Shown here one piece after another: positions 1 to 64,000 of a DNA stretch of 64,000 nucleotides. The notes under the pieces are model-generated. The model saw only the letters and a list, made by a program, of their open reading frames with translations. It had not been told where the DNA came from and searched no databases. The position numbers and the translations under genes were made by a program. Source of the DNA: Siccirubricoccus phaeus (GTDB lineage Bacteria > Pseudomonadota > Alphaproteobacteria > Acetobacterales > Acetobacteraceae); the NCBI RefSeq assembly GCF_008360935.1, contig NZ_SRXO01000029.1, positions 1 to 64,000 on the forward strand. Direction: 5' to 3'. Positions within the stretch are counted from its first letter, which is position 1. Each line of letters opens with the position of its first letter.

Positions 1-40
1 CCCCCACCCTAACCCTCCCCCGCAAGGCGGGGGAGGGAAG
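1..40. repeat. GC-rich palindrome in intergenic end
   Basis: The stretch holds an inverted repeat of the type CCCTCCCCCGC-aa-GCGGGGGAGGG, just downstream of the stop of the minus-strand Bug receptor gene. The same kind of palindrome recurs near 8525-8602 and 51375-51400. It probably acts as a terminator or is a common intergenic repeat of this genome. There is no clear U-tract. Confidence 0.6.
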
Positions 41-45
41 TTGGA

Positions 46-1020
46 TCAATCCGCGCTGGCGCCGGAGATCTTCACGATCTCGGCCCAGCGCGGCAACTCG
101 GCGCGGATGAAATCGGCGAATTGCTCCGGCGTGTTGGGGGCCGGCTCGCTGCCCTGCTCGGCCAGCTTCTGCCGCACCGTCTCGTCTCGCAGCGCCGCCA
201 GCAGCTCGGCCGAGAGCCGCTGGATCGCCGCCTGCGGCGTGCCGGCGGGGGCGACGAGGCCGTTCCAGAGAGCGACCTCGAAGCCCGGCAGGGTCTCTGC
301 CACCGTCGGCACCTCCGGCAGGGCCGGGCTGCGCTGCTTCGTCGTCACCGCGATGGGGCGGAGCTGCCCGGCCTTCACCGCGCCCAGCACCTCGATCATC
401 GGCGAGGCGATCATCTGGATCTTGCCGGCGATGAGGTCGGTCGCCGCCGGCGCGCCGCCGCGATAGGGGATGTGCACCATCTCCACCCCCGCCCGCGCGG
501 CGAAGAGCGAGGCGGCCATGTGCAGCGAGGTGCCGGCGCCGGCGCTGCCGAAATTCACTTGGCCCGGTCGCGCCCTGGCATAGGCGATCAGCTCCGCCGT
601 GCTGCGCACCGGCACTTCCGGATTCACCACGATGAGGTTCGGGATGAACGCCACCTGGCCGATCGGCGCGAAATCCTTCAGCGGGTCGAAGGGCAGGCTG
701 CGGTAGAGCGCCTTGTTCGCTGCCATGACGCCGCTGGTGACCAGGTGGATCGTCAGGCCATCCGGCGCGGCGCGGGCGGTCGCCTCGGCGGCGATGTTGC
801 CGGCGGCGCCGGGGCGGTTCTCCACCACCACCGGCTGGCCCAGCCGCTCCCCGAGCGCCTGGGCGACCAGCCGGGCGGTGAGGTCGGTGCTGCCGCCGGC
901 GGCGAAGCCGACGATGAGGCGGATGGGCTTGTCCGGCGCCCAGGCCTGCGCCCGCGCCGCCCCATGCACCGCGGCCAGCGGCAGGGCGGCGAGGCCGGCC
1001 AGAAGATGGCGTCTGTTCAT
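46..1020 (-). CDS. Bug/TctC family tripartite tricarboxylate transporter substrate-binding protein
   Basis: A 324-residue periplasmic solute receptor. The N-terminus (MNRRHLLAGLAALPLA...ARAQ) is a signal peptide with a twin-arginine-like start and an A-x-A cleavage site near residue 25. The mature part shows the Bug family hallmarks: an Rxx-GF-GGSTD loop near residues 33-48, ENRPGAAGN near 66-74, and an IPYRGG motif near 184. The family binds carboxylates and other small organic acids. No TctA/TctB membrane genes lie nearby, as is usual for orphan Bug genes. The two TPP-enzyme genes upstream on the same strand may share its substrate, but the ligand cannot be read from sequence. Confidence 0.93.
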   Translation of the reverse strand: MNRRHLLAGLAALPLAAVHGAARAQAWAPDKPIRLIVGFAAGGSTDLTARLVAQALGERLGQPVVVENRPGAAGNIAAEATARAAPDGLTIHLVTSGVMAANKALYRSLPFDPLKDFAPIGQVAFIPNLIVVNPEVPVRSTAELIAYARARPGQVNFGSAGAGTSLHMAASLFAARAGVEMVHIPYRGGAPAATDLIAGKIQMIASPMIEVLGAVKAGQLRPIAVTTKQRSPALPEVPTVAETLPGFEVALWNGLVAPAGTPQAAIQRLSAELLAALRDETVRQKLAEQGSEPAPNTPEQFADFIRAELPRWAEIVKISGASAD

Positions 1021-1082
1021 GTTGTTGTTTCCTCCCCCTTGACCTTCCGACGGCGGCCGGCCCCAGCGCTGCCCGTTGCCCT

Positions 1083-1174
1083 GAAGCGGCTTTGCCGCCT
1101 CAGGCTGTGCGAGAATTGGGGAGCCCAGCGACTCCCGGGGCCCCCGCGGCGTCGCGTAGCGACGTCGTGGGGAT
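1083..1174 (-). ncRNA. Three-hairpin 3' element, copy 1
   Basis: In minus-strand orientation the element starts right after the TAG stop of the TPP-enzyme beta gene with ATCCCC. It has a first hairpin (CCCC...GTCGC-TAC-GCGAC...GGGG), a GC-rich second hairpin around GGGGCCCCGGG, the linker CTCGCACAGC, and a third hairpin of the form GGCGGC-AAA-GCCGC. The same layout recurs at 6615-6709, 15698-15793 and 43025-43120 behind unrelated genes. Probable role is a terminator or stable mRNA end; this is an inference. Confidence 0.7.
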
Positions 1175-1786
1175 CTATTGCAGGTGCGCGGCCTTGCCGA
1201 GGATGGCCTCGCGCATCCGGGCCTGCAGGATGCTCGCCTCGCGCGGCGGCAGGACCAGGGGCTCGGAGCTCTCGTCGATCTTCACCTGGGCAAACAGCGG
1301 CCCGGCGCCGGCGTGGATCGCGGCCCGCAGCGCCGCCACCTCCTCCGGCTGCGTCACCAGGCGGGTATCGGCGATGCCGGCGCCCTTCGCCATGGTGGCG
1401 AGATCGACGCCATGGCGCGTCGCCGTCTCCTGCATCCCGGTCTCGCCGTAATGCTCATTGTCCAGCACGATGATGGCGAGGTTGCGCGGCTGCTTCACCC
1501 CGATGGTGGCGAGGCTGCCGATGCCCATCAGCATCTCCCCATCGCCGGTGATGACGGCCACCGGCCGGTCCGGCTGCGCCAGGGCGAGGCCGAGGCCCAT
1601 CATGGCGGCGCCGCCCATGCCGCCCCAGAGGGGCATGTTCTCCGGCACGTCGCCGGCGGCGGTGATGTCCCAGGCCGGGGCGCCGAGGCCGCCGATGGCC
1701 AGCAGCTTGCCGCGATCGGCGAGCAGCGCCTTCACCAGGTCGCGCCGCTTCATCCTGCCGCTGGCGCCGAGGGGGATATCGGTCAT
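1175..1786 (-). CDS. TPP-dependent decarboxylase, beta (pyrophosphate-binding) subunit
   Basis: A 203-residue subunit resembling the ComE/phosphonopyruvate-decarboxylase beta chain. It carries the TPP/Mg signature GDG (about residue 80) followed about 27 residues later by LDNEHYGETG. That corresponds to the C-terminal TPP domain of acetolactate-synthase-like enzymes. The partner alpha subunit lies 4 nt upstream, so the two are co-translated and together should form one active site. Likely reaction is non-oxidative decarboxylation of a 2-oxo acid such as sulfopyruvate or phosphonopyruvate. The precise substrate is unknown, because no sulfolactate or phosphonate genes sit nearby. Confidence 0.85.
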   Translation of the reverse strand: MTDIPLGASGRMKRRDLVKALLADRGKLLAIGGLGAPAWDITAAGDVPENMPLWGGMGGAAMMGLGLALAQPDRPVAVITGDGEMLMGIGSLATIGVKQPRNLAIIVLDNEHYGETGMQETATRHGVDLATMAKGAGIADTRLVTQPEEVAALRAAIHAGAGPLFAQVKIDESSEPLVLPPREASILQARMREAILGKAAHLQ

Positions 1787-1790
1787 GGCG

Positions 1791-2327
1791 TTACTTCCCG
1801 AAGGTCTTGGCGCCGATGACGCGCTGGCCGATCAGCGTCGCGGTCGGGCGGTAGGTGTTGAAGGCGAGGCGAAGCGTGGCGTTGACGGTCGGGGCCACAT
1901 CCTCCGGCGCATCGGCCCGCTTCACCAGCGTGCCCATGGCTTCCAGCACGGTCTGGGTGGCGTTGCCCATCGGCACCTGGAAGGGGTTGAACTCGCCGTA
2001 GTCGCCCCGCATGGTCACGATCATCGGGCAGGGGGTGCGGTGGGAGATCGGCACCGACAGCATGTTGATGCAATTGCCGACGCCCGAGCTCTGCATCAGC
2101 AGCACGCCCTTCTCGCCGCCCAGCCAGGCGCCGAAGAGCATGGCGATGCCCTCCTCCTCCGTGGTCAGGGTGGCCACCTTCATGTCGTTGTCGGCGAGGC
2201 AGCGCTTGATGAGGCGGGAATGCCCGGCATCCGGCACCAGGGCGACCTGGCGGATGTCGTGCTCCTTGAGCAGGGCGTAGATCTGGTCGGGCCAATCCCT
2301 GGCGGCGTCAGTGGCGGCGTCCGGCAT
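1791..2327 (-). CDS. TPP-dependent decarboxylase, alpha (pyrimidine-binding) subunit
   Basis: A 178-residue protein matching the N-terminal PYR domain of TPP enzymes (ComD-like sulfopyruvate decarboxylase alpha). The conserved acidic cofactor-activating region is LTTEEEGIAMLFGAWLGG near residues 51-68. SSGVGNCIN near residues 78-86 is the usual following loop. I chose the ATG at 2327 because AGAGGA lies 6 nt upstream; an upstream in-frame ATG at 2366 lacks such a site. It is followed after 4 nt by the beta subunit gene, so the two form an operon. The Bug receptor further downstream is on the same strand and could supply the substrate. Confidence 0.85.
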   Translation of the reverse strand: MPDAATDAARDWPDQIYALLKEHDIRQVALVPDAGHSRLIKRCLADNDMKVATLTTEEEGIAMLFGAWLGGEKGVLLMQSSGVGNCINMLSVPISHRTPCPMIVTMRGDYGEFNPFQVPMGNATQTVLEAMGTLVKRADAPEDVAPTVNATLRLAFNTYRPTATLIGQRVIGAKTFGK

Positions 2328-2515
2328 GCGTTTCCTCTCGGTCGTGTCCCGCCCGCCCCCGGGCATGGGGCGGGCAGGCAGGCCATTGCGGGCAAGGCCA
2401 GCGGGCCGGGGCCGAAATCCGCAGGGCTTCGGGCGCAGGACGCTGGGCTGGGGCTACTCTCCCGCCATGGGGCGGCGCTGGCAAGACCGGCCCGGGGATT
2501 GCTACATCTGCCGCC

Positions 2516-3889
2516 ATGGGCTTTGCCGCGAGCGTCGGCGGGACGCGCTACACCTTCCCGGAGCTGAAGACCCTGCTGGCGCGGGCCACGCCCCTGCGCT
2601 CGGGGGATGTGCTGGCCGGGGTGGCGGCGGCGAGCGCGGCGGAGCGGGTGGCGGCGCAGCGGGCGCTGGCGGACCTGCCCCTGCAGCATTTCCTGGACGA
2701 GGCGGTGATCCCCTACGAGGCGGACGAGGTCACCAGGCTGATCCTGGACCGGCATGATGCCGCCGCCTTCGCCCCGGTCCGGTCGCTGACCGTGGGCGGC
2801 TTCCGGGATTGGCTGCTGGGGGCGGCGGACAGCGCGGCGCTGGCGGCGCTGGCGCCGGGGCTGACGCCGGAGATGGCCGCCGCCGTCAGCAAGATCATGC
2901 GGCTGCAGGATCTGGTGGCGGTGGCGGCGAAGTGCCGCGTGGTGACGCGGTTCCGCAACACCATCGGGCTGCCGGGCACGCTCTCCATCCGGCTGCAGCC
3001 GAACGACCCGGTGGATGACCCGCGCGGGGTGGCGGCCGCGGTGCTGGACGGGTTGCTGCTGGGGGCGGGGGATGCCGTCATCGGCGTGAACCCGGCGACC
3101 GACAATGTGGAGACCACCATCCGCGTGCTGGAATTGCTGGACGCGGTGCGGCAGCGCTACGACATCCCGACCCAGAGCTGCGTGCTGGCGCATGTGACGA
3201 CCAGCATGCTCGCGATGGAACGGGGGGCGCCGGTGGACCTGATGTTCCAGTCCATCGGCGGGACGGAGGGGGTGAATCGCAGCTTCGGCGTCTCGCTTGC
3301 GCTGCTGGCGGAGGCGCGGGCGGCGGCGCTCTCGCTGCGGCGCGGGACGCTCGGCGAGAACGTGATGTATTTCGAGACCGGGCAGGGCTCGGCGCTCTCG
3401 GCCGAGGCGCATCATGGCTGCGACCAGCAGACGCTGGAGGCACGGGCCTATGCGGTGGCGCGGGAATTCGCGCCGCTGCTGGTGAACTCCGTGGTCGGGT
3501 TCATCGGGCCGGAATATCTGTTCGACGGCAAGCAGATCACCCGCGCGGGGCTGGAGGATCATTTCTGCGGCAAGCTGCTCGGCCTGCCGATGGGGGTGGA
3601 TGTCTGCTACACCAACCATGCCGAGGCCGATCAGGACGACATGGACGCGCTGCTGACGCTGCTGGGCGTCGCCGGCGTGACCTATGTGATGGGCGTGCCG
3701 GGCGCCGATGACGTGATGCTGGCCTATCAATCCACCTCCTTCCATGACGGCCGCTATGTGCGGGCGGCGCTGGGCAAGCGGCCGGCACCGGAATTCGCCG
3801 CCTGGATGGAGCGCATGGGGATCGAGGCGGCGAGCGGGCAGGGGGAGCTGCCGCGGCTGCTGGCGCCCGAACTGGTGGGGCTGGCGTGA
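2516..3889 (+). CDS. eutB: Ethanolamine ammonia-lyase large subunit
   Basis: At 457 residues this is the normal length for EutB, the adenosylcobalamin-binding catalytic chain that splits ethanolamine to acetaldehyde and ammonia. Recognisable family stretches are NDPVDDPRG (about 162-170), IGVNPATDN (about 188-196), CVLAHVTT, FQSIGGTEGVN (about 244-254), and CYTNHAEADQDDMD (about 364-377). The small subunit follows directly. No eut microcompartment genes are present, so this is the simple EutBC form used for nitrogen or carbon supply. The upstream gap (2328-2515) shows no cobalamin riboswitch that I could recognise. Confidence 0.96.
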   Translation: MGFAASVGGTRYTFPELKTLLARATPLRSGDVLAGVAAASAAERVAAQRALADLPLQHFLDEAVIPYEADEVTRLILDRHDAAAFAPVRSLTVGGFRDWLLGAADSAALAALAPGLTPEMAAAVSKIMRLQDLVAVAAKCRVVTRFRNTIGLPGTLSIRLQPNDPVDDPRGVAAAVLDGLLLGAGDAVIGVNPATDNVETTIRVLELLDAVRQRYDIPTQSCVLAHVTTSMLAMERGAPVDLMFQSIGGTEGVNRSFGVSLALLAEARAAALSLRRGTLGENVMYFETGQGSALSAEAHHGCDQQTLEARAYAVAREFAPLLVNSVVGFIGPEYLFDGKQITRAGLEDHFCGKLLGLPMGVDVCYTNHAEADQDDMDALLTLLGVAGVTYVMGVPGADDVMLAYQSTSFHDGRYVRAALGKRPAPEFAAWMERMGIEAASGQGELPRLLAPELVGLA

Positions 3890-3923
3890 GCGGGGCGGGG
3901 CTGCCAGGGCCGGCGGGGCTGGC

Positions 3924-4772
3924 GTGAGCGTGCCGGAGGACCGCGGCACCGGGCTGCACCCGGCCGCCTTGCCGCCTGGGGATGCCGCCGCGGGGCGTGA
4001 CGGCCAGGCTGCGTCCGGCGTGGCACCGGCTGCCGCCCCCGCGCGCTGGGCGGAGCTGCGGCGTTTCACCGCCGCGCGCGTCGCGCTGGGGCGGGTAGGG
4101 GATGGGATGCCGACTGCGGCGCATCTGGCGTTTCAGGAGGCGCATGCGCGGGCGCGGGATGCGGTGCATTCGGCGCTGGATGCTGCCGGGGTGGCGGCGG
4201 TGGCGGCCTCGCTCGGCCTGCCGGTCCTCGAGGTGGCGAGCCAGGCGGCGGATCGCCGCGCCTTCCTGCTGCGGCCCGATCTCGGGCGGCGGCTGCGGGA
4301 GGCGGACCGGGCGAAGCTGCCGGCGGTGCCGGGCGCCTTCCTCTTCGTCGTGGCGGATGGGCTCTGCGCCAGCGGCGTGGCGGCGCAGGCGCCCGGTTTT
4401 CTCGCCGAGGCGGTGACGCTGCTGCGCGGGGCGGGGATGCAGGTGGCGCCCATCGTGGTCGCGGCGCAGGGGCGCGTCGCGCTGGGGGATGAGATCGGCG
4501 GGGCGATGGGCGCCGCCATGGTCGCCATGCTGATCGGCGAGCGGCCGGGGCTGACGGCGACGGAGAGCATGGGGCTGTACCTCACCCTGGGGCCGCGGCC
4601 GGGGCGCACGGATGCGGAGCGCAATTGCATCTCCAACATCCGGGAAGGCGGGATGTCGGCGCGGGCGGCGGCGGAGAAGCTGCTCTGGCTGGCCGGCGCC
4701 GCGCTGCTTCTGGGGGCGACGGGCGTGGCGCTGAAGGACGAGCAGCCATCCGCGCCGCTGCTGCCGCCATGA
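3924..4772 (+). CDS. eutC: Ethanolamine ammonia-lyase small subunit
   Basis: A 282-residue EutC with the family stretches ARVALGRVGDGMPT, LNRPDLGRRL-like RPDLGRRLREAD, VADGLCASGV and IGERPGLTATESMGLYLT. The open frame reaches back into eutB, but the protein only becomes EutC-like from GTG 3924 or GTG 3930. I use 3924. A short duplication (GGGGCTGGCGTGAGCG) brackets the eutB stop and this start, at about 3877-3892 and 3915-3930, so the start region seems to have arisen by local duplication. The gene forms the EutB6C6 complex with eutB and overlaps the downstream arfB by four bases (ATGA). Confidence 0.93.
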   Translation: MSVPEDRGTGLHPAALPPGDAAAGRDGQAASGVAPAAAPARWAELRRFTAARVALGRVGDGMPTAAHLAFQEAHARARDAVHSALDAAGVAAVAASLGLPVLEVASQAADRRAFLLRPDLGRRLREADRAKLPAVPGAFLFVVADGLCASGVAAQAPGFLAEAVTLLRGAGMQVAPIVVAAQGRVALGDEIGGAMGAAMVAMLIGERPGLTATESMGLYLTLGPRPGRTDAERNCISNIREGGMSARAAAEKLLWLAGAALLLGATGVALKDEQPSAPLLPP

Positions 4773-5191
4773 TCCAGGTGACGCGGCGCATCGCCATCGA
4801 CGAGGCGGAGCTGGTGGAGGATTTCCTCCGCGCCTCCGGCCCCGGCGGGCAGAATGTGAACAAGGTGGAGAGCGCGGTGCAGCTCCGCTTCGATGCCCGG
4901 CGCTCGCCGAACATCCCGGAGGATGTCAGGCCGCGGCTGGAGAAGCTGGCGGGGCACCGGCTGACGCAGGATGGCGTCATCGTCATCACCGCCCAGCGCT
5001 TCCGGATGCGCGAGCGGAACCGGGAGGATGCGCTGGAACGGCTGCTGGCGCTGATCCGCGAGGCGGCGGTGCCGCCCCCGCCGCCGCGACGCGCGACGAA
5101 GCCGACCAAGGCGAGCAAGGTCAGGCGGCTGGAGGGCAAGTCGCGACGGGCGGAGGTGAAGCGCGGGCGCGGCCGGCCGGTGACGGAGTAG
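4769..5191 (+). CDS. arfB: ArfB/YaeJ-type peptidyl-tRNA hydrolase (ribosome rescue)
   Basis: A 140-residue protein with a GPGGQNVNK motif near residues 24-32. The GGQ triplet is the peptidyl-tRNA hydrolysis motif of class I release factors. It lacks the codon-recognition domains and ends in a basic tail rich in Lys/Arg (about 108-140), which in ArfB threads into the empty mRNA channel of stalled ribosomes. Length and architecture match ArfB. The ATG overlaps the eutC stop (ATGA), implying translational coupling with an unrelated metabolic gene. The TAG stop is the first three bases of a TAGAGC repeat element (5189-5293). Confidence 0.92.
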   Translation: MIQVTRRIAIDEAELVEDFLRASGPGGQNVNKVESAVQLRFDARRSPNIPEDVRPRLEKLAGHRLTQDGVIVITAQRFRMRERNREDALERLLALIREAAVPPPPPRRATKPTKASKVRRLEGKSRRAEVKRGRGRPVTE

Positions 5192-5293
5192 AGCCTGATC
5201 GGTTGAGGTCGAATCGACCGAAACCGTGAATCACGCGACCGAACAATGAGCTAGAGCCGGGCGGGTGAGCGCAGCTCAACCGATCCCGCTCTA
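5189..5293 (-). repeat. TAGAGC element, 105-bp class, copy 1
   Basis: A 105-bp element bounded by TAGAGC and GCTCTA with matching inner arms (GATCGGTTGAG / CTCAACCGATC). It is the reverse complement of the copies at 36776-36880 and 39372-39476, which have the same length. Its end supplies the TAG stop codon of arfB. An internal CTAGAG lies mid-element. It resembles a short non-autonomous element or REP-like unit; no transposase is linked to it here. Confidence 0.85.
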
Positions 5294-5368
5294 GCTAGGC
5301 CCCTCCGGGGCGTTCCGCCCGGCGCGACAATGCGCGCTCGGCTGCGTCGAGCGCACCCCAAGCCACAG

Positions 5369-5455
5369 CCATGGGGCAGTTTTCGCGTCAAGGATGCCGC
5401 GAAGCGGCACCGCGCTTCGCCCGGTTCTATCCTTGACACGAAAGCCGCCCCATGG
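5369..5455. repeat. Large nested inverted repeat (27-bp arms)
   Basis: Arms at 5369-5395 and 5429-5455 pair over 27 bp with three mismatches, all transitions. The 33-nt centre contains a second hairpin (GCGAAGCG / CGCGCTTCGC). It lies downstream of the yghU-like gene on the minus strand and downstream of arfB on the plus strand. A similar nested design with unrelated sequence lies at 62579-62653. It may be a bidirectional terminator or an element remnant. The rest of this gap (5294-5368) shows nothing I recognise. Confidence 0.7.
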
Positions 5456-5516
5456 CCCCCTTCGCCCGCGGGGGGGCGTCAGGCATTGGCGGGCAGGTTG
5501 CCCTGCGCTGCCGCGG

Positions 5517-5556
5517 CGAAGGCGCGCGTGGCAGCGCCCTCGCCACGCAAGCTTCG
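5517..5556 (-). terminator. Hairpin directly after yghU-like stop
   Basis: Immediately past the TGA stop of the minus-strand gene, CGAAG...GCGTGGC pairs with GCCACGC...CTTCG across about 10 nt. It is positioned like a terminator, but no U-tract follows. Confidence 0.45.
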
Positions 5557-6429
5557 TCAGCCCTTCGCCGCCAGCTTGTCCTGCGTCTTCGTCTCGAAAT
5601 CGCTGGCGTCGTGCCGCTCATGGAGCTGGCTGGAGGGCTCGCCCGAGACGCGGTTCACCATGCGGCCGCGCTGCACCGTGGGCCGCGCCAGGATCCGGTC
5701 CGCCCAGCGCTGCACATGGGTGTAGTCCTGCGCACTCAGGAAGGTCGCCGAATCCCCGTAGAGCCAGCCCTTCACCAGCCCGCCATACCAGGGGAAGATC
5801 GCCATGTCGGCGATCGTGTAGTCCGGGCCGGCGATGTACTCGCTCTCCGCCAGCCGGCGGTTCAGCACGTCGAGCTGCCGCTTGGTCTCCATGGCGAAGC
5901 GGTTGATCGGGTATTCCTGCTTGCTGGGGGCATAGGCGTAGAAGTGCCCGAAGCCGCCGCCGAGATAGGGTGCGCTGCCCATCTGCCAGAACAGCCAGGA
6001 CATGGCCTCCGCCCGCGCCGGCTGGGCGGTGGGCAGGAAGGCGCCGAATTTCTCTGCCAGGTAGAACAGGATGGAGCCGGATTCGAAGACCCGCACCGGC
6101 GCCGGGCCGCTGCGGTCCAGTAGCGCCGGGATCTTGGAATTCGGATTCACCCCGACGAAGCCGCTGCCGAATTGGTCGCCCTCGCCGATGCGGATCAGCC
6201 AGGCGTCGTATTCCGCGCCCTTATGGCCGAGGGCCAGCAGCTCCTCCAGCATGATCGTCACCTTCACCCCGTTCGGCGTGCCGAGGGAGTAGAGCTGCAG
6301 CGGGTGACGGCCGACCGGCAGCTCCTTCTCATGCGTCGGGCCGGCGATGGGGCGGTTGATGTTGGCGAAGCGGCCACCGCTCTCCTTGTCCCAGGTCCAG
6401 ACCTTGGGCGGGACGTATTCGGTGCTCAT
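5557..6429 (-). CDS. yghU: YghU-type glutathione-dependent disulfide-bond oxidoreductase
   Basis: A 290-residue glutathione transferase of the nu/YghU class. Early features are the PPKVW start, the stretch FANINRPIAGPTHEK (about 21-35), and LPVGRHPLQLYSLGTPNGVKV (about 37-57) before the thioredoxin-fold active-site region. NPNSKIPAL (about 95-103) and FESGSILFYLAEKFG (about 114-128) are the usual glutathione-site elements with cis-Pro. The all-alpha C-terminal domain covers about 135-265. Known members reduce disulfides using two glutathiones. Its neighbours are unrelated and it appears to be a single-gene transcript. Confidence 0.94.
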   Translation of the reverse strand: MSTEYVPPKVWTWDKESGGRFANINRPIAGPTHEKELPVGRHPLQLYSLGTPNGVKVTIMLEELLALGHKGAEYDAWLIRIGEGDQFGSGFVGVNPNSKIPALLDRSGPAPVRVFESGSILFYLAEKFGAFLPTAQPARAEAMSWLFWQMGSAPYLGGGFGHFYAYAPSKQEYPINRFAMETKRQLDVLNRRLAESEYIAGPDYTIADMAIFPWYGGLVKGWLYGDSATFLSAQDYTHVQRWADRILARPTVQRGRMVNRVSGEPSSQLHERHDASDFETKTQDKLAAKG

Positions 6430-6614
6430 GGGCGATGCTCCCCTCTGATCCCCGGCATATGCGGTTGCCCTCGCGACCTCGCCAGGGTTCCCGCCGCGGG
6501 GAATTTTTTACCGATCGGCGTCAGGCACCCGGCCAATCCCCGATCCGCCATGCGCCTTTCCGGCCACCAAACCCGTCGGGCCCTCGGCGCCCCCGCACAA
6601 CCGGACCGCCCGCT

Positions 6615-6709
6615 GCATGGCGCGGCTTCGCCGCGCCATGCTGTGCGAGGCGCTGCTCACCCAGCGCCCCGGGGTCCCATGGCGTTGCGCAGCAACGTCA
6701 CGGGGAATG
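6615..6709 (-). ncRNA. Three-hairpin 3' element, copy 2
   Basis: It begins a few bases after the TAG stop of the SDR gene (minus orientation). Hairpin 1 pairs CCCCGTGACGTTGC with GCAACGCCATGGG-type bases. A CCCCGGGG core is followed by the linker CTCGCACAGC and by hairpin 3, GCATGGCGCGGC-gaa-GCCGCGCCATGC. The last stem is perfect over 12 bp. See 1083-1174 for the shared layout. Confidence 0.7.
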
Positions 6710-7453
6710 CTAAAGCATTTGGCCGCCATCGACGATGATGGTCTGGCCCGTCACCCAGCGCGCGGCGGGGCTGGCGAGGAACAGCACCACCTCCGCCACC
6801 TCCTCCGGCGTGCCGAGCCGGCCGAAGGGAATGCTGCCGAGGATGGCATTGTACAGCCTGGGGTCGGAGGTCCTGCGCGCCTCCCAGCTCCCGCCCGGGA
6901 ATTCGATGCTGCCCGGCGCCACCGCATTGGCCCTGATGCCCTTCGGCGCATACATCGCCGCCTGGCTCTGGGTGTAGTTGATCAGCAGCGCCTTCACCGC
7001 GGCATAGGCGGGTGTGCGCATGCTGGGCCGGTAGCCGGAGATGGAGGAGACATTGACGATGCAGCCCTTCGCCGCCTCCAGGAAGGGCAGGGCGGCATGG
7101 GTCGCCCGCACCGTTGCCATGACATCCACGGAAAGCCCCTGGGCCCAATGCTCCTCCGTGTCCTGGGAGCCGAAGCCGGAGGCGTTGTTCACCAGCACGT
7201 CGATGCCGCCCAGCGCCTTCCCCGCCGCGGCGACGTAGGCCGTGACGGAGTCGCGGTCGCCCAGGTCGCAGGACGCCGCATGGGCGGTGACGCCGAGCGC
7301 GGCGATCTCCGCCCGCGCCGCCTCCAGCGGCCCGGCGCCGCGGGCGCAGATGGAAACCGCCGCGCCGCCGGCGGCGAAGCCCAGCGCGATGGAGCGCCCG
7401 ATGCCGCGGCTGCCGCCGCAGACCACCACGCGCTTGCCGGTGAAATCCGCCAT
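6710..7453 (-). CDS. Short-chain dehydrogenase/reductase
   Basis: A 247-residue classical SDR. GGSRGIG at 13-19 is the NAD(P)-binding turn and NNAS at 89-92 the structural motif. VSS near 135-137 supplies the Ser, and Tyr150-x3-Lys154 completes the catalytic set. The C-terminal region ends with VTGQTIIVDGGQ, typical for the family. The start at 7453 fits the family N-terminus; the frame extends upstream without homology. The substrate is unknown. The stop is followed at once by a three-hairpin 3' element. Confidence 0.92.
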   Translation of the reverse strand: MADFTGKRVVVCGGSRGIGRSIALGFAAGGAAVSICARGAGPLEAARAEIAALGVTAHAASCDLGDRDSVTAYVAAAGKALGGIDVLVNNASGFGSQDTEEHWAQGLSVDVMATVRATHAALPFLEAAKGCIVNVSSISGYRPSMRTPAYAAVKALLINYTQSQAAMYAPKGIRANAVAPGSIEFPGGSWEARRTSDPRLYNAILGSIPFGRLGTPEEVAEVVLFLASPAARWVTGQTIIVDGGQML

Positions 7454-7655
7454 GTCCCTCTCCCTATCCAGAGCCCGCCGCACGCTGTGCCCGGCCCGGC
7501 CAGGACCAGCCCGGCGAGGACCGGACGGAGCCGAAATCCTCCCGCGGGCAATGCGGGCAGCAGGCTGGCCCGGCGGCGGCGGGCCGGCAAGCCCCGCGGG
7601 CCGGCCCGCCTTGCGGGGTTGAACCGGCAGCGGGGCGGGGCAAGCTCTGGGGCGC

Positions 7656-8462
7656 ATGAACCTCCCCTTCCTCTCCCGCCATCCCCGGGTTGCGCTGCTG
7701 CGCCTGGCCGGCGTCATCTCCCCGCGTCCCGGCTTCTCCGGCGGCATCAGCGCCGCCGCCGCCCTGCCGCTGCTGGACCGCGCCTTCGCGGTGAAGCGGG
7801 CGGCGGCGGTGTTCCTGGTGCTGAACTCGCCCGGCGGCTCCGCCGTGCAGTCCAGCCTGGTGGCGGCGCATATCCGCCGGCTGGCGGCGGAGAAGAAGCT
7901 GCCGGTCATCTGCTGCGTGGAGGATGCGGCGGCCTCCGGCGGCTACTGGATCGCCTGCGCGGCGGATGAGGTGGTGGCCGACCCGGCTTCCATCCTCGGC
8001 TCCATCGGGGTGATCGCGGCGGGCTTCGGGTTCCCCGCTGCGCTGGAGAAGCTGGGGGTGGAGCGGCGGGTGCGGACGGCCGGGGAGGAGAAGAGCTTCT
8101 GGGACCCCTTCAGCCCGGAACGGCCGGGGGACCAGGCGCGGCTGGAAGCGCTGCTGACCGAGCTGCACGAGGAATTCCGCGCCTGGGTGCGCAGCCGGCG
8201 GGGGGCGAAGCTGAAGCTGCCGGAGGCGGAGGCCTTCAGCGGCCGCTTCTGGACCGGGCGGCGGGCGGTGGAGTTGGGCTTCGCCGACCGGCTGGGCGAT
8301 GCGGTGGGGGAGGCGAAGCGGCGCTTCGGGGAGAAGGTGCGGATCGTGCCGGTGCATGGGCCGCGGCCCGGCCTGCTGCGCCGCCTGCTGCCGGGGCTGA
8401 GCGCCGAGGCGGTGCTGGCGGCGGCGGAGGAAAGGGCGATGTGGGGGCGGTTGGGGTTGTAG
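7656..8462 (+). CDS. S49 family (SppA/SohB-like) serine peptidase
   Basis: A 268-residue protein of the ClpP/crotonase-fold S49 family. LNSPGGSA (about 57-64) forms the oxyanion region. Ser94 in AAASGGYW is the likely nucleophile, and Lys146 in AGEEKSFWDPF the likely general base. The end of the domain (AFSGRFWTGRRAVELGFADRLG, about 197-218) is characteristic. There is no clear signal peptide or membrane anchor, unlike SppA, so it may act in the cytosol or at the inner face of the membrane. It stands alone between an SDR and a SnoaL-like gene. Confidence 0.9.
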   Translation: MNLPFLSRHPRVALLRLAGVISPRPGFSGGISAAAALPLLDRAFAVKRAAAVFLVLNSPGGSAVQSSLVAAHIRRLAAEKKLPVICCVEDAAASGGYWIACAADEVVADPASILGSIGVIAAGFGFPAALEKLGVERRVRTAGEEKSFWDPFSPERPGDQARLEALLTELHEEFRAWVRSRRGAKLKLPEAEAFSGRFWTGRRAVELGFADRLGDAVGEAKRRFGEKVRIVPVHGPRPGLLRRLLPGLSAEAVLAAAEERAMWGRLGL

Positions 8463-8524
8463 GCGGCCGGCGCGGCGGCGCGCGGCACACCCTCGCCGCC
8501 GCCCGCCCTTTGCGCCCGGCGCAC

Positions 8525-8602
8525 CCCCCCCCGCCCTTCCCTGCAAGGCGGGGAGGGAGGCCGCCTTCCCTCTCCCGCTGGCGGGGGAGGGTCAGGGTGG
8601 AG
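8525..8602. repeat. GC-rich palindromes between convergent genes
   Basis: Two neighbouring inverted repeats (CCCTGCAAGGCGGGGAGGG type and CTCCCGCTGGCGGGGGAGGG type) separate the convergent S49 and SnoaL-like genes. They match the palindrome at 1-40 and likely terminate transcription from both sides. Confidence 0.55.
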
Positions 8603-8650
8603 GTGGCTGCGGGGCTTTGGGGGTGGAGCGGGGCCGCGTCGTGCCTGCGC

Positions 8651-9055
8651 CTACCCACCCACCTGCCGGATCCACGCCGGCAGGTTGTAGTACACCGTCA
8701 CGCGCGCAATCTTGCCGTCCTTCACCGCGAAGAACGCCCCCGCCGGCAGGGCGTAACGCTGGCCCCTGGCCTCCGGCAGGCCGGCATCGGTTGCCAGGTA
8801 CTCGCCCTCCACGATGAACTCCGCCGCGGCGCGGCTGCCGCTGGCATCCACCATCACCACCAGCTCCCGCAGCACCTCCCGGTAGCAGCGGTCCATATGC
8901 GCCAGGAAGGCGGCGAAGGCCGCTTTGCCTGTTTGGCGGGCACCCTGGTTCACGTCATGCGCCACATCCTCCGCCAGCAGCGCCAGCATCCTGGCGCGGT
9001 CCCCGGCGGCGAAGGCGGCGTAATAGGCGCGGATCAGGCGTTCGGTCTCGGTCAT
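8651..9055 (-). CDS. SnoaL-like / NTF2-family protein
   Basis: A 134-residue single-domain protein of the NTF2-like fold, close to ketosteroid-isomerase-related SnoaL-like proteins. [15 protein letters not shown] (about 5-19) is the first helix and [13 protein letters not shown] (about 26-38) the family acidic stretch. The YLATD...[24 protein letters not shown] run forms the sheet. The start at 9055 gives the expected N-terminus. Function is open: members are isomerases, hydrolases or ligand binders. It is divergent from glyQ, with 65 bp between the starts. Confidence 0.85.
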
Positions 9056-9120
9056 CGGGCAAATCCAAAGGGTTGCGCCGGCACTATGTTCCGCCGCGCA
9101 CCCGGCGTAAAAGGCCCGGC

Positions 9121-10014
9121 ATGAGCACCGACGCCGCCCCTTCACCCCCCAGCCCGCCCGCCCGCCCGCCCAGCTTCCAGGAGCTCATCCTGCGGCTGCA
9201 TGCCTATTGGTCCGCCCAGGGCTGCCTCATCCTGCAGCCTTACGACATGGAGGTCGGCGCCGGCACCTTCCACCCGGCCACCACCCTGCGGGCGCTCGGC
9301 CGCAAACCCTGGAAGGCGGCCTATGTCCAGCCCTCCCGCCGGCCCTCCGACGGGCGCTATGGCGAGAACCCGAACCGGCTGCAGCACTATTACCAGTACC
9401 AGGTCATCATGAAGCCCTCGCCGGCGGATCCGCAGACCGCGCTGATCGGCAGCTACAGGGCGATCGGCCTCGACCCGCTGGTGCACGACATCCGCTTCGT
9501 CGAGGATGACTGGGAGAGCCCGACCATCGGCGCCTGGGGCCTCGGCTGGGAGGTCTGGTGCGACGGGATGGAGATCACCCAATTCACCTATTTCCAGCAG
9601 GTGGGCGGCATCCCCTGCGAGGTGCCGAGCTGCGAGCTGACCTACGGGCTGGAACGCCTGGCCATGTACATCCAGGGCGTGGACAATGTGTACGACCTGG
9701 ATTTCAACGGCCAGGGCGTGCGCTATGGCGAGGTCTTCCTGCGCGCCGAGCGCGAATTCAGCGCCCATAACTTCGAATACGCGGATACGGAGAAGCTGTT
9801 CCGCCATTTCCGCGACGCGGAGGAGGAATGCGCCGCGCTGCTGCGGCACGGGCTCGCCCTGCCCGCCTATGACCAGTGCATCAAGGCCAGCCACCGCTTC
9901 AACCTGCTGGATGCCCGTGGCGCCATCAGCGTGACGGAACGGCAGGCCTATATCGCCCGGGTGCGGGAGCTGGCGAAGGGTTGCTGCGAGGCATGGCTGG
10001 CGGGCGGCGGGTAG
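9121..10014 (+). CDS. glyQ: Glycyl-tRNA synthetase alpha subunit
   Basis: At 297 residues it has the full length of GlyQ, the catalytic class II subunit of the alpha2beta2 glycyl-tRNA synthetase. Motifs include [41 protein letters not shown] (motif 2 region), [15 protein letters not shown] and [16 protein letters not shown] (motif 3 region). The start at 9121 (MSTDAAP) is the only one giving the normal N-terminus, with a Pro-rich leader of about 20 residues. The partner glyS does not follow directly; a vapBC pair lies between. Confidence 0.97.
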
Positions 10015-10040
10015 GGTAGAATACTGCATCAGGTTCTACC
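10015..10040. promoter_or_regulatory. Inverted repeat before vapB (putative operator/promoter)
   Basis: GGTAGAA (10015-10021) and TTCTACC (10034-10040) form a perfect 7-bp inverted repeat with a 12-nt spacer. The repeat starts right after the glyQ stop and ends 13 nt before the vapB start. TAGAAT within it could serve as a -10 box. Placement fits an autoregulatory VapBC operator. It would also put glyS under this control. Confidence 0.5.
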
Positions 10041-10053
10041 GCCGGAGCCTCCC

Positions 10054-10314
10054 ATGGGCCAGATGAACATCAAGGACGAGAAGCTGATCGCCGGGGCCCG
10101 GGCCTTGGCGGAACTGCTCGGCACCTCGGTGACCGAGGCGGTGCGCCAGGCGGTGGAGGAGAAGCTGGCCCGCGAACAGGCGGGGCGGGAGGCGGAGCGG
10201 CAGCGGCGCTATGAGGCGATCATGGCGATTGCCAAGGAGGCGTCCAAGCTCTTCCCCCCGGGGTCGAGCAGCGACCATTCCGACCTTTACGACGAGAACG
10301 GGCTGCCGAAGTGA
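10054..10314 (+). CDS. vapB: VapB-family antitoxin
   Basis: An 86-residue antitoxin of the Rv0623/PSK-transcription-factor type. The N-terminal part (MNIKDEKLIAGARALAELLGTSVTEAVRQAV) is a ribbon-helix-helix-like DNA-binding region. The C-terminal part (about 55-86) is charged and ends in DLYDENGLPK, typical of the toxin-neutralising tail. The stop overlaps the GTG start of vapC (GTGA). An in-frame ATG at 10063 is a possible alternative start. It lies inside the glyQ-glyS unit. Confidence 0.9.
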   Translation: MGQMNIKDEKLIAGARALAELLGTSVTEAVRQAVEEKLAREQAGREAERQRRYEAIMAIAKEASKLFPPGSSSDHSDLYDENGLPK

Positions 10315-10712
10315 TCCTCGATACCTCGGTCATCATGGCCATCCTGCTGGATGAGCCGGAGGCTGCGGCCTTCACCGAAGCCATGACGACCGCCGAACAG
10401 GTCGGGGTTTCCGCGGCGACGATGGTCGAGATCGGGATGGTGGCCGAAGGTCGTGCCGGGCCGGCGGTGCGGGATCGGCTGGCCAGGCTGCTGGCTGAGG
10501 CCAGGGCGGACGTGATTCCCTTCACTGCAGACCAGGCCGCCCTGGCCCTGGAAGGCTGGCGCCGCTACGGCAGGGGACGGCATCCCGCCGGCCTCAATCT
10601 CGGCGATTGCTTCGCCTATGCCCTCGCCAGATCCCGTGGCGAGCCCCTGTTGTTCAAGGGCGGGGATTTCGCCCGCACCGATGTGAAGGCCGCGCTACCA
10701 CCCCATGCCTGA
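10311..10712 (+). CDS. vapC: VapC-family PIN-domain toxin ribonuclease
   Basis: A 133-residue PIN-domain protein that appears intact. Acidic catalytic residues are Asp4 (MILDTS), a Glu in MVEIGM near residue 42, Asp in NLGDCFAYA near residue 99, and Asp in FKGGDF near residue 118. VapC toxins cleave tRNA or rRNA and are held by VapB. It starts with GTG overlapping the vapB stop, and its last eight bases (ATGCCTGA) contain the ATG of glyS. The toxin and an essential synthetase subunit are therefore translationally linked. Confidence 0.92.
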   Translation: MILDTSVIMAILLDEPEAAAFTEAMTTAEQVGVSAATMVEIGMVAEGRAGPAVRDRLARLLAEARADVIPFTADQAALALEGWRRYGRGRHPAGLNLGDCFAYALARSRGEPLLFKGGDFARTDVKAALPPHA

Positions 10713-12861
10713 GCTTCTGATCGAATTGTTTTCCGAGGAAATCCCGGCCCGCATGCAGGCGAGGGCGGCCGAGGACCTCTGCGCCGGGCTGCTGAAGGCG
10801 CTGGCGCCGCTGATGACGGTGGCGCCGAAGCCGCTCCATGGCCCGCGCCGCATCGCCGCGCTGGGGGAGATGGCGGCGCGGGCCGAGACGGCGGCGAAGG
10901 AGGAGCGCGGGCCGCGCATCGGCGCGCCGGAGGCGGCGCTGGAGGGGTTCCTGCGCAAGCATGGCGCGGCGCGCGAGGCGCTGGCGCAGGAAGGCCAATT
11001 CTGGGTGCTGCGGAAGCCGGGCGAGGCGATCGAGGCGCCGGCGCTGATCGCGGCGAAGCTGCCGGGGCTGCTGCGCAGCTTCCCCTGGCCGAAGAGCATG
11101 CGCTGGGGCGAGAGCGGCTTCACCTGGGTGCGGCCGCTGCAGCGCATCCTCTGCGTGTTCGACGGCGCGCCGGTGCGCTTCGCCTTGGCTGAGGGCGAGG
11201 ATGCGGTGCATGGCCTGGCGTCCGACGCGCTGACCGAGGGGCACCGCATCCTGCATGGCACCGCGCCCTTCGCGGTGCGCGGCGCGGCGGAATATGCGGC
11301 GGGGCTGCGGGAGCGCTTCGTGGTGGCCGATCCGGCGGAGCGGGAGAGGCTGATCGAGACGGAGGTGACGCGGCTCGCCGCGGCCGAGGGGCTGGAGGTG
11401 GTGCCGGACCGCGGGCTGCTGGCGGAGGTGGCGGGGCTGGTGGAATGGCCGGTGCCGCTGCTCGGCCGCATCGACGACGCCTTCATGGATTTGCCGGCGG
11501 AGGTGATGCGCACCTCCATGCGGGTGAACCAGCGCTACTTCGCCCTGCGCTATCCGGACGGGCGGGCGGCGCCGCGCTTCGCGCTGGTGGCCAATATCAC
11601 GCCGCAGGATGGCGGCGCGGCCATCGTCGCCGGGAATGAGAAGGTGCTGCGGGCGCGGCTGGCGGATGCGCGCTTCTTCTGGGACCTCGACCGCAGGCAC
11701 CGGCTGGAGGAGTTCCTGCCGAAGCTGGAGAGCGTGGTGTTCCACGCCAAGCTCGGCACCCAGGGGGAGCGGGTGCGACGGCTGGAGAAGCTGGCGGAGG
11801 TGATCGCCACCGCCATCGGCGCCGATGTCGGCCATGCGACGCGGGCGGCGAAGCTCTGCAAGGCGGATCTGGCCAGCGGCATGGTGGGCGAGTTCCCTGA
11901 GCTGCAAGGCGTCATGGGGCGCTACTACGCGCTGCATCAGGGCGAGCCGGCGGAGGTGGCGGAGGCGATCGGGGCGCATTACCGGCCGCTGGGGCCGGGG
12001 GATGCGGTGCCGAGTGGGCCTGTGGCGGTGGCGCTGGCGCTGGCGGACAAGCTGGATCAGTTGGCCGGGTTCTTCGCGGTGGGCGAGAAGCCGACCGGGA
12101 GCGGCGATCCCTTCGCGCTGCGGCGGGCGGCGCTCGGGGTCATCCGGATTGTGCGGGAGAACGGTCTCAGGTTCCCTCTGGCGTCGATCCTCAATACCGC
12201 CCTTGATCTGGCGATTGGCGCAGTGGGGGGTGCGAAGCTCACCGGGGTCCGGCAGGCCCGCGAGCAATACGAGAACGCTACCGGTCGAGCCGTCGAAACG
12301 GGCGACTATGCGGTTGTCGGACTCGAGGAGAATACACTCCGAGAACTCCTCGACTTCCTCGCCGAACGCCTCCGCGTCCAGCTCCGCGCCGAAGGCGCCC
12401 GCCACGACCTCGTCGCCGCCATCTTCGGCGCCACCCCCGATGACGACCTCGTGCGCTTGCTCGCCCGGGCCGATGCGCTCGAAAAAATGCTCGCCACGCC
12501 GGATGGTGCTAACCTGCTCGCTGCGTATAAGCGGGCGGCCAACATCCTGCGGATCGAGAACCGCAAGGATGGGCCGCATGCCGGCGCGGTCGATCCCGGG
12601 CTGCTCACCCTGCCCGCGGAAATCGCCCTCGCCGCAGCGGTCGAACGCAAGGCAGGGGAGGTCGCGTCCGGGCTCGCGAAGGAGGAATTCCTGGCCGCCA
12701 TGTTCGCGCTCGCCGAACTCCGCGCCCCGCTGGATGCCTTCTTCGACAGCGTGACGGTCAATGATCCGAAGCCGGAACTGCGGGCCAACCGCCTGCGTTT
12801 GCTGGCCCGCCTGACCGCCGCCATGGACCAGGTGGCGGAGTTCGCAAAGATCGAGGGTTGA
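10705..12861 (+). CDS. glyS: Glycyl-tRNA synthetase beta subunit
   Basis: A 718-residue GlyS beginning ELLIELFSEEIPARM, the conserved start of the family. The central part carries WPKSMRWG, RPLQRILCVFDG, VEWPVPLLG and MRVNQRYFAL. DKLDQLAGFFAVGEKPTGSGDPFALRRAALG (about 449-479) is the HD-like domain signature, and the C-terminal anticodon-binding part ends near 700. Codon choice between about 12150 and 12480 differs from the flanks (many CTC, GTC and A/T-ending codons), roughly over the segment joining the HD-like and anticodon-binding domains. Its ATG lies within vapC. Confidence 0.96.
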   Translation: MPELLIELFSEEIPARMQARAAEDLCAGLLKALAPLMTVAPKPLHGPRRIAALGEMAARAETAAKEERGPRIGAPEAALEGFLRKHGAAREALAQEGQFWVLRKPGEAIEAPALIAAKLPGLLRSFPWPKSMRWGESGFTWVRPLQRILCVFDGAPVRFALAEGEDAVHGLASDALTEGHRILHGTAPFAVRGAAEYAAGLRERFVVADPAERERLIETEVTRLAAAEGLEVVPDRGLLAEVAGLVEWPVPLLGRIDDAFMDLPAEVMRTSMRVNQRYFALRYPDGRAAPRFALVANITPQDGGAAIVAGNEKVLRARLADARFFWDLDRRHRLEEFLPKLESVVFHAKLGTQGERVRRLEKLAEVIATAIGADVGHATRAAKLCKADLASGMVGEFPELQGVMGRYYALHQGEPAEVAEAIGAHYRPLGPGDAVPSGPVAVALALADKLDQLAGFFAVGEKPTGSGDPFALRRAALGVIRIVRENGLRFPLASILNTALDLAIGAVGGAKLTGVRQAREQYENATGRAVETGDYAVVGLEENTLRELLDFLAERLRVQLRAEGARHDLVAAIFGATPDDDLVRLLARADALEKMLATPDGANLLAAYKRAANILRIENRKDGPHAGAVDPGLLTLPAEIALAAAVERKAGEVASGLAKEEFLAAMFALAELRAPLDAFFDSVTVNDPKPELRANRLRLLARLTAAMDQVAEFAKIEG

Positions 12862-12928
12862 ACAACCCCAACATGCTACAACTGCGCGCCTGCCCTGCCG
12901 CATGGCGTCTGCCAGAGGAAAACCGCGC

Positions 12929-15598
<2,670 letters not shown>

Positions 15599-15697
15599 GG
15601 AAGGGCTCAGCCCTCCTCTCACCTTGGGCGCAGCGCGTCCAACCCCGTGAGAACCCTGGGGTTTGGCGCGGCATCATTCCGGGCGGTGCCCGAAGTC

Positions 15698-15793
15698 CTT
15701 CCGCGGCTTTGCCGCGGAAGGCCGTGCGAGGCCCCGGGGCATGAAGCGATAGCCGGGGCCCCCATGAGGCTGCGCCAGCAGCTTCATGGGGAT
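15698..15793 (-). ncRNA. Three-hairpin 3' element, copy 3
   Basis: It overlaps the end of the hydrolase gene: the last codons (TCC CCA TGA) are the first arm of hairpin 1, which pairs CCCCATGA-AGCTGCT with AGC-CTCATGGGG. Then come a CCCCGG...CCGGGGC hairpin, the linker CTCGCACGGC, and hairpin 3, CTTCCGCGGC-aaa-GCCGCGGAAG, a perfect 10-bp stem. See 1083-1174. Confidence 0.72.
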
Positions 15794-16650
15794 TTGACGA
15801 AGGCCAGCAGATCCGCGTTGATCTGATCCGCGTGGGTCGTCGCCATGCCATGCGGCAGCCCCGGATAGGTCTTCAGCGTGCCCTTCCGCAGCAGCGGCGC
15901 GGAGAGCCGGGCGGAGGCGCCGATCGGCACGATCTGGTCGTCCTCGCCATGCAGCACCAGCGTCGGCACCTCGATCTTCTTCAGGTCTTCCGTGAAGTCG
16001 GTCTCGGAGAAGGCCTTGATGCAGTCGTAATGCGCCTTGGCGCTGCCCATCATGCCCTGGCGCCACCAATTGTCGACGACGCCGGGGATGGTCTCCACGC
16101 CCGGCCGGTTGAAGCCGTAGAAGGGCCCCGCCGGCACGTCGCGGAAGAACTGCGCCCGGTTGGCCGCCAGCGTCTTGCGGAAGCCGTCGAACACCTCGAT
16201 GGGCAGGCCGCCCGGATTCTTTTCCGACTTCACCATCACCGGCGGCACGGCGCCGATCAGCACCGCCTTCGCCACCCTGCCGCCGCCGCCATATTGCGCG
16301 ACATAGCGCGCCACCTCGCCGCCGCCGGTGGAATGGCCGATATGGATGGCGTCCTTCAGGTTCAGCTTCAGCGCCAGCTCCGCCACATCCGCGGCGTAGG
16401 TATCCATCTCATTGCCCGTATAGGACTGGCTGGAGCGGCCATGGCCCCGCCGGTCATGCGCGATGACGCGGTAGCCCTGCGCCAGGAAGAACAGCATCTG
16501 GGCGTCCCAGTCATCGGCGGAGAGGGGCCAGCCATGGTGGAAGACGATCGGCTGCCCGCTGCCCCAATCCTTGTAGAAGATCTTCGTCCCGTCCCGGGTG
16601 ACGACGTAGCCGTCGCCGGTGCGGTCGGCGGGGATGGAAGGCTCGCTCAT
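15784..16650 (-). CDS. Alpha/beta hydrolase, non-heme haloperoxidase-like
   Basis: A 288-residue alpha/beta hydrolase close to cofactor-free chloroperoxidases and arylesterases. [12 protein letters not shown] (about 38-49) provides the oxyanion region and Ser107 in GHSTGG the nucleophile. The Asp in [10 protein letters not shown] (about 232-241) and the His in GLPHGM (about 265-270) complete the triad. No signal peptide is present. It is divergent from an OhrR/MarR-type regulator. The shared 160-bp gap holds TTATC half-site palindromes, so it is probably a target of that peroxide-sensing repressor. The stop codon lies inside a three-hairpin 3' element. Confidence 0.93.
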
Positions 16651-16672
16651 GGGAGGCTCCTTTGATTTGCTC

Positions 16673-16746
16673 GATAAAGATTATCTCGCTAAATAACAGC
16701 TAACCCTGCCCGGATAGGCTGTCCAGCGAAAACTTATCGCGGTAAG
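16673..16746. promoter_or_regulatory. Putative MarR/OhrR operators in divergent promoter region
   Basis: Two palindromes built on TTATC/GATAA half-sites lie between the divergent hydrolase and regulator genes: GATAA-AGA-TTATC at 16673-16685 and CTTA-TCGCGG-TAAG at 16733-16746. The region is unusually AT-rich for this DNA, as expected of promoters. Binding by the adjacent regulator is an inference. Confidence 0.6.
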
Positions 16747-16809
16747 GAAATTGCCATCTTGAAGGTTAGCGCCATTGCGCCCCGCGCCCTGGCGCCGCAG
16801 AGGACCCCC

Positions 16810-17262
16810 ATGGACGATCCACCCCGCCTGCCGCTGGAACAGCAGCTCTGCTTCACCCTCTACCGGGCGGGCATGGCCATCAACCGCACCTACAAGCCGC
16901 TGCTGGACGAGCTCGGCATCACCTACCCGCAATACCTGGTGCTCTCGGTGCTGGAGGAGGCGGATGGCAGCACCATCGGCGGCATCGCCGCCCGGCTGGC
17001 GCTGGAGCCGAGCACGGTGACGCCGACGGTGAAGCGGATGGAGGCGGTGGGGCTGGTGCAGCGCCGCCGCGACAGGGTGGATGAACGCCAGGTGCAGGTC
17101 TGGCTGACGGCGCAGGGGCGGGGCGTGCTGGCGCGCTGCGGCTGCCTCGGCGCCGCGCTGCTGCAACGCTCCGGCCTCAGCCCGGAGGCCTATGCGGCGC
17201 TGAATGCGGAGATGCAGGCGCTGGATGCGGCGCTGAGCGCGGGGCTGCGGGCGGGGCGGTAG
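16810..17262 (+). CDS. OhrR-like MarR family regulator
   Basis: A 150-residue winged-helix regulator. LPLEQQLCFTLYRAGMAINRTYKPLLDELGITYPQYLVL matches the N-terminal half of OhrR (given here as a description of residues 8-46; the key residue is Cys14). Cys14 sits where OhrR has its peroxide-reactive cysteine. The DNA-binding helix region is about 57-82 (GGIAARLALEPSTVTPTVKRME in part) and the wing follows with DRVDERQVQVWLT. The start at 16810 matches the family N-terminus. It probably represses itself and the divergent hydrolase until organic peroxide oxidises Cys14. Confidence 0.88.
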   Translation: MDDPPRLPLEQQLCFTLYRAGMAINRTYKPLLDELGITYPQYLVLSVLEEADGSTIGGIAARLALEPSTVTPTVKRMEAVGLVQRRRDRVDERQVQVWLTAQGRGVLARCGCLGAALLQRSGLSPEAYAALNAEMQALDAALSAGLRAGR

Positions 17263-17534
17263 GGCCGGGGCGGGCAGGGGGCTGGAGCGGCGCCACGGCC
17301 CGGGCTGCGGCGCCGGCGCAGGCAGGGGCCAGGGATTAACCGGCGGGCTTGCCGGGCCCGCTCCCCGCCCGTCGGCCGCCGCGCTCCGGCGTGCCCGCAC
17401 GGCCCGGGCGCCCTGCCGCGGCAGCGGCGCGGCCTGCTCACCGCCTTTAACCCTTAGGTGACCGCCGCAATGGGATGACTCCCTCCGACGCGCCGCACCG
17501 GCGCGCCGCCATGGCTGTCGAGACAGGATGTCCG
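17263..17534. other. Gap between regulator and SPOR-like gene
   Basis: These 272 bases are GC-rich without a convincing gene or repeat. A short less GC-rich patch near 17441-17460 (TTTAACCCTTAGG) could be part of a promoter for the downstream gene. Confidence 0.3.
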
Positions 17535-18050
17535 ATGCACCGCTCCTCCCTCTGGGCCGGGCCCGTCCCGGTGCCTGCGCCCGCCCTGCCGATCCGGTGG
17601 CTTGGGCTGGCCCTTCTTCTCCTGCTCGCCGGCTGCATGGTGGCCTGGCTGGCGCGGCCGCACCCGCCCGCGGCGGCGCTGCCGCCCGCCGAGGCGGAGG
17701 TGCGCCTGCCGCCCCCCTTCGCCCGGCTGCTGGGCCGCGGCGCGCCGGGCCCGGCCCTGCCCGCCGCCGCGGCGCCCGGGCTGCTGGCCCCCGCCACCGG
17801 CGGCTATGCGCTGGACCTCGGCGTCATCCTGGTGCCGGAGCAGGCGGAGGCGCTGGCGGCGCGGCTCGCGGCGCGCGGCCTGCCGGTGCAGATGCTGGCG
17901 GTGCCCGGGGCGGGCGGCGTGGTCTGGACGCATCTGCGCAGCGTCCCCTTCGCCGCCGATGCCGGGGCGCTGGCCGGGGCGGAGCAGGTGGCACGGGAAT
18001 TCGGCCTGGCGGCCAGCCTGGTGCCGCAGGCCGCGGCGGCGCCGCGCTGA
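17535..18050 (+). CDS. Membrane-anchored SPOR-like protein
   Basis: A 171-residue protein of low complexity (Ala/Pro-rich). A single membrane segment spans about 22-40 (LGLALLLLLAGCMVAWLA). After a Pro/Ala-rich spacer, the C-terminal 75 residues (YALDLGVILVPEQAEALAARL...) have the two alpha-beta repeats and length expected of a SPOR peptidoglycan-binding domain. The match is by pattern only. I prefer the ATG at 17535 (ACAGGA about 7 nt upstream) over the in-frame ATG at 17475. The domain would be periplasmic, so a role at the cell wall or septum is possible. Confidence 0.65.
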   Translation: MHRSSLWAGPVPVPAPALPIRWLGLALLLLLAGCMVAWLARPHPPAAALPPAEAEVRLPPPFARLLGRGAPGPALPAAAAPGLLAPATGGYALDLGVILVPEQAEALAARLAARGLPVQMLAVPGAGGVVWTHLRSVPFAADAGALAGAEQVAREFGLAASLVPQAAAAPR

Positions 18051-18105
18051 CACGCCCCTGGCATGGGGCGTGCTTGGTACACGCAAGCCAAGCACGGAGC
18101 CCGCG

Positions 18106-18795
18106 ATGCAGCGCAGCGTCACCATCCCCGCCCGCCCCCAGCCCCTCACCGTGGTGCCGGAGGAGACGGCGCTGATCGTGGTGGACATGCAGAACGCCTA
18201 TCTGTCCAAGGGCGGCTATCTCGACCTCTGCGGCTTCGACGTCTCCGGCAGCGGGCCGGTCATCGAGGAGACGGCGCGGCTGATCGCCGATTGCCGCGGC
18301 GCGGGCATCCCGATCATCTACCTGCAGAACGGCTTCTCCGCCGATCTGCGCGAGGCGGGCGGGGAGGGGGCGCCGGTCTGGCACAAATCCAACGCCCTTG
18401 CCTTCATGCGCGCGAACGAGGCCTATGCCGGCAAGCTCATCACCCACGGCACCTGGGACCATGAGATCGTGCCGGAGGTGGCGCCGCTGCCGGGCGACAT
18501 CGTGGTGGCGAAGTCGCGCTATTCCGGCTTTGCCGGGACGAATCTGGAGCAGATCCTGCACGCCAGGCGCATCCGCAACCTGCTGATCTGCGGCGTGGCG
18601 ACGAATGTCTGCGTGGAGAGCACCTTGCGGGATGCCTATCACCGGGAGTTCTTTCCGGTGATGGTGACGGACGCCACCGGGCCGGCGGGCGGCCCGGCGC
18701 AGCAGGCGGCGACGGAGTTCAACGTGACGGCCTTCTTCGGCTGGCTGACGACGCGGGCGGAGCTGAAGGCGGCGCTGATGGGGAATGCGGAGTAG
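18106..18795 (+). CDS. RutB-like ureidoacrylate amidohydrolase (isochorismatase family)
   Basis: A 229-residue cysteine hydrolase of the isochorismatase fold. The triad is visible as Asp27 (VVDMQNAY), Lys136 (VVAKSRYSGF) and Cys169 (GVATNVCVEST). The stretches GGYLDLCGFDVS and HKSNALAFMR are those seen in RutB, which hydrolyses (peroxy)ureidoacrylate in pyrimidine breakdown. No other rut genes are adjacent, so the substrate is not certain and a related ureido or biuret compound is possible. It ends directly before a GC-rich 3' element. Confidence 0.85.
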   Translation: MQRSVTIPARPQPLTVVPEETALIVVDMQNAYLSKGGYLDLCGFDVSGSGPVIEETARLIADCRGAGIPIIYLQNGFSADLREAGGEGAPVWHKSNALAFMRANEAYAGKLITHGTWDHEIVPEVAPLPGDIVVAKSRYSGFAGTNLEQILHARRIRNLLICGVATNVCVESTLRDAYHREFFPVMVTDATGPAGGPAQQAATEFNVTAFFGWLTTRAELKAALMGNAE

Positions 18796-18798
18796 GCG

Positions 18799-18961
18799 GG
18801 GCGCCGCCCCGGGCCGCGGCAGGGGGCGCTGCCCCATGGGCGCGAAGCTCGGAGGATATGCGACGGGCAAGCAGGAAGATCGGGGCCTTGCCTGTCGGCG
18901 GCAGCGCCGCTGACCCCCCCCCCGCCGGGGACTGGACCGGTCCCCGGACCCCGGTGTGAGT
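18799..18961 (+). repeat. GC-rich 3' element (CCCCGGACCCCGG class), copy 1
   Basis: It starts just behind the stop of the RutB-like gene. Successive hairpins (GGGGCGCCGCCCC type, GGGGGCGCTGCCCC type) lead to a GGACCGGTCCCCGGACCCCGG core near 18933-18953 and then GTGTGAGTCTGG. The same order recurs behind five other genes in this window. Confidence 0.6.
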
Positions 18962-19079
18962 CTGGTGTCCCGATCCCGAAGTCCTGCGGACTTCGTTCTC
19001 GGGCCACGAGTCTTAGTTTTCAGCGGCCTGCCTGTCCGCTGCGTTCGCTGGAAATCCAGCGAACGCAACGGACAGGACA
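18962..19079 (+). repeat. Double-hairpin repeat, copy 1
   Basis: About 118 bp, repeated in inverse orientation at 25057-25170. The first hairpin is CCCGAAGTC-ctgc-GGACTTCG. The second, at about 19034-19077, pairs CCTGTCCGCTGCGTTCGCTG with its complement with a single mismatch, leaving almost no loop. The next base starts a TAGAGC element. Confidence 0.8.
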
Positions 19080-19080
19080 T

Positions 19081-19185
19081 TAGAGCGGTTTCACCTCGCC
19101 TGCGCTCGGCGAACCCGCTCCAGCCCTTTGTTTGATCGCATTTTCCGAGTCGTCCGGCGATTCCGCCGGACTTGAAAATGCTCTA
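19081..19185. repeat. TAGAGC element, composite (42-bp class plus a 63-bp partner)
   Basis: The left 42 bp (19081-19122) run from TAGAGCGGTTTCAC to GAACCCGCTCCA and match the 42-bp copy at 63598-63639 in length and ends. The right part ends in ATGCTCTA and contains its own hairpin (GTCCGGCGATTCCGCCGGAC). On the minus strand its terminal TAG is the stop codon of the cNMP-binding gene. Confidence 0.75.
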
Positions 19186-19563
19186 GAGATGGGCGTTGGT
19201 CATGCGGAGGCGATGGGCCAGCTCTCCCATGACATACCAGCCGAAATGCGGCATCTCCTCGACCAGGGCGCGGAATTTCCGGGCGTCGATGGCGGCCAGC
19301 TCGCAATCCGTCGCCGCCTCGGCGGTGATGGTGCGGCGCTCCCCGTCCAGGATGGAGAGGATGCCCAGCGCCTGGCCGGGACCGATGGTTTCGATCCGCA
19401 GGTCGCGGCGGCGGACCTCCACCGTGCCGTCCAGCACCACATACATGCAGTGCGGGGCATCGCCCTCGCGGAACACCACATCTCCGGCACGGAAGCCCAG
19501 CACCGTGCCGACCGAACGGGCGATGGGACGCAGATCGAGCCGCTGCGCGCTGGTGCCGTCCAT
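19183..19563 (-). CDS. Stand-alone cyclic-nucleotide-binding domain protein
   Basis: A 126-residue single-domain protein of the CRP/cNMP-binding fold without any helix-turn-helix or kinase part. It shows GFRAGDVVFREGDAPHCMYVVLDGTVEV (about 23-50), then GPGQALGILSILDGERRTITAEAATDCELAAID, where GQALGILSILDGE is the phosphate-binding-cassette position. The usual Arg-Thr pair is present as RRT. I chose ATG 19563, because AGGAGG lies 9 nt upstream; the ATG at 19572 abuts it. Such proteins act as regulatory subunits or redox sensors. The TAG stop is supplied by a TAGAGC element. Confidence 0.85.
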   Translation of the reverse strand: MDGTSAQRLDLRPIARSVGTVLGFRAGDVVFREGDAPHCMYVVLDGTVEVRRRDLRIETIGPGQALGILSILDGERRTITAEAATDCELAAIDARKFRALVEEMPHFGWYVMGELAHRLRMTNAHL

Positions 19564-19720
19564 CGAGGTCATCCTCCTTCGATGACGCTTCAATGACAGT
19601 TCGGCGGCGGCGATGTCATCACGATATGGCGATGAACCTTTCGCGGAGGCGATGCGACCCTAGCCCCGCGAGACCTGGATCGCGGGGCCTGCCGGCCGGC
19701 CCTGGCAGGATGGAGCCGGA

Positions 19721-19762
19721 GGAAGGGTTGCGCCGCCAGCCGCCTGACGGCGCGACCCTTCC
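19721..19762. terminator. Hairpin after pntB
   Basis: GGAAGGGTTGCGCCGCCAG (19721-19739) pairs with CTGACGGCGCGACCCTTCC (19744-19762) with two mismatches around a 4-nt loop. It is 3 nt past the pntB stop on the minus strand. There is no U-tract. It is a likely terminator of the pnt operon. Confidence 0.6.
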
Positions 19763-19765
19763 CGG

Positions 19766-21169
19766 CTACTTCTGCAGCGCCTGGACGATTTCCTGCGTCA
19801 CCTTCTTCGCATCCCCGAACAGCATCATGGTGTTCGGCCGGAAGAACAGCTCGTTGTCCACCCCGGCATAGCCGCTGCTCATGCCGCGCTTCACGAAGAA
19901 CACCGTCTTCGCCCGTTCCACATCGAGGATGGGCATGCCGTAGATCGGGCTGGATTTGTCGGTCTTCGCCGCCGGGTTGGTCACGTCATTGGCGCCGATC
20001 ACATAGGCCACGTCGGCCTCGGCGAATTCCGGGTTGATCTCCTCCAGCTCCTTGACGTCCTCGTAGGGCACGTTGGCCTCGGCCAGCAGCACGTTCATGT
20101 GCCCGGGCATCCGGCCGGCGACGGGGTGGATGGCGTATTCCACCTCCGCCCCTTCCTTCTTCAGCAGGTCGCCCATTTCCCGCAGCACCTGCTGCGCCTG
20201 GGCCACCGCCATGCCGTAGCCGGGCACGACGATGATCTTCTGCGCGTTCTTCATGATGAAGGCGGCGTCCTCCGGGCTGCCGGCCTTCACCGGGGCGCGT
20301 TCTGCCGTTGCACCGCCCGCCGCCGCGCCGCCCGCCTCGGCGCCGAAGCCGCCCAGCAGCACGTTGATGATGCTGCGGTTCATCCCCTTGCACATGATGT
20401 AGGAGAGGATGGCGCCCGAGGCGCCGACCAGCGCGCCGGTCACGATCAGCAGCAGGTTGCCCACGGTGAAGCCGATGCCCGCCGCCGCCCAGCCGGAATA
20501 GCTGTTCAGCATGGAGACGACGACCGGCATGTCCGCCCCGCCGATCGGGATGATCAGCAGGAAGCCCAGCGCGAAGGAGAGCAGCGCGATCAGCCAGAAC
20601 AGCACCGGGCTGCCGGTGGCGACGAAGGCGATGACCAGCACCAGCAGCAGCGCCCCCAGCGCCGCGTTCAGCAGGTGCTGGCCCTTGAAGATGATGGGCG
20701 CGCCGGACATCCGCCCATCCAGCTTGGCGAAGGCGATGACCGAGCCGGAGAAGGTGACCGCACCGATCGCGATGCCGAGCGACATCTCGATCAGGCTCTG
20801 GGTGTGGATATGCCCATGCGTGCCGATGCCGAAGCTTTCCGGGCTGTAGAAGGCGCCCGCGGCGACGAAGACCGCCGCCATGCCGACCAGCGAGTGGAAG
20901 GCGGCGACGAGCTGCGGCAGCGCCGTCATCTGGATGCGCTTCGCCACCACCGCGCCGACGCTGCCGCCGAGCGCCAGCCCGACCAGGATCAGCACGATGC
21001 CGCCGAGATCCATGCCGTGGTGGAACAGCGTCGCCACGATGGCGATCGCCATGCCGATCATGCCGTAGAGATTGCCCCGCCGGCTGGTCTCCGGATGCGA
21101 CAGCCCGCGCAGCGCCAGGATGAAGAGGACGGCCGCGACGAGATAGGCGAGGGTCGAGATAGTCGCCAT
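19766..21169 (-). CDS. pntB: NAD(P) transhydrogenase subunit beta
   Basis: At 467 residues it has the full length of PntB. About nine membrane segments fill residues 1-265, and the cytosolic NADP-binding domain III follows from about 290. VPGYGMAVAQAQ (about 312-323) and HPVAGRMPGHMNVLLAEANVPYE (part of 342-364) are the domain III signatures, followed by YVIGANDVTNPAA. The enzyme couples proton entry to hydride transfer from NADH to NADP+, so it supplies NADPH. It is last in the pntAA-pntAB-pntB operon, 4 nt behind pntAB. Confidence 0.97.
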   Translation of the reverse strand: MATISTLAYLVAAVLFILALRGLSHPETSRRGNLYGMIGMAIAIVATLFHHGMDLGGIVLILVGLALGGSVGAVVAKRIQMTALPQLVAAFHSLVGMAAVFVAAGAFYSPESFGIGTHGHIHTQSLIEMSLGIAIGAVTFSGSVIAFAKLDGRMSGAPIIFKGQHLLNAALGALLLVLVIAFVATGSPVLFWLIALLSFALGFLLIIPIGGADMPVVVSMLNSYSGWAAAGIGFTVGNLLLIVTGALVGASGAILSYIMCKGMNRSIINVLLGGFGAEAGGAAAGGATAERAPVKAGSPEDAAFIMKNAQKIIVVPGYGMAVAQAQQVLREMGDLLKKEGAEVEYAIHPVAGRMPGHMNVLLAEANVPYEDVKELEEINPEFAEADVAYVIGANDVTNPAAKTDKSSPIYGMPILDVERAKTVFFVKRGMSSGYAGVDNELFFRPNTMMLFGDAKKVTQEIVQALQK

Positions 21170-21173
21170 CGCC

Positions 21174-21572
21174 TCAGCCCTTCTTCTTCGACTGGAACAT
21201 GGCGAGCATTCGCCGCGTGACGAGGAAGCCGCCGAAGATGTTCACCGCGGCGAGGGTCACGGCGATGAAGCCGAAGATGCGGGCCAGGGTGCTGTCCGCC
21301 GTGCCCGCCGCCAGGATGGCGCCGACCACGATGACGGAGGAGATGGCGTTGGTCACGCCCATCAGCGGCGAGTGCAGCGCCGGGGTGACGTTCCACACCA
21401 CGTAGTAGCCGACGAAGCAGGCCATCAGGAAGATGGTCAGCAGGTAGAGGAAGGGCTCGGCGGCCTGGGCCACGGGCGCCACCGCCTCCGCCGCGCGGCG
21501 AGCCGCCTCGGCCAGCTCCAGCGCGCGGTTGGCCGTGGCCGTGGCCTGATTGGCCAGGTCGGTCGGGTTCAT
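21174..21572 (-). CDS. pntAB: NAD(P) transhydrogenase subunit alpha part 2
   Basis: A 132-residue membrane subunit. After an Ala-rich amphipathic leader (about 10-38), three hydrophobic segments follow: about 42-62 ([18 protein letters not shown]), 74-92 and 98-120. The stretch [19 protein letters not shown] is the family signature. It forms the first part of the proton channel with PntB. The split from PntAA is the normal arrangement of Rhodospirillum-type transhydrogenases. Confidence 0.96.
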
Positions 21573-21582
21573 GGCGTTCTCC

Positions 21583-22740
21583 TCAGGCGGCCTTCGCGGG
21601 CACGAGGCTCGGGTGGATCACGGCGCCGCCACGGGTCAGCAGCACGCCCTTCACGATGTCGTCCTCGGCCGGCAGCTTCGGCGCCTTCGCCTCCTTGTCC
21701 CAGAAGGTCGTCAGGAAGGTCAGCAGGTTGCGGGCGAAGAGGGCGGAGGCGGCGGCGCCGATCCGGCCCGGCCAATTGTGGTAGCCGAGGATGGTCACGC
21801 CATTCGGCGTCGTCACCGCCTCCCCGGGCCTGGTCAGCGCGACATTGCCGCCGGCATCCGCGGCGATGTCCACGATGATGGAGCCGGGCTTCATGCTGGC
21901 GACCATCGCCTCGGTCACCAGGGTGGGGGCCTTGCGGCCCTGCACCAGCGCGGTGGTGATGACGATGTCCTGCTTGGCGATATGCGCCGCGATCACCTCG
22001 GCCTGCCTGGCGTAGAACTCGGCGGAAAGCTGCCTGGCATAGCCGCCCGCGGTCTGCGCCGCCTTGCTCTCCTCATCCTCGTAGCCGACGAAGCTGGCGC
22101 CGAGGGATTTGATCTCCTCCTTCGCCGCCGGCCGGACATCGGTGGCGGAGACGCGCCCGCCCAGCCGCCGCGCCGTGGCGATGGCCTGCAGACCCGCGAC
22201 GCCGGCGCCCATGACGAAGACATTCGCCGCCGGGATCGTGCCGGCGGCCGTCATCAGCATCGGGAAGCCGCGCGTGAAGGCGCCGGCCGCCTCGATGACG
22301 GCGCGGTAGCCGGCGAGGTTGGCCTGGGAGGAGAGGATGTCCATGCTCTGCGCCCGGGTGATGCGGGGCAGCAGCTCCATCGCCCCCGCCTCGATGCCGA
22401 GCCTCGCATAGCTCTCCGCCATCTCCGGCGTCGCCTGCAACTGGCCGAGCAGCAGCGCGCCGCGGGGGATCAGCGAGAGCTCGTCCACCGCGCCCTCCCC
22501 GGTGCCGAGCGGGGCGCGGATCTTCAGCACGATGCCGGCGCCGGCCAGCGTCGCCGCGGCATCCGGCGCCACCTCCGCCCCGGCGGCGGCGTAGTCCGCA
22601 TCCGGGATGCCGGCCGCAAGCCCGGCGCCGGATTCCACCGCGACGGTCAGGCCGAGGGCGATGAATTTCTTCACCGTCTCCGGCGTGGCGGCGACGCGGG
22701 TCTCGGCGGGCCGGCGCTCCTTCAGCACTGCCAGTCGCAT
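21583..22740 (-). CDS. pntAA: NAD(P) transhydrogenase subunit alpha part 1
   Basis: A 385-residue cytosolic NAD(H)-binding domain I, related to alanine dehydrogenase. It begins [21 protein letters not shown] at 22740. It contains [23 protein letters not shown], then the Rossmann [18 protein letters not shown] (about 178-195) and the mobile-loop region before [17 protein letters not shown]. First gene of the pnt operon, with 10 nt to pntAB. The 176-bp region upstream to the divergent EEP gene should hold the promoter; I see no clear boxes. Confidence 0.96.
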
Positions 22741-22916
22741 ACGGGGCTCCCCCTGTTCCCTGGGCCGGGGGCGGGCGCCACCGGACTCAGGGGCGCTTCT
22801 ACAAACTGCACGGAAATTTGGCCATGGGGCCCCCGCGGACCATCGCGGGCCGTGCCCCACCCCATGCCGCGGGGCGGGACCTATCCGGCCGGGAGCTTCC
22901 CCGGCAAGCTCCGGCT

Positions 22917-23765
22917 ATGCGCCGGGCGATTCTCCTGCTGCTGATGCTCTGCCTTGCCCGGCCGCTGGCGGCGGCCGAGCTGAAGCTGGCGAGCTGGAAC
23001 ATCGCCTGGCTGACGCTGCGCAGCGCCGAGCTGCCGCGCGACCAGCGCCCCCGCACGGCCGCGGATTTCGACCGCCTGGCGCAGTATGCGGCCCGGCTGG
23101 ATGCCGACATCCTGGCGCTGCAGGAGGTGGATGGGCCGGAGGCGGCGGCGCGCGTGCTGGACCCGCGCGCCTACGCCTTCTTCTTCCCGGAAGAGGAGGA
23201 TCTGCAGCGCGCCGGCTTCGCCGTGAAGCGGGGCTTGCGGGTGCGGCAGAACCCGGATCTGGCGGGGCTGGATCTGCGGCCGCGGGCGCGGTTTTCCCTG
23301 CGCCGCGGCACGGATATCACGGTGGAAACGCCGTCCGGCCCGCTGCGCCTGCTCTCCATCCACCTGATCGCGGGCTGCCGGGACGCGCCGCTCGGCGCCG
23401 GGGAGGCCTGCGAAAGCCTGGACCGGCAGGCGGAGATCCTGGCCGGCTGGGTGGCGGCGCGGCAGGCGGAGGGGGTGGCCTTCGCCATCCTCGGCGATTT
23501 CAACCGGGCCATGGCCGGGCCGCAGGATGCGCTGCTGCGCCGGCTGCACGCGGCGGGGCCGCTGACGCGGGTGACGGAAGGGGTCTCCGACCCCTGCTGG
23601 CGGGGCGGGCGGCGCTTCATCGACCAGATCCTGCTGGGCGGGAAGGCACGCGACTGGCTGGTGCCGGGAAGCCTCCGGGTGATGGTGTATGAGGAGCGGG
23701 ATCCGCGGTTCCGTGACCGGCTTTCCGACCATTGCCCGCTGAGCGTGCGGTTGGGCGGGCGGTGA
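22917..23765 (+). CDS. Secreted endonuclease/exonuclease/phosphatase family protein
   Basis: A 282-residue protein with a signal peptide (RRAILLLLMLCLARPLAAA, cleaved near residue 20). The EEP fold follows: LKLASWNIAWL (about 23-33, metal-binding Asn), LALQEVDG (Glu), LLSIHLIAGC (His), AILGDFNRAM (Asp-x-Asn), and a final SDHCPLSV with the catalytic His. Such enzymes cleave phosphodiesters in DNA, lipids or inositol phosphates. The substrate here is unknown, probably acting in the periplasm. It ends directly before a GC-rich 3' element. Confidence 0.9.
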   Translation: MRRAILLLLMLCLARPLAAAELKLASWNIAWLTLRSAELPRDQRPRTAADFDRLAQYAARLDADILALQEVDGPEAAARVLDPRAYAFFFPEEEDLQRAGFAVKRGLRVRQNPDLAGLDLRPRARFSLRRGTDITVETPSGPLRLLSIHLIAGCRDAPLGAGEACESLDRQAEILAGWVAARQAEGVAFAILGDFNRAMAGPQDALLRRLHAAGPLTRVTEGVSDPCWRGGRRFIDQILLGGKARDWLVPGSLRVMVYEERDPRFRDRLSDHCPLSVRLGGR

Positions 23766-23900
23766 TGGGGGCTTCGGCCGTTGGCGGCAGTGTCGCTCCC
23801 GCCCCCGGGGGCGCTGCCCCTGGACCTTGCCGGGGCGTGGACCACCCCCCGGACCCCGGTGGGCGTTTCCGAACCCTGGGTTCGAGCGGCTTTTCTTCCG
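23766..23900 (+). repeat. GC-rich 3' element (CCCCGGACCCCGG class), copy 2
   Basis: It follows the stop of the EEP gene. It contains CCCGGGGGCGCTGCCCC-type pairing, then CCCCCGGACCCCGGTGGG near 23852-23869 and a small hairpin (AACCCTGGGTT). It is less complete than the copies at 34040 and 39480. Confidence 0.5.
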
Positions 23901-23951
23901 CCAGGGGTTGCCGCCCGTTATGCTGCGGCCGGCGTCGGGGGGCGCTGGGGC

Positions 23952-24965
23952 ATGCCAGGATGGGGAAGGGGCGCGGTGTGGGTCGCGGTGCTGCTGCTGG
24001 CGGGGTGCGCCGGCGGGCCGCGCCACGCCGCCTGGGATGGGCGGCGGGGCTATGACGGCAACGGCGATTACGGCTACGATCTGAATGCCTCGCGCAGCGC
24101 CGCGGCTTCCTACCAGGCGCAGGCGGCGCGGGCCTATCCGGTGCCGGGCACGCCGGAAGACCCCTGGGGACCCTATATCCGCAGCGCCGCCGCCCGCTTC
24201 CGCGTGCCGGAAGCCTGGATCCGCGAAGTGATGCGGCAGGAGAGCGGCGGGCGGGTCTATGATGGCTACGGCCAGCCCATCACCTCCCCGGCCGGGGCGA
24301 TGGGGCTGATGCAGGTGATGCCCGGCACCTATGCCCGGCTGCGCCGCCAATACGGGCTGGGCGCGGACCCCTATGAGCCGCGCGACAATATCCTCGCCGG
24401 CACCGCCTATCTGCGGGAGATGCATGACCGCTTCGGCGCCCCGGCCTTCCTCGCCGCCTACAATGCCGGGCCGGAGCGGGTGGAGGGGGTACTGGCCGGG
24501 GCGCGGATCCTGCCGGAGGAGACGCTGCTCTACGTCGCCGCCATCGCGCCCCGCCTCGGCATGGCGCCGATGGCGGATGGCGCCCTGGCCGGGTCCCTCG
24601 CCATGGCGCCGCCCGCCGGGGCGGACCGCGCCTATGCCGGCGGCGGCATGCGCGGGGAGGACTACGCCGGCGGCTGGTCGGGCGACCCGGCTTCGCGCGC
24701 CTATGCCGGCGGCGGCATGCGTGGCGGGGATTACGCCGGCGGCTGGTCGGGCGACCCAGCCTCGCGCGCCTATGCCGGCGGCGGCATGCGTGGCGGGGAT
24801 TACGCCGGCGGCTGGTCGGGCGACCCAGCCTCGCGCGCCTATGCCGGCGGCGGCATGCGTGGCGGGGACTACGCCGGCGGCTGGTCCGGCGACCCGTCCT
24901 TGCGCGCCTATGAGGGCGGCGGCCTGGTCACCCCCTACGCCCCGACCGGCATCATGCGCCGGTAG
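23952..24965 (+). CDS. Lytic transglycosylase lipoprotein with tandem-repeat tail
   Basis: A 337-residue lipoprotein: the signal sequence ends with the lipobox LLAGC, giving lipid-bearing Cys19. An SLT (Slt70-type) domain spans about 73-210. Glu97 in VMRQESGG is the catalytic acid, GAMGLMQVMPGT and AYLREM, YNAGPERV are the other signatures. It would cleave peptidoglycan from the membrane face. From residue 226 the tail is four copies of a 23-residue Gly-rich repeat. I chose the ATG at 23952 because it starts the lipoprotein signal. It is a single-gene unit. Confidence 0.92.
   Translation: MPGWGRGAVWVAVLLLAGCAGGPRHAAWDGRRGYDGNGDYGYDLNASRSAAASYQAQAARAYPVPGTPEDPWGPYIRSAAARFRVPEAWIREVMRQESGGRVYDGYGQPITSPAGAMGLMQVMPGTYARLRRQYGLGADPYEPRDNILAGTAYLREMHDRFGAPAFLAAYNAGPERVEGVLAGARILPEETLLYVAAIAPRLGMAPMADGALAGSLAMAPPAGADRAYAGGGMRGEDYAGGWSGDPASRAYAGGGMRGGDYAGGWSGDPASRAYAGGGMRGGDYAGGWSGDPASRAYAGGGMRGGDYAGGWSGDPSLRAYEGGGLVTPYAPTGIMRR
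24627..24902 (+). repeat. 69-bp tandem repeat, four copies, in frame
   Basis: Four contiguous 69-bp units (24627, 24696, 24765, 24834) encode RAYAGGGMRGGDYAGGWSGD plus three more residues. The inner units are nearly identical in DNA, so the array is recent or homogenised. A partial fifth unit (RAYEGGG) follows. The array makes a Gly/Tyr-rich tail on the transglycosylase. Confidence 0.95.
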
Positions 24966-24995
24966 AACGGCCTCCGATGTGACGGATCGCGTCGT

Positions 24996-25056
24996 GATCT
25001 GTCAGATCGGAGATAAGCTGCTCAGGTGATTCCACCTGGGCGGATATTACTCCAGA
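24996..25056. repeat. Degenerate hairpin element
   Basis: CAGGTG-attc-CACCTG and flanking GATCGGAG/ATTACTCC-type arms resemble the stem at 39316-39347 in worn form. It abuts the second copy of the double-hairpin repeat. Confidence 0.4.
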
Positions 25057-25170
25057 TCCTGCCTGCGAAGTTCGCTGGATTTTCGGCGAACGCAGCGGAC
25101 AGGCAGGCCACTGAACACAAGCTGGTGGCCCGAGAACGAAGTCCGCAGCACTTCGGAACCGGGACACCAG
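25057..25170 (-). repeat. Double-hairpin repeat, copy 2
   Basis: The reverse complement of the copy at 18962-19079, with shared blocks such as GGACTTCGTTCTCGGGCCAC and CCTGCCTGTCCGCTGCGTTCG. The long stem is worn here on one arm. It lies between the convergent transglycosylase and YciF-like genes. The remaining bases to 25235 show nothing I recognise. Confidence 0.8.
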
Positions 25171-25235
25171 GCCGCGCCGGGCCCATGGCGTCGGGAGGGC
25201 GGCGCGGCGCTGCCGCGACGCCCCCCGAGCCCTGG

Positions 25236-25766
25236 CTACGCCGCCCCGCGGCTCGCCGATTGCTCATTCGCCGGGGCTTCGCCGAGCGCCATCGGGTTCA
25301 CCTCGCTCTCGGCGATTTCGCTCAGCGTCTCGTCCGTGTCCTTCTCCTCCTTCAGCGTCTGCGCCATCAGATCGGCGCAGCGGCTTTCGCCCATCGCCTT
25401 CAGCATGGCGGTGAGCGTCCCATAGGCGGCCATTTCGTAGTGCTCCACCTTCTGCGCCGCGCCGATCAGCGCCGCGTCGCGCACCGGGCCTTCCTCCAGC
25501 TCCTCGATGATTTCCTCGCCTTCCTCCACCAGCCCTTCCATGGCCTCGCAGGTGTCGCCCTCCGGCTCGATCCCGAGCTGCTGGCAGACCTGGTCCAGCC
25601 TTTCCACCTGGCGCTGGGTGACCTCGAGATGCTCCTGGAAGGCCTGCTTCAGCTTCGGGCTGCTGGCCGCTTCCTGCATCTTCGGCAGGGCGTCGAGGAT
25701 CTGGGTTTCGGCGCTGTAGGTGTCCTGCAGCGACATTTCGAGCAGGTCGCGAATGCTGTCGGCCAT
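25236..25766 (-). CDS. YciF/YciE-like ferritin-fold stress protein (DUF892)
   Basis: A 176-residue four-helix protein. IRDLLEMSLQDTYSAETQILDALPKM (part of 5-30) is the DUF892 opening. Acidic and His residues suited to a di-iron site follow in EHLEVTQRQVERL, EEIIEELE and KVEHYEMAAYGTL. E. coli YciE/YciF are linked to osmotic stress. The start at 25766 has GGAGAGG 6-8 nt upstream. It appears monocistronic. Binding of iron is inferred from the fold only. Confidence 0.9.
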   Translation of the reverse strand: MADSIRDLLEMSLQDTYSAETQILDALPKMQEAASSPKLKQAFQEHLEVTQRQVERLDQVCQQLGIEPEGDTCEAMEGLVEEGEEIIEELEEGPVRDAALIGAAQKVEHYEMAAYGTLTAMLKAMGESRCADLMAQTLKEEKDTDETLSEIAESEVNPMALGEAPANEQSASRGAA

Positions 25767-26024
25767 GGTCGCCTCTCCCTGTTGGGCCGGCACGGGGCGT
25801 GCCGCGCGCCCGGGCAGAACGGGGCGCCCCGGGCGGCGGTTGCCGCGCCGCGCGGAACGTCACCTTGTTGCCCCCTGCCGCGCCCGGGGCCCGCCCGTCG
25901 TTTCCCGAGCGGCTTCCCGCCGGCCCGCGAGCGACTCGACGCCCCTTGCGGCGCGGGGTAGGACGCTGGAAAGCCTCGGAAGCGGGGCCGGGACACGGGA
26001 CGCCCAAAGGGCTATTGGACGGCG

Positions 26025-28679
26025 ATGACCAGCAGCAACGACATCCGCGCCACTTTCCTCGACTACTTCGCCCGCAACGGCCATGCCGTGGTCGAGAGCA
26101 GCCCGCTGGTGCCGCGCAACGACCCGACGCTGATGTTCGCCAACAGCGGCATGGTGCAGTTCAAGAACGTCTTTACCGGCCAGGAAAAGCGGCCCTATTC
26201 CCGCGCCACCACGGCGCAGAAGAGCGTCCGCGCCGGCGGCAAGCACAACGACCTGGACAATGTCGGCTACACCGCCCGGCACCACACCTTCTTCGAGATG
26301 CTGGGGAATTTCTCCTTCGGCGACTACTTCAAGGAGCAGGCGATCCCCTATGCGTGGGAGCTGCTGACCAGGGATTTCGCCATCCCGAAGCAGAAGCTGC
26401 TGGTCACCGTCTATTCCGAGGATGACGACGCGGCGGCGATCTGGAAGAAGGTGGCCGGCCTGCCGGAGAGCCGGATCATCCGCATCCCGACCAGCGACAA
26501 TTTCTGGCGCATGGGGGATACCGGGCCCTGCGGCCCCTGCTCCGAGATCTTCTACGACCATGGGGAGAAGATCCCGGGCGGCCCGCCCGGCTCGCCGGAC
26601 GAGGACGGCGACCGGTTCATCGAGATCTGGAACCTGGTCTTCATGCAGTATGAGGAAGGCCCGCCCGGCACCCGCGTGCCGCTGCCGCGCCCCTCGATCG
26701 ACACCGGCATGGGGCTGGAGCGCTTCGCCGCCATCCTGCAGGGCAAGCACGACAACTACGACACGGACACGCTGCGGGCGCTGATCCTGGCGAGCGCCGA
26801 GGCCACCGGCCAGGACCCGGATGGGCCCTTCCGCATCAGCCATCGCGTGGTGGCGGACCATCTGCGCGCCGGCACCTTCCTCATCGCCGACGGCGTGCTG
26901 CCCTCCAACGAGGGCCGCGGCTATGTGCTGCGCCGCATCCTGCGCCGCGCCATGCGCCATGCGCACATGATGGGCTCGCGCGAGCCGCTGCTGCACCGGC
27001 TGGTGCCGGCGCTGATCCGCCAGATGGGCGCCGCCTATCCGGAGATCGTCCGCGCCGAGGCGCTGGTGACGGAGACGCTGAAGCTGGAGGAGACCCGCTT
27101 CCGCTCGCTGCTCGAGCGCGGCCTCGGCCTGCTGGCGGAGGAAAGCGGCAAGCTCGGCGAGCGCGGCACCCTGCCCGGCGAGGTCGCCTTCCGCCTCTAC
27201 GACACCTATGGCTTCCCGCTGGACCTGACGCAGGACGCGCTGCGCAGCGAGGGCAAGTCCGTGGACGTCGCCGGCTTCGAGGCGGCGATGGCCGAGCAGC
27301 GCCAGCGCGCCCGCGCCGCCTGGGCCGGCAGCGGCGAGGCGGCGACGGAGACGCTCTGGTTCGACCTGAAGGAGAAGCTGGGGGCGACGGAATTCCTCGG
27401 CTACTCCACCGAGACGGCGGAGGGCGAGATCCTCGCCGTGGTGCGGGACGGCAAGGTGGTGGACAGCGCCCCGGTGGGCGCCGACGTCGCCATCATCCTG
27501 AACCAGACGCCCTTCTATGCGGAGAGCGGCGGCCAGGTGGGCGATACCGGGCTGATCTCGGCGGGCGAGGCCTGCCGGATCGTGGTGCGCGACACCCAGA
27601 AGAAGCTCGGCGACCTCTTCATCCATCTCGGCACGGTCGCGCATGGCGAGGCGAAGCCGGGCCTCGCCGTGCAGGCGGAGGTGGACCATGCGCGCCGCGG
27701 CAATATCCGCGCGCATCACAGCGCCACCCATCTTCTGCATGAGGCGCTGCGGCGCCGCCTCGGCACCCATGTGTCGCAGAAGGGCTCGCTGAACGCGCCG
27801 GACCGGCTGCGCTTCGACGTCTCCCAGCCCACGCCGATGACGGCCGAGGACCTCGCCTGGACGGAGGCAGAGGTGAATGCCCGCATCCGCGAGAATGCCG
27901 AGGTGGTGACGCGGCTGATGACGCCGGATGCCGCGGTCGAGCTCGGCGCCATGGCGCTGTTCGGCGAGAAATACGGCGACGAGGTGCGGGTGGTGGCGAT
28001 GGGGTCCGACCCCGCGGCCACGGAGAAATCCGGCATCTATTCGCTGGAGCTGTGCGGCGGCACCCATGTGCGGCGGACCGGCGATATCGGGCTGTTCAAG
28101 ATCGTCTCCGAGGGCGCCGTCGCGGCTGGCGTACGGCGGGTGGAGGCGGTCACCGGCGAGGCGGCGCTGAAGCTGATCGAGGAAAGCGACCGCCGGCTGG
28201 CGGAGGCCGCCGCGGCGCTGCGCGTGGCGCCGGCCGAGGTGCCGGCGCGCGTCGCCGCGCTGGTGGAGGAGCGGCGCAAGCTGGAACGCGATATCGCCGA
28301 GCTGCGCAAGCAGCTTGCCACCGGCGGCGGCGGCGGCGCGGCAGCGGTGGAGGAGATCGGCGGGCTGAAGGTGGCGCTGCGGAATCTGGGCGAGACGCCG
28401 GCGCGCGACCTGAAGGGCATCGCCGAGGCCATCCTGAAGGGCGGCACCGCCGATGTGGTGGCGCTGGTCTCCACCGCGGAAGGCAAGGCGAGCATCGTCG
28501 CCGGCCTCGGCGAGGCGGCGAAGGGCAAGGCCGATGCGGTGGCGCTGGTGCGCGCCGCGGCGGTGGCCGTGGGCGGCAAGGGCGGCGGCGGCAGGCCGGA
28601 CATGGCGCAGGCCGGCGGGCCGGAAGGCGAGAAGGCCGAGGAGGCGCTGGCGGCGGTGCGGGCGGCGCTCGGCAGGTAG
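26025..28679 (+). CDS. alaS: Alanyl-tRNA synthetase
   Basis: At 884 residues this is a full-length AlaRS. The class II core starts [25 protein letters not shown] and includes NSGMVQFK and [19 protein letters not shown]. The editing domain carries [13 protein letters not shown], with the zinc-binding HxxxH, and [13 protein letters not shown]. The C-terminal C-Ala domain ends near 880 with Gly/Lys-rich [14 protein letters not shown]. It has no partner gene; the preceding 260 bp contain no recognised leader. Confidence 0.98.
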
Positions 28680-28813
28680 GCGCTGGCCGGCGGCGCGCAT
28701 TGGGGGGATCTGCCGCGGCGGGAGGGGCTGGCGCAGCCGCGGCACCCCCGCCGGGCGCCGGCGGAGATGGCGCGCCCCGGCCGCCGCCCGGATCGGCGAG
28801 GAGGCTGGCCGCC

Positions 28814-28864
28814 TAGAGCAGATCGCCGGAGGGCGGCATCGCCTGGAGGCGTGAATCTGCTCTA
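28814..28864 (+). repeat. TAGAGC element, 51-bp class, copy 1
   Basis: Exactly 51 bp from TAGAGCAGATCGCC to GAATCTGCTCTA. The 10-bp ends are inverted repeats (TAGAGCAGAT / ATCTGCTCTA with one shift). Identical-length copies in opposite orientation lie at 53624-53674 and 63652-63702. It is followed at once by a transposase relic. Confidence 0.85.
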
Positions 28865-28865
28865 G

Positions 28866-29097
28866 CCTCGCCGCCCCCTTTGCCACCCGCAGCGCAGCGG
28901 TGCGCCTTCACCTGCGTGCTGTCGACCAGCATCCCGCAAATGGCCCTCCGGTCGCAACGAGGGGCTCGAACACAGCCTGCCGGCGCCCTCTCGCTGCCTG
29001 ACGGGCAAGCGGTCGTACAGCGTCTTGCGCGGCCCATGGACGGCCGGGGCATCGGCCCAGCGGTACCCCCCAAGCACAGCCCACACCCTTGGCTGCC
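28866..29097 (-). pseudogene. IS5-like transposase remnant
   Basis: Read on the minus strand, three frames together give the middle of an IS5-family (IS427-like) transposase: GGYRWADAPAVHGPRKTLYD in one frame, then RQAVFEPLVATGGPFAG in a second, then MLVDSTQVKAHRCAAGGKGG in a third. The last includes the DST(Q/H)VKAH catalytic-Asp motif. At least two frameshifts and missing ends show that it is dead. No terminal repeats were found. It sits between alaS and the peptide-binding protein gene. Confidence 0.8.
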
Positions 29098-29113
29098 GCG
29101 CAGCCCGGCACGG

Positions 29114-30784
29114 TTAAGGCGCCACGCGCCACTCCTCGACCCAGAGGGGAGCGGTGTTGAGATGGCCGGTCGGCCGCACCCCGGCCAGCCAACGCGGCCA
29201 GATATGGGCGTCTGAGCGGAACCAGAGGGGCAGGGCGGGCAACTCCTCCGCATAGAGGCGTTGCAGCCTGGCCCAGAGCGCGCGGCGCTTCTCCCGGTCC
29301 AGCTCCACCGGGATCGCCTCGATCAGCCGGTCCATCTCCGGGTTGCGGTAGCCGCCGAAATTCTGGCCGGACCAATTGCTCGCCTCGGTGGGGATCTCCT
29401 CCGAGTGCAGGGTGGTGCGCGGCACGCTCTCCGGCGCGCTGAGCCAGGCATAGAGCGCCAGGCCCTGGAAGCGGCGCTTGGACATGGTCTCGCCGAAGAA
29501 GACCCGGGGCGGTTCGTTCCTGATGCGGACCTCGATGCCGGCCTGGCGCCACATGCCCTGCAGCACTTGCTGGACCGCCTCCCGCGCCCGGTTGCCGGCG
29601 GTGGTCATCAGCTCCAGCACCAGCCGCTCCCCGGCGGCGTTGCGGCGGATGCCGTCATTGTTCCCCCCTGGGCCGCGCGTCCAGCCGGCTTCGTCCAACA
29701 GGGCGGCGGCGCGGGCGGGGTCGAAGGGGGCCGGGGTCAGGCTGGCATCATGCATCTGGTCCAGCGGGTTCACGCTGGTAGTCGCCAGGGTCTGCCGCCC
29801 CTCGAACAGCCGCGCCACGATCTGCGCCCGGTCGGCCGAGAGCAGCAGCGCCTGCCGCACCCGCGGATCGGCCAGCACGGGATTGTCCCGCTGCATGTCC
29901 AGATGCTCATAGACCAGGCCGGGCTTGTAGGTGATGCGGAAGCGGTCGCGGGTGCGGCGCTCCAGCGCCGCCGCCTGCTCGACCGGCAGGCCGAGCTCGC
30001 CGGCGATCATGTCCACCTGGCCGGCCAGAAGCTGGGCCTCCAGCGCCGCGGTGTTCTCCACGGTGCGGATCTGGAGGCGGCGGAAGGCGGGGGCGGGGCC
30101 CTGCCAGGCCGGGTTCAGCTCCAGCGTCACCCCCGCGCCGGGCTGCACGCCGGTGATGCGGTAGGGGCCGTTCCACAGGCCGGGGTTGGTGGTCTCCGTG
30201 TCGTAGGCGGTGCGGTTGCGGTAGGTACGCGGGTCGGATTGCCAGCGCGCGCGCTCGAGATGCGCGGGCAAGGGCTGGAAATCGCCCATCGAGGCGAAGT
30301 CGAAGGTGACCTTGTCGAGGTGCAGGGTGATGGTCCGCGCATCCACCACCTCCAGCGCATAGGCCGAGCGGTAGAATTCCGTGCCGCCGAACCCCGTCGC
30401 CGCCTCCCGCCCCGCCTCCCAGGCGAAGCGCAGATCCTCGGCGGAGACGGGCGTGCCGTCGCCCCAGCTTGCATCCTCGCGCAGGCGGTAGGTCAGGCGG
30501 AGGCCGGGCTTGCCCTCCGGCGTCGTCTCCCGCTCGGCGAGGCCGTTCTCCAGCGTCGGCAGCGTCTCGCAGAGCATGCAGATGAGCTGCCAATCGGGGT
30601 CATAGGCGGTCAGCGGCCGGCGGGCGAAGCCGAGGACATAGGTCTTCGCCAGCATGGCATCGATGTTGGGGTGGAAGGTGGAGGGGTATTGGGTGATGCC
30701 GATGGTCAGCGTCTCCCGCGCCGGCTGGGCGGCGGCGGGCGAGGCGAGGAGGAGGGCGGCGATCAGGATTCGTCGAAAGGCCAT
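29114..30784 (-). CDS. Peptide/nickel-type ABC transporter substrate-binding protein
   Basis: A 556-residue SBP_bac_5 family receptor. The signal peptide (MAFRRILIAALLLASPAAAQ) starts at 30784. The mature part shows LTYRLREDASWGDGTPVSAEDLRFAWE (part of 112-138), the family signature, and GPYRITGVQPG and NPLDQMHDASLTP later. It would bind oligopeptides or similar solutes in the periplasm, but no permease or ATPase genes are present. Its reading frame continues upstream without a stop into a parE-like gene through a frameshift. The true start is taken from the signal peptide. Confidence 0.9.
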   Translation of the reverse strand: MAFRRILIAALLLASPAAAQPARETLTIGITQYPSTFHPNIDAMLAKTYVLGFARRPLTAYDPDWQLICMLCETLPTLENGLAERETTPEGKPGLRLTYRLREDASWGDGTPVSAEDLRFAWEAGREAATGFGGTEFYRSAYALEVVDARTITLHLDKVTFDFASMGDFQPLPAHLERARWQSDPRTYRNRTAYDTETTNPGLWNGPYRITGVQPGAGVTLELNPAWQGPAPAFRRLQIRTVENTAALEAQLLAGQVDMIAGELGLPVEQAAALERRTRDRFRITYKPGLVYEHLDMQRDNPVLADPRVRQALLLSADRAQIVARLFEGRQTLATTSVNPLDQMHDASLTPAPFDPARAAALLDEAGWTRGPGGNNDGIRRNAAGERLVLELMTTAGNRAREAVQQVLQGMWRQAGIEVRIRNEPPRVFFGETMSKRRFQGLALYAWLSAPESVPRTTLHSEEIPTEASNWSGQNFGGYRNPEMDRLIEAIPVELDREKRRALWARLQRLYAEELPALPLWFRSDAHIWPRWLAGVRPTGHLNTAPLWVEEWRVAP

Positions 30785-31045
30785 GCCCGTGCTCCATGCC
30801 AGATCATGAGGATGTCGAGCCTCGCCCCGCACCCGATAGATGAGGCGAAAGGGAGTGCGCGGCACCTGCCGGGCGCGCCGCCGCTGGCCGATCGCCTGGC
30901 CGGATTGCGGAAAGGCCAGCAGCTGCGCCGCTGCAGCTCCGATGGCGGCCACCAGCCGGTCGGCGGCGTCCGGATTGTCCTGGGCGATGAAACCCCGCGC
31001 CTCGCGGAGCTGCGCCCGGGCGAGCGGCGACCAGAGCAGCTCCAT
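30763..31045 (-). pseudogene. parE: ParE/RelE-family toxin, frameshifted at its end
   Basis: The first 74 codons read as a ParE toxin (MELLWSPLARAQLREARGFI, then DAADRLVAAIGAAAAQLLAFP and TPFRLIYRVRG). After GRGE-like VRGE the ParE ending (LDILMIWHGARAWP) lies in the +1 frame and would stop at 30763-30765. One extra base, or two lost, in the GCGGGGCGAGG run explains it. Without the shift the frame runs on into the signal peptide of the substrate-binding protein. The tail of the original toxin overlaps that gene's start. The toxin is likely inactive, or only made by slippage. Confidence 0.8.
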
Positions 31046-31055
31046 CCCGGCCGGA

Positions 31056-31316
31056 TCAGCGCTGGCGCAGGCCGGCGGCCCAGCCCCGCAACTCCTCCAT
31101 CACCTCCGCATGCGGCACGGCGCGCCCGGCGTCGATCTCCGCCTCGGCCTCGGCCAGCATCGTCTCCAGCGCGGCCCGCTCCGCCGCGGGGTCGGCCTGC
31201 ACCAGCGCCGAGGCCGCCGCGCGCAGCAGCGCCTCGGGCGTCGAGCCGCGGCTCAGCGCCACGCGCTCCAGCGCCGCGGCCACATCCTCGGGCAGTTCGA
31301 CCCGGTACAGCGTCAT
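31056..31316 (-). CDS. ParD/CopG-like ribbon-helix-helix antitoxin
   Basis: An 86-residue antitoxin. The first 45 residues (TLYRVELPEDVAAALERVALSRGSTPEALLRAA in pieces) fit a ribbon-helix-helix DNA-binding domain. The acidic remainder (AERAALETMLAEAEAEIDAGRAVPHAEVMEEL in part) fits the toxin-binding helix. It lies 10 nt upstream of the parE-like gene and 10 nt behind pyrE. If the toxin is dead, this gene may persist as an autorepressor. A VapB-like role is less likely. Confidence 0.8.
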   Translation of the reverse strand: MTLYRVELPEDVAAALERVALSRGSTPEALLRAAASALVQADPAAERAALETMLAEAEAEIDAGRAVPHAEVMEELRGWAAGLRQR

Positions 31317-31326
31317 CCCGCCCTCC

Positions 31327-32037
31327 TTACTTCGGCTTGCCTTCCCCCACCGCGCCGATGCCGCCATGCGCCTTGGACCAGCCGGTCGGGTCCTCGAGGA
31401 ATTTCCGCACTTCCTTCAGCGCTGCCTCGGAGAAATAGGGGCGCTCGCGGCACACCTCCAGCACGTCCCACCAGGTGCAGAGATGGTGCAGGTTCAGCCC
31501 CATCGCCGCCATCGCCTCGAAGCTGCCGGGGAAGACGCCGTAATAGAACACCACGAAGGTATGGTCGCAGATCGCGCCGGCATCGCGCAAAGCCTGGGCG
31601 AATTTGATCTTGCTGCCGCCATCCGTGGTCAGGTCCTCGACCAGCAGGGTGTTCTTGCCCTCCGGCACATCACCTTCGATCTGAGCACCGCGGCCGAAGC
31701 CCTTGGGCTGCTTGCGAACATAGGCCATGGGCGCCGCCAGGCGGTCGGCGATCCAGGCGGCGAAGGGGATGCCGGCGGTCTCGCCGCCCGCCACGGCGTC
31801 GATCGTCTCATAGCCCACATGCCGGCCGATCTTCTCGACGCCGAGGTCGATGATCTTGTTCCGGGCGCGGGGGAAGTAGATGATCTTGCGGCAGTCGATA
31901 TAGACGGGGCTCTTCCAGCCGCTGGTGAAGGTGTAGGGCTCCTCCGGGCGGAAATTCACCGCCTTGATCTCCAGCAGGATGCGCGCGGTGGTCAGCGCGG
32001 CGTCGCGGTCCCAGTCGGAAGCATGTTGCATGGCCAT
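31327..32037 (-). CDS. pyrE: Orotate phosphoribosyltransferase
   Basis: A 236-residue PyrE, which makes OMP from orotate and PRPP in pyrimidine synthesis. The PRPP-binding loop is [13 protein letters not shown] (131-143). [15 protein letters not shown] (37-51) and [11 protein letters not shown] (83-93) are other orotate-type signatures. Two starts (32037 and 32031) are possible; they differ by two residues. It is divergent from the ELM1-like gene with only about 50 bp between, and heads a minus-strand unit pyrE - parD - parE(fs) - SBP. Confidence 0.96.
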
Positions 32038-32088
32038 GGCGCGTTTCCCTGCAGGCAGCCTGTCAGGCTCTCGTAACCTTGGCGCCCC

Positions 32089-33060
32089 ATGGCGTCCATG
32101 CCAGGCGCGTCCATGCCAGGCGCGTCCATGACCGAGGGGGTCTGGGTGCTGGCCGATCCGCGTGCCGGCACGGCGGCGCAGGCGCTGGGGATTGCGGAGC
32201 GGCTGGGGGTGCCGTTCCGGACGGTGGCGCTGGAATGGGGCAGGGGGGCAGCGCTGCCATGGCCCTGGCCGACGCTGGCCGGCCTGACCGCCGCCGCCCG
32301 CGCCGGGTTCGCGCCACCCTGGCCACGGCTGGTCGTGGCCGCCGGCAGGCGTGCCGCCCCTGTGGCGCGCTGGCTGGGGCGGCGCGGGGCGCGGCTGGTG
32401 CATTGCATGCGGCCTGGCTTCGGCGCCGCCGGCTTCGACCTGCTGGTGATCGGCCGGCACGATTCCCCCGCCCCGGCGCCCAACCTGCTGGGCATCCTCG
32501 GCGCCTGCCATCGCCTCTCCCCGGCCCGGCTGGCGGCGGCACGGGAGGAATGGGCAGCGCTGGCCGAATTGCCCGCGCCGCGCGTGGCGCTGCTGCTGGG
32601 CGGCAAGCCGGGCGCGCAAGGGCCGATGGCGCCGGCGGTGGCGGTCGGCATCGCAGCGCAGCTTCGCGGCTTCGCCGGCAGCGTGCTGGCCACCACCAGC
32701 CGCCGCAGCGGCCCCGAAGCGGCCGAGGCCATCGCCGCCACCCTCTCCGGCCACCCCCACCGCCTGTACCGGCCGGGGGATCCCGGGCCCAACCCCTATG
32801 CCGGCTTCCTCGCCTGGGCCGATGCGGTGGTGGTGACGGGCGATTCCGTCTCGATGCTCTCGGAAGCCCTGGCGACCGCCGTTCCGGTCTTCATCGCCGA
32901 TCCCGGCGGCCTCGGTCCCCGCCATCTGCGCCTGGCGGAGAGCCTGGTGGCGGCCGGCCAGGCCCGCCCCCTCGCCGCAGCCCCCGCCCCCTTCGCCCGG
33001 CAGCCCCTGGACGAGACCGGCCGCGTCGCCGCCGAGATCCGCGCGCGGGGCCTGCTGTGA
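32089..33060 (+). CDS. ELM1/DUF1022 family protein
   Basis: A 323-residue protein related to plant mitochondrial fission factor ELM1 (DUF1022), common in alphaproteobacteria. [21 protein letters not shown] (part of 19-40), [16 protein letters not shown] and [11 protein letters not shown] are family stretches; [19 protein letters not shown] (about 264-282) is the glycosyltransferase-B-like nucleotide site. Biochemical role is not established. The first 40 bases hold two 15-bp units (CCAGGCGCGTCCATG), giving in-frame ATGs at 32089 and at intervals up to 32128; the last precedes the conserved part. Stop overlaps a possible GTG start of msrQ. Confidence 0.85.
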
Positions 33061-33104
33061 CGGAAGGGGGTTACCTCGGCCGCCGCGCCGACGAAGTAGG
33101 CGGC

Positions 33105-33983
33105 ATGATGCAGGCCATGCTCCGCGCCGCCTTCCCGCCCGCCCTGCCGCCCGGCCGGGCGCGCCCCTTCCCCTTTCCCTGGCGGGACCGGGCCGGGCGC
33201 TTCTCCTGGCTGAAGGCCGCCACCTTCGCCCTGCTGCTGGCCCCTGGCGCCTGGGTCGCCTGGCTGGCCGCCGCCGATGGCCTCGGGCCGGAACCCTGGA
33301 AGGACGGGCTGCGGGAGATCGGCCTCTGGGCCATCCGCCTGCTGCTGCTGACGCTGGCCGTCACGCCCTTCGCCCGCCTCCTCGCCTGGCCGCGCCTGGC
33401 GACCCTGCGGCGGATGATCGGCCTCGGCGCGCTGGGCTATGCGCTGCTGCACCTTGCCATGTACGCGGCGAATGAGAATTTCCGCCTGCTGCACATCGCC
33501 GGCGAGATCGCGCTGCGCTTCTACCTGACCATCGGCTTCGTGGCGCTGCTGGCCATGGCGGCGCTGGGCTGGACCTCCACCGATGGCTGGGTGCGCGCGC
33601 TGGGACGGCGCTGGAAGCGGCTGCATCTGCTGATCTGGCCGATCGCGGCGCTCGGCGTGTTCCACTTCTTCCTGCAATCGCCGAAATCCGGGCTGTGGGA
33701 GGCGGTGCTGGCGGCCGGGCTGCTGCTCTGGCTGGCGTTCTGGCGGCTGCTGCCGGCGGGGTGGCGGGCGAACCCGCTGGCGCTGCTCGCCCTGGCGCCG
33801 GCGGCGGCGCTGGGTGCGGCGCTGGTGGAATACGCCTGGTACGCGCTGGGGACGAACCTGCCGGCGGCGATGATCCTGGCTGCCAATCTGGATGTCGGCT
33901 TCGAGTTGCGGCCGGCGGTGTGGGCGGGGCTGGTGGCGCTGGCGGTGCCGGCGGTGGCATGTCTAAGAAAAATAATGGATTAG
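33105..33983 (+). CDS. msrQ: MsrQ-like heme-binding membrane subunit of methionine sulfoxide reductase
   Basis: A 292-residue ferric-reductase-like membrane protein with about seven to eight hydrophobic segments. [19 protein letters not shown] (part of 104-124) and [19 protein letters not shown] hold the heme-ligating His residues. [19 protein letters not shown] is also typical of MsrQ. It passes electrons from quinone or flavin to periplasmic MsrP, but msrP is not within the window. The last eight codons (CLRKIMD, then stop) lie in an AT-rich patch unlike the rest. A GTG at 33057 overlapping the upstream stop is a possible alternative start. Confidence 0.88.
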
Positions 33984-34039
33984 AATCTATTTTTAAGTCC
34001 TGAGATGAAGATCGGCGCCGGCCCCCGCCAAGTGGTCCT

Positions 34040-34217
34040 CGCTTGTTGACGGCAGCCACCCCCCTCGCCGGGACCGGCCCTTGGCTTCCCGCGGGTATGC
34101 AGGTTGAACCTTCGGGTCTGAAACTCGGACCGGGGTCCGGGGCCAGGTCCTGGCCCCGGCGGGGGTGCAGGGGGCAGCGCCCCCTGCCGGGGGGCATGGG
34201 GGCAGAGCCCCCATCAC
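34040..34217 (-). repeat. GC-rich 3' element (CCCCGGACCCCGG class), copy 3
   Basis: In minus orientation it starts at the TAG stop of the MFS gene: GGGGGCTCTGCCCCC, then GGGGGCGCTGCCCCC, then CCGGGGCCAGGACCTGGCCCCGG and ACCCCGG, GAGTTT and GGTTCAACC. Each of the first three blocks is a perfect or near-perfect hairpin. This is one of the fullest copies. Confidence 0.65.
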
Positions 34218-35432
34218 CTACCGCCGCCCTCTCAGCGCCAGGCGGAAGCTGAGCTGTGCGATCACCCCCGCCGCCGTCAGCACCAGCGCCGCCGCCAGGG
34301 CCGGATCGCCCCCGATACCGGCCAGCGAGGTGGACAGCCCGCCGATCCCCATCTGCCCGAAGCCGTAGAGGCCGGAGGCGGAGCCGACCACCAGCGGGTT
34401 CACCCCCATCGCCTCGGCCAGCGAGGCCGGTGCCGCGACGCCGACCCCGAAGGAGAAGAGCGCCATGGTCAGCAGGGTGATCTTCACATCCACCACCCCG
34501 GTCAGCACCGCGGCCAGGAAGCCCAGCGCCCCGATCAGGCTGAGCAGATTGCCCCGCAGCAGCAGCCTTGGCGCCCCCATCCGGCTGGCCAGCCGGCTGG
34601 CCGCCAGAGTGCCGAACCACAGGCCGAGGAAATTCAGCGCCAGGTACACCCCGACCTCATGCCCCGGCCGGTGGAGCCGGTCGATGAAGATGAAGGGCGC
34701 GGCCGCCACATAGGCATACACGGCGGTGCTGGCGCAGCCGCCGCCCAGGGTGAAGCCCAGGAAGGCGCGCGACCCCAGCAGCCCGACGTAATTCCGCAGC
34801 ACCGCCCTTGTGCCCTGGCCGGCGCCGCCGCCGCCGGTTTCCGGCAGCAGCTTCCAGGCCAGCAGCAGGTTGCAGACGCCGAGCCCGGCCAGCGCCAGCA
34901 GGATGGCGCGCCAGCCGGCGGTCTCGGCCAGCGCCGTGCCGATCAGCGGCGCCACGCCCGGGCCGGCGACCACCATCAGGTTCATCAGCGCCAGGCGCTG
35001 CGCCGCCTCGCCGGGGGTCGCGCCGTCCCGCACCATGGCCCGGCCCAGCACCAGGCCGGAGCAGCCGCCCAGCGCCTGCAGCAGCCGGGCGATGATGAGC
35101 GCATGGACATTCGGCGCCAGCAGCGCCGCGAAGCCGGCCAGGGCATAGATGCCGAGGCCGCAGATCAGCACCGGCCGCCGGCCGAAATGGTCGGAGACCG
35201 GGCCATAGACCAACTGCCCGAAGGCCAGGCCGAAGATGTAGAAGCTGACGGTGAGCTGCATCGCCCCCGGGCTGGCCTCCAGCGCCGCCGCTGCCTGGGG
35301 CAGGGCGGGCACGAAGACGTGCATCGCCATGGTGCCGCTGAAGGTGATGAGGGCGAGCAGCCAGAGCGGTGCCCTGACCGCCTGGCCGGGCCGTGCCGCC
35401 CGTGCCGCATCCTTCGAGGCCTTGCTACTCAT
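34218..35432 (-). CDS. Bcr/CflA family multidrug efflux MFS transporter
   Basis: A 404-residue 12-segment transporter of the major facilitator superfamily, drug:H+ antiporter type. The loop 2-3 signature is GPVSDHFGRRPVLICG (about 77-92) and motif C-like GPGVAPLIG is near 149-157. TDMYLPALP-like sequence appears as MHVFVPALPQAAAALE in segment 1. It would expel small drugs such as bicyclomycin or sulfonamides, or export cysteine. The start at 35432 follows from homology; the frame extends upstream without meaning. A GC-rich 3' element begins at the stop. Confidence 0.92.
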   Translation of the reverse strand: MSSKASKDAARAARPGQAVRAPLWLLALITFSGTMAMHVFVPALPQAAAALEASPGAMQLTVSFYIFGLAFGQLVYGPVSDHFGRRPVLICGLGIYALAGFAALLAPNVHALIIARLLQALGGCSGLVLGRAMVRDGATPGEAAQRLALMNLMVVAGPGVAPLIGTALAETAGWRAILLALAGLGVCNLLLAWKLLPETGGGGAGQGTRAVLRNYVGLLGSRAFLGFTLGGGCASTAVYAYVAAAPFIFIDRLHRPGHEVGVYLALNFLGLWFGTLAASRLASRMGAPRLLLRGNLLSLIGALGFLAAVLTGVVDVKITLLTMALFSFGVGVAAPASLAEAMGVNPLVVGSASGLYGFGQMGIGGLSTSLAGIGGDPALAAALVLTAAGVIAQLSFRLALRGRR

Positions 35433-35706
35433 GCGCCGGGATCCCCTGGCTGGTGGCTTGGCGCTGGCCTCCCTTGCTGCTGCCGCTGCCCGGCGGGGCG
35501 GGGCCCGGGCCGGCGGCGGCTTGGCCCGGCGCGATGGACCGGGCGAGGATCGGTCAAGCAGGAACCGGACCACTGGCGGCGGGGCCGGCCCGGCGCGCGG
35601 GCACGCGGCGGAAAGCCGGGGCCTGCCGGGCGGCAGGGCGAGGGGCGGGCGGGAAGGGCCGGGCGGCGCATCTGCCCAGAATTAGGGCGCTAGCTAACTA
35701 ATAGCC

Positions 35707-36648
35707 ATGCAACTTATGCAGCCGGCGAATGCGCCGGCCGCCGGTCAATCCCGTCCGTTGAAACATCTTCGGCAAAATGATACCGGTCCGCGCCGGCAAT
35801 GGTGCGGCAGCGCCCCAGGGGATGCCGGCGATGCGGATGGACTCATGGACATGCTGGGCGAGCTGCGCGACCAAGCCAATTACCTGCGGATTCTGACGCG
35901 CTACATCGGCTTCCGAGGGGCGGTGGAATGGCGGCTGCGGCAGCAATTCCACGGCGTCGGCGAGGCCCCCCTGGTCCGGCTGCAGCCGGGCTGCCTGCGC
36001 CGCGCGGTCGCCGCCCGGGTCGGCACCAGCGACGCGATGACCTACCACCAGGTGCTGGTGGAGCGGCAATACGGGGTGCTCGCCGACCTGGACCCGGAGG
36101 TGATCGTCGATTGCGGCGCCAATGCCGGCTACACCAGCGCCTTCCTGCTGGAGATGTTCCCCCGCGCCCGGGTCATCGCCATCGAGCCCTCGCCGGGCAA
36201 TGCGGCGCTCTGCCGGCGGAACCTCGCCCCCTATGGCGACCGGGTGACGCTGATCGAGGCCGGGGTCTGGAGCCGGAGCTGCCGGCTGGTGGTGGAGGCG
36301 CGTGCCGGCAATGAATGGGGCGTGCAGGTGCGGGAAGCGGCGCCGGGCGAGGCCGGGGACGTCGATGCCGTATGCCTCGCCGATCTCGGCCTGCCGCGGA
36401 TCGACCTGCTGAAGGTGGATATCGAGGGCAGCGAGGCGGTGATCTTCCGCGACGGCGTGGAGGCCTGGCTGCCGCGCGTCGGGGCGCTGGCCATCGAGCT
36501 GCACGGGCCGGATTGCGAGGCGGCCTTCGAGGCGGCGCTCGCCGGCTACCACCAGCGGCGCCAGCTCTCCGGCGAGCTGGTGATCCTGCGCGACCTGCGG
36601 CCTGGGCCGGCCGGGGCCGCCGCGGTGGCGATGGGGCAGGCGGGGTAG
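35707..36648 (+). CDS. FkbM family methyltransferase
   Basis: A 313-residue protein whose second half is an FkbM-type SAM-dependent methyltransferase. VIVDCGANAGYTSAFLLEMFPRARVIAIEPSPGN (in parts, about 132-165) holds motif I and the acidic post-motif. IDLLKVDIEGSEAVIF (about 232-247) is the FkbM signature and IELHG follows. The first 45 residues lack homology and come from less biased DNA, so ATG 35845 (MDMLGEL) may be the real start, giving 267 residues. FkbM enzymes methylate hydroxyls in glycans or polyketides. The target is unknown. Confidence 0.88.
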   Translation: MQLMQPANAPAAGQSRPLKHLRQNDTGPRRQWCGSAPGDAGDADGLMDMLGELRDQANYLRILTRYIGFRGAVEWRLRQQFHGVGEAPLVRLQPGCLRRAVAARVGTSDAMTYHQVLVERQYGVLADLDPEVIVDCGANAGYTSAFLLEMFPRARVIAIEPSPGNAALCRRNLAPYGDRVTLIEAGVWSRSCRLVVEARAGNEWGVQVREAAPGEAGDVDAVCLADLGLPRIDLLKVDIEGSEAVIFRDGVEAWLPRVGALAIELHGPDCEAAFEAALAGYHQRRQLSGELVILRDLRPGPAGAAAVAMGQAG

Positions 36649-36775
36649 GGCGCGATCGCCCCGCGGCAAGGGCGAAGGCATCCCTCAAGGCTGGCTGCCG
36701 ATGAATGCCGGCCGGCAGTGCCGAGCGGGCGGCGCCGTCCCTCCCGGGTTGGACGCCATGCCGTCAACCCCCCGC

Positions 36776-36880
36776 TAGAGCGGGATCGGCTGAGCTGCGC
36801 TCACCCGCCCCGCTCTAACTCATTGTCCGGTCGCATGATTCACGGTTTCGGTCGATTCGACCTCAACCGATCACGCTCTA
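36776..36880 (+). repeat. TAGAGC element, 105-bp class, copy 2
   Basis: Exactly 105 bp from TAGAGCGGGATCGG to CGATCACGCTCTA, closely matching the copy at 39372-39476 and the reverse complement of 5189-5293. It lies between the FkbM and purC genes, which converge on it. Confidence 0.88.
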
Positions 36881-37080
36881 AAGGCCGAATGACCCCCGGA
36901 AACCGGGATTGGGCTTCTCGGGCCGAGAGCCCGTCTCGGAAGGATCGGCGGCGCGCCCGGCGGGCCTTTTCCGCCCTGGCGGCGTCCACCTCCTGGCCAG
37001 GACGCATATCGCCGGTCCATCCGCCGCCGGGACCTTGTCTTGAGGCAGGCTCTGAGCCTGCCGGGAAGGCCGGCCGCCTC
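36881..37080. other. Remainder of the gap before purC end
   Basis: About 200 bases without a gene. The only feature is the hairpin at 37044-37062, GGCAGGC-TCTGA-GCCTGCC, 19 nt beyond the purC stop, which may terminate purC transcription. The first 130 bases of the wider gap (36649-36775) show nothing I recognise. Confidence 0.5.
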
Positions 37081-38055
37081 TCAGAAGAACCGCGCCAGAT
37101 TGGCCCGGATGCGGGGCAGCACGGGCTGCCCCGGCGGCGGCAGGGGGAAGGCCTGGCCGGTGATGCTCTCGAAGGCCTGGATGTAGCGGGCGGCGGCCTC
37201 CAGCCGGACCTCGTCCGGAATCGGCGGGATCGGGTCCTTGTAGGGGTCGCAGCGCGCCACCACCCAGCGGCGGATGAAATCCTTGTCGAAGCTCTCCGGC
37301 GCCTCGCCGGCGGCGAAGCGGGCCGGGTAGCTTGCGGCGAACCAGTAGCGGCTGGAATCCGGGGTGTGGATCTCGTCGGCCAGCAGGATGCGGCCCTGCT
37401 CGTCCACGCCGAATTCGTATTTGGTGTCCACCAGGATCAGGCCGCGTTCCGCCGCCATCTGCCGGCCGCGGGCGAACAGCGCCAGGGCCCTGGCCGAGAC
37501 CTCCTCCCACTGCGCCGCCGTCAGCAGGCCCCTCGCCAGGATCTCGGCCGCCGAGAGCTCCTCGTCATGCCCGGCATCGAAGGCCTTGCTGGTGGGCGTG
37601 ATGATGCTCTCCGGCAGCTTCTGGTTCGGCCGCAGCCCGTCGGGGAAGCGGTGGCCGTACATCTCCCGCCGCCCGCCCTGATACATGGTGAGGATGGCGG
37701 TGGAGGTGGTGCCGGCCAGGTAGTCCCGCACCACGACCTCGACCGGCAGGATGGTGAGCCGCCGGCACAGCAGCACGTTCGGGTCCGGGTATTCGAGGAC
37801 GTGGTTGGGGCAGAGATCGGCCGTCGCGTCGAACCAGTGGCGGGCGAGCTGGGTCAGCACCTGGCCCTTCAGCGGCACGGTGGTCAGGATGATGTCGAAG
37901 GCCGAGAGCCGGTCGGTGGCGATCAGCAGCCGCCGGTCCCCGGGCAGGTCGTAATTCTCCCGCACCTTGCCGCTATAGTGGTTCGGCAGTTCCGGGATGG
38001 CGGCCTCGGCGAGGGCGAAGCCGGCATAGGGGGCGAGATCGGCGGCGCTGGGCAT
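37081..38055 (-). CDS. purC: Phosphoribosylaminoimidazole-succinocarboxamide synthase
   Basis: A 324-residue SAICAR synthetase of the longer type (residues lead with [27 protein letters not shown] in parts, about 26-53). [15 protein letters not shown] (about 105-119) and FEFGVDEQG-like [27 protein letters not shown] in parts (about 218-244) are the signature motifs. It joins aspartate to CAIR in purine synthesis. It is transcribed away from the dehydrogenase gene at 38229; the shared 173-bp promoter region carries a 14-bp tandem repeat. No other pur genes adjoin. Confidence 0.96.
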
Positions 38056-38083
38056 GGCGTGGTCTAGCCCCGTTGCCCAGGGA

Positions 38084-38139
38084 GGCGCCAGTGGCGAGGC
38101 GCCAGTGGGGTGGCGCCAGTGGGGTGGCGCCAGCGGGGC
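38084..38139. repeat. 14-bp tandem repeat in divergent promoter region
   Basis: Four contiguous units of GGCGCCAGTGGGGT with few changes, plus a partial fifth. The array starts 28 bp upstream of the purC start and ends 89 bp before the dehydrogenase start. Each unit contains the palindrome GGCGCC. It could alter promoter spacing if copy number varies. Confidence 0.9.
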
Positions 38140-38228
38140 GGTGCCAGAGGCCGCGCAGCCGGGGGAGGGGCTTGCCCGCCCGGCCCCGCCGCTTCAGGCT
38201 GCGCGCCCTGGTTGGAGGATCGCGCCCC

Positions 38229-39302
38229 ATGGCCACGCGCAAGCACCGTATCGCCGTCATTCCCGGCGACGGCATCGGCAAGGAAACCACGCCCGAGGGG
38301 CTTCGCGTGCTGGACGCCGCCGCCCGGCGCTTCGGCTTCGAGCTGGAACTCACCCATTACGACTGGTCCTGCGAGACCTATGCGCAGACCGGCAAGATGA
38401 TGCCGGATGACGGGCTGGACCAGCTCCGGCGGTCGGACAGCGTCTTCCTCGGCGCCGTGGGCTGGCCGGGGGTGCCGGACCATGTCTCGCTCTGGGGGCT
38501 GCTGATCCCGATCCGCCGCGGCTTCGACCAGTATGTGTCGCTGCGCCCCTGCAAGCTGCTGCCCGGCTCGAAATCGCCGCTCGCCGATCGCGGCCCGGAG
38601 GACATCGATTTCTACGTGGTGCGGGAGAATACCGAGGGCGAGTACAGCTCCGTCGGCGGCCGCATGTTCCCGGGGACGGACCGCGAATTCGTCAGCCAGC
38701 AGAGCATCCTGACGCGCATCGGCACCGACCGGATCATCAAATACGCCTTCGAGCTGGCGATGACCCGCAAGCGCCGGAAGGTGACCAGCGCCACGAAGTC
38801 CAACGGCATCACCTTCACCATGCCCTATTGGGACGAGCGCTTCGCCGAGATGGCGAAGAACTACCCGGAGGTGACGACGGACCAATTCCACATCGACATC
38901 CTCTGCGCCCATTTCGTCCAGCATCCGGACTGGTTCGACGTGGTGGTCGGCTCCAACCTGTTCGGCGACATCCTGTCCGATCTGGGGCCGGCGGTGGCGG
39001 GCTCCATCGGCATCGCGGCCTCCGCCAACATCAACCCGGAAAAGGCGCATCCGAGCATGTTCGAGCCGGTGCATGGCTCGGCGCCCGACATTGCGGGCAA
39101 GTGGATCGCCAACCCGATCGGGCAGATCTGGTCCGGGGCGATGATGCTGGAGCATCTGGGGGAGAAGGCGGCGGCGGACTGCATCGTGCAGACCATCGAA
39201 AAGCTGCTGGCCGAGGGCGGGCCGCGGACGCGGGACATGGGCGGCCAGGCGGGCACGGTGGATGTGGGGAAGGCGATCGCCGAGGCGGTGGCGCGGGGGT
39301 GA
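38229..39302 (+). CDS. dmlA: Tartrate/D-malate dehydrogenase (decarboxylating isopropylmalate-type)
   Basis: A 357-residue beta-decarboxylating dehydrogenase. RIAVIPGDGIGKE (7-19) opens the fold. VVRENTEGEYSSVGG (about 135-149) is the NAD/substrate-helix region typical of tartrate/D-malate dehydrogenases rather than LeuB. KSNGITFTMPYWDERF holds the catalytic Lys, and SNLFGDILSDLGPAVAGSIG the metal-binding Asp residues. HGSAPDIAGKWIANPIGQIW completes the NAD site. It likely oxidises D-malate or tartrate to pyruvate or related products. The gene stands alone; a strong hairpin follows. Confidence 0.92.
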   Translation: MATRKHRIAVIPGDGIGKETTPEGLRVLDAAARRFGFELELTHYDWSCETYAQTGKMMPDDGLDQLRRSDSVFLGAVGWPGVPDHVSLWGLLIPIRRGFDQYVSLRPCKLLPGSKSPLADRGPEDIDFYVVRENTEGEYSSVGGRMFPGTDREFVSQQSILTRIGTDRIIKYAFELAMTRKRRKVTSATKSNGITFTMPYWDERFAEMAKNYPEVTTDQFHIDILCAHFVQHPDWFDVVVGSNLFGDILSDLGPAVAGSIGIAASANINPEKAHPSMFEPVHGSAPDIAGKWIANPIGQIWSGAMMLEHLGEKAAADCIVQTIEKLLAEGGPRTRDMGGQAGTVDVGKAIAEAVARG

Positions 39303-39315
39303 AGCGCCAGAGCAA

Positions 39316-39347
39316 ACTCCGATCAGGTGGACTCACCTGATCGGAGT
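39316..39347. terminator. Perfect 14-bp hairpin after dmlA-like gene
   Basis: ACTCCGATCAGGTG (39316-39329) pairs perfectly with CACCTGATCGGAGT (39334-39347) around a 4-nt loop, followed by AATTTGCTC. The outer bases AGAGCAAA/TTTGCTC show that it is also a relative of the TAGAGC family. It sits 13 nt past the stop, so it is a likely terminator. Confidence 0.75.
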
Positions 39348-39371
39348 AATTTGCTCGCTTGAACAATGCCC

Positions 39372-39476
39372 TAGAGCGGGATCGGTTGAGCTGCGCTCAC
39401 CCGCCCCGCTCTAGCTCATTGTTCGATCGCGTGATTCACGGTTTCGGTCGATTCGACCTCAACCGATCACGCTCCA
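39372..39476 (+). repeat. TAGAGC element, 105-bp class, copy 3
   Basis: 105 bp from TAGAGCGGGATCGG to CGATCACGCTCCA. It differs from 36776-36880 at only a handful of positions, so these two copies diverged recently. It is wedged between the hairpin behind the dmlA-like gene and a GC-rich 3' element. Confidence 0.88.
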
Positions 39477-39479
39477 GGG

Positions 39480-39723
39480 GCTCCGCCCCATAGGCGCGAG
39501 GTTGCGCAATGAAGGGATGAAGTCGGCCCGGTGAGGATGGGGGCTTCGGCCCCAAAAGCCCCGGCAGAGGGCGCTGCCCTCTGCATTCTCGCCGGGGGGA
39601 AGTCGTGAGTCGGCAGGTTGAACCCGCGAGGCACAAAACTCCCGCCGGGGTCCGGGGAGGCGCGTTGTCGGCAGTGCCGGCAACCCCCGGCGGGGGTTCG
39701 GGGGCAAAGCCCCCGATCTTCCT
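39480..39723 (-). repeat. GC-rich 3' element (CCCCGGACCCCGG class), copy 4
   Basis: In minus orientation, right after the kinase stop: GGGGGCTTTGCCCCC, then CCCCCGCCGGGGG, then GTTGCCGGCACTGCCGACAAC, CCCCGGACCCCGG, GAGTTTT and GGTTCAACC. A second set of hairpins (GAGGGCGCTGCCCTC, GGGGCTTCGGCCCC, GGGGCTCCGCCCC) follows. It fills the whole gap up to the TAGAGC element. Confidence 0.65.
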
Positions 39724-41868
39724 TTACTCCCCCGCCACCCCCCGCAGCGGGATCACCATCTCGCAGCACAGCCCTTCCGGCCGCCATTCCCGGCTGATGC
39801 TGCCGCCCAACTGGCCGACCACCGTCGCCTCCACGACCCGCGTGCCGAAGCCGCGCCGCCCCGGCTCCCCTTCCAGCGCCGGCCCGCCCTGTTCCGCCCA
39901 GCGCAGCCGCAGCACGCCGGCTGCCTTCTCCTGCTGCCAGCTCAGCGCCACCTGCCCGTCCGGGACGGAGAGCGCGCCGTATTTCATGGCATTGGTCGCC
40001 AGCTCATGCAGCGCCATGGAGATCGGCTGGGCGGCCGCCGGCGGCAGGGCCACCTCCGGCCCCCGCAGCTCCACCCGCGGCGAAACGCCCTCGCCCCCGC
40101 CGGGCCCGCCGAGGAAGGGCACCAGCTCCGCCTCCAGCAGCCGGCGCAGATCCGCCCCCAGCCAGCGCGATTCCGCCAGCAGGTCATGCGCCCGGGCCAG
40201 GGCCCGCACGCGGCCCTCCACCGCCTTCGCATAGCTGGCGGCATCGCTCTTCGGGGTCAGGCGCAGCGCCGCCTGCACCACCGCCAGCGCGTTCTTCGCC
40301 CGGTGGTCCAGCTCCCGCGCCAGCAGCGCCTGGCGCTCCGCCGCGGCGCGGATGGCGGTGACGTCCTGCGCCACGCCGGCGATGCGCAGCACCTGGCCGT
40401 TGCCCGCCTCCCGCTCCACCACCGTCCCGTGGGAGACCACCCAGAGCCAGCCGCCGCCGGGCGCCGCGACGCGGAATTCCAGCGCGAATCCCTCCTGCGT
40501 CCCGGCCAGGGTCGCGCGGATCGCCTGCTCCGCCGCCGGACGGTCCGCGGGATGGATCGCCCCCAGCCAGGCCTCCAGCCCGACGCCGGTTTCCGGCAAA
40601 TAGGGCAGGCGGGAGGTCAGCTCCCCCTGGCGGGAGCCGAGGCCGCGCCTGGTATCGTATTCCCAGGTGCTGAAGCGCGCCGCCTCGATCGCCAGGCGCA
40701 GCCGCTTCTCGCCGGCCTGCAGCGCGGCATGGGCGCGCACCAGCGCCTGGCGCAGCTCGGCGAATTCGCGGATGCCGCTCGGGCTGGCGGGGGCGGCGGT
40801 CAGCGCGTCCGGCCGGCCGGCGGCCACCGCATTCGCCTCCCGCCGCAGCGCCGCGATCGGGCGGAGGATGCCGATGCCGAGCCGCCAGGCGGCGATGGCG
40901 CCGAGCAGCATGGCGGCCAGGGCGCCGCTCGCCAGCCAGAGCAGCGGGCCCCGCCACAGCTCCCGCAGCGCCTCGGCCGGTTCCCCCGCCATCAGCACCC
41001 AGCCCGGCGCCTGCTGCAGGTGGCGGAAGCCGAACACCGTCTCCACCCCTGCCGAATTGATGCCGCGCAGCAGCCCCTCCGCCTGCCCCGCCGCGCCGGC
41101 GAAGAAGGCCGGCATCGGGCGGCCGACGAAGCGCTCCGCCCGCGCCGAGCGGGCAACCATCCGCCCGGTGGCATCGGCCAGGGCGGCGCCGCCGGGGGCG
41201 GCGGCCAGCCGGGCCAGCAGGGCGGAGAGCCGGTCCGGGGTGAGGATGATCAGGACGACGCGCACCACCCGCCCCTCCGCCCAGACCGGGGCGGCGATGG
41301 CGATGCGGTACTGCCCGCTGGCCCGGCCGGTGAAGAGGTTGGAGATACCCGTTTCCCCACGTTCCACCGCCCTGGCAATGAGCCTTCCGACCTCCTCGCC
41401 CGGGGTGGCGGGCAGGGGGGCGCCGGGCGGCAGGCGGGTGTTCAGCAATTGCTGCCGGCTGCCGGAGGTGTCGTGCAGCGAGACGTTCTCCGCCCCGGCA
41501 TCGACGGCGAATTGCTTCGCCCAGCCATGCAGCGCGGTGAGCGTCGCCGCATCGCCCTCCCGCATCGCCGGCAGGGCGGCGAGGCCGCGGGCCACCACCA
41601 TCAGCCTTTCGATGTCGCGGTCCAGGGCGAGGGCGAGGGCAGTCGTCGTCCCCTGCAGCCGGTTGGTGAATTCCTGCTGCGAGGCGCGGATGGACTGCCA
41701 GGCCGCGACGGCGCCGAGGCCGATGGCCGGCACCAGCAGCACCAGGGCGAAGCCCAGCAGGTAGCGGGCGAGGCTGCCGCCGGGTGCTGCCTGCCCCGCC
41801 GACCGGCCTGGCGCGCCGCCGGGCCTGTCCCTCGCATCCGTGCCGCGCAGCGTGGCGCCCGACTCCAT
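39724..41868 (-). CDS. Membrane-bound HWE-family sensor histidine kinase
   Basis: A 714-residue kinase. Membrane segments lie at about 36-57 and 308-328 and enclose a periplasmic Cache-like sensor. A PAS/PAC region spans about 388-508, ending EFRVAAPGGGWLWVVSHGTVV and AGVAQDVTAIRAA. The HWE domain follows: phospho-acceptor His522 in ELDHRAKN, ELATNAMKYGALS near 622 as the N box, and WAEQGGP, the motif that names the family. No response regulator is adjacent. The divergent Bug receptor (start 42047) suggests that the sensor may respond to an organic acid, but this is only positional. Confidence 0.93.
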   Translation of the reverse strand: MESGATLRGTDARDRPGGAPGRSAGQAAPGGSLARYLLGFALVLLVPAIGLGAVAAWQSIRASQQEFTNRLQGTTTALALALDRDIERLMVVARGLAALPAMREGDAATLTALHGWAKQFAVDAGAENVSLHDTSGSRQQLLNTRLPPGAPLPATPGEEVGRLIARAVERGETGISNLFTGRASGQYRIAIAAPVWAEGRVVRVVLIILTPDRLSALLARLAAAPGGAALADATGRMVARSARAERFVGRPMPAFFAGAAGQAEGLLRGINSAGVETVFGFRHLQQAPGWVLMAGEPAEALRELWRGPLLWLASGALAAMLLGAIAAWRLGIGILRPIAALRREANAVAAGRPDALTAAPASPSGIREFAELRQALVRAHAALQAGEKRLRLAIEAARFSTWEYDTRRGLGSRQGELTSRLPYLPETGVGLEAWLGAIHPADRPAAEQAIRATLAGTQEGFALEFRVAAPGGGWLWVVSHGTVVEREAGNGQVLRIAGVAQDVTAIRAAAERQALLARELDHRAKNALAVVQAALRLTPKSDAASYAKAVEGRVRALARAHDLLAESRWLGADLRRLLEAELVPFLGGPGGGEGVSPRVELRGPEVALPPAAAQPISMALHELATNAMKYGALSVPDGQVALSWQQEKAAGVLRLRWAEQGGPALEGEPGRRGFGTRVVEATVVGQLGGSISREWRPEGLCCEMVIPLRGVAGE

Positions 41869-42046
41869 TCCCCGCCCCGGCGGTACACATTCACCTTATG
41901 CCACGGCCCCGTACCGGCGGGGCAAGCCCGGGCGTGCGGCCGGCATTCCGGGACCGGACCGGGCGGGGCTGACGATACCGTCCCGGCCGGGCTTGCAGCC
42001 GTGCCCGCCTGTGCGATTCTGCCGGCAACCACCGGAGGATGCCAGG

Positions 42047-43027
42047 ATGCAACGCCGAGCCCTGTTCGCCACGCCGCTGCTTGCCGCGCCGCTGCTGCGC
42101 GGCCGGCCTGCCCGGGGGCAAAGCTGGCCGGACCGGCCCATCACCATGGTGGTGCCCTTCGCCCCGGGCGGCAGCCCGGACATCGCCGCCCGCATCCTGG
42201 CGCCGCGCATGAGCGAGCTGCTCGGCCAGCCGGTGGCGGTGGAGAACCGCAGCGGGGCGGGGTCCACCATCGGCACCCGCAGCGTCATCCAGGCGCGGCC
42301 GGACGGCAACACGGTGCTGATGGGCAGCATCAGCATCATGATGGCGCCGCTGACCATGGACCCGGTGCCCTTCGACACCGCGGCCTCGCTCCGCGCCATC
42401 TCCCTGCTGGCGACGGTGCCCTACATCCTAGTGGTGCGGGCGGATGCGCCGCCGAAAAACCTGGCCGAATTCCATGCCTGGGCCAAGGCCAACGGGGCGA
42501 AGCTGAATTACGGCTCCTCCGGCAACGGCACGCCGCTGCATATGGGGGGTGCGCTCTACTCGCTGATGATGGGGGTGGAGCTGACGCATATCGCCTATCG
42601 CGGCACCGGCCCGGCCATGGCGGATCTGCTGGCCGGGCAGGTGCAGATGGTGTTCGGCGACCTGCCGGGGGTGATGCCGCATATCCGCTCCGGCGCGGTG
42701 CGGCCGCTCGCCTCCCTGGTGAAGCACGAGGTGCCGGAGCTGCCCGGGGTGCCGCCGATGGCGGGGAGCGATCCGAAGCTGGCGGCGTACGAGGTCTATA
42801 CCTGGGTGCTGCTCTCCGGCCCCAAGGCGACGCCGGATGTGCCGGTGCAGAGGCTGCATGCGGCGATGGTGACGGCGGCGCGGGACCCGGCGCTGGCGCC
42901 GCGGCTGGCCGAGCTGGGCTTCGTGCCCTCGCTGAACAGCCCGCCGGAGGCGGATGCCTTCCTGGCCGCCGAGCAGGCGAAATGGAGCGACATCATCCGG
43001 CGGGCGGGGATCCGGGCGGAACTTTAA
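42047..43027 (+). CDS. Bug/TctC family solute-binding protein
   Basis: A 326-residue Bug receptor. The signal peptide (MQRRALFATPLLAAPLL) starts at 42047 with AGGATGCC-type ribosome-binding sequence just upstream. Hallmarks are PITMVVPFAPGGSPDIAAR (in part, 31-49), ENRSGAGS (about 66-73), YGSSGNGTPLHMGG and HIAYRGTGPAMADLLAGQVQ (in part). It is divergent from the HWE kinase gene. No TctAB genes are nearby. The TAA stop leads straight into a three-hairpin 3' element. Confidence 0.93.
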   Translation: MQRRALFATPLLAAPLLRGRPARGQSWPDRPITMVVPFAPGGSPDIAARILAPRMSELLGQPVAVENRSGAGSTIGTRSVIQARPDGNTVLMGSISIMMAPLTMDPVPFDTAASLRAISLLATVPYILVVRADAPPKNLAEFHAWAKANGAKLNYGSSGNGTPLHMGGALYSLMMGVELTHIAYRGTGPAMADLLAGQVQMVFGDLPGVMPHIRSGAVRPLASLVKHEVPELPGVPPMAGSDPKLAAYEVYTWVLLSGPKATPDVPVQRLHAAMVTAARDPALAPRLAELGFVPSLNSPPEADAFLAAEQAKWSDIIRRAGIRAEL

Positions 43028-43120
43028 TCCCCCGAAACCGCTGCGCGGCTTTGTGGGGGGCCGGATTCGCCCGATCCTCGAGGACTCGCGCAGCCTGCCG
43101 CGGCAAACCCGCGGAAGGGC
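43025..43120 (+). ncRNA. Three-hairpin 3' element, copy 4
   Basis: It starts in the TAA stop of the Bug gene. Hairpin 1 pairs CCCCCGAAACCGC with GCGGCTTTGTGGGGG almost fully. A weaker GGCCGGATTCG...CGATCC hairpin follows. The linker is CTCGCGCAGC, and hairpin 3 is CCGCGG-caaac-CCGCGG. This is the only plus-strand copy, which shows that the element follows gene orientation. Confidence 0.72.
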
Positions 43121-43250
43121 AACGGGTGGCGTCCGTCCTGCCGGCCTTTGCCGGTGGGGCGAAAAAATGCGCGGGGGTGTCACGCCGGGCGGGGCTGCCT
43201 CGTCCTGGGGGCAAGCGGCGAGGATGCCGCCCAACCGAAGGACCAGTGCC

Positions 43251-43703
43251 ATGCAACCCCGTCTCGACTATTTCAACGCCGCGCCGCAGCTCATGCAGGC
43301 CATGCTGAAGCTGGAGCAGGCGGTGGCCAATTCCGGCCTGGAGCGCAGCCTGATCGAGCTGGTGAAGACCCGCGCCTCGCAGATCAATGGCTGCGCCTTC
43401 TGCATCGACATGCATACGCGGGACGCCCGCAGGCATGGCGAGACCGAGGAACGCCTCTACCTGCTGAATGCCTGGCACGAGGCGCCGCACTACACCGACC
43501 GCGAGCGCGCCGCCCTGGGCTGGACCGAGGCGCTGACCCTGGTGGCGGAGACCCATGCCCCGGATGCGGCCTATGCGGCGCTGCTGCCGCATTTCTCGAC
43601 GGAGGAGATCGTGAAGCTCTCCCTGCTCATCGCCACCATCAATGCCTGGAACCGGCTGGCGATCGGCTTCCGCGCCGCCCCGCCGGCGCCGAAGGCGGGC
43701 TGA
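43251..43703 (+). CDS. Carboxymuconolactone decarboxylase / AhpD-like protein
   Basis: A 150-residue all-helical protein of the CMD/AhpD superfamily. The redox motif is NGCAFCIDMHTRDAR (about 45-59), a CxxC followed by a His, as in peroxidase-type AhpD. ERLYLLNAWHEAPHYTDRERAAL and NAWNRLAIGF are the usual flanks. It likely reduces peroxides. The sigma factor gene begins 2 nt after its stop. In ECF41 systems the sigma factor is typically encoded beside such a CMD gene, which is thought to be its target, so the pair is probably a functional unit. Confidence 0.93.
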   Translation: MQPRLDYFNAAPQLMQAMLKLEQAVANSGLERSLIELVKTRASQINGCAFCIDMHTRDARRHGETEERLYLLNAWHEAPHYTDRERAALGWTEALTLVAETHAPDAAYAALLPHFSTEEIVKLSLLIATINAWNRLAIGFRAAPPAPKAG

Positions 43704-43705
43704 GC

Positions 43706-44749
43706 GTGGCCGCCGGCGCTGACGGCAGGGACACGGCCGCCGGCGCTGACGGCAGGGGCATGGCCGCCGGCGTTGACGGCAGGGACATGGCCGCCGGCGT
43801 TGACGGCAGGGACATGGCCGCCGGCCTTGACGGTATGGACCTGACGGCCGGGCCCGACGCGCTGGAGGGCTTCCTGCCGGTGCGGCGGGAGCTGGTCGGG
43901 CTCGCCTACCGCATGACCGGCTCCTACGCCACGGCGGAGGATATCGCGCAGGAGGCCTTCCTGCGCTGGCAGGCGGCGGACCGGGCGGCGGTGGCGGTGC
44001 CGCGCGCCTGGCTGTTGAAGGCGACGGCGCGGCTGAGCCTGGACCATCTGAAATCCGCCCGTCACCGGCGGGAAGCCTATGTCGGCCCCTGGCTGCCGGA
44101 GCCGCTGCCGGATGACGCGGAGGCGCCGCAGCTTGCCGCGGCGAGCCGGGCGGAGGACCTCTCCGTGGCCTTCCTGCTGACCCTGCAGCGGCTTTCGCCG
44201 GCGGAGCGGGCGGTGTTCATCCTGCACGATCTGTTCGAGACGCCCTTCGCCGAGATCGCCGCGCTGCTGCACCGGACCGAAGCGGGGTGCCGCAAGCTGG
44301 CGGAGCGGGCGCGGGCGCATCTGGCGGCGGCCGCGCCGCGGCAGAGCGTGGGGGAGGCGGAGGCAGAGCGGATCACGAGGGCCTTCCTGGCGGCGGCGCG
44401 GGGCGGCGACGAGGCGGCGCTGGCAGCGCTGCTGGCGCAGGATGTGGTGCTGCATACGGATGGCGGCGGGGTGCGGCCGGCGGCGCGCAACCTGATCCTC
44501 GGCGCCGCGAAGGTGGGGCGGTTCTTCGCCGGGCTGGCGCGCAAGCATGTGCCGGGGGCGCTGCTGCATATGGGGCGGATCAACCGGCTGCCGGGCTTCG
44601 TCACGCTGGAAGCGGACGGGCTGCCGCAAAGCACGGCGCTGGAGATACGGGAGGGACGGATTACGGCGATCTATATCGTGCGGAATCCGGAGAAATTGGG
44701 AGCGGTTTCGGCTTTGATGCCGGGAGGGGGCGCTGCCTCTCCCCGGTAA
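43706..44749 (+). CDS. ECF41-type RNA polymerase sigma factor with SnoaL-like domain
   Basis: A 347-residue protein when started at GTG 43706, 2 nt behind the CMD gene. Region 2 begins near residue 58 (RELVGLAYRMTGSYATAEDIAQEAFLRW in parts); region 4 includes LSPAERAVFILHDLFETPFAEIA. The C-terminal SnoaL-like domain carries DGGG (in HTDGGGVRP) and NPEKL, the two motifs that mark ECF41 factors and tune their activity. The first 51 codons are a 27-bp tandem repeat, which provides further in-frame starts at 43760, 43787, 43814 and 43835. Which start is used is uncertain. Confidence 0.9.
   Translation: MAAGADGRDTAAGADGRGMAAGVDGRDMAAGVDGRDMAAGLDGMDLTAGPDALEGFLPVRRELVGLAYRMTGSYATAEDIAQEAFLRWQAADRAAVAVPRAWLLKATARLSLDHLKSARHRREAYVGPWLPEPLPDDAEAPQLAAASRAEDLSVAFLLTLQRLSPAERAVFILHDLFETPFAEIAALLHRTEAGCRKLAERARAHLAAAAPRQSVGEAEAERITRAFLAAARGGDEAALAALLAQDVVLHTDGGGVRPAARNLILGAAKVGRFFAGLARKHVPGALLHMGRINRLPGFVTLEADGLPQSTALEIREGRITAIYIVRNPEKLGAVSALMPGGGAASPR
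43707..43841 (+). repeat. 27-bp tandem repeat at ECF41 gene start
   Basis: Five contiguous 27-bp units based on GCCGCCGGCGTTGACGGCAG plus GGACATG encode AAGVDGRDM-like nonapeptides. Units 3 and 4 are identical. Later units end in ATG, so each offers an alternative start in the sigma factor frame. A sixth, worn unit (TAGPDALEG) merges into the conserved protein. Confidence 0.92.
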
Positions 44750-44936
44750 GCCGCGCGCCGGGCCGATCGCCCCTTGCCGGCAAGCTGCTTACCATCCTCG
44801 GCGCCATCGCCGGGAGCGGCCAGACATGGCGCGATGCCGCAGCCTGACCCGCCAGCCAGCCTCGCAATGCCGGCGGAGCCGGGCCGCGTCATCCTGCAGG
44901 GCGGCGCCGATGCCGGGCACGGCGCCGCCCATGCCC

Positions 44937-46253
44937 TCAGCGGCCGGAAACCGGCACGTAGTCCCGCCTGGTCGCGCCGCTGTAGATCTGCCGCGGCCGG
45001 CCGATGCGCTGGGACGGGTCCTCGATCAGCTCCTTCCACTGGCTCACCCAGCCGACGGTGCGCGCCACGGCGAACAGCACGGTGAACATGCTGGTCGGGA
45101 TGCCCATCGCCTTCAGGATGATGCCCGAGTAGAAATCGACGTTCGGATACAGCTTGCGCGAGACGAAGTAGTCGTCCTCCAGCGCGATCCGCTCCATCTC
45201 CATCGCCATGTCCAGCAGCGGCTCGTCCTTGATGCCGAGCTCGGCCAGCACCTCGTGGCAGGTCTCCTTCATGATCTTCGCCCGCGGGTCGAAATTCTTG
45301 TACACCCGGTGGCCGAAGCCCATGAGCTTGGTGTGGGAGTTCTTGTCCTTCACCTCGCGGATGAATTGCGGAATGTTCTCCGGCGTGCCGATCTCGCCGA
45401 GCATCTTCAGCACGGCCTCGTTGGCGCCGCCATGCGACGGGCCCCAGAGGGCGGCGATGCCGGCGGCGATGCAGGCGAAGGGGTTGGCGCCGGTCGAGCC
45501 CGCCAGGCGCACCGTGGAGGTGGAGGCGTTCTGCTCATGGTCGGCGTGCAGGACCAGGATGCGGTCCATGGCGCGCGACAGGATCGGGTTGTTCTTCCAC
45601 GGCTCCGCCGGCACGGCGTTCAGCATGTAGAGGAAATTCTCCGCGTAATTCAGGTCGTTCCGCGGATACATGAAGGGCTGGCCGATCGAGTACTTGTAGG
45701 CCCAGGCGGCGATGGTCGGGATCTTGGCGATCAGGCGGAAGGCCGCCACCTCGCGCTGCCGCGCATCGTTGATGTCGAGGTTGTCGTGGTAGAAGGCCGC
45801 CAGCGCGCCGACCACGCCGCAGATGATCGCCATCGGGTGGGCATCGCGGCGGAAGCCGTCGAAGAACCGCCGGATCTGCTCATGCAGCATGGTGTGGTAG
45901 GTGACGTTCTTGCGGAAATCCTCGAGCTGCGCCGCATTCGGCAGCTCGCCTTCCAGCAGCAGATAGGCCACCTCGATGAAGTCGGATTTCTCGGCGAGCT
46001 GCTCGATCGGGTAGCCGCGATAGAGCAGGATGCCGGCATCGCCGTCGATATAGGTGATCTTGCTCTCGCAGCTCGCCGTCGCGCCGTAGCCGGGGTCGTA
46101 GGTGAAGATGCCGAGCTCGCCGTAGAGCTTCCTGATATCCACCGTCTGCGGCCCGATCGAGCCCGCGAGCAGCGGCAGGGTGGCGCTGCGGTTGGAGCCG
46201 TCCAGCGTAATGGTGACGGTCGGCTTCGCCCCGCCTTTTGCCGTGCTGCTCAT
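44937..46253 (-). CDS. gltA: Citrate synthase
   Basis: A 438-residue hexameric-type (GltA) citrate synthase. [21 protein letters not shown] (in part, about 66-86) and [44 protein letters not shown] (in parts, about 236-280) hold the first catalytic His. [15 protein letters not shown] (about 310-324) holds the second His and substrate Arg, and VDFYSGI the catalytic Asp. The start at 46253 matches the family. It commits acetyl-CoA and oxaloacetate to the TCA cycle. No neighbour is functionally linked. Confidence 0.97.
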
Positions 46254-46396
46254 GATCTGGTCCTCAGGGTGTTGCGGCACCGCGCGCGGCGCTGCCGGGA
46301 TGGTGCAATGCAAGATAAGGACGCCCCTCGGCCCTTGGCAACGCGGCACGGACGAAGCGTGAACCCGCGCGCTCCCGCCGGAGCCGGCGCCCGGCC

Positions 46397-46954
46397 TCAG
46401 CGGCGGCCGCGCCAGCTCTCGGGCGGCGTCGCCTCCGGCGCCCAAAGGCCGCGCCGCGCCTGGCGCGCCATGGTCTCCACCGGGGTGAGGGCGGAGCCCG
46501 CCTCGGCCAGCGCCCAGCCGGCGGCGATCTGCGAGGCGTTCAACTCCACCCCGCCGGCGCGGCAGGTGCCGAAGCCGCGGCCCATGCGGTCCCGCCCCTG
46601 CACCCGGCATTCCACCCCGCGCTCGGCGATCAGCCGCGCCAGGCTTTCGGCGGCCAGGCCGGCGCAATCGGCCGGCTGGCCGGCGGTGTCCCGGCAGGTG
46701 GCGCGGCCGCGATCCGGCACGTTCAGCGCCGCCAGCCGCAGCACCCGGTCGCCGAGGCGCAGGGTATCGCCATCCAGCACCCGCACCTCGCCCGGGCCGG
46801 CGGCCCAGAGCTGGTCGCGCGGGGCGGAGCCGAACAGCTCCCCGGGGACCGCGACGGCGACCATCAGGGCGCCGAGGGCGGCCAGCAGGCCGACGGCAAC
46901 GGTCCCCCAGCGGCGGGGGGAGGGGGCGGGGCGGAAGATGCGGCGTGGGCGCAT
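46397..46954 (-). CDS. Membrane-anchored thermonuclease-like (SNase) protein
   Basis: A 185-residue protein with a basic N-terminus and one membrane segment (about 17-38). The rest is a staphylococcal-nuclease-like OB fold: [25 protein letters not shown] (in parts, about 57-81), a Glu in [14 protein letters not shown], and [10 protein letters not shown] with an Arg at the position of SNase Arg87. Two Cys pairs may form disulfides. It would face the periplasm. Catalytic competence is plausible but not certain. It is convergent with nothing and stands alone. Confidence 0.82.
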
Positions 46955-47031
46955 GGTGAAACGCCTAACGCGGTCTCAGGGTCGGCGGCAACCCTTCTTC
47001 GCGACTGCGTGAGCCTTGATTTTATGGCACT

Positions 47032-48543
47032 TCATATGTCGGGCCAGAAAGCCGGCGCAAGCTTCAGATTCTCCCAGGACTCCAGCGCGCGCTTCCGCGC
47101 CGGCCTGGCGCGCGCCGCAGCCCAGCCTTCCACCACCCCCACGGCCCAGGCCGGCACCGCCCCGCCGAGGCTCGCCACCAGAGCGCGCGCCACCGCCGCG
47201 TCATTGGCGAGGCCGAGCGCGTCCTGCAGCACGGCCAGCCGGCGGAGGAAGCGCCGCGTCGCCTTGCCCTGCCAGAGCGGGGCAAACAATTCAGCGGCGT
47301 AGCGCAGCCTCTTCGCATCCAGCCGCATCTCGTGCAGCGCTTCCGGCCCGTGCTGCTCGATCTCCTCGCCGGCCGCGGCCAGCTTGGCCCAGCGGCGGTC
47401 GAGCAGCGGCGCGGCGAATTCCTCGAGCGGGGTCTCCGGCGGCAGGCGGGGCTTCTCCCCTTCCGGCTGCGCCGCCCGCCAGGGGCGGAGCAGCAGCAGG
47501 ACAAGCCCGTCCAGCATCAGCAGGCGGAAGGCGGCGCCGTCCAGCGCCTGGCGCAGCGCCACATAGGCGGCGTGGCGGCGGGCCTCGGCGGATTTCAGCA
47601 GGGTGGCGAGGCGCTTCTCCTCCGGGAAGGCCTCCGCCACCGCGGCGCCCTGGCCGAGCAGGAAGACATCCCAGTCCCGCGCCGGGCCCAGCCTGTCGGC
47701 CAGCGCCTTCAGCCCGGCATCGAATTCCTCGGCCGGGCTGCCGCGCAGCGCCGGGCGCAGCACCTTCAGCACGGAGCGCAGCCGGCGCAGCGCGACGCGG
47801 AGCTGGTGCACCCCCTCCGGCCCCGCCTCCACCCGGCAGAGCGGGGCGAAATGCAGCATCACCTCCAGCAGGTGGCCGAGGGCGGCGAGGAAGGCCTCCT
47901 CCACCGTCTTCGCCTGGCCGAGATCGGGCGCGCCCAGCCTTCGGGGCCGCGGCGCCTCCCCCCGGGCCAGGGCCCGGCCGGCTTCCGGCAGGCTGGTGTC
48001 GGCGGGCAGCAGGGGCAGGTCGGCGGCGAGGCGCCTGGCCAGGGCCAGGACCGCCTCCGGCGGGCCGTCCAGGATCAGCCGGGCGACCGGCGCCTCATCC
48101 GCCACCGCCCGCAGCTTGCCGAGGCGGAGGGTGGCGGTGACCATCCCCTCCGGCAAGGCGAGCGGAAATTGGCTGCGCCGCCCGCTGAAGGCGGCGATCG
48201 GCACCAGCGTCACATCCGGCAGGCGGGAGTCCTCGACCTCCGCCGCCGGGCAGCCGGGCAGGGGGGGCAGGCCAGGGTCGGGCAGGCTGCGCAGCAGCCG
48301 GCGCGGGCCGCGCTGCGGCGCCTCCAGCGCCAGCCCCTCCTCCGCCAGGGCGCCCTTGGCGCTGTCCAGCCAGATCAGCTCCTCCGCCGCGCCGCGGCTG
48401 CGGCCGGTGCGGTGCGCGGCGATGGCGGGGTGGCGGGAGAGGCGCTGCGCCACCTCCGGCTCCAGGGTGAATTCCAGGGCAAGGCCGGGCTCGGCCGGTG
48501 CCTCGGCAGGCAGCGGCGCGGCGGCTTCGGCGAGGTCCGGCAT
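47032..48543 (-). CDS. CYTH-CHAD domain protein
   Basis: A 503-residue protein. The first 200 residues fit a worn CYTH (triphosphate tunnel) domain: EFTLEPEVAQRLSRHP starts it, but the usual ExExK motif is replaced by LEFTLE, so catalysis is doubtful. Residues 205-500 form the CHAD domain: GVHQLRVALRRLRSVLKV (about 244-261) and LHEMRLDAKRLRYAAELF (about 409-426) are its paired basic helices that bind polyphosphate. The adjacent SixA gene is 14 nt upstream on the same strand; CHAD and SixA genes are often neighbours. Confidence 0.9.
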   Translation of the reverse strand: MPDLAEAAAPLPAEAPAEPGLALEFTLEPEVAQRLSRHPAIAAHRTGRSRGAAEELIWLDSAKGALAEEGLALEAPQRGPRRLLRSLPDPGLPPLPGCPAAEVEDSRLPDVTLVPIAAFSGRRSQFPLALPEGMVTATLRLGKLRAVADEAPVARLILDGPPEAVLALARRLAADLPLLPADTSLPEAGRALARGEAPRPRRLGAPDLGQAKTVEEAFLAALGHLLEVMLHFAPLCRVEAGPEGVHQLRVALRRLRSVLKVLRPALRGSPAEEFDAGLKALADRLGPARDWDVFLLGQGAAVAEAFPEEKRLATLLKSAEARRHAAYVALRQALDGAAFRLLMLDGLVLLLLRPWRAAQPEGEKPRLPPETPLEEFAAPLLDRRWAKLAAAGEEIEQHGPEALHEMRLDAKRLRYAAELFAPLWQGKATRRFLRRLAVLQDALGLANDAAVARALVASLGGAVPAWAVGVVEGWAAARARPARKRALESWENLKLAPAFWPDI

Positions 48544-48557
48544 GGGATCGAAGGCAG

Positions 48558-49133
48558 TCAGGCGGGTTGCTCCGCAGGCAAAAGGTCACGCGGGGCGAGG
48601 AAGCGGACCAGCCGTCCACCCCCCGGCTCCAGCTCGCTCCAGCCGGAGGCGATGGTGAATTCGGCGAGCGCGCCGGTCGGGTAGCCCTCCGCCAGGCGCT
48701 GCAGGTCGCCGCCGGGGTTGCCAGAGGGGCTGCCAGAGGGGTTGCCAGAGGGGTTCCCGGAGGCGGCCGGGCCGGCGAGGGCCAGGGCCAGCTCATGCAG
48801 GCCGGGATTATGGCCGATCAGCAGCAGGCTGCGGGCGGTGGGGGCGGCGGCGCGGATCGCCTCCAGCAATTGCGGCCAGGGGGCGAGGTAGAGGGATTCC
48901 ATCGGCTCCACCAGCGCGCCGCCCTCGAAGGGGGTCAGCGCCTCCAGCGTCTGCAGGGTGCGGCGGGCAGAGGAGACGAGGACGATGTCGGGGGCGAGGC
49001 CGAGATCGCGCATCGCCTGCGCCATGGCGGCGGCCGCGCGGCGGCCGCGGGCGTTCAGCGGCCGGGCATGGTCCGGCAGGCCTGGATCATCCCAGGAGGA
49101 TTTGGCGTGGCGAAGCAGCAGGAGCTGGCGCAT
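48558..49133 (-). CDS. sixA: SixA-like phosphohistidine phosphatase
   Basis: A 191-residue histidine phosphatase of the SixA type. LLLLRHAKSSWDDP (4-17) has the phospho-accepting RHG-like RHA motif. SSARRTLQTLEAL (about 54-66) provides the second Arg, and LLIGHNPGLHELALAL (about 103-118) the second His. Residues 125-142 are a GNPS-type repeat (GNPSGNPSGSPSGNPGG), coded by a 12-bp tandem repeat, inserted in a loop not needed for catalysis. SixA removes phosphate from histidine on phosphotransfer proteins. It heads the pair with the CHAD gene. Confidence 0.92.
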   Translation of the reverse strand: MRQLLLLRHAKSSWDDPGLPDHARPLNARGRRAAAAMAQAMRDLGLAPDIVLVSSARRTLQTLEALTPFEGGALVEPMESLYLAPWPQLLEAIRAAAPTARSLLLIGHNPGLHELALALAGPAASGNPSGNPSGSPSGNPGGDLQRLAEGYPTGALAEFTIASGWSELEPGGGRLVRFLAPRDLLPAEQPA

Positions 49134-49149
49134 CGGCCATATGGTGGCA

Positions 49150-49442
49150 TGACCGGGGGGAATTGTCGTGTCCCTCGGGGTGAATTCCTTGCCGGGGCAG
49201 TGCTCCTCCGAGGGGTGCTGCCCTATGGGCGTCAGGTCGGGCGCAACTCAGGCATGCGGCGCTGCCCCCAGACCCCGCCGGGCGGGGTTGTCGGCACTGC
49301 CGGCAACGCTCCCCCGGCCTTGCTTTGACCTGCCGGTTCAGCCGTCAGGTCGGCAACGCGGAACGGGCTCCGGGGCCAGGTCCTGGCCCCGGGCAGGAGG
49401 GGTGGCGGCACTGCCGCCGCCAAAGGGCGAAACCCCCGCCCG
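49150..49442 (-). repeat. GC-rich 3' element (CCCCGGACCCCGG class), copy 5
   Basis: In minus orientation from the fasciclin stop: GGCGGGGGTTTCGCCC, GGCGGCGGCAGTGCCGCC, then CCCGGGGCCAGGACCTGGCCCCGG, GAGCCCG, and GGCTGAACCGGC. Further hairpins (CGGCAGTGCCG, GGGGGAGCGTTGCC) fill the rest. It occupies the gap to the SixA gene start. The core is more diverged than in copies 3 and 4. Confidence 0.55.
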
Positions 49443-50030
49443 TCAGGGCATCAGCACCTGGCTGATGCCGTGCACCACGCCATTGGTCGCCATGAGATCC
49501 GGCGCCACGATCGCCGCCGGCGGCACCACATTCACCCCGCCCGCGCCGAAGGTCGCGGCCTGCCGCTCCGGCGCCGGGTTGGCCACGGCGATCGTCCCGC
49601 CCTCCGAGGCGATGCGCAGCATGCCGCCCGCGACGGTGCGGTACTGGTGGTCGCCGGTGAGCTGCGCCGTGGTCAGCGCCATGCCGGAGATCACGTGGTA
49701 GCCGATGAGCGAGCGCAGCCGCACCATGTCCGGCGAGTTCTGGCCGACGCCCTCACCGCTGCCGCCCTGGCCCAGCAGGTCGTTCAGCGTCGCCACATTG
49801 GCGCGGTTGAAGGCCTCGTTGGTCGGCGCGAAGACCGTCACCGCGGCGGCGGAGCGGAACTGGTCCACCGTGCCGGCGCGGCTCGCCAGCTCGACGAAGC
49901 GGCCGAAGCGCGCATCGGCGGCCAGGGTGTCGATGACATTGCGCGCCTGGGCGCGCACCGCCGGCGCGGCCAGGCCGGCAAGGCCCAGGCCGGTGGCGGC
50001 CAGGGCGAAACGTCGGGTGAAGCGCTGCAT
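49443..50030 (-). CDS. Fasciclin (FAS1) domain protein, secreted
   Basis: A 195-residue protein with a Tat-like signal (MQRFTRRFALAATGLGLAGLAAPAVRAQ in parts, with RRFALA). One FAS1 domain follows: VIDTLAADARFGRFVELASRAG, VTVFAPTNEAFNRA (about 66-79), LRSLIGYHVISGMAL (H1-like and the YH motif), and a final ATNGVVHGISQVLMP (H2 box). Small secreted FAS1 proteins mediate adhesion or surface association. The start at 50030 matches the signal peptide. A possible ribosome-binding site, AAAGGGTCCCCC, precedes it. Confidence 0.92.
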   Translation of the reverse strand: MQRFTRRFALAATGLGLAGLAAPAVRAQARNVIDTLAADARFGRFVELASRAGTVDQFRSAAAVTVFAPTNEAFNRANVATLNDLLGQGGSGEGVGQNSPDMVRLRSLIGYHVISGMALTTAQLTGDHQYRTVAGGMLRIASEGGTIAVANPAPERQAATFGAGGVNVVPPAAIVAPDLMATNGVVHGISQVLMP

Positions 50031-50214
50031 GGGGGACCCTTTCATCGCAAGGCATTGGCGGGGCTGCAGGCCTCGCCCTCTGCCATTGCAACGCGAACGA
50101 TGCGCGTCGGTTTGCAGCCGCGGCGGCTGGCCTCGCGCCCGGGGGCGGCTGCGCTACATGGAGGCCCATGGTTTCCCCTGCCGTTTCCCCTGCCGCGCCC
50201 CGCCGCCGCCCGCC
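50031..50214. other. Gap upstream of the 63-bp array
   Basis: The first part should hold the fasciclin promoter. ATGs at 50159 and 50168 open long frames through the downstream array, but their products are repeats of Arg, Pro and Cys with no recognisable homology. I do not call a gene. Confidence 0.4.
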
Positions 50215-50215
50215 C

Positions 50216-50500
50216 CGCCTTGCCGGCGCCACCGGTCCCAGGGCTTGCCGCGCCGCACCCTGCTGCTGCCGGACGCGCTGCCTTGCCGGCGCCGCCGGTC
50301 CCGCGGTGTCCCCCGCCGCGCCCTGCTGCTGCCGGACGCGCTGCCTTGCCGGCGCCGCCGGTCCCGCGGCGTCCCCCGCCGCGCCCTGCTGCTGCTGGAC
50401 ACGCTGCCTTGCCGGCGCCGCCGGTCCCGCGGTGTCCCCCGCCGCACCCTGCTGCTGCCGGACGCCCTGCCTTGCCGGCACCGCCCTCCGGCCTGCCGCG
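50216..50500 (+). repeat. 63-bp tandem repeat, about four and a half copies
   Basis: Contiguous units start near 50278, 50341 and 50404, with worn copies on either side (near 50216 and 50467). The unit includes CTTGCCGGCGCCGCCGGTCC and CCTGCTGCTGCCGGACGCG. As 63 is a multiple of three, every frame across it stays open: one gives LLLPDALPCRRRRSRGVPRR repeats, another PCCCRTRCLAGAAGPAVSPA repeats. It ends 15 bp before the metallophosphoesterase start. Confidence 0.9.
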
Positions 50501-50514
50501 CGCGGGGCGGCGGC

Positions 50515-51255
50515 GTGACGCCCGACCCGGCGCTCGCCGATCTCCGCCGCCGCGGCTTCCGCGGCCTTCGGGTGGTGGGCGATGTGCATGGCGAGGCGGC
50601 CTCCTTCGCCCATGCCGTGGAAGCCGCGGCGGCGCTGGACCTGTTCCTGCTGCAGCTCGGCGACCTGACGGATCACGGGCCGGACAGCCCCGGGGTGCTG
50701 CGGCTGATGTTCGGGCTGCTGGATGCCGGAAGGGGCCGCTTCCTGCTCGGCAATCACGACCACAAGCTGCGCCGCGCCCTGCTCGGCCATAAGGTGAAGG
50801 TTCAGCCGGAGGGGCTGGGGCGGACCCTGGCGCAGTTGGAGGCGGTGCCGGACGGGGCGGCGCTGGCGGCGCGCGCCATCGCCGAGATCGCAGCGGCGCC
50901 GGCCTGGCTGCGCCTGGACCACTGGCTCTTCGTGCATGGCGGCTGGCATCCGGCGATGCTGCGGCAGCCTGCCCCGCCCGGGGCCGGGGCGGGGAAGCCG
51001 GACCCGCTGCTCTCCCGCGCCCTGTTCGGCCAGGTGACGGGGCGGATGCTGCCGGACGGCTTCCCGGAGCGGCTGCATGGCTGGGTGAACCAGATCCCGG
51101 CCGGCTTCACGCTGTATTGCGGGCATGACCGCCGCTCCGCCGATGGCCGGCCCTATGAGGTGGCAGGGGCGGCAGGGGGCAGGGCGGTGTTCCTGGATAC
51201 GGGGGCCGGCAAGGGCGGGCATCTGAGCTGGGTGGATCTGGCCTTCCCGGGGTGA
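50515..51255 (+). CDS. Metallophosphoesterase (PrpE/ApaH-like)
   Basis: A 246-residue calcineurin-like phosphoesterase starting at GTG 50515. Metal-binding motifs are in order: VVGDVHGE (about 21-28), LGDLTDHGPDS (about 48-58), LLGNHDHK (about 79-86), FVHGGWHP and YCGHDRR. The order and spacing resemble bis(5'-nucleosyl)-tetraphosphatase and PP2A-like bacterial phosphatases. The frame is open far upstream through a tandem repeat; a longer product with an Arg/Leu/Pro repeat leader cannot be ruled out. Substrate unknown. Confidence 0.88.
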   Translation: MTPDPALADLRRRGFRGLRVVGDVHGEAASFAHAVEAAAALDLFLLQLGDLTDHGPDSPGVLRLMFGLLDAGRGRFLLGNHDHKLRRALLGHKVKVQPEGLGRTLAQLEAVPDGAALAARAIAEIAAAPAWLRLDHWLFVHGGWHPAMLRQPAPPGAGAGKPDPLLSRALFGQVTGRMLPDGFPERLHGWVNQIPAGFTLYCGHDRRSADGRPYEVAGAAGGRAVFLDTGAGKGGHLSWVDLAFPG

Positions 51256-51374
51256 TGCGAATTCTTGCGCTGGCGGGGTGGGGGTCCCTCTCCGCTGGCG
51301 GATGCCGGGCCAGGGTCCTGCGGCTACATCCCCACGCTCTTTGCCGACCGGCTCCCGAGTCGCTCCTCACCCCC

Positions 51375-51400
51375 CAAGCTCCCCGCAAGCGGGGAAGGAT
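51375..51400. repeat. GC-rich palindrome
   Basis: CTCCCCGC-aa-GCGGGGAAG, between the convergent metallophosphoesterase and GNAT genes, is a shorter relative of the palindromes at 1-40 and 8525-8602. It may act as a terminator. Confidence 0.5.
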
Positions 51401-51409
51401 CATGCCTGC

Positions 51410-51880
51410 TCAATCCCGCCGGATGATGAATCCGTTCGCCACCCGCTCCATGCCGAGCTTCGGATACCAGCTCATCGGCTTCGGGGCGGAGAGCAGCAGC
51501 ACCATGCTCTCCCGCCCGACGATGCGCTTCACCTCGGCGATCAGCGCCCGCCCCAGCCCCTTGCCCTGCGCCGCGGGATCGACGCAGAGATCCGACAGAT
51601 AGGTGGCATAGGCGAAATCCGTCAGGCAGCGGGCGACGCCCGTCAGCCGCCCCGCACCGTCCCGCGCGGTCACCACCAGATTGGCATGGGCCAGCATGCG
51701 GGCCATGCGCGTCGCATCCTCCACCGGCCGGCCGAGGCCGGAGGCGCGCACCAGGGTGATGAACTCCGCCGCCGCCAGCCGCCCTTCCTCCCGCGCGAAG
51801 GCATAGCCCGGCGGGGGCACGGCCAGCGCTGCCCAGGCGGCATGGCCGGTGACGAGCGGCGGGTCTGCGGCGGGCGGCAT
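51410..51880 (-). CDS. GNAT family N-acetyltransferase
   Basis: A 156-residue acetyltransferase. LVVTARDGAGRLTGVARCL (about 67-85) forms the central strands. LCVDPAAQGKGLGRALIAEVKRI (in part, about 97-119) is the acetyl-CoA motif A with Q-x-x-G-x-G/A spacing. SAPKPMSWYPKLGMERVANGF is the usual C-terminal part with the Tyr general acid. I chose ATG 51880, where homology begins. The substrate is unknown. It is convergent with the metallophosphoesterase gene. Confidence 0.92.
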   Translation of the reverse strand: MPPAADPPLVTGHAAWAALAVPPPGYAFAREEGRLAAAEFITLVRASGLGRPVEDATRMARMLAHANLVVTARDGAGRLTGVARCLTDFAYATYLSDLCVDPAAQGKGLGRALIAEVKRIVGRESMVLLLSAPKPMSWYPKLGMERVANGFIIRRD

Positions 51881-52135
51881 GGGCGATTCCGTCTCTGGCG
51901 GGGTTGGATGGGTTGGAAGCTGCCGCGAATCCGCCGCGACAGGAACCCCGCGGCGGCCGAAGCGCCGCCATCGCCGGCCGCGGCCCTGGAGACCGGTTGA
52001 AGACGGGGTGGCGGTTCGAGGCGATCCTTGATCCAAGCTTCTGCTGTGGACAGCAGCCAATCGGGCCCGGGCCGCTGGCGTTGGGGGCACTCAAGCGGCC
52101 GTTGTCAGACCAGGCGACACCTTGGAGATGGGAAT

Positions 52136-52573
52136 ATGGCGCTCAAGCGGATGGACAACGTGGGAATCGTCGTCGAAGACCTCGGAGGAGCGATTGATTT
52201 CTTCCGCGAACTCGGCCTCGAGCTCGAAGGGCGGGCCACGATCGAAGGAGAATGGGCCGGACGTGTCACCGGATTGGGCGATCAGCGTGTCGAGATCGCC
52301 ATGATGCGCACACCGGACGGCCATGGCCGGCTCGAGCTCTCCCGCTTCCTCACGCCGCCCGTCGTCGCAGATCACCGGAACGCCCCGGTCAACGCCCTGG
52401 GCTACCTCCGCGTGATGTTCGCCGTGGACGACATCGACGAGACGCTTGAAAGGCTCCGCGCGCGCGGCGCGCAGCTCGCAGGCGAAGTGGTCCAGTACAA
52501 AAGCGCGTATCGGCTCTGCTACATCCGTGGGCCCGAAGGGCTGCTCATCGGACTCGCCCAGGACCTCGGCTGA
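52136..52573 (+). CDS. VOC (glyoxalase/bleomycin resistance) family protein
   Basis: A 145-residue vicinal-oxygen-chelate protein. RMDNVGIVVEDLGGAIDFFRELGLELEG (in parts, 5-32) is the first beta-alpha-beta module and YLRVMFAVDDIDETLERLRARGA the second. YIRGPEGLLIGLAQDLG holds the final metal-ligand position (Glu). GGAGATGGGA-type sequence lies upstream of the start. Its DNA uses CTC, GTC, CGA and TCG codons far more than its neighbours and looks less biased. This suggests recent acquisition. Role could be detoxification or antibiotic binding; unknown. Confidence 0.9.
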   Translation: MALKRMDNVGIVVEDLGGAIDFFRELGLELEGRATIEGEWAGRVTGLGDQRVEIAMMRTPDGHGRLELSRFLTPPVVADHRNAPVNALGYLRVMFAVDDIDETLERLRARGAQLAGEVVQYKSAYRLCYIRGPEGLLIGLAQDLG

Positions 52574-52690
52574 GCGCAGTACGAAGACGAAGGACGAAGA
52601 GCAGCCGATGTCGGCGAGCGCGTTCGACGCCGCCCCGCCTGTTCTGCGGCAGCGCCGGCCGCAGCAGGCGAGCGCCCGCGCCTCCCGGGC

Positions 52691-52754
52691 CAGGGCGGGG
52701 CCGAGCCAGGGCGGGGCCGAGCCAGGGCGGGGCCGAGCCAGGGCGGGGCCGGGC
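52691..52754 (+). repeat. 16-bp tandem repeat, four copies
   Basis: Contiguous units of CAGGGCGGGGCCGAGC, the last with one change, lie between the convergent VOC and creatininase genes. Because 16 is not a multiple of three it would break any frame; it is non-coding. Confidence 0.92.
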
Positions 52755-52796
52755 CGGGGCGGAAGACGGCGCCGTCCGCCAGGCCGGGCGCGGCCC

Positions 52797-53561
52797 TCAG
52801 GCCCAGAGCTTCGGGTTCAGCAGCACCTCGGCCATCTTTGCACTGATCGCCGCCAGCAGCTTCGCGCCCTTCTCGGCGCTCGCCACCCGCGCATCGCCCA
52901 CCACGCCGCTGGGCGAGAGCGCCTTGAAGCTGCGGCGCATCGCGAGGCCCGGAGGCTGGCCCTCGACGCGGGTGGAGTTCGGGCCGTGGGCCTCCGCCAG
53001 CCGGTCCAGCCGCACGCTTTCGGGGCGGAGATGCATGATCATGCTGGTCTCCGCCTCGCAGGCATGCATCAGCCCGGCCTGGCGTTCCAGCAGCGGGCCG
53101 ATCACCTCCGGCACCACATGCCAGTAGGTGCCGCCGGCGACCTTCACGCCGAATTCCACGGAGAATTCCGTGGCCGCCACCGCCACCGCCTCGGCATTGC
53201 CGCCATGGCCGTTCAGCAGCATCACCCGCTTGAAGCCGTGCCGCACGGCGGAGCGGGCGATGCCGCGCAGCACCCCGGCGAAGGCGGCGTAGTCCAGGGT
53301 GACCGTGCCGCCGAAGGCCATGTGATGCTCGGCGAGGCCGGTCCAGACGCAGGGGGTGACCACCACGGGCTGGCCGGCGGCGGCGATGCGCTCGGCCGTG
53401 GCATGCGCCACGCCGGTGCCAAGGATGATGTCCACCCCGGTCGCCAGATGCGGCCCGTGCTGCTCCAGCGAGGCGACGGGGATGATGACGAGGGCATCCT
53501 CCGCGGCGCGGGCGCGCAGCTCCTCGGCGGTCAGGCGCATCCATTCGTATTCGTAGGCCAT
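52797..53561 (-). CDS. Creatininase family amidohydrolase
   Basis: A 254-residue metal-dependent hydrolase of the creatininase fold. PVASLEQHGPHLATGVDIILG (in part, about 28-48) carries the Glu, His and Asp metal ligands. MLLNGHGGNAEAV (about 114-126) is the second signature, and HACEAETSMIMHL (about 167-179) the third with Glu. Members open creatinine or act on formamides in flavin and cofactor routes. The substrate is not clear here. A Bug receptor lies upstream on the same strand, beyond a 51-bp repeat element. Confidence 0.92.
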   Translation of the reverse strand: MAYEYEWMRLTAEELRARAAEDALVIIPVASLEQHGPHLATGVDIILGTGVAHATAERIAAAGQPVVVTPCVWTGLAEHHMAFGGTVTLDYAAFAGVLRGIARSAVRHGFKRVMLLNGHGGNAEAVAVAATEFSVEFGVKVAGGTYWHVVPEVIGPLLERQAGLMHACEAETSMIMHLRPESVRLDRLAEAHGPNSTRVEGQPPGLAMRRSFKALSPSGVVGDARVASAEKGAKLLAAISAKMAEVLLNPKLWA

Positions 53562-53623
53562 GGGAACCCTCCTTCCTTGCCGCGCATTGCGGCAGGGGAA
53601 GGGGGCGCTGTCCAGCGTCGCTG

Positions 53624-53674
53624 TGGAGCAGATTCACGCCTCCAGGCGATGCCACCCGCTGGCGATCTGCTCCA
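53624..53674 (-). repeat. TAGAGC element, 51-bp class, copy 2
   Basis: 51 bp with ends TGGAGCAGAT and ATCTGCTCCA; the reverse complement of the 28814 copy with both terminal TAGAGC hexamers changed to TGGAGC in matching fashion. The symmetric change shows that pairing of the ends is preserved. It lies 18 nt behind the stop of the Bug gene. Confidence 0.85.
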
Positions 53675-53692
53675 GGGCCTGCCGGCGCCCGC

Positions 53693-54682
53693 CTACTCCG
53701 CCGTGGCGCCGCTTTCCGTCACCAGCGCCTGCCAGACCGGCATCTGCGATTTCCAGAAGGCGCCGAAGGCTTCCGGCGTCGTGTCCACCATCGGCTTGAT
53801 GGTCAGGCCGAGCATGCGGCGCGCCACCTCCTCCTGCCCCACCACCTGGCGGAGGGCGTCGTTCACCGTGGCCAGCGCCGCCGCCGGCGTGCCGGCGGGG
53901 GCGGCGACGCACCACCAGTTCAGCGCGTCGATCCCCTGGCCCGGCAGCAGCTCCGCCATGCCCGGCACCTGGGCCAGCTCCGGCACGTAGTCCAGCCGCT
54001 CGGCGCTGCCGACGGCGAGCGGGCGGAAGCGGCCTTCCCGGATATGCGGCAGCAGGGCCGGCATCACGTCGAACATCAGGTCGATGGTGCCGGCGACCAG
54101 GTCCGAGATGGCCGGGCCGCCGCCGCGATAGGGGATGTGGGTGATGTCCACGCCGGCGGCGCGCTTCACCTTCTCCATGTAGAGATGGCTGATGGTGCCG
54201 GTGCCGCTGCTGCCCATGCTGACCCGGCCGGGATTGGCCTTCGCATAGGCGATCAGCTCGGCGAAATTCTTCCAGGGGCGCTGGGCGTTACAGACCATGA
54301 GGATGGTGCCGATGCCGACGCGGGTGACGGGCGCCAGGTCGCGCTCCGCCTCGAAGGGCATGCGGGTGCCATAGAGGTACTTGTTGGCCGTCAGCACATT
54401 GGCGCTGGTGAAGAGCAGGGTATGGCCGTCCTTCTCCGCCTGCACCACGGCGAGGGCGCCGATATTGCCGCCGGCGCCCGGCCGGTTGTCCACCACGCAG
54501 GGCTGACCGAGCACGGGCGGCAGGCGTTCGGTGATCATCCGGGCCAGGATGTCGTTGGCGCCGCCCGGGGCGATGGGCACCACGAAGCGCACCGGCCGGG
54601 TGGGAAACCCCCAGGCGGCGATCGGCGCCAGGGCGGGCAGGGCAAGGCTGGCGCCCAGCAGGGCGCGGCGGCTGAGGGGCAT
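53693..54682 (-). CDS. Bug/TctC family solute-binding protein
   Basis: A 329-residue Bug receptor with a Tat-like signal (MPLSRRALLGASLALPALAP). Hallmarks: PVRFVVPIAPGGANDILAR (in part, about 31-49), VDNRPGAGGNIGA (about 64-76), SMGSSGTGTISHLYMEKVK and HIPYRGGGPAISDLVAG (in parts). The start at 54682 fits the signal peptide. It lies downstream of the DUF6134 gene (59-bp gap) and upstream of the creatininase gene on the same strand; joint expression is possible. Ligand unknown. Confidence 0.93.
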   Translation of the reverse strand: MPLSRRALLGASLALPALAPIAAWGFPTRPVRFVVPIAPGGANDILARMITERLPPVLGQPCVVDNRPGAGGNIGALAVVQAEKDGHTLLFTSANVLTANKYLYGTRMPFEAERDLAPVTRVGIGTILMVCNAQRPWKNFAELIAYAKANPGRVSMGSSGTGTISHLYMEKVKRAAGVDITHIPYRGGGPAISDLVAGTIDLMFDVMPALLPHIREGRFRPLAVGSAERLDYVPELAQVPGMAELLPGQGIDALNWWCVAAPAGTPAAALATVNDALRQVVGQEEVARRMLGLTIKPMVDTTPEAFGAFWKSQMPVWQALVTESGATAE

Positions 54683-54741
54683 TTTCGGTATCTCCGGCTC
54701 AGCCCGCCTCTGGCCCGGGGCGCGGCCCGGGTCAAGCGGGT

Positions 54742-55371
54742 TCAGGCGAGCCGCTCGTAGGTCACGGTGCTGCCATCCTCGGCCTTGTGGGTCCAGCCGA
54801 TCCAGGTGCCGTCCGGGCCGTAGCTCGCCTCGCTCTCCTCCTCCCCGCTGATCCGCCAGCGCACGCCGCCGCCCGGCAGCGCGGTGCGGCTGGCCTGCAA
54901 GCGCAGGGGCTTGCCCGTGTCGTTGGCGAAGAGCGGGCGGCCATCGAACCGGGCCGGATCCCACCAGGAAAGCGGCGCCGCCTCGGCCGGCAGGCGCTGC
55001 TGGCCCTCCGGACCCTGGACCAGCAGGGCGTTGCCCTCCGCCCGCGCCGTCATCTCCACCACATTGCCCTGGCGTTCGCGGCGGGAGGCGCAGAGGCGCA
55101 GCCTGCCGCCGGCCCAGATTTCCTCGAAGTGGTGATGGAAACGGAAGACGGTGATGCCGAGGAGCTTCACCTGGATCGCCACCTCGGTCCGTGCCGTCAG
55201 GGTGCCTGCCGTCTCGGCGAAGCTCACCTGGTGGGTGCCGATGGCGCTGCCTTCCCGCATGACGCGGAAGCGCAGCTCGGCGGGCAGGGCGTGGGCGCGG
55301 GCCGGCAGCAGCAGGGGGGTGGCGAGCAGCGCCCTGCGGCGTAGCCGTTTCGGCGCCCTTACCTCCGCCAT
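54742..55371 (-). CDS. DUF6134 family secreted protein
   Basis: A 209-residue protein with a signal peptide (about 12-29, ALLATPLLLPARAHA). The rest is a beta-rich domain: LRFRVMREGSAIGTHQVSF, LLGITVFRFHHHFEEIWAGGRLRLCAS (in parts) and PLSWWDPARFDGRPLFANDTGK, as in DUF6134 proteins with a fatty-acid-binding-like barrel. Function is not known; periplasmic or surface location is inferred. Start at 55371. It is upstream of the Bug receptor gene. Confidence 0.8.
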   Translation of the reverse strand: MAEVRAPKRLRRRALLATPLLLPARAHALPAELRFRVMREGSAIGTHQVSFAETAGTLTARTEVAIQVKLLGITVFRFHHHFEEIWAGGRLRLCASRRERQGNVVEMTARAEGNALLVQGPEGQQRLPAEAAPLSWWDPARFDGRPLFANDTGKPLRLQASRTALPGGGVRWRISGEEESEASYGPDGTWIGWTHKAEDGSTVTYERLA

Positions 55372-55419
55372 GCGGGTCCCTCCTGGCCTTGCCGGGGAAG
55401 CAATCCGGGAAATGCGGGG

Positions 55420-55605
55420 GCGGATCAAGGGGGGCTCCGCCCCTATGCCTCCTGCACCTCTCCCCGGACCCCGGTCTGAGTCGGCGGGTTCAACCGTCGG
55501 GTTTGGAAACTCACACCGGGGTCCGGGGACCGGTCCAGTCGCCGGCGGGAGTGCAGAGGGCGGCGCCCTCTGCTGGGGGTTCGGGGGTGAAGCCCCCGAG
55601 CAGGT
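55420..55605 (-). repeat. GC-rich 3' element (CCCCGGACCCCGG class), copy 6
   Basis: In minus orientation: GGGGGCTTCACCCCC, CAGAGGGCGCCGCCCTCTG, then CTGGACCGGTCCCCGGACCCCGG, GAGTTT, GGTTGAACCCGC and GGGGGGCTCCGCCCC-type hairpins. Unlike the other copies, its first half is translated as the tail of the helicase gene, whose TGA lies within GTGTGAGTTT. Confidence 0.62.
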
Positions 55606-57580
55606 CCGGCGGCCCCGGCGGCGGCGCGAGCCCGGCCAGGGGCCGCGCCCCGCAGGCCAGAAGGTGGGCCGCGATGGCGTCCATCTCCGCCGCCGGCCGC
55701 GTTCCGTCATGGAACGGGTCGCCGGCGGGGGAACCGGGCGGCACCCAGATGACCGTCTCGTACCGCGCCCGGGTCAGCAGCACCCGGTAGGTATTGCGGA
55801 TGAAGCGGCGCTCCGTGGCGTCCCGCACCACCTGCCAGGTCCGGCCGGCGAAGCGCCGTGCCAGCCACCCGCCGGGGCCGCGGATCAGGTCGCCGCCCCA
55901 GGCGAGGCCGACCAGATCCAGCTCCAGCCCCTGGCAGTCATATTCGGTGGCGAAGGTTTCCAGTGCCTCGCTGCCGCGGATATCCGGCCAGGGGTTGAGG
56001 AACCAGGCGGCGACCTCCGGTGCCTGCACGCCGAGCCCCTCCGCCCGCAGCCGCCTGGCCCCGGCGGAGGCGACCAGCCCCGCCCGGCGCAGCCCGCGCG
56101 CCAGGCGGCGCAGCCCGCTGCGCAGCGCGGCAAGGTCGCGCGTCAGGTAGAAGCCCGCCCCGGAAGCCGCCGCCTGCCGCGCCGCGGCGGTGTCATCCGC
56201 CAGCACGGCCTCCACCCAGGCGGCGCTGGCGGCGTCCCGCACCTGGCGCAGCGGCACGGTCAGGTCCAGCTCGGGGTCGAGGCGGAGCCAAGGCCCGGCG
56301 GCCAGGCGCTGCGCCGGCTCGGCCTCCGCCAGCACGCGCGGCGCGGCGAGGGCGCGCCAGCGCGGATCGGCGGCGATCACCGCGCCCCATTCGGCCAGGC
56401 CGGCCTCGCCGGTATTGATCTCCTGCCCCTGGCCGATCAGCGCCACGATCACCGCCCAATCGGCATGGCGGCCCATGATCTCCAGCGCATGCGCCGGCTC
56501 GCTGGCGGTGAGGCGGCTGGCGCGGCGTTGCGTGTCGCGGGTGGCCTGCCGCGCATCCCAGGCGCGCTGCGCCTCGTCGAAGACGATGACCTGCTCGGGC
56601 GGGGCGTGAAGCTTCACCGTCACATGCTCGTCCAGGAAGCGGTGGACGTTCTGCAGCACCCTGGCCGCCTTCGCCCGGGCCTGGGCGAGCGGCTTGCCGC
56701 CGGCCGGCGCGGCGTCGCGCGCCAGCGCCTCCCGCAGCACCGCCACCAGCGGGACGTTGCCGGTGAGGAAGGCGGCGCCATGCGCACGCAGCGCGCCGAA
56801 CACGATGTTGAGGCCGCACAGCGTCTTGCCGGCGCCGGGGATGCCGGTGACGAAGACGACCAGATGCTGCCCTTCCCGCCGCGCGCCCGCGATGGCGGCG
56901 GCGATCGCCGCGGTGGTGCGCGTCAGGTTCGGCGCATCGGCGCGGGCGGTGGCGAGGTCGGCGACGGAGTGGCGCCGGTAGAGCAGCGTCGCGGCTTCCA
57001 GCACATGCGGCACCGGGCGGTAGGGCGCCGCCTCCCAGGCCAGTGGGTCGAGCGGCGCGGCGGGCGGGCCGATCGCCGCCTGCACGGCGGCGATCAGGGC
57101 GCCGAGGCTGCGGCCATTCGCCGCCAGCACCGGCGCCACGCCATGCCAGAGCAGGGGCGGGGCGAAGACCGGCGCCGATGCCGCGGTGGCCAGCAGCACC
57201 GGCACCACCGGGTGGCGGCGGCTGCCGGCGTGGAAATCATGCAGGTCGAGGGCGTAATCCTCCGCCTGGCGCAAATCGCCGGCGTCGAAGCGGGTGGCGT
57301 GGTGCTTCACCTCGATGACCAGGATGGCGCGGTCGGTCAGCAGCACCAGGTCGGCGCGCTTCTCCAGCCGCAGCAGGTCGTATTCGAAGAGCAGGCGCCA
57401 ATCGGCAGGGGAGTCGGCCAGGGCCTCGGCGAGGATCAGCGCCGTGCCCTCCCAGGCATGGCGCTGGCTGAGCTCCAGCATGGGGAAGCGGCTGGCCTGG
57501 GCATAGGCGAGGCGGGCGGCGACCTCCGGCGGGGACAGGGCGCGGAATTCCGCGAGCGACAGGGACAGCCAGGCCCTCAT
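55511..57580 (-). CDS. Nuclease-helicase: PD-(D/E)XK-like domain fused to DUF2075 (Schlafen-type) helicase
   Basis: A 689-residue protein. Residues about 55-135 fit a PD-(D/E)XK nuclease: Glu66, Asp77 in ADLVLL, and Glu90-x-Lys92 in VIEVKHH. The helicase follows, with Walker A GIPGAGKT (246-253), Walker B VIVFDEAQ (331-338), and a late LLTRARYETVIWVP. This makes a DUF2075 enzyme acting on DNA or RNA. The last 35 residues (LLGGFTPEPPAEGAALC...) are translated repeat element, so the native stop was probably lost. The start overlaps the transporter stop (ATGA). Possible roles: defence or repair. Confidence 0.85.
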   Translation of the reverse strand: MRAWLSLSLAEFRALSPPEVAARLAYAQASRFPMLELSQRHAWEGTALILAEALADSPADWRLLFEYDLLRLEKRADLVLLTDRAILVIEVKHHATRFDAGDLRQAEDYALDLHDFHAGSRRHPVVPVLLATAASAPVFAPPLLWHGVAPVLAANGRSLGALIAAVQAAIGPPAAPLDPLAWEAAPYRPVPHVLEAATLLYRRHSVADLATARADAPNLTRTTAAIAAAIAGARREGQHLVVFVTGIPGAGKTLCGLNIVFGALRAHGAAFLTGNVPLVAVLREALARDAAPAGGKPLAQARAKAARVLQNVHRFLDEHVTVKLHAPPEQVIVFDEAQRAWDARQATRDTQRRASRLTASEPAHALEIMGRHADWAVIVALIGQGQEINTGEAGLAEWGAVIAADPRWRALAAPRVLAEAEPAQRLAAGPWLRLDPELDLTVPLRQVRDAASAAWVEAVLADDTAAARQAAASGAGFYLTRDLAALRSGLRRLARGLRRAGLVASAGARRLRAEGLGVQAPEVAAWFLNPWPDIRGSEALETFATEYDCQGLELDLVGLAWGGDLIRGPGGWLARRFAGRTWQVVRDATERRFIRNTYRVLLTRARYETVIWVPPGSPAGDPFHDGTRPAAEMDAIAAHLLACGARPLAGLAPPPGPPDLLGGFTPEPPAEGAALCTPAGDWTGPRTPV

Positions 57581-58461
57581 CCCCGCCCCCGGCCCCGCCA
57601 GGTGGCCAGCAGCAGGCTCGCCCCCATCAGCCCGAAGCCCAGGGCGTGGAAGGGCGTCGCCGCCTCCCCCAGCGCCAGCACCGCCGTCGCCGCCGCGGCG
57701 GCGGGCAGGAACATGGTGAACATCCCCGCCACCCCCGCCGGCACGCGGCGCAGCCCGGCATACCAGAGCAGCAGGCAGAGCACGCTGGCCGTCAGGCTGT
57801 GGAACACCAGCAGCCCGGCCAGGCGCGGCTCGCCCAGGGCGGCGACGGCGCCGATGCCCGGCAGGGCGAAGGGCAGCAGCACCAGGGCGCTCAGCGCCTG
57901 CATCCAGAAGCTGGCGGTCACGACGGGCAGGGCGGTGCCCAGCCGCTTGGCCAGCAGCACATAGGCGGCCTCCCCCAGCACCCCGCCGAAGACCAGCAGA
58001 TTCCCCAGCGCATGGCCGCCCCCCGTGCCGCCGGGGCCGCCCAGCCGCGCCAGGGTCATCAGCGCCATGCCGCCGGCGGCCAGCGCCACCGCCGCCCATT
58101 GCCGCGGACGCAGCCTCTCCCGCAGCCAGAGCGCGCTGCCCAGCGCCACCACCGCCGGCAGGGTGGCGAGCACCAGCCCGCCCTCCAGCGCCGAGGTCAG
58201 GCGCAGCCCGGCCAGCACTCCGGCATTGTAGAGCGCGGTGCCGAACACCGCCTGCAGCGCCAGATTGGCCAGCGCCCCGCGCCCCGGCCGCACCCGCCCC
58301 TCCCAGGCCCGGGCCAGCGGCCACAGCACGGCGCAGGCCAGCAGGCAGCGCAGGCAGGCGATCAGCGGGATGGGCAGCGCCTCCGCCAGCAGCTTGGCCA
58401 CGCCGACATTGGCGCCGACCAGGGCCATGGCCGTGGCGAGATAGGCATAGGCGAGGCTCAG
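57577..58461 (-). CDS. EamA/DMT family transporter
   Basis: A 294-residue transporter with ten hydrophobic segments in two EamA halves. The first is LAYAYLATAMALVGANVGVAKLL, the second half begins near GGHALGNLLVFGGVLGEAAYVLLAKRL. The likely start is CTG 58461: AGGAGG (58469-58474) stands 7 nt before it and the protein there begins just ahead of segment 1. ATG choices are poor: one upstream at 58533 adds a Cys/Arg-rich stretch, one downstream cuts segment 1. It exports or imports metabolites; substrate unknown. It is translationally coupled to the helicase. Confidence 0.88.
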   Translation of the reverse strand: MSLAYAYLATAMALVGANVGVAKLLAEALPIPLIACLRCLLACAVLWPLARAWEGRVRPGRGALANLALQAVFGTALYNAGVLAGLRLTSALEGGLVLATLPAVVALGSALWLRERLRPRQWAAVALAAGGMALMTLARLGGPGGTGGGHALGNLLVFGGVLGEAAYVLLAKRLGTALPVVTASFWMQALSALVLLPFALPGIGAVAALGEPRLAGLLVFHSLTASVLCLLLWYAGLRRVPAGVAGMFTMFLPAAAAATAVLALGEAATPFHALGFGLMGASLLLATWRGRGRG

Positions 58462-58574
58462 GCGGCATCCTCCTCGCCGCCGGCATAGCAGAAAGCTTGC
58501 GTCCTGCCGCCGGGCACCGCATTTCTTTCGCAAAACACGCCAGTCGCCAGCGCCCCTGCCGGAAGGGATAGCCC

Positions 58575-60155
58575 ATGCTGCGACGCCAATTCCTCACCGC
58601 CTCAGCCGCCGCCGCCTCCGCGCTGGCGGCCCCCGCCTTCGCCCAGCCCGCCGAGGCGAGGGTGCTGAAATTCGTCCCGCAGGCGGATCTGACCGTGCTC
58701 GACCCGGTCTTCACCACCGCCTATGTCACCCGCAACCACTCGCTGCTGATCTACGACCAGCTCTTCGGCGTGGACGCCAATCTCCGGCCGCAGCCGCAGA
58801 TGGTGGAAGCCTATGAGGAGGAGGGCCTCACCTGGCGCTTCCGGCTGCGCGAGGGGCTGAAATTCCACGATGGCGAGCCGGTCCGTGGCCGCGACTGCAT
58901 CGCCTCCATCCGGCGCTGGGCGCAGCGCGATACGCTGGGGCAGGTGCTGCTCTCCCGCACCGCGGAGATGTCGGCGCCCGACGACCGCAGCTTCGTCATC
59001 CGGCTGAACCAGCGCTTCGGCCCGATGCTGGAGACGCTGTCCAAGATCGGCCCTTCCGCGCTGTTCATCATGCCGGAGCGGATTGCTTCGACGGATGCGA
59101 ACACCATGCTGCGCGAGACCATCGGCAGCGGCCCCTTCCGCTTCAAGGCGGATGAGCGGGTGGTCGGCGCCCGCGTGGTCTATGAGCGCAACCCGGACTA
59201 CGTGCCGCGGCCGGGCGGCGAGACGAGCTGGGCGGCGGGGCCGAAGCAGGTGTTCTTCGACCGCGTGGAATGGACGGTGATGCCCGATCCCGGCACCTCC
59301 GCCGCGGCGATCCGCAATGGCGAGGTGGATTGGTGGGAGAACCCGCCGAACGATCTCGGCCCGGCGCTGCGGCGCTCCCGCGACGTGCTGCTGAAGCGGG
59401 CCTCGCCGCTCGGCACCATCGGCACCGGCGTGTTCAACCATCTGCACCCGCCCTTCGACAAGGCAGCGGTGCGGCGGGTGGTGCTGAAGGCGATGAGCCA
59501 GGCGGATTTCATGACCGCGGCGGCGGGCACCGACCCCTCGCTGTGGCGCGCGGATATGGGCGTGTTCACGCCCGGCACGCCGCTGGCCAACACCGCCGAT
59601 ATCGCGACCATCACCGGGCCGCGCGACCTGGAGGCGCTGAAGCGCGAGCTGGTGACGGCCGGCTACAAGGGCGAGACGGTGGTGCTGATGGCGCCCACCG
59701 ACCAGCCGGCGCTGGTGGCGATCGGCGAGGTGGGGCATGACCTGCTGAAGAAGCTGGGCATGAATGTGGACTACCGCGTCTCCGACTGGGGCACGCTGGT
59801 GCAGCGCCGGGCGAGCCGGGAGCCGCCGGAGAAGGGCGGCTGGAACATGTTCCACACCACCTGGAACGGGCTGGACGGGCTGAACCCCGGCAGCATGCAA
59901 TTCCTCCGCGCCAATGGCGAGCGCGCCTGGTTCGGCTGGCCGAACATCCCGGCGCTGGAGGAGAAAAGGCTGAGCTGGTTCGACGCGCCCTCCATCGAGG
60001 CGCAGAAGAGTATCGCCGAGGAGATCCAGCGCCTGGTGTTCCAGGAGGTGCCCTATTTGCCGACCGGGCAGTATTTCGGCTCCACCGCCTATCGCCGCAC
60101 GATCACCGAGCCGATTTCCGAAGTCTATGCCTTCTGGGGGGTGAAGCGGGCCTGA
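58575..60155 (+). CDS. Peptide-type ABC transporter substrate-binding protein
   Basis: A 526-residue SBP_bac_5 receptor. It has a Tat-like signal (MLRRQFLTASAAAASALAAPAFAQ in parts, RRQFLT). LTWRFRLREGLKFHDGEPVRGRDCIASIRRW (in parts, about 95-125) is the family signature. GSGPFRFKADERVVGARVVYERNPDY is the other typical block. Ligands are peptides, opines or glutathione; no permease is present. It ends with TGA that belongs to a worn TAGAGC element (TGAAGC). Confidence 0.93.
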   Translation: MLRRQFLTASAAAASALAAPAFAQPAEARVLKFVPQADLTVLDPVFTTAYVTRNHSLLIYDQLFGVDANLRPQPQMVEAYEEEGLTWRFRLREGLKFHDGEPVRGRDCIASIRRWAQRDTLGQVLLSRTAEMSAPDDRSFVIRLNQRFGPMLETLSKIGPSALFIMPERIASTDANTMLRETIGSGPFRFKADERVVGARVVYERNPDYVPRPGGETSWAAGPKQVFFDRVEWTVMPDPGTSAAAIRNGEVDWWENPPNDLGPALRRSRDVLLKRASPLGTIGTGVFNHLHPPFDKAAVRRVVLKAMSQADFMTAAAGTDPSLWRADMGVFTPGTPLANTADIATITGPRDLEALKRELVTAGYKGETVVLMAPTDQPALVAIGEVGHDLLKKLGMNVDYRVSDWGTLVQRRASREPPEKGGWNMFHTTWNGLDGLNPGSMQFLRANGERAWFGWPNIPALEEKRLSWFDAPSIEAQKSIAEEIQRLVFQEVPYLPTGQYFGSTAYRRTITEPISEVYAFWGVKRA

Positions 60156-60255
60156 AGCGGGATCGGTTGAGCTTCGCTCACCTGTCCCGCCCTGACTCCT
60201 TGTTGGGCCGCGAGATCGCGGTTCGGTCGATTGGACCTGAGCCGATCACGCTCCA
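60153..60255 (+). repeat. TAGAGC element, 105-bp class, copy 4 (worn, 103 bp)
   Basis: From TGAAGCGGGATCGG to CGATCACGCTCCA; inner arms GATCGGTTGAG / CTGAGCCGATC remain paired. It is the most diverged copy and is two bases shorter. Its first three bases are the stop codon of the upstream receptor gene. The rest of the gap to 60383 is GC-rich without recognised features. Confidence 0.8.
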
Positions 60256-60383
60256 GGGGCGGCAGGCCGGGCGGTGCGCCGGAGGAAGCTGGGCGGCAAT
60301 GGCGTGCGGCAGGGCCGCGTGCCGGGGCCGGCCGCGGCGGCGCTGCATGCCCGGCGCCGGAGGGCCGGCGAGGCGAAGCGCTC

Positions 60384-60974
60384 TCAGAAGGCCGCGTAGC
60401 TGCCGACCAGGTCGAGCCCGGCCGCTGCCGGGCCGAAGGCGGCAATATCGACCGTCTCGGACAGCGGCGCCGCGGCTTCGATGACGCCGAGCAGGTCGCA
60501 CCGGCCATCGCCCGCCGGCTGCACCAGGGCGCGGAGCTGGCGGGTTTCCGGCCGGGTTTCATAGGCGGTGCGCAGCCCGGCGGTGGCGGCCGTTGCCTGC
60601 GCCTCCGTCAGGCCGCGGAAGCGCAGCACCAGCAGGCGGGCGGCGGGGCCGGTGACGGCATCGCCGGGCCAGGCCTGCTCCCCGGCAAAGCGCTGCACCC
60701 GCGCGCGGGCGGTGACGCGCTTCGTCCAGGGGCTGGAATTGCCATGCGCCACGCGGAGATAGGCGGGCGAGTCCATCACCGAGGCGCTCTCCAGATCGTA
60801 CAGCGCGAGGTAGCGCGGCGTGCCGCCGCCGGCATGCATGTAGCGGAGCCCGGTGAGGAAGCCCGGCACGGCCAGGCGTTCCGGGATGTGCTCGGTATCG
60901 TACCAGGCGTTGAACTCCTCCTCGAAGGCCGGCGGCGGGTGCATGAAGACGAGGAGGAAGCCTTTCCTGGCCAT
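60384..60974 (-). CDS. Dimeric alpha-beta barrel protein (DUF4286-like)
   Basis: A 196-residue protein. FLLVFMHPPPAFEEEFNAWYDTEHIPERLAVPGF (in parts, about 6-39) is typical of DUF4286/dimeric ferredoxin-fold proteins in which W-Y-x3-H-x-P marks the barrel. A second, weaker half appears from about 110 (ARLLVLRFRGLTEAQ...). These barrels bind small molecules or act as EthD-like or monooxygenase-like enzymes. Start at 60974. It is divergent from the Gfo/Idh/MocA gene. Confidence 0.8.
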   Translation of the reverse strand: MARKGFLLVFMHPPPAFEEEFNAWYDTEHIPERLAVPGFLTGLRYMHAGGGTPRYLALYDLESASVMDSPAYLRVAHGNSSPWTKRVTARARVQRFAGEQAWPGDAVTGPAARLLVLRFRGLTEAQATAATAGLRTAYETRPETRQLRALVQPAGDGRCDLLGVIEAAAPLSETVDIAAFGPAAAGLDLVGSYAAF

Positions 60975-61095
60975 GGCGACGTTCCCTGTTTCCCCTGGGC
61001 CGAGCCTATACCGGGCCGGCCGGCACCGGCAGGTCCAACCCGCGAGGCCTCGACCCATGGTTTCCAAAGGCCTTTCGGCCTTGGCGGGGAGGGTT

Positions 61096-61120
61096 GCGGG
61101 AGGGGCAGAGCCCCTCCCGC
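61096..61120. terminator. Perfect 11-bp hairpin
   Basis: GCGGGAGGGGC (61096-61106) pairs with GCCCCTCCCGC (61110-61120) around AGA. It lies in the divergent upstream region of the DUF4286-like and oxidoreductase genes, so it may be an element remnant of the GC-rich family or a 5' structure, not a terminator of a known gene. Confidence 0.45.
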
Positions 61121-61188
61121 GCAGCGTCGGGCCTTTGCACGTGGCGCTGCCGTGGATATGCACCTCCGGTGCTTCGTGAGGTTCCCAC

Positions 61189-62151
61189 ATGCCGCCACCC
61201 ATCGCCCTCGGCCTCGTCGGTTTCGGCATCATGGGCGAGCGCCTGCTGCGGGCGGCCCTGGCCCATGCGGCGGAGAGCGTGACGCCGGTCGCGGTCTTCG
61301 ACCCCTCGCCGGAGGCGGCGGCGCGGCTGGCGGCGATCGCGCCGGGCGTGCGGGCGCTGGGCTCGGCCGAGGCGGTGATCGGGGCCTGCGACTGCCTCTA
61401 TGTGGCGACGCCGCCGGGGCTGCACATCCCGCTGGCGCAGGCGGCGCTGGCCGCCGGGCGGGCGGTATTCCTGGAAAAGCCGCTGGCGACCGATCTGGCC
61501 GAGGCGCGGGGCTTCGTCGCCGCGGCGGAGGCTTCGGGCGCGCGGGCGGCGGTGAATTTCCCCATGGCCTCCTCGCCCTCGGTGGCGCTGCTGGCGGCAT
61601 GGCAGAAGGCGCTGGTGCCGGAAGCGCTGGAGATCGAGGTGGCGTTCGCCACCTGGCCGCGCGGCTGGCAGCAGGGCGCCGCGGGCTGGCTGGCGCGCCG
61701 CGCCGAAGGCGGGTTCACGCGCGAGGTGGTCTCCCACTTCCTGTTCCTGACCCGACGGCGGCTGGGCACGCTGGCGCTGCAGGAGGCGCAGGTGACCTAC
61801 CCTGCCGGCGACGGCGCGGAGACGGCGCTGCGGGCGCGGCTCAGGGCGGGCGGCGTGCCGGTAACGCTGACGGGCGGCGTCGGCACCACGACGAAGGATG
61901 ACCACAATAGCTGGACGCTGAACGGCGCCATCCGGCTGCGGGACTGGTCCTTCGCGGAAAGGCTGGGCGCGGACGGCGCCTGGGCCGCGCCGCCGGATGC
62001 GATGCCGAACGAGAAGATGCGGCCGCTGGTGCTGCAGCAACAACTGGCGGGCGTCGCGGCGATGACGCGGGGCGAGGCGCATCATCTGGCGACGCTGCGC
62101 GAGGCGCTGGAGGTGCAGGAGATCGTGGAGGCCATGCTTGCGACCGCTTGA
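61189..62151 (+). CDS. Gfo/Idh/MocA family oxidoreductase
   Basis: A 320-residue NAD(P)-dependent dehydrogenase. ALGLVGFGIMGERLL (about 5-19) is the Rossmann turn. DCLYVATPPGLHIPLAQAAL (about 67-86) and AVFLEKPLATDLAEA (about 91-105) carry the family EKP motif with catalytic Lys. The C-terminal half has the usual alpha/beta fold, with FTREVVSHFLFLTRRRLG. Members act on sugars, inositols or related compounds. The thioesterase gene overlaps its end, implying a shared transcript and perhaps a shared degradative pathway. Confidence 0.92.
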   Translation: MPPPIALGLVGFGIMGERLLRAALAHAAESVTPVAVFDPSPEAAARLAAIAPGVRALGSAEAVIGACDCLYVATPPGLHIPLAQAALAAGRAVFLEKPLATDLAEARGFVAAAEASGARAAVNFPMASSPSVALLAAWQKALVPEALEIEVAFATWPRGWQQGAAGWLARRAEGGFTREVVSHFLFLTRRRLGTLALQEAQVTYPAGDGAETALRARLRAGGVPVTLTGGVGTTTKDDHNSWTLNGAIRLRDWSFAERLGADGAWAAPPDAMPNEKMRPLVLQQQLAGVAAMTRGEAHHLATLREALEVQEIVEAMLATA

Positions 62152-62572
62152 CGTGCCGGAAGGCTATGAACTCGCCCAGCATGGCGGACCCTATGCGCGG
62201 GAACTCGGACCGCTCTGGGTGAAGCGGGAGGAGGGGCGCGTCACCCTGGCGATGCGGGTGGAGGAACGGCACTGCAATTCGGCGAAGGCGGCGCATGGCG
62301 GGTGCATCGCCTCGCTGGCCGATCTCGGGCTGGTGCACACGGCCTCCGCGCTGCGGGCGCAGCAGGGGCTGCCGAGGCAGTTCCTGGTGACCGTCTCGCT
62401 GAACGTGGAGTTCCTGGCGCCGGCACCGGAAGGGAGCTGGCTGGAATTGGTGGGGGAGGCGTCGCGGATCGGGCGGACGCTGTGCTTCACCGATGGGGTG
62501 ATGTGGGCGGATGGGAAGAAGGTGGCGCGGTGCTCGGGGGTGTTTGCGCTGGGGGCGGCCCGGCCTGGCTGA
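62138..62572 (+). CDS. PaaI-like hotdog-fold thioesterase
   Basis: A 144-residue hotdog protein. HCNSAKAAHGGCIASLADLGL (in part, about 46-65) corresponds to the HGG active-site region with Asn and Asp nearby. QFLVTVSLNVEFLAPAPEGSWLELVGEASRIGRTLCF (in parts) forms the sheet. Such enzymes hydrolyse acyl-CoA. The start is TTG 62138, overlapping the oxidoreductase gene by 14 bases, or GTG 62153. A large nested hairpin starts 7 nt past the stop. Confidence 0.88.
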   Translation: MRPLDVPEGYELAQHGGPYARELGPLWVKREEGRVTLAMRVEERHCNSAKAAHGGCIASLADLGLVHTASALRAQQGLPRQFLVTVSLNVEFLAPAPEGSWLELVGEASRIGRTLCFTDGVMWADGKKVARCSGVFALGAARPG

Positions 62573-62578
62573 GCGGTC

Positions 62579-62653
62579 GGGCCGCGCGTGGCGGCGGTCA
62601 AGGCCGCTGCGCGCCGCCTGCGGCGCAGCCTCGACCGCCGCCACGCGCGGCCC
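62579..62653. repeat. Large nested inverted repeat (25-bp arms)
   Basis: Arms at 62579-62603 and 62629-62653 match over 24 of 25 bp. The 25-nt centre contains a further CTGCGC/GCGCAG hairpin. It lies right behind the thioesterase stop and is a strong terminator candidate on RNA. Bases 62654-62814 show no gene I recognise. Confidence 0.8.
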
Positions 62654-62814
62654 GTGCGCGGATTCAGGCCGGGACGGGGAAACGGCCCAAAAAGGGGAAA
62701 GCCGCAGAAAACCTGGGGCCGGCGCGCGCTTGGTTGCCCTTGTATCCCACGCCGTATCCCATCTGGGAATGTCGTCTGGCATCTCCGGGCATCCTTCTGG
62801 GTCAAAGCGGACGC

Positions 62815-62829
62815 GAACATAGATAGAAC
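62815..62829 (+). promoter_or_regulatory. LexA-type SOS box (GAAC-N7-GAAC)
   Basis: GAAC-ATAGATA-GAAC, the direct-repeat LexA site of alphaproteobacteria, with the favoured A after each half (GAACA...GAACA) and an AT-rich spacer. It is 61 bp upstream of the extensin-like gene start. The surrounding bases are the most AT-rich in the region, in line with a promoter. Confidence 0.65.
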
Positions 62830-62889
62830 ATAGAGGCGGAGGAAGGCCCCTGTCCGCAGGCATCCGCACCTGCCCGCAGGCTGGGCAAA

Positions 62890-63594
62890 TTGCCCGTCCG
62901 CCCCCACCTTCCGCCGGTGCGCACCTCACTGGCCCTTCTGCTGCTGGCAGGGTTTGCGATGCTCTCGCTGCGGTATCTTCCGCCGGCGTGGGACCCCCGC
63001 GCCCCGCTCGACCTGCGATCGGAGCCCAGCCCGGTCCTGGACCTGAAGCTCTGGTGGCTCAGGCAGAGCCCGAACGCCTGCTTCGCCGCCTTTGAGGCAT
63101 CCGGCATTGCCATCGTGAGGGTGCCCGACCGACCGTCGGATGCTGGCTGCGAGGTTGAGAACGCCGTTCTGCTCCCCGCTGGCTCGGCAGTCACGCCGCG
63201 GCAACCGGTAGCCACGTGCCGCCTGGCTGCGGCTTGGATGCTGTTCGAGCGAAATACGTTGCAGCCGGCGGCCCGCATGCACCTGGGGACGGAGGTATCG
63301 GCCGTCCGCCACCTGGGGACCTACAACTGCCGGAACATCAACCACGCCCTGTCAGGCCGGCGAAGCCAGCATGCCAACGCCAACGCGATCGATGTCGCCG
63401 CATTCGTCCTCCGGGGCGGTCGGGAGATCAGCCTGTCGCGGGATTGGAGCCGCGCCGGCCCGGAGGCGGCCTTCCTTCATGCCGTGCGCGATGGAGCATG
63501 TCGCTGGTTCAGAGGCGTCCTCAGCCCGGACTACAACCCGGCACACCAGAGCCACTTCCACTTCGACATGGGGCCATGGCGGAGTTGCAGGTGA
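62890..63594 (+). CDS. Extensin-like C-terminal family protein
   Basis: A 234-residue protein with an N-terminal hydrophobic segment (about 12-30, TSLALLLLAGFAMLSL). The extensin-like domain follows: CRLAAAWMLFERNTLQPAA, HLGTYNCRNIN, SQHANANAIDVAAFVLRGG (about 155-173) and HQSHFHFDMG (about 219-228). The SxHxxxxAxD and HFH layout recalls zinc D-Ala-D-Ala carboxypeptidases, so a cell-wall role is plausible. The start is TTG 62890 or GTG 62920. A LexA-type box lies upstream. Codon bias is weaker than in the neighbours. Confidence 0.88.
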   Translation: MPVRPHLPPVRTSLALLLLAGFAMLSLRYLPPAWDPRAPLDLRSEPSPVLDLKLWWLRQSPNACFAAFEASGIAIVRVPDRPSDAGCEVENAVLLPAGSAVTPRQPVATCRLAAAWMLFERNTLQPAARMHLGTEVSAVRHLGTYNCRNINHALSGRRSQHANANAIDVAAFVLRGGREISLSRDWSRAGPEAAFLHAVRDGACRWFRGVLSPDYNPAHQSHFHFDMGPWRSCR

Positions 63595-63597
63595 CGC

Positions 63598-63639
63598 TAG
63601 AGCGGTTTCACGCTGACTGTGCAGCCCGAAACCGCTCTA
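63598..63639 (+). repeat. TAGAGC element, 42-bp class
   Basis: 42 bp from TAGAGCGGTTTCAC to GAAACCGCTCTA with perfect 12-bp pairing of the ends (TAGAGCGGTTTC / GAAACCGCTCTA). It starts 3 nt after the extensin-like stop. Same length and left end as 19081-19122. Confidence 0.85.
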
Positions 63640-63651
63640 GCTTATGGGTTG

Positions 63652-63702
63652 TAGAGCAGATTCACGCCTCCGGGCGATGCCACCCTCCGGCGATCTGCTC
63701 TA
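63652..63702 (-). repeat. TAGAGC element, 51-bp class, copy 3
   Basis: 51 bp, orientation as in 53624-53674 and opposite to 28814-28864, with intact TAGAGC/GCTCTA ends. It lies 12 nt from the 42-bp element, so the two classes are found side by side. Confidence 0.87.
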
Positions 63703-63753
63703 GCGCAACCGGTCAGGTGTTGCCATCCGGAGCCGCATGGGCACCATTGCGCC

Positions 63754-64000
63754 ATGACACCGACGCCCTTCGACGCCACCCTGGACGTCTCCCCCAGCCG
63801 GATTGCCGGGGCCGGCCTGACGGGCCGGGAGGACGAGGTAAGGGAGGCCGTCCGGGCAACGGTGGAAGCCATGCCGGGCGCCTTCTGGATCAGCGTGGAG
63901 GCTGGCGCCACGATCCCCAGCAGAATTCCATGGCGCACACTCTACCGGCGGGGGAGAGGCGGGGCGCAGACCGGCCCGGAAGGCGCGCCTGCCCGGGGTC
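63754..64000 (+). CDS. Hypothetical protein, truncated by window edge
   Basis: An open frame starts at ATG 63754 (MTPTPFDATLDVSPSRIAGA) and runs off the end after 82 codons. LTGREDEVREAVRATVEAMPGAFWISVEAGA suggests a folded alpha/beta start, but I recognise no family. The later part is Arg/Gly-rich and may not be coding. It is preceded by two TAGAGC elements and about 50 bp of intergenic DNA. Confidence 0.4.
   Translation, partial: MTPTPFDATLDVSPSRIAGAGLTGREDEVREAVRATVEAMPGAFWISVEAGATIPSRIPWRTLYRRGRGGAQTGPEGAPARG

Follow-up and report, generated by a model that had tools for sequence, protein, structure and literature searches.

The MIRU repeats of mycobacteria are dispersed, overlap stop codons in the orientation of the gene and carry small open reading frames (ORFs) between the genes of an operon, and REPs are repeats linked to a RAYT transposase. 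REPs have been described as single palindromes of 20–40 bp with a GTAG or CGTC end tag, the CGTC repeats being missing in Acetobacteraceae (PMC3733652); they are reported often to lie less than 20 bp past the ends of ORFs and sometimes to provide the stop codon (PMC3733652, PMC12306157). Br-REP1 and Br-REP2 of Bradyrhizobium are reported as alphaproteobacterial 3′-UTR repeats with about 200 sites, and Br-REP1 can sit inside a three-palindrome element (PMC5082802). Intrinsic terminators with weak or no U-tracts, described in G+C-rich bacteria (Streptomyces), are very stable G+C hairpins at message ends, with few Us and with covariation in their consensus (PMC12207403).

The window, a 64,000-nt stretch of Siccirubricoccus phaeus DNA, contains copies of an element of a related kind: a sequence of approximately 105 nt, made up of two conserved hairpins, a linker and a tail, that stands in sense right after the stop codons of unrelated genes. 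Its closest described relatives in kind are the stop-proximal, REP-like 3′-UTR repeats, of which it is an orientation-locked composite variant. As a non-coding hairpin RNA it differs from the MIRUs with their small ORFs. Like REPs and BIMEs it is high-copy, hairpin-forming and intergenic; unlike the REPs as published, which are single tagged palindromes, it combines two covarying hairpins with a linker and a tail, is locked in sense and starts with TCCCC. Br-REP1 and Br-REP2 have another consensus, and their description in PMC5082802, in the parts dealing with the repeats, mentions neither a rule for the distance from the stop nor a fixed orientation nor a test of covariation. The Streptomyces terminators are presented as convergent, unrelated hairpins (PMC12207403), whereas the element is one homologous, dispersed family starting at the stop. 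Stop-proximal high-copy hairpin repeats are known as a kind from the accounts cited (PMC3733652, PMC5082802); no report of this family was found in the open-access literature searched.

An earlier note on this DNA had placed four copies behind four unrelated genes. These copies are homologous and lie where and on the strands that had been given; all were recovered at 90–107 bits by a covariance model, R1, built from an alignment of 11 copies with the four window copies among them, and the next match in the window scored 25.4 bits (Table 1). The location of each copy was given correctly, but its true 3′ end lies 8–13 nt farther, in a conserved tail. Pfam assignments bear out the diversity of the host genes, which encode a TPP-enzyme C-terminal domain, an SDR, an alpha/beta hydrolase and a TctC (Bug) receptor. 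In the hydrolase copy, hairpin 1 (CCCCATGA) provides the gene's own stop, as it does in a class of 4 of the 159 copies examined in the genome.

Table 1. Copies of the element in the window and their parts (minus-strand parts are given in reading direction).
Feature	Position	Strand	Remarks
Copy 1	43025..43128	+	R1 90.2 bits; behind TctC/Bug receptor gene 42146-43027, stop TAA 43025-43027
Copy 1, hairpin 1	43029..43059	+	from sequence reading and family covariation
Copy 1, conserved linker CTCGCGCAGC	43085..43094	+	
Copy 1, hairpin 3	43094..43119	+	single stem mismatch; loop side AAACCC
Copy 1, conserved 3′ tail	43120..43129	+	
Copy 2	1070..1175	-	R1 106.7 bits; behind TPP-enzyme C-terminal gene, stop TAG 1177-1175
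Copy 2, hairpin 1	1172-1142	-	
Copy 2, linker	1113-1104	-	
Copy 2, hairpin 3	1104-1080	-	
Copy 3	6607..6708	-	R1 90.5 bits; behind SDR gene, stop TAG 6712-6710
Copy 3, hairpin 1	6705-6675	-	
Copy 3, linker	6649-6640	-	
Copy 3, hairpin 3	6641-6615	-	
Copy 4	15687..15794	-	R1 96.1 bits; overlaps end of hydrolase gene
Copy 4, hairpin 1	15791-15760	-	contains stop TGA 15786-15784
Copy 4, linker	15730-15721	-	
Copy 4, hairpin 3	15721-15697	-	

The search of this and related genomes that had been proposed as a check returned at least 150 dispersed R1 matches in the 6.55-Mb genome, together with matches in 14 of 200 genomes of the family Acetobacteraceae. From the stretches around the matches in the window's own genome, 159 distinct copies remained for examination after removal of 4 + 4 duplicates. 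As aligned from 4 and from 11 copies, the element starts with TCCCC and continues with hairpin 1 (approximately 14 bp, loop TGC), a variable middle, a linker of consensus CTCGCACAGC and hairpin 3 (an 11-bp G+C stem with an AAA or GAA loop), and is closed at its 3′ end by a tail of type CAACGGGCGG. Linker and tail are conserved about as strongly as the stems; the unpaired linker had been recognized from the four copies, the tail beyond hairpin 3 had not. Some full copies (L052 3021, L060 3068, L075 5827, L057 3055 and L129 4687) have directly before them a second, partial version of their 5′ end (TCCCCATGAC-type, about 14–18 nt), a duplication that could have arisen by slippage or repeated insertion.

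Genes were called with a codon-usage caller written for the analysis. The upstream gene lies on the same strand as the element in 153 of the 159 copies, on the opposite strand in 5 and is uncalled in 1, so that the orientation proposed always to follow the gene does so in all four window copies but not in every genome copy. Measured from the stop, hairpin 1 has its first C most often at 2 nt (35 copies) and at 1–6 nt in 96 of 159; the same C falls at −8..+9 nt of the co-oriented stop in 107 of 159, a nearness to ORF 3′ ends shared with REPs. Another 5′ module comes first in 34 copies, starting within about 8 nt of the stop (scored with a loose pattern), an unrelated palindrome lies between stop and element in 7, no explanation is at hand for 5, and the remaining 6 lack co-orientation or a called gene. 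If copies were scattered uniformly at random over this intergenic space, 47.6% would be co-oriented and 4.5% would fall in the −8..+9 window; the random placement that would have spoken against the earlier note was therefore not what was found. Twenty-three hairpin-1 modules outside the model matches, located by a scan stricter than the loose pattern (one place, L026, is also listed as L040), are all co-oriented; 19 begin no more than 10 nt from the stop and 20 precede a full copy.

Surroundings were compared with gene ends lacking the element, among which the last four duplicate-row ends were counted in the comparisons of gaps, convergence and folding and in the clustering of other repeats. 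Once the element is subtracted, the gap between co-directional neighbours measures 38 nt at the 10th percentile and 146 at the median, compared with −4 and 83 at ends without it, so the element avoids tight operon joints. A convergent gene follows at 41 of 121 ends with the element (34%) and at 152 of 471 without (32%), which is no enrichment. Three of the five opposite copies (L004 1505, L138 3073 and L162 3086) start just past both the start codon and a Shine-Dalgarno-like sequence of an opposite-strand gene. The gene for the Rho termination factor itself carries a copy behind its stop, and in Siccirubricoccus soli the copy at its ortholog (98.6% identical) lies 172 nt after the stop (L006 1504-1608; L133 5025-5127).

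Selection on RNA structure, read originally from four copies, is supported far beyond them. Hairpin 1, anchored by its loop in 134 of 159 copies, pairs at 87.2% of positions, versus at most 79.7% when right arms are swapped among copies; the figures for hairpin 3 (127 of 159 copies) are 94.1% and at most 86.8%. In a structure-free test of 130 copies scoring 70 or more, 8 of the 9 top covarying column pairs fall in register within hairpin 1 or hairpin 3; the remaining pair is an adjacent-register neighbour. Sixty distinct copies from other genomes show two-sided changes in 18 of 25 pairs, with 125 compensated cells against a mean of 45 after shuffling and at most 25 in slid versions; this alignment was fitted to the model and is biased toward structure, a bias from which the 130-copy test is free. 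Ortholog pairs (16, two of them lacking a hairpin 1 anchor) give a mixed picture. Hairpin 1, in 14 pairs, shows 21 two-sided compensated positions, 9 one-sided changes that keep pairing, 36 positions with pairing lost in one partner and 6 unpaired in both; hairpin 3, in 16 pairs, shows 16, 2 and 20 of the first three kinds, some of these losses resembling anchor errors of the script. The claim of covariation accordingly rests on the arm-swap, structure-free and other-genome tests, in which compensatory changes exceed the controls, contrary to the second outcome named as refuting.

The element had been described as having three hairpins; the first and third covary, but the middle one is variable and gained no covariation support in the 130-copy test, which rules it out as a conserved part. 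A pseudoknot between the hairpin 1 loop (GCTGCGC) and the linker (GCRCAGC), which is nearly complementary to it, is likewise rejected, as it is not represented among the top covarying pairs and the commoner linker base mismatches. So is a long-range pairing, considered by eye, of the tail with GCCCC 3′ of hairpin 1, which showed no covariation in the same test.

Gene ends without the element also tend to fold after the stop. At 244 such ends with a gap of at least 120 nt, the mean folding z is −1.20 at +0..45 and −0.59 at +70..115, strongest directly after the stop, and TTTT occurs within 90 nt at 31 of the 244. By eye, several orthologs lacking the element have unrelated G+C hairpins without a U-tract directly after the stop, and many have no obvious post-stop hairpin. 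The element is one among several kinds of U-less stop-adjacent hairpin in these genomes. TTTT lies within −20..+40 of the element's own end in only 3 of 159 copies; the earlier suggestion of a terminator class is not supported in the sense of a classical intrinsic terminator.

A role in 3′-end formation or protection is the most likely explanation; the alternatives to be taken seriously are translation control and neutral spread. We put at just under an even chance the reading that the element is a dispersed, sense-oriented mRNA 3′-end module, serving U-less end formation and/or 3′ protection and spread by copying; the element is probably the tail end of its host genes' mRNAs. Transcription would continue across it to complete the message, hairpin 1 would close behind the terminating ribosome, and hairpin 3, with about 11 G+C-rich bp, would set or guard the final 3′ end. 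It could do so by signalling termination without Us, or by forming a barrier that halts 3′-to-5′ exonucleases once termination, Rho-dependent or other, has taken place. Inverted copies would fold strongly too, so the orientation lock requires a feature of the sense strand or an oriented insertion; linker and tail would be the most probable place for a protein or RNA partner to bind. Copying within the genome would have spread the family, which may have been retained where it replaced an ordinary 3′-end hairpin.

This reading is favoured by the sense, stop-adjacent placement, the structure, the conserved linker and tail, the recurrence of the rule in relatives, the folding found after stops in general, the other U-less G+C hairpins seen by eye at the same place in some orthologs and the avoidance of tight joints. 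Counting against it are the missing U-tract, the five opposite copies, the many orthologs without an obvious hairpin and the lack of convergent-gene enrichment, which strong terminators might show. The short distance from stop to hairpin also counts against it, as most termination signals of Escherichia coli are reported to lie 25–75 nt after the stop (PMC12207403). A bolder form of the 3′-end reading, possible but doubtful, holds that these are portable mRNA 3′ ends: a dedicated factor would read the single-stranded linker, and the module, copied in sense behind unrelated stops, would take over termination or 3′ protection from U-less hairpins and so provide a few per cent of genes with one standard, interchangeable 3′ end.

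The same placement could reflect stop-proximal translational control, in which hairpin 1, no more than about 15 nt from the stop, would slow the terminating ribosome, block post-termination scanning or trigger mRNA cleavage and rescue, the 3′ hairpin being secondary. Ribosome stalling has been reported for E. coli REPs that lie within 15 nt of a stop (PMC12306157, PMC5082802), and the position of hairpin 1 in 107 of 159 copies, the 2-nt peak with its 1–6 nt majority and the extra hairpin-1 modules that also begin at the stop all suit such a role. It would, however, need no hairpin 3, linker or tail, yet these parts, 65–105 nt away, are conserved like hairpin 1, and the host genes are unrelated; we consider it unlikely.

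R1 matches in the family fall in 6 of 102 genera, Siccirubricoccus and Belnapia among them, and a pattern scan of named genomes gave matches in S. soli, Belnapia mucosa, B. moabensis and Belnapia sp. F-4-1. Of the 289 genomes in a class sample, the own genome alone matched (0 of 288 others, at least 3 of which are family members; weak matches may have been lost to the stricter filters applied there). Among the best 150 candidates per genome, matches with E <= 1e-5 numbered at least 149 in G001, at least 149 in G026 and 108 in G137, then 19 each in G002, G062 and G120, 13 in G070, 12 in G146 and 1 in G017. One weak 36-nt DNA match was seen outside the family, in G059.

The placement rule repeats in these relatives. 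Among 59 copies, a non-random set of best matches and one pattern scan (65 matches minus one incomplete and five duplicates), 53 of the 56 with a called upstream gene are co-oriented and 3 more are uncalled; in 40 of 59 the stop is no more than 8 nt away. Thirteen of 53 upstream genes elsewhere have a close homolog (at least 80% identical, one partly covered) among the own copy-bearing genes, 3 of them in other genera; with approximately 160 of some 6,000 genes carrying the element, 1–2 of 53 would be expected by chance. Turnover at individual genes is seen as well. Of three window genes checked in S. soli, the SDR ortholog has the element behind it and the hydrolase and Bug genes do not; there the element stands behind the hydrolase's convergent neighbour, where the own genome has a different hairpin. 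The SDR ortholog in G002 is without it. Among 30 orthologs each of two shared genes, the element was seen by eye behind 3 of 30 both times, and in G026 an inverted copy behind one shared gene is the copy of the convergent neighbour.

Random pairs of copies are 68% identical and the nearest paralog is at most 90% identical, a divergence by which the copies are judged to be old, and most orthologous copies resemble each other no more than randomly paired copies do. Among the 159 copies, the orthologous one of 13 shared pairs took rank 3 and rank 11 in two cases and ranks from 33 to 124 in the other eleven, so that most shared positions cannot be identified by sequence as the same insertion, and identity fails as proof of descent there. 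Two S. soli positions, at the SDR and an S24 peptidase, retain rare hairpin-3 stems.

A selfish repeat without host function, which inserts or survives only behind stops where it does little harm and takes its orientation from oriented insertion, would explain why carriers have anything between 1 and at least 150 copies, why sister species may or may not have the element at the same gene, and why tandem 5′ modules and partial 5′ duplications occur. It is nevertheless improbable. Stems have stayed paired although the copies are old, the consensus has no terminal inverted repeats of the MITE type visible by eye, and the Y1_Tnp (RAYT-type) transposase was found in 0 of 10 genomes (9 carriers, 6 genera; the control was positive in 5 of 14 named genomes). 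The absence of this transposase from the genomes searched, together with the element's length and its lack of a GTAG or CGTC tag, also leads us to reject a REP/RAYT system. Moreover, a CTAG-ended, palindrome-rich repeat of the own genome is not stop-locked, only 5 of its 62 strand-wise matches being close to the end of an upstream gene, so the stop rule is not shared by every repeat of a compact genome.

Small RNAs released from 3′ UTRs and acting in trans through the conserved linker are a most improbable explanation: the unpaired linker and tail are conserved and Bradyrhizobium 3′-UTR repeats are reported to coincide with sRNA reads (PMC5082802), but a trans-acting RNA would not require closeness to so many stops, and a relation to Rfam is rejected, since Rfam 15 gave no match in the window at the gathering score and only weak sub-threshold matches (E up to 10) for the best-scoring copy.

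Transcript ends in very G+C-rich Alphaproteobacteria are, in our assessment, poorly mapped. The family offers a natural series of about 150 homologous 3′-end elements on unrelated genes in one genome, and since sister species differ at the same genes, what stop-adjacent hairpins do can be put to a direct test. It further provides a clear-cut example of a repeat tied to gene orientation and stop codons although the transposase usual for REPs is missing, and a new RNA family could be defined from its covariance model.

Other hairpins were noted in these genomes. A second repeat family consists of palindromes TAGAGC...GCTCTAG (window 39371-39414, 5251-5294 and 28813-28865; L043, L069, L150, L164, L182, L188 and others); in the 7 of 159 cases with a palindrome between stop and element it is of this type, and its terminal TAG is the stop codon. 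With window 39372-39483 as a DNA query, many further copies of that sequence were found in S. soli. A third kind, of GGGGGCTCTGCCCCC type, has 42 pattern matches, 12 of them near an upstream gene end and 11 of these 12 co-oriented (window 34183-34211(-); L047 5367, L052 5331, L065 1145 and others), and is possibly another sense-biased 3′-end family. In L240, L241 and L244, from three further genomes of the family, the ortholog of the L071 SDR has, by eye, an A+T-rich hairpin, TCTTCTTTTT...AAAAAGAAG, shortly after the stop.
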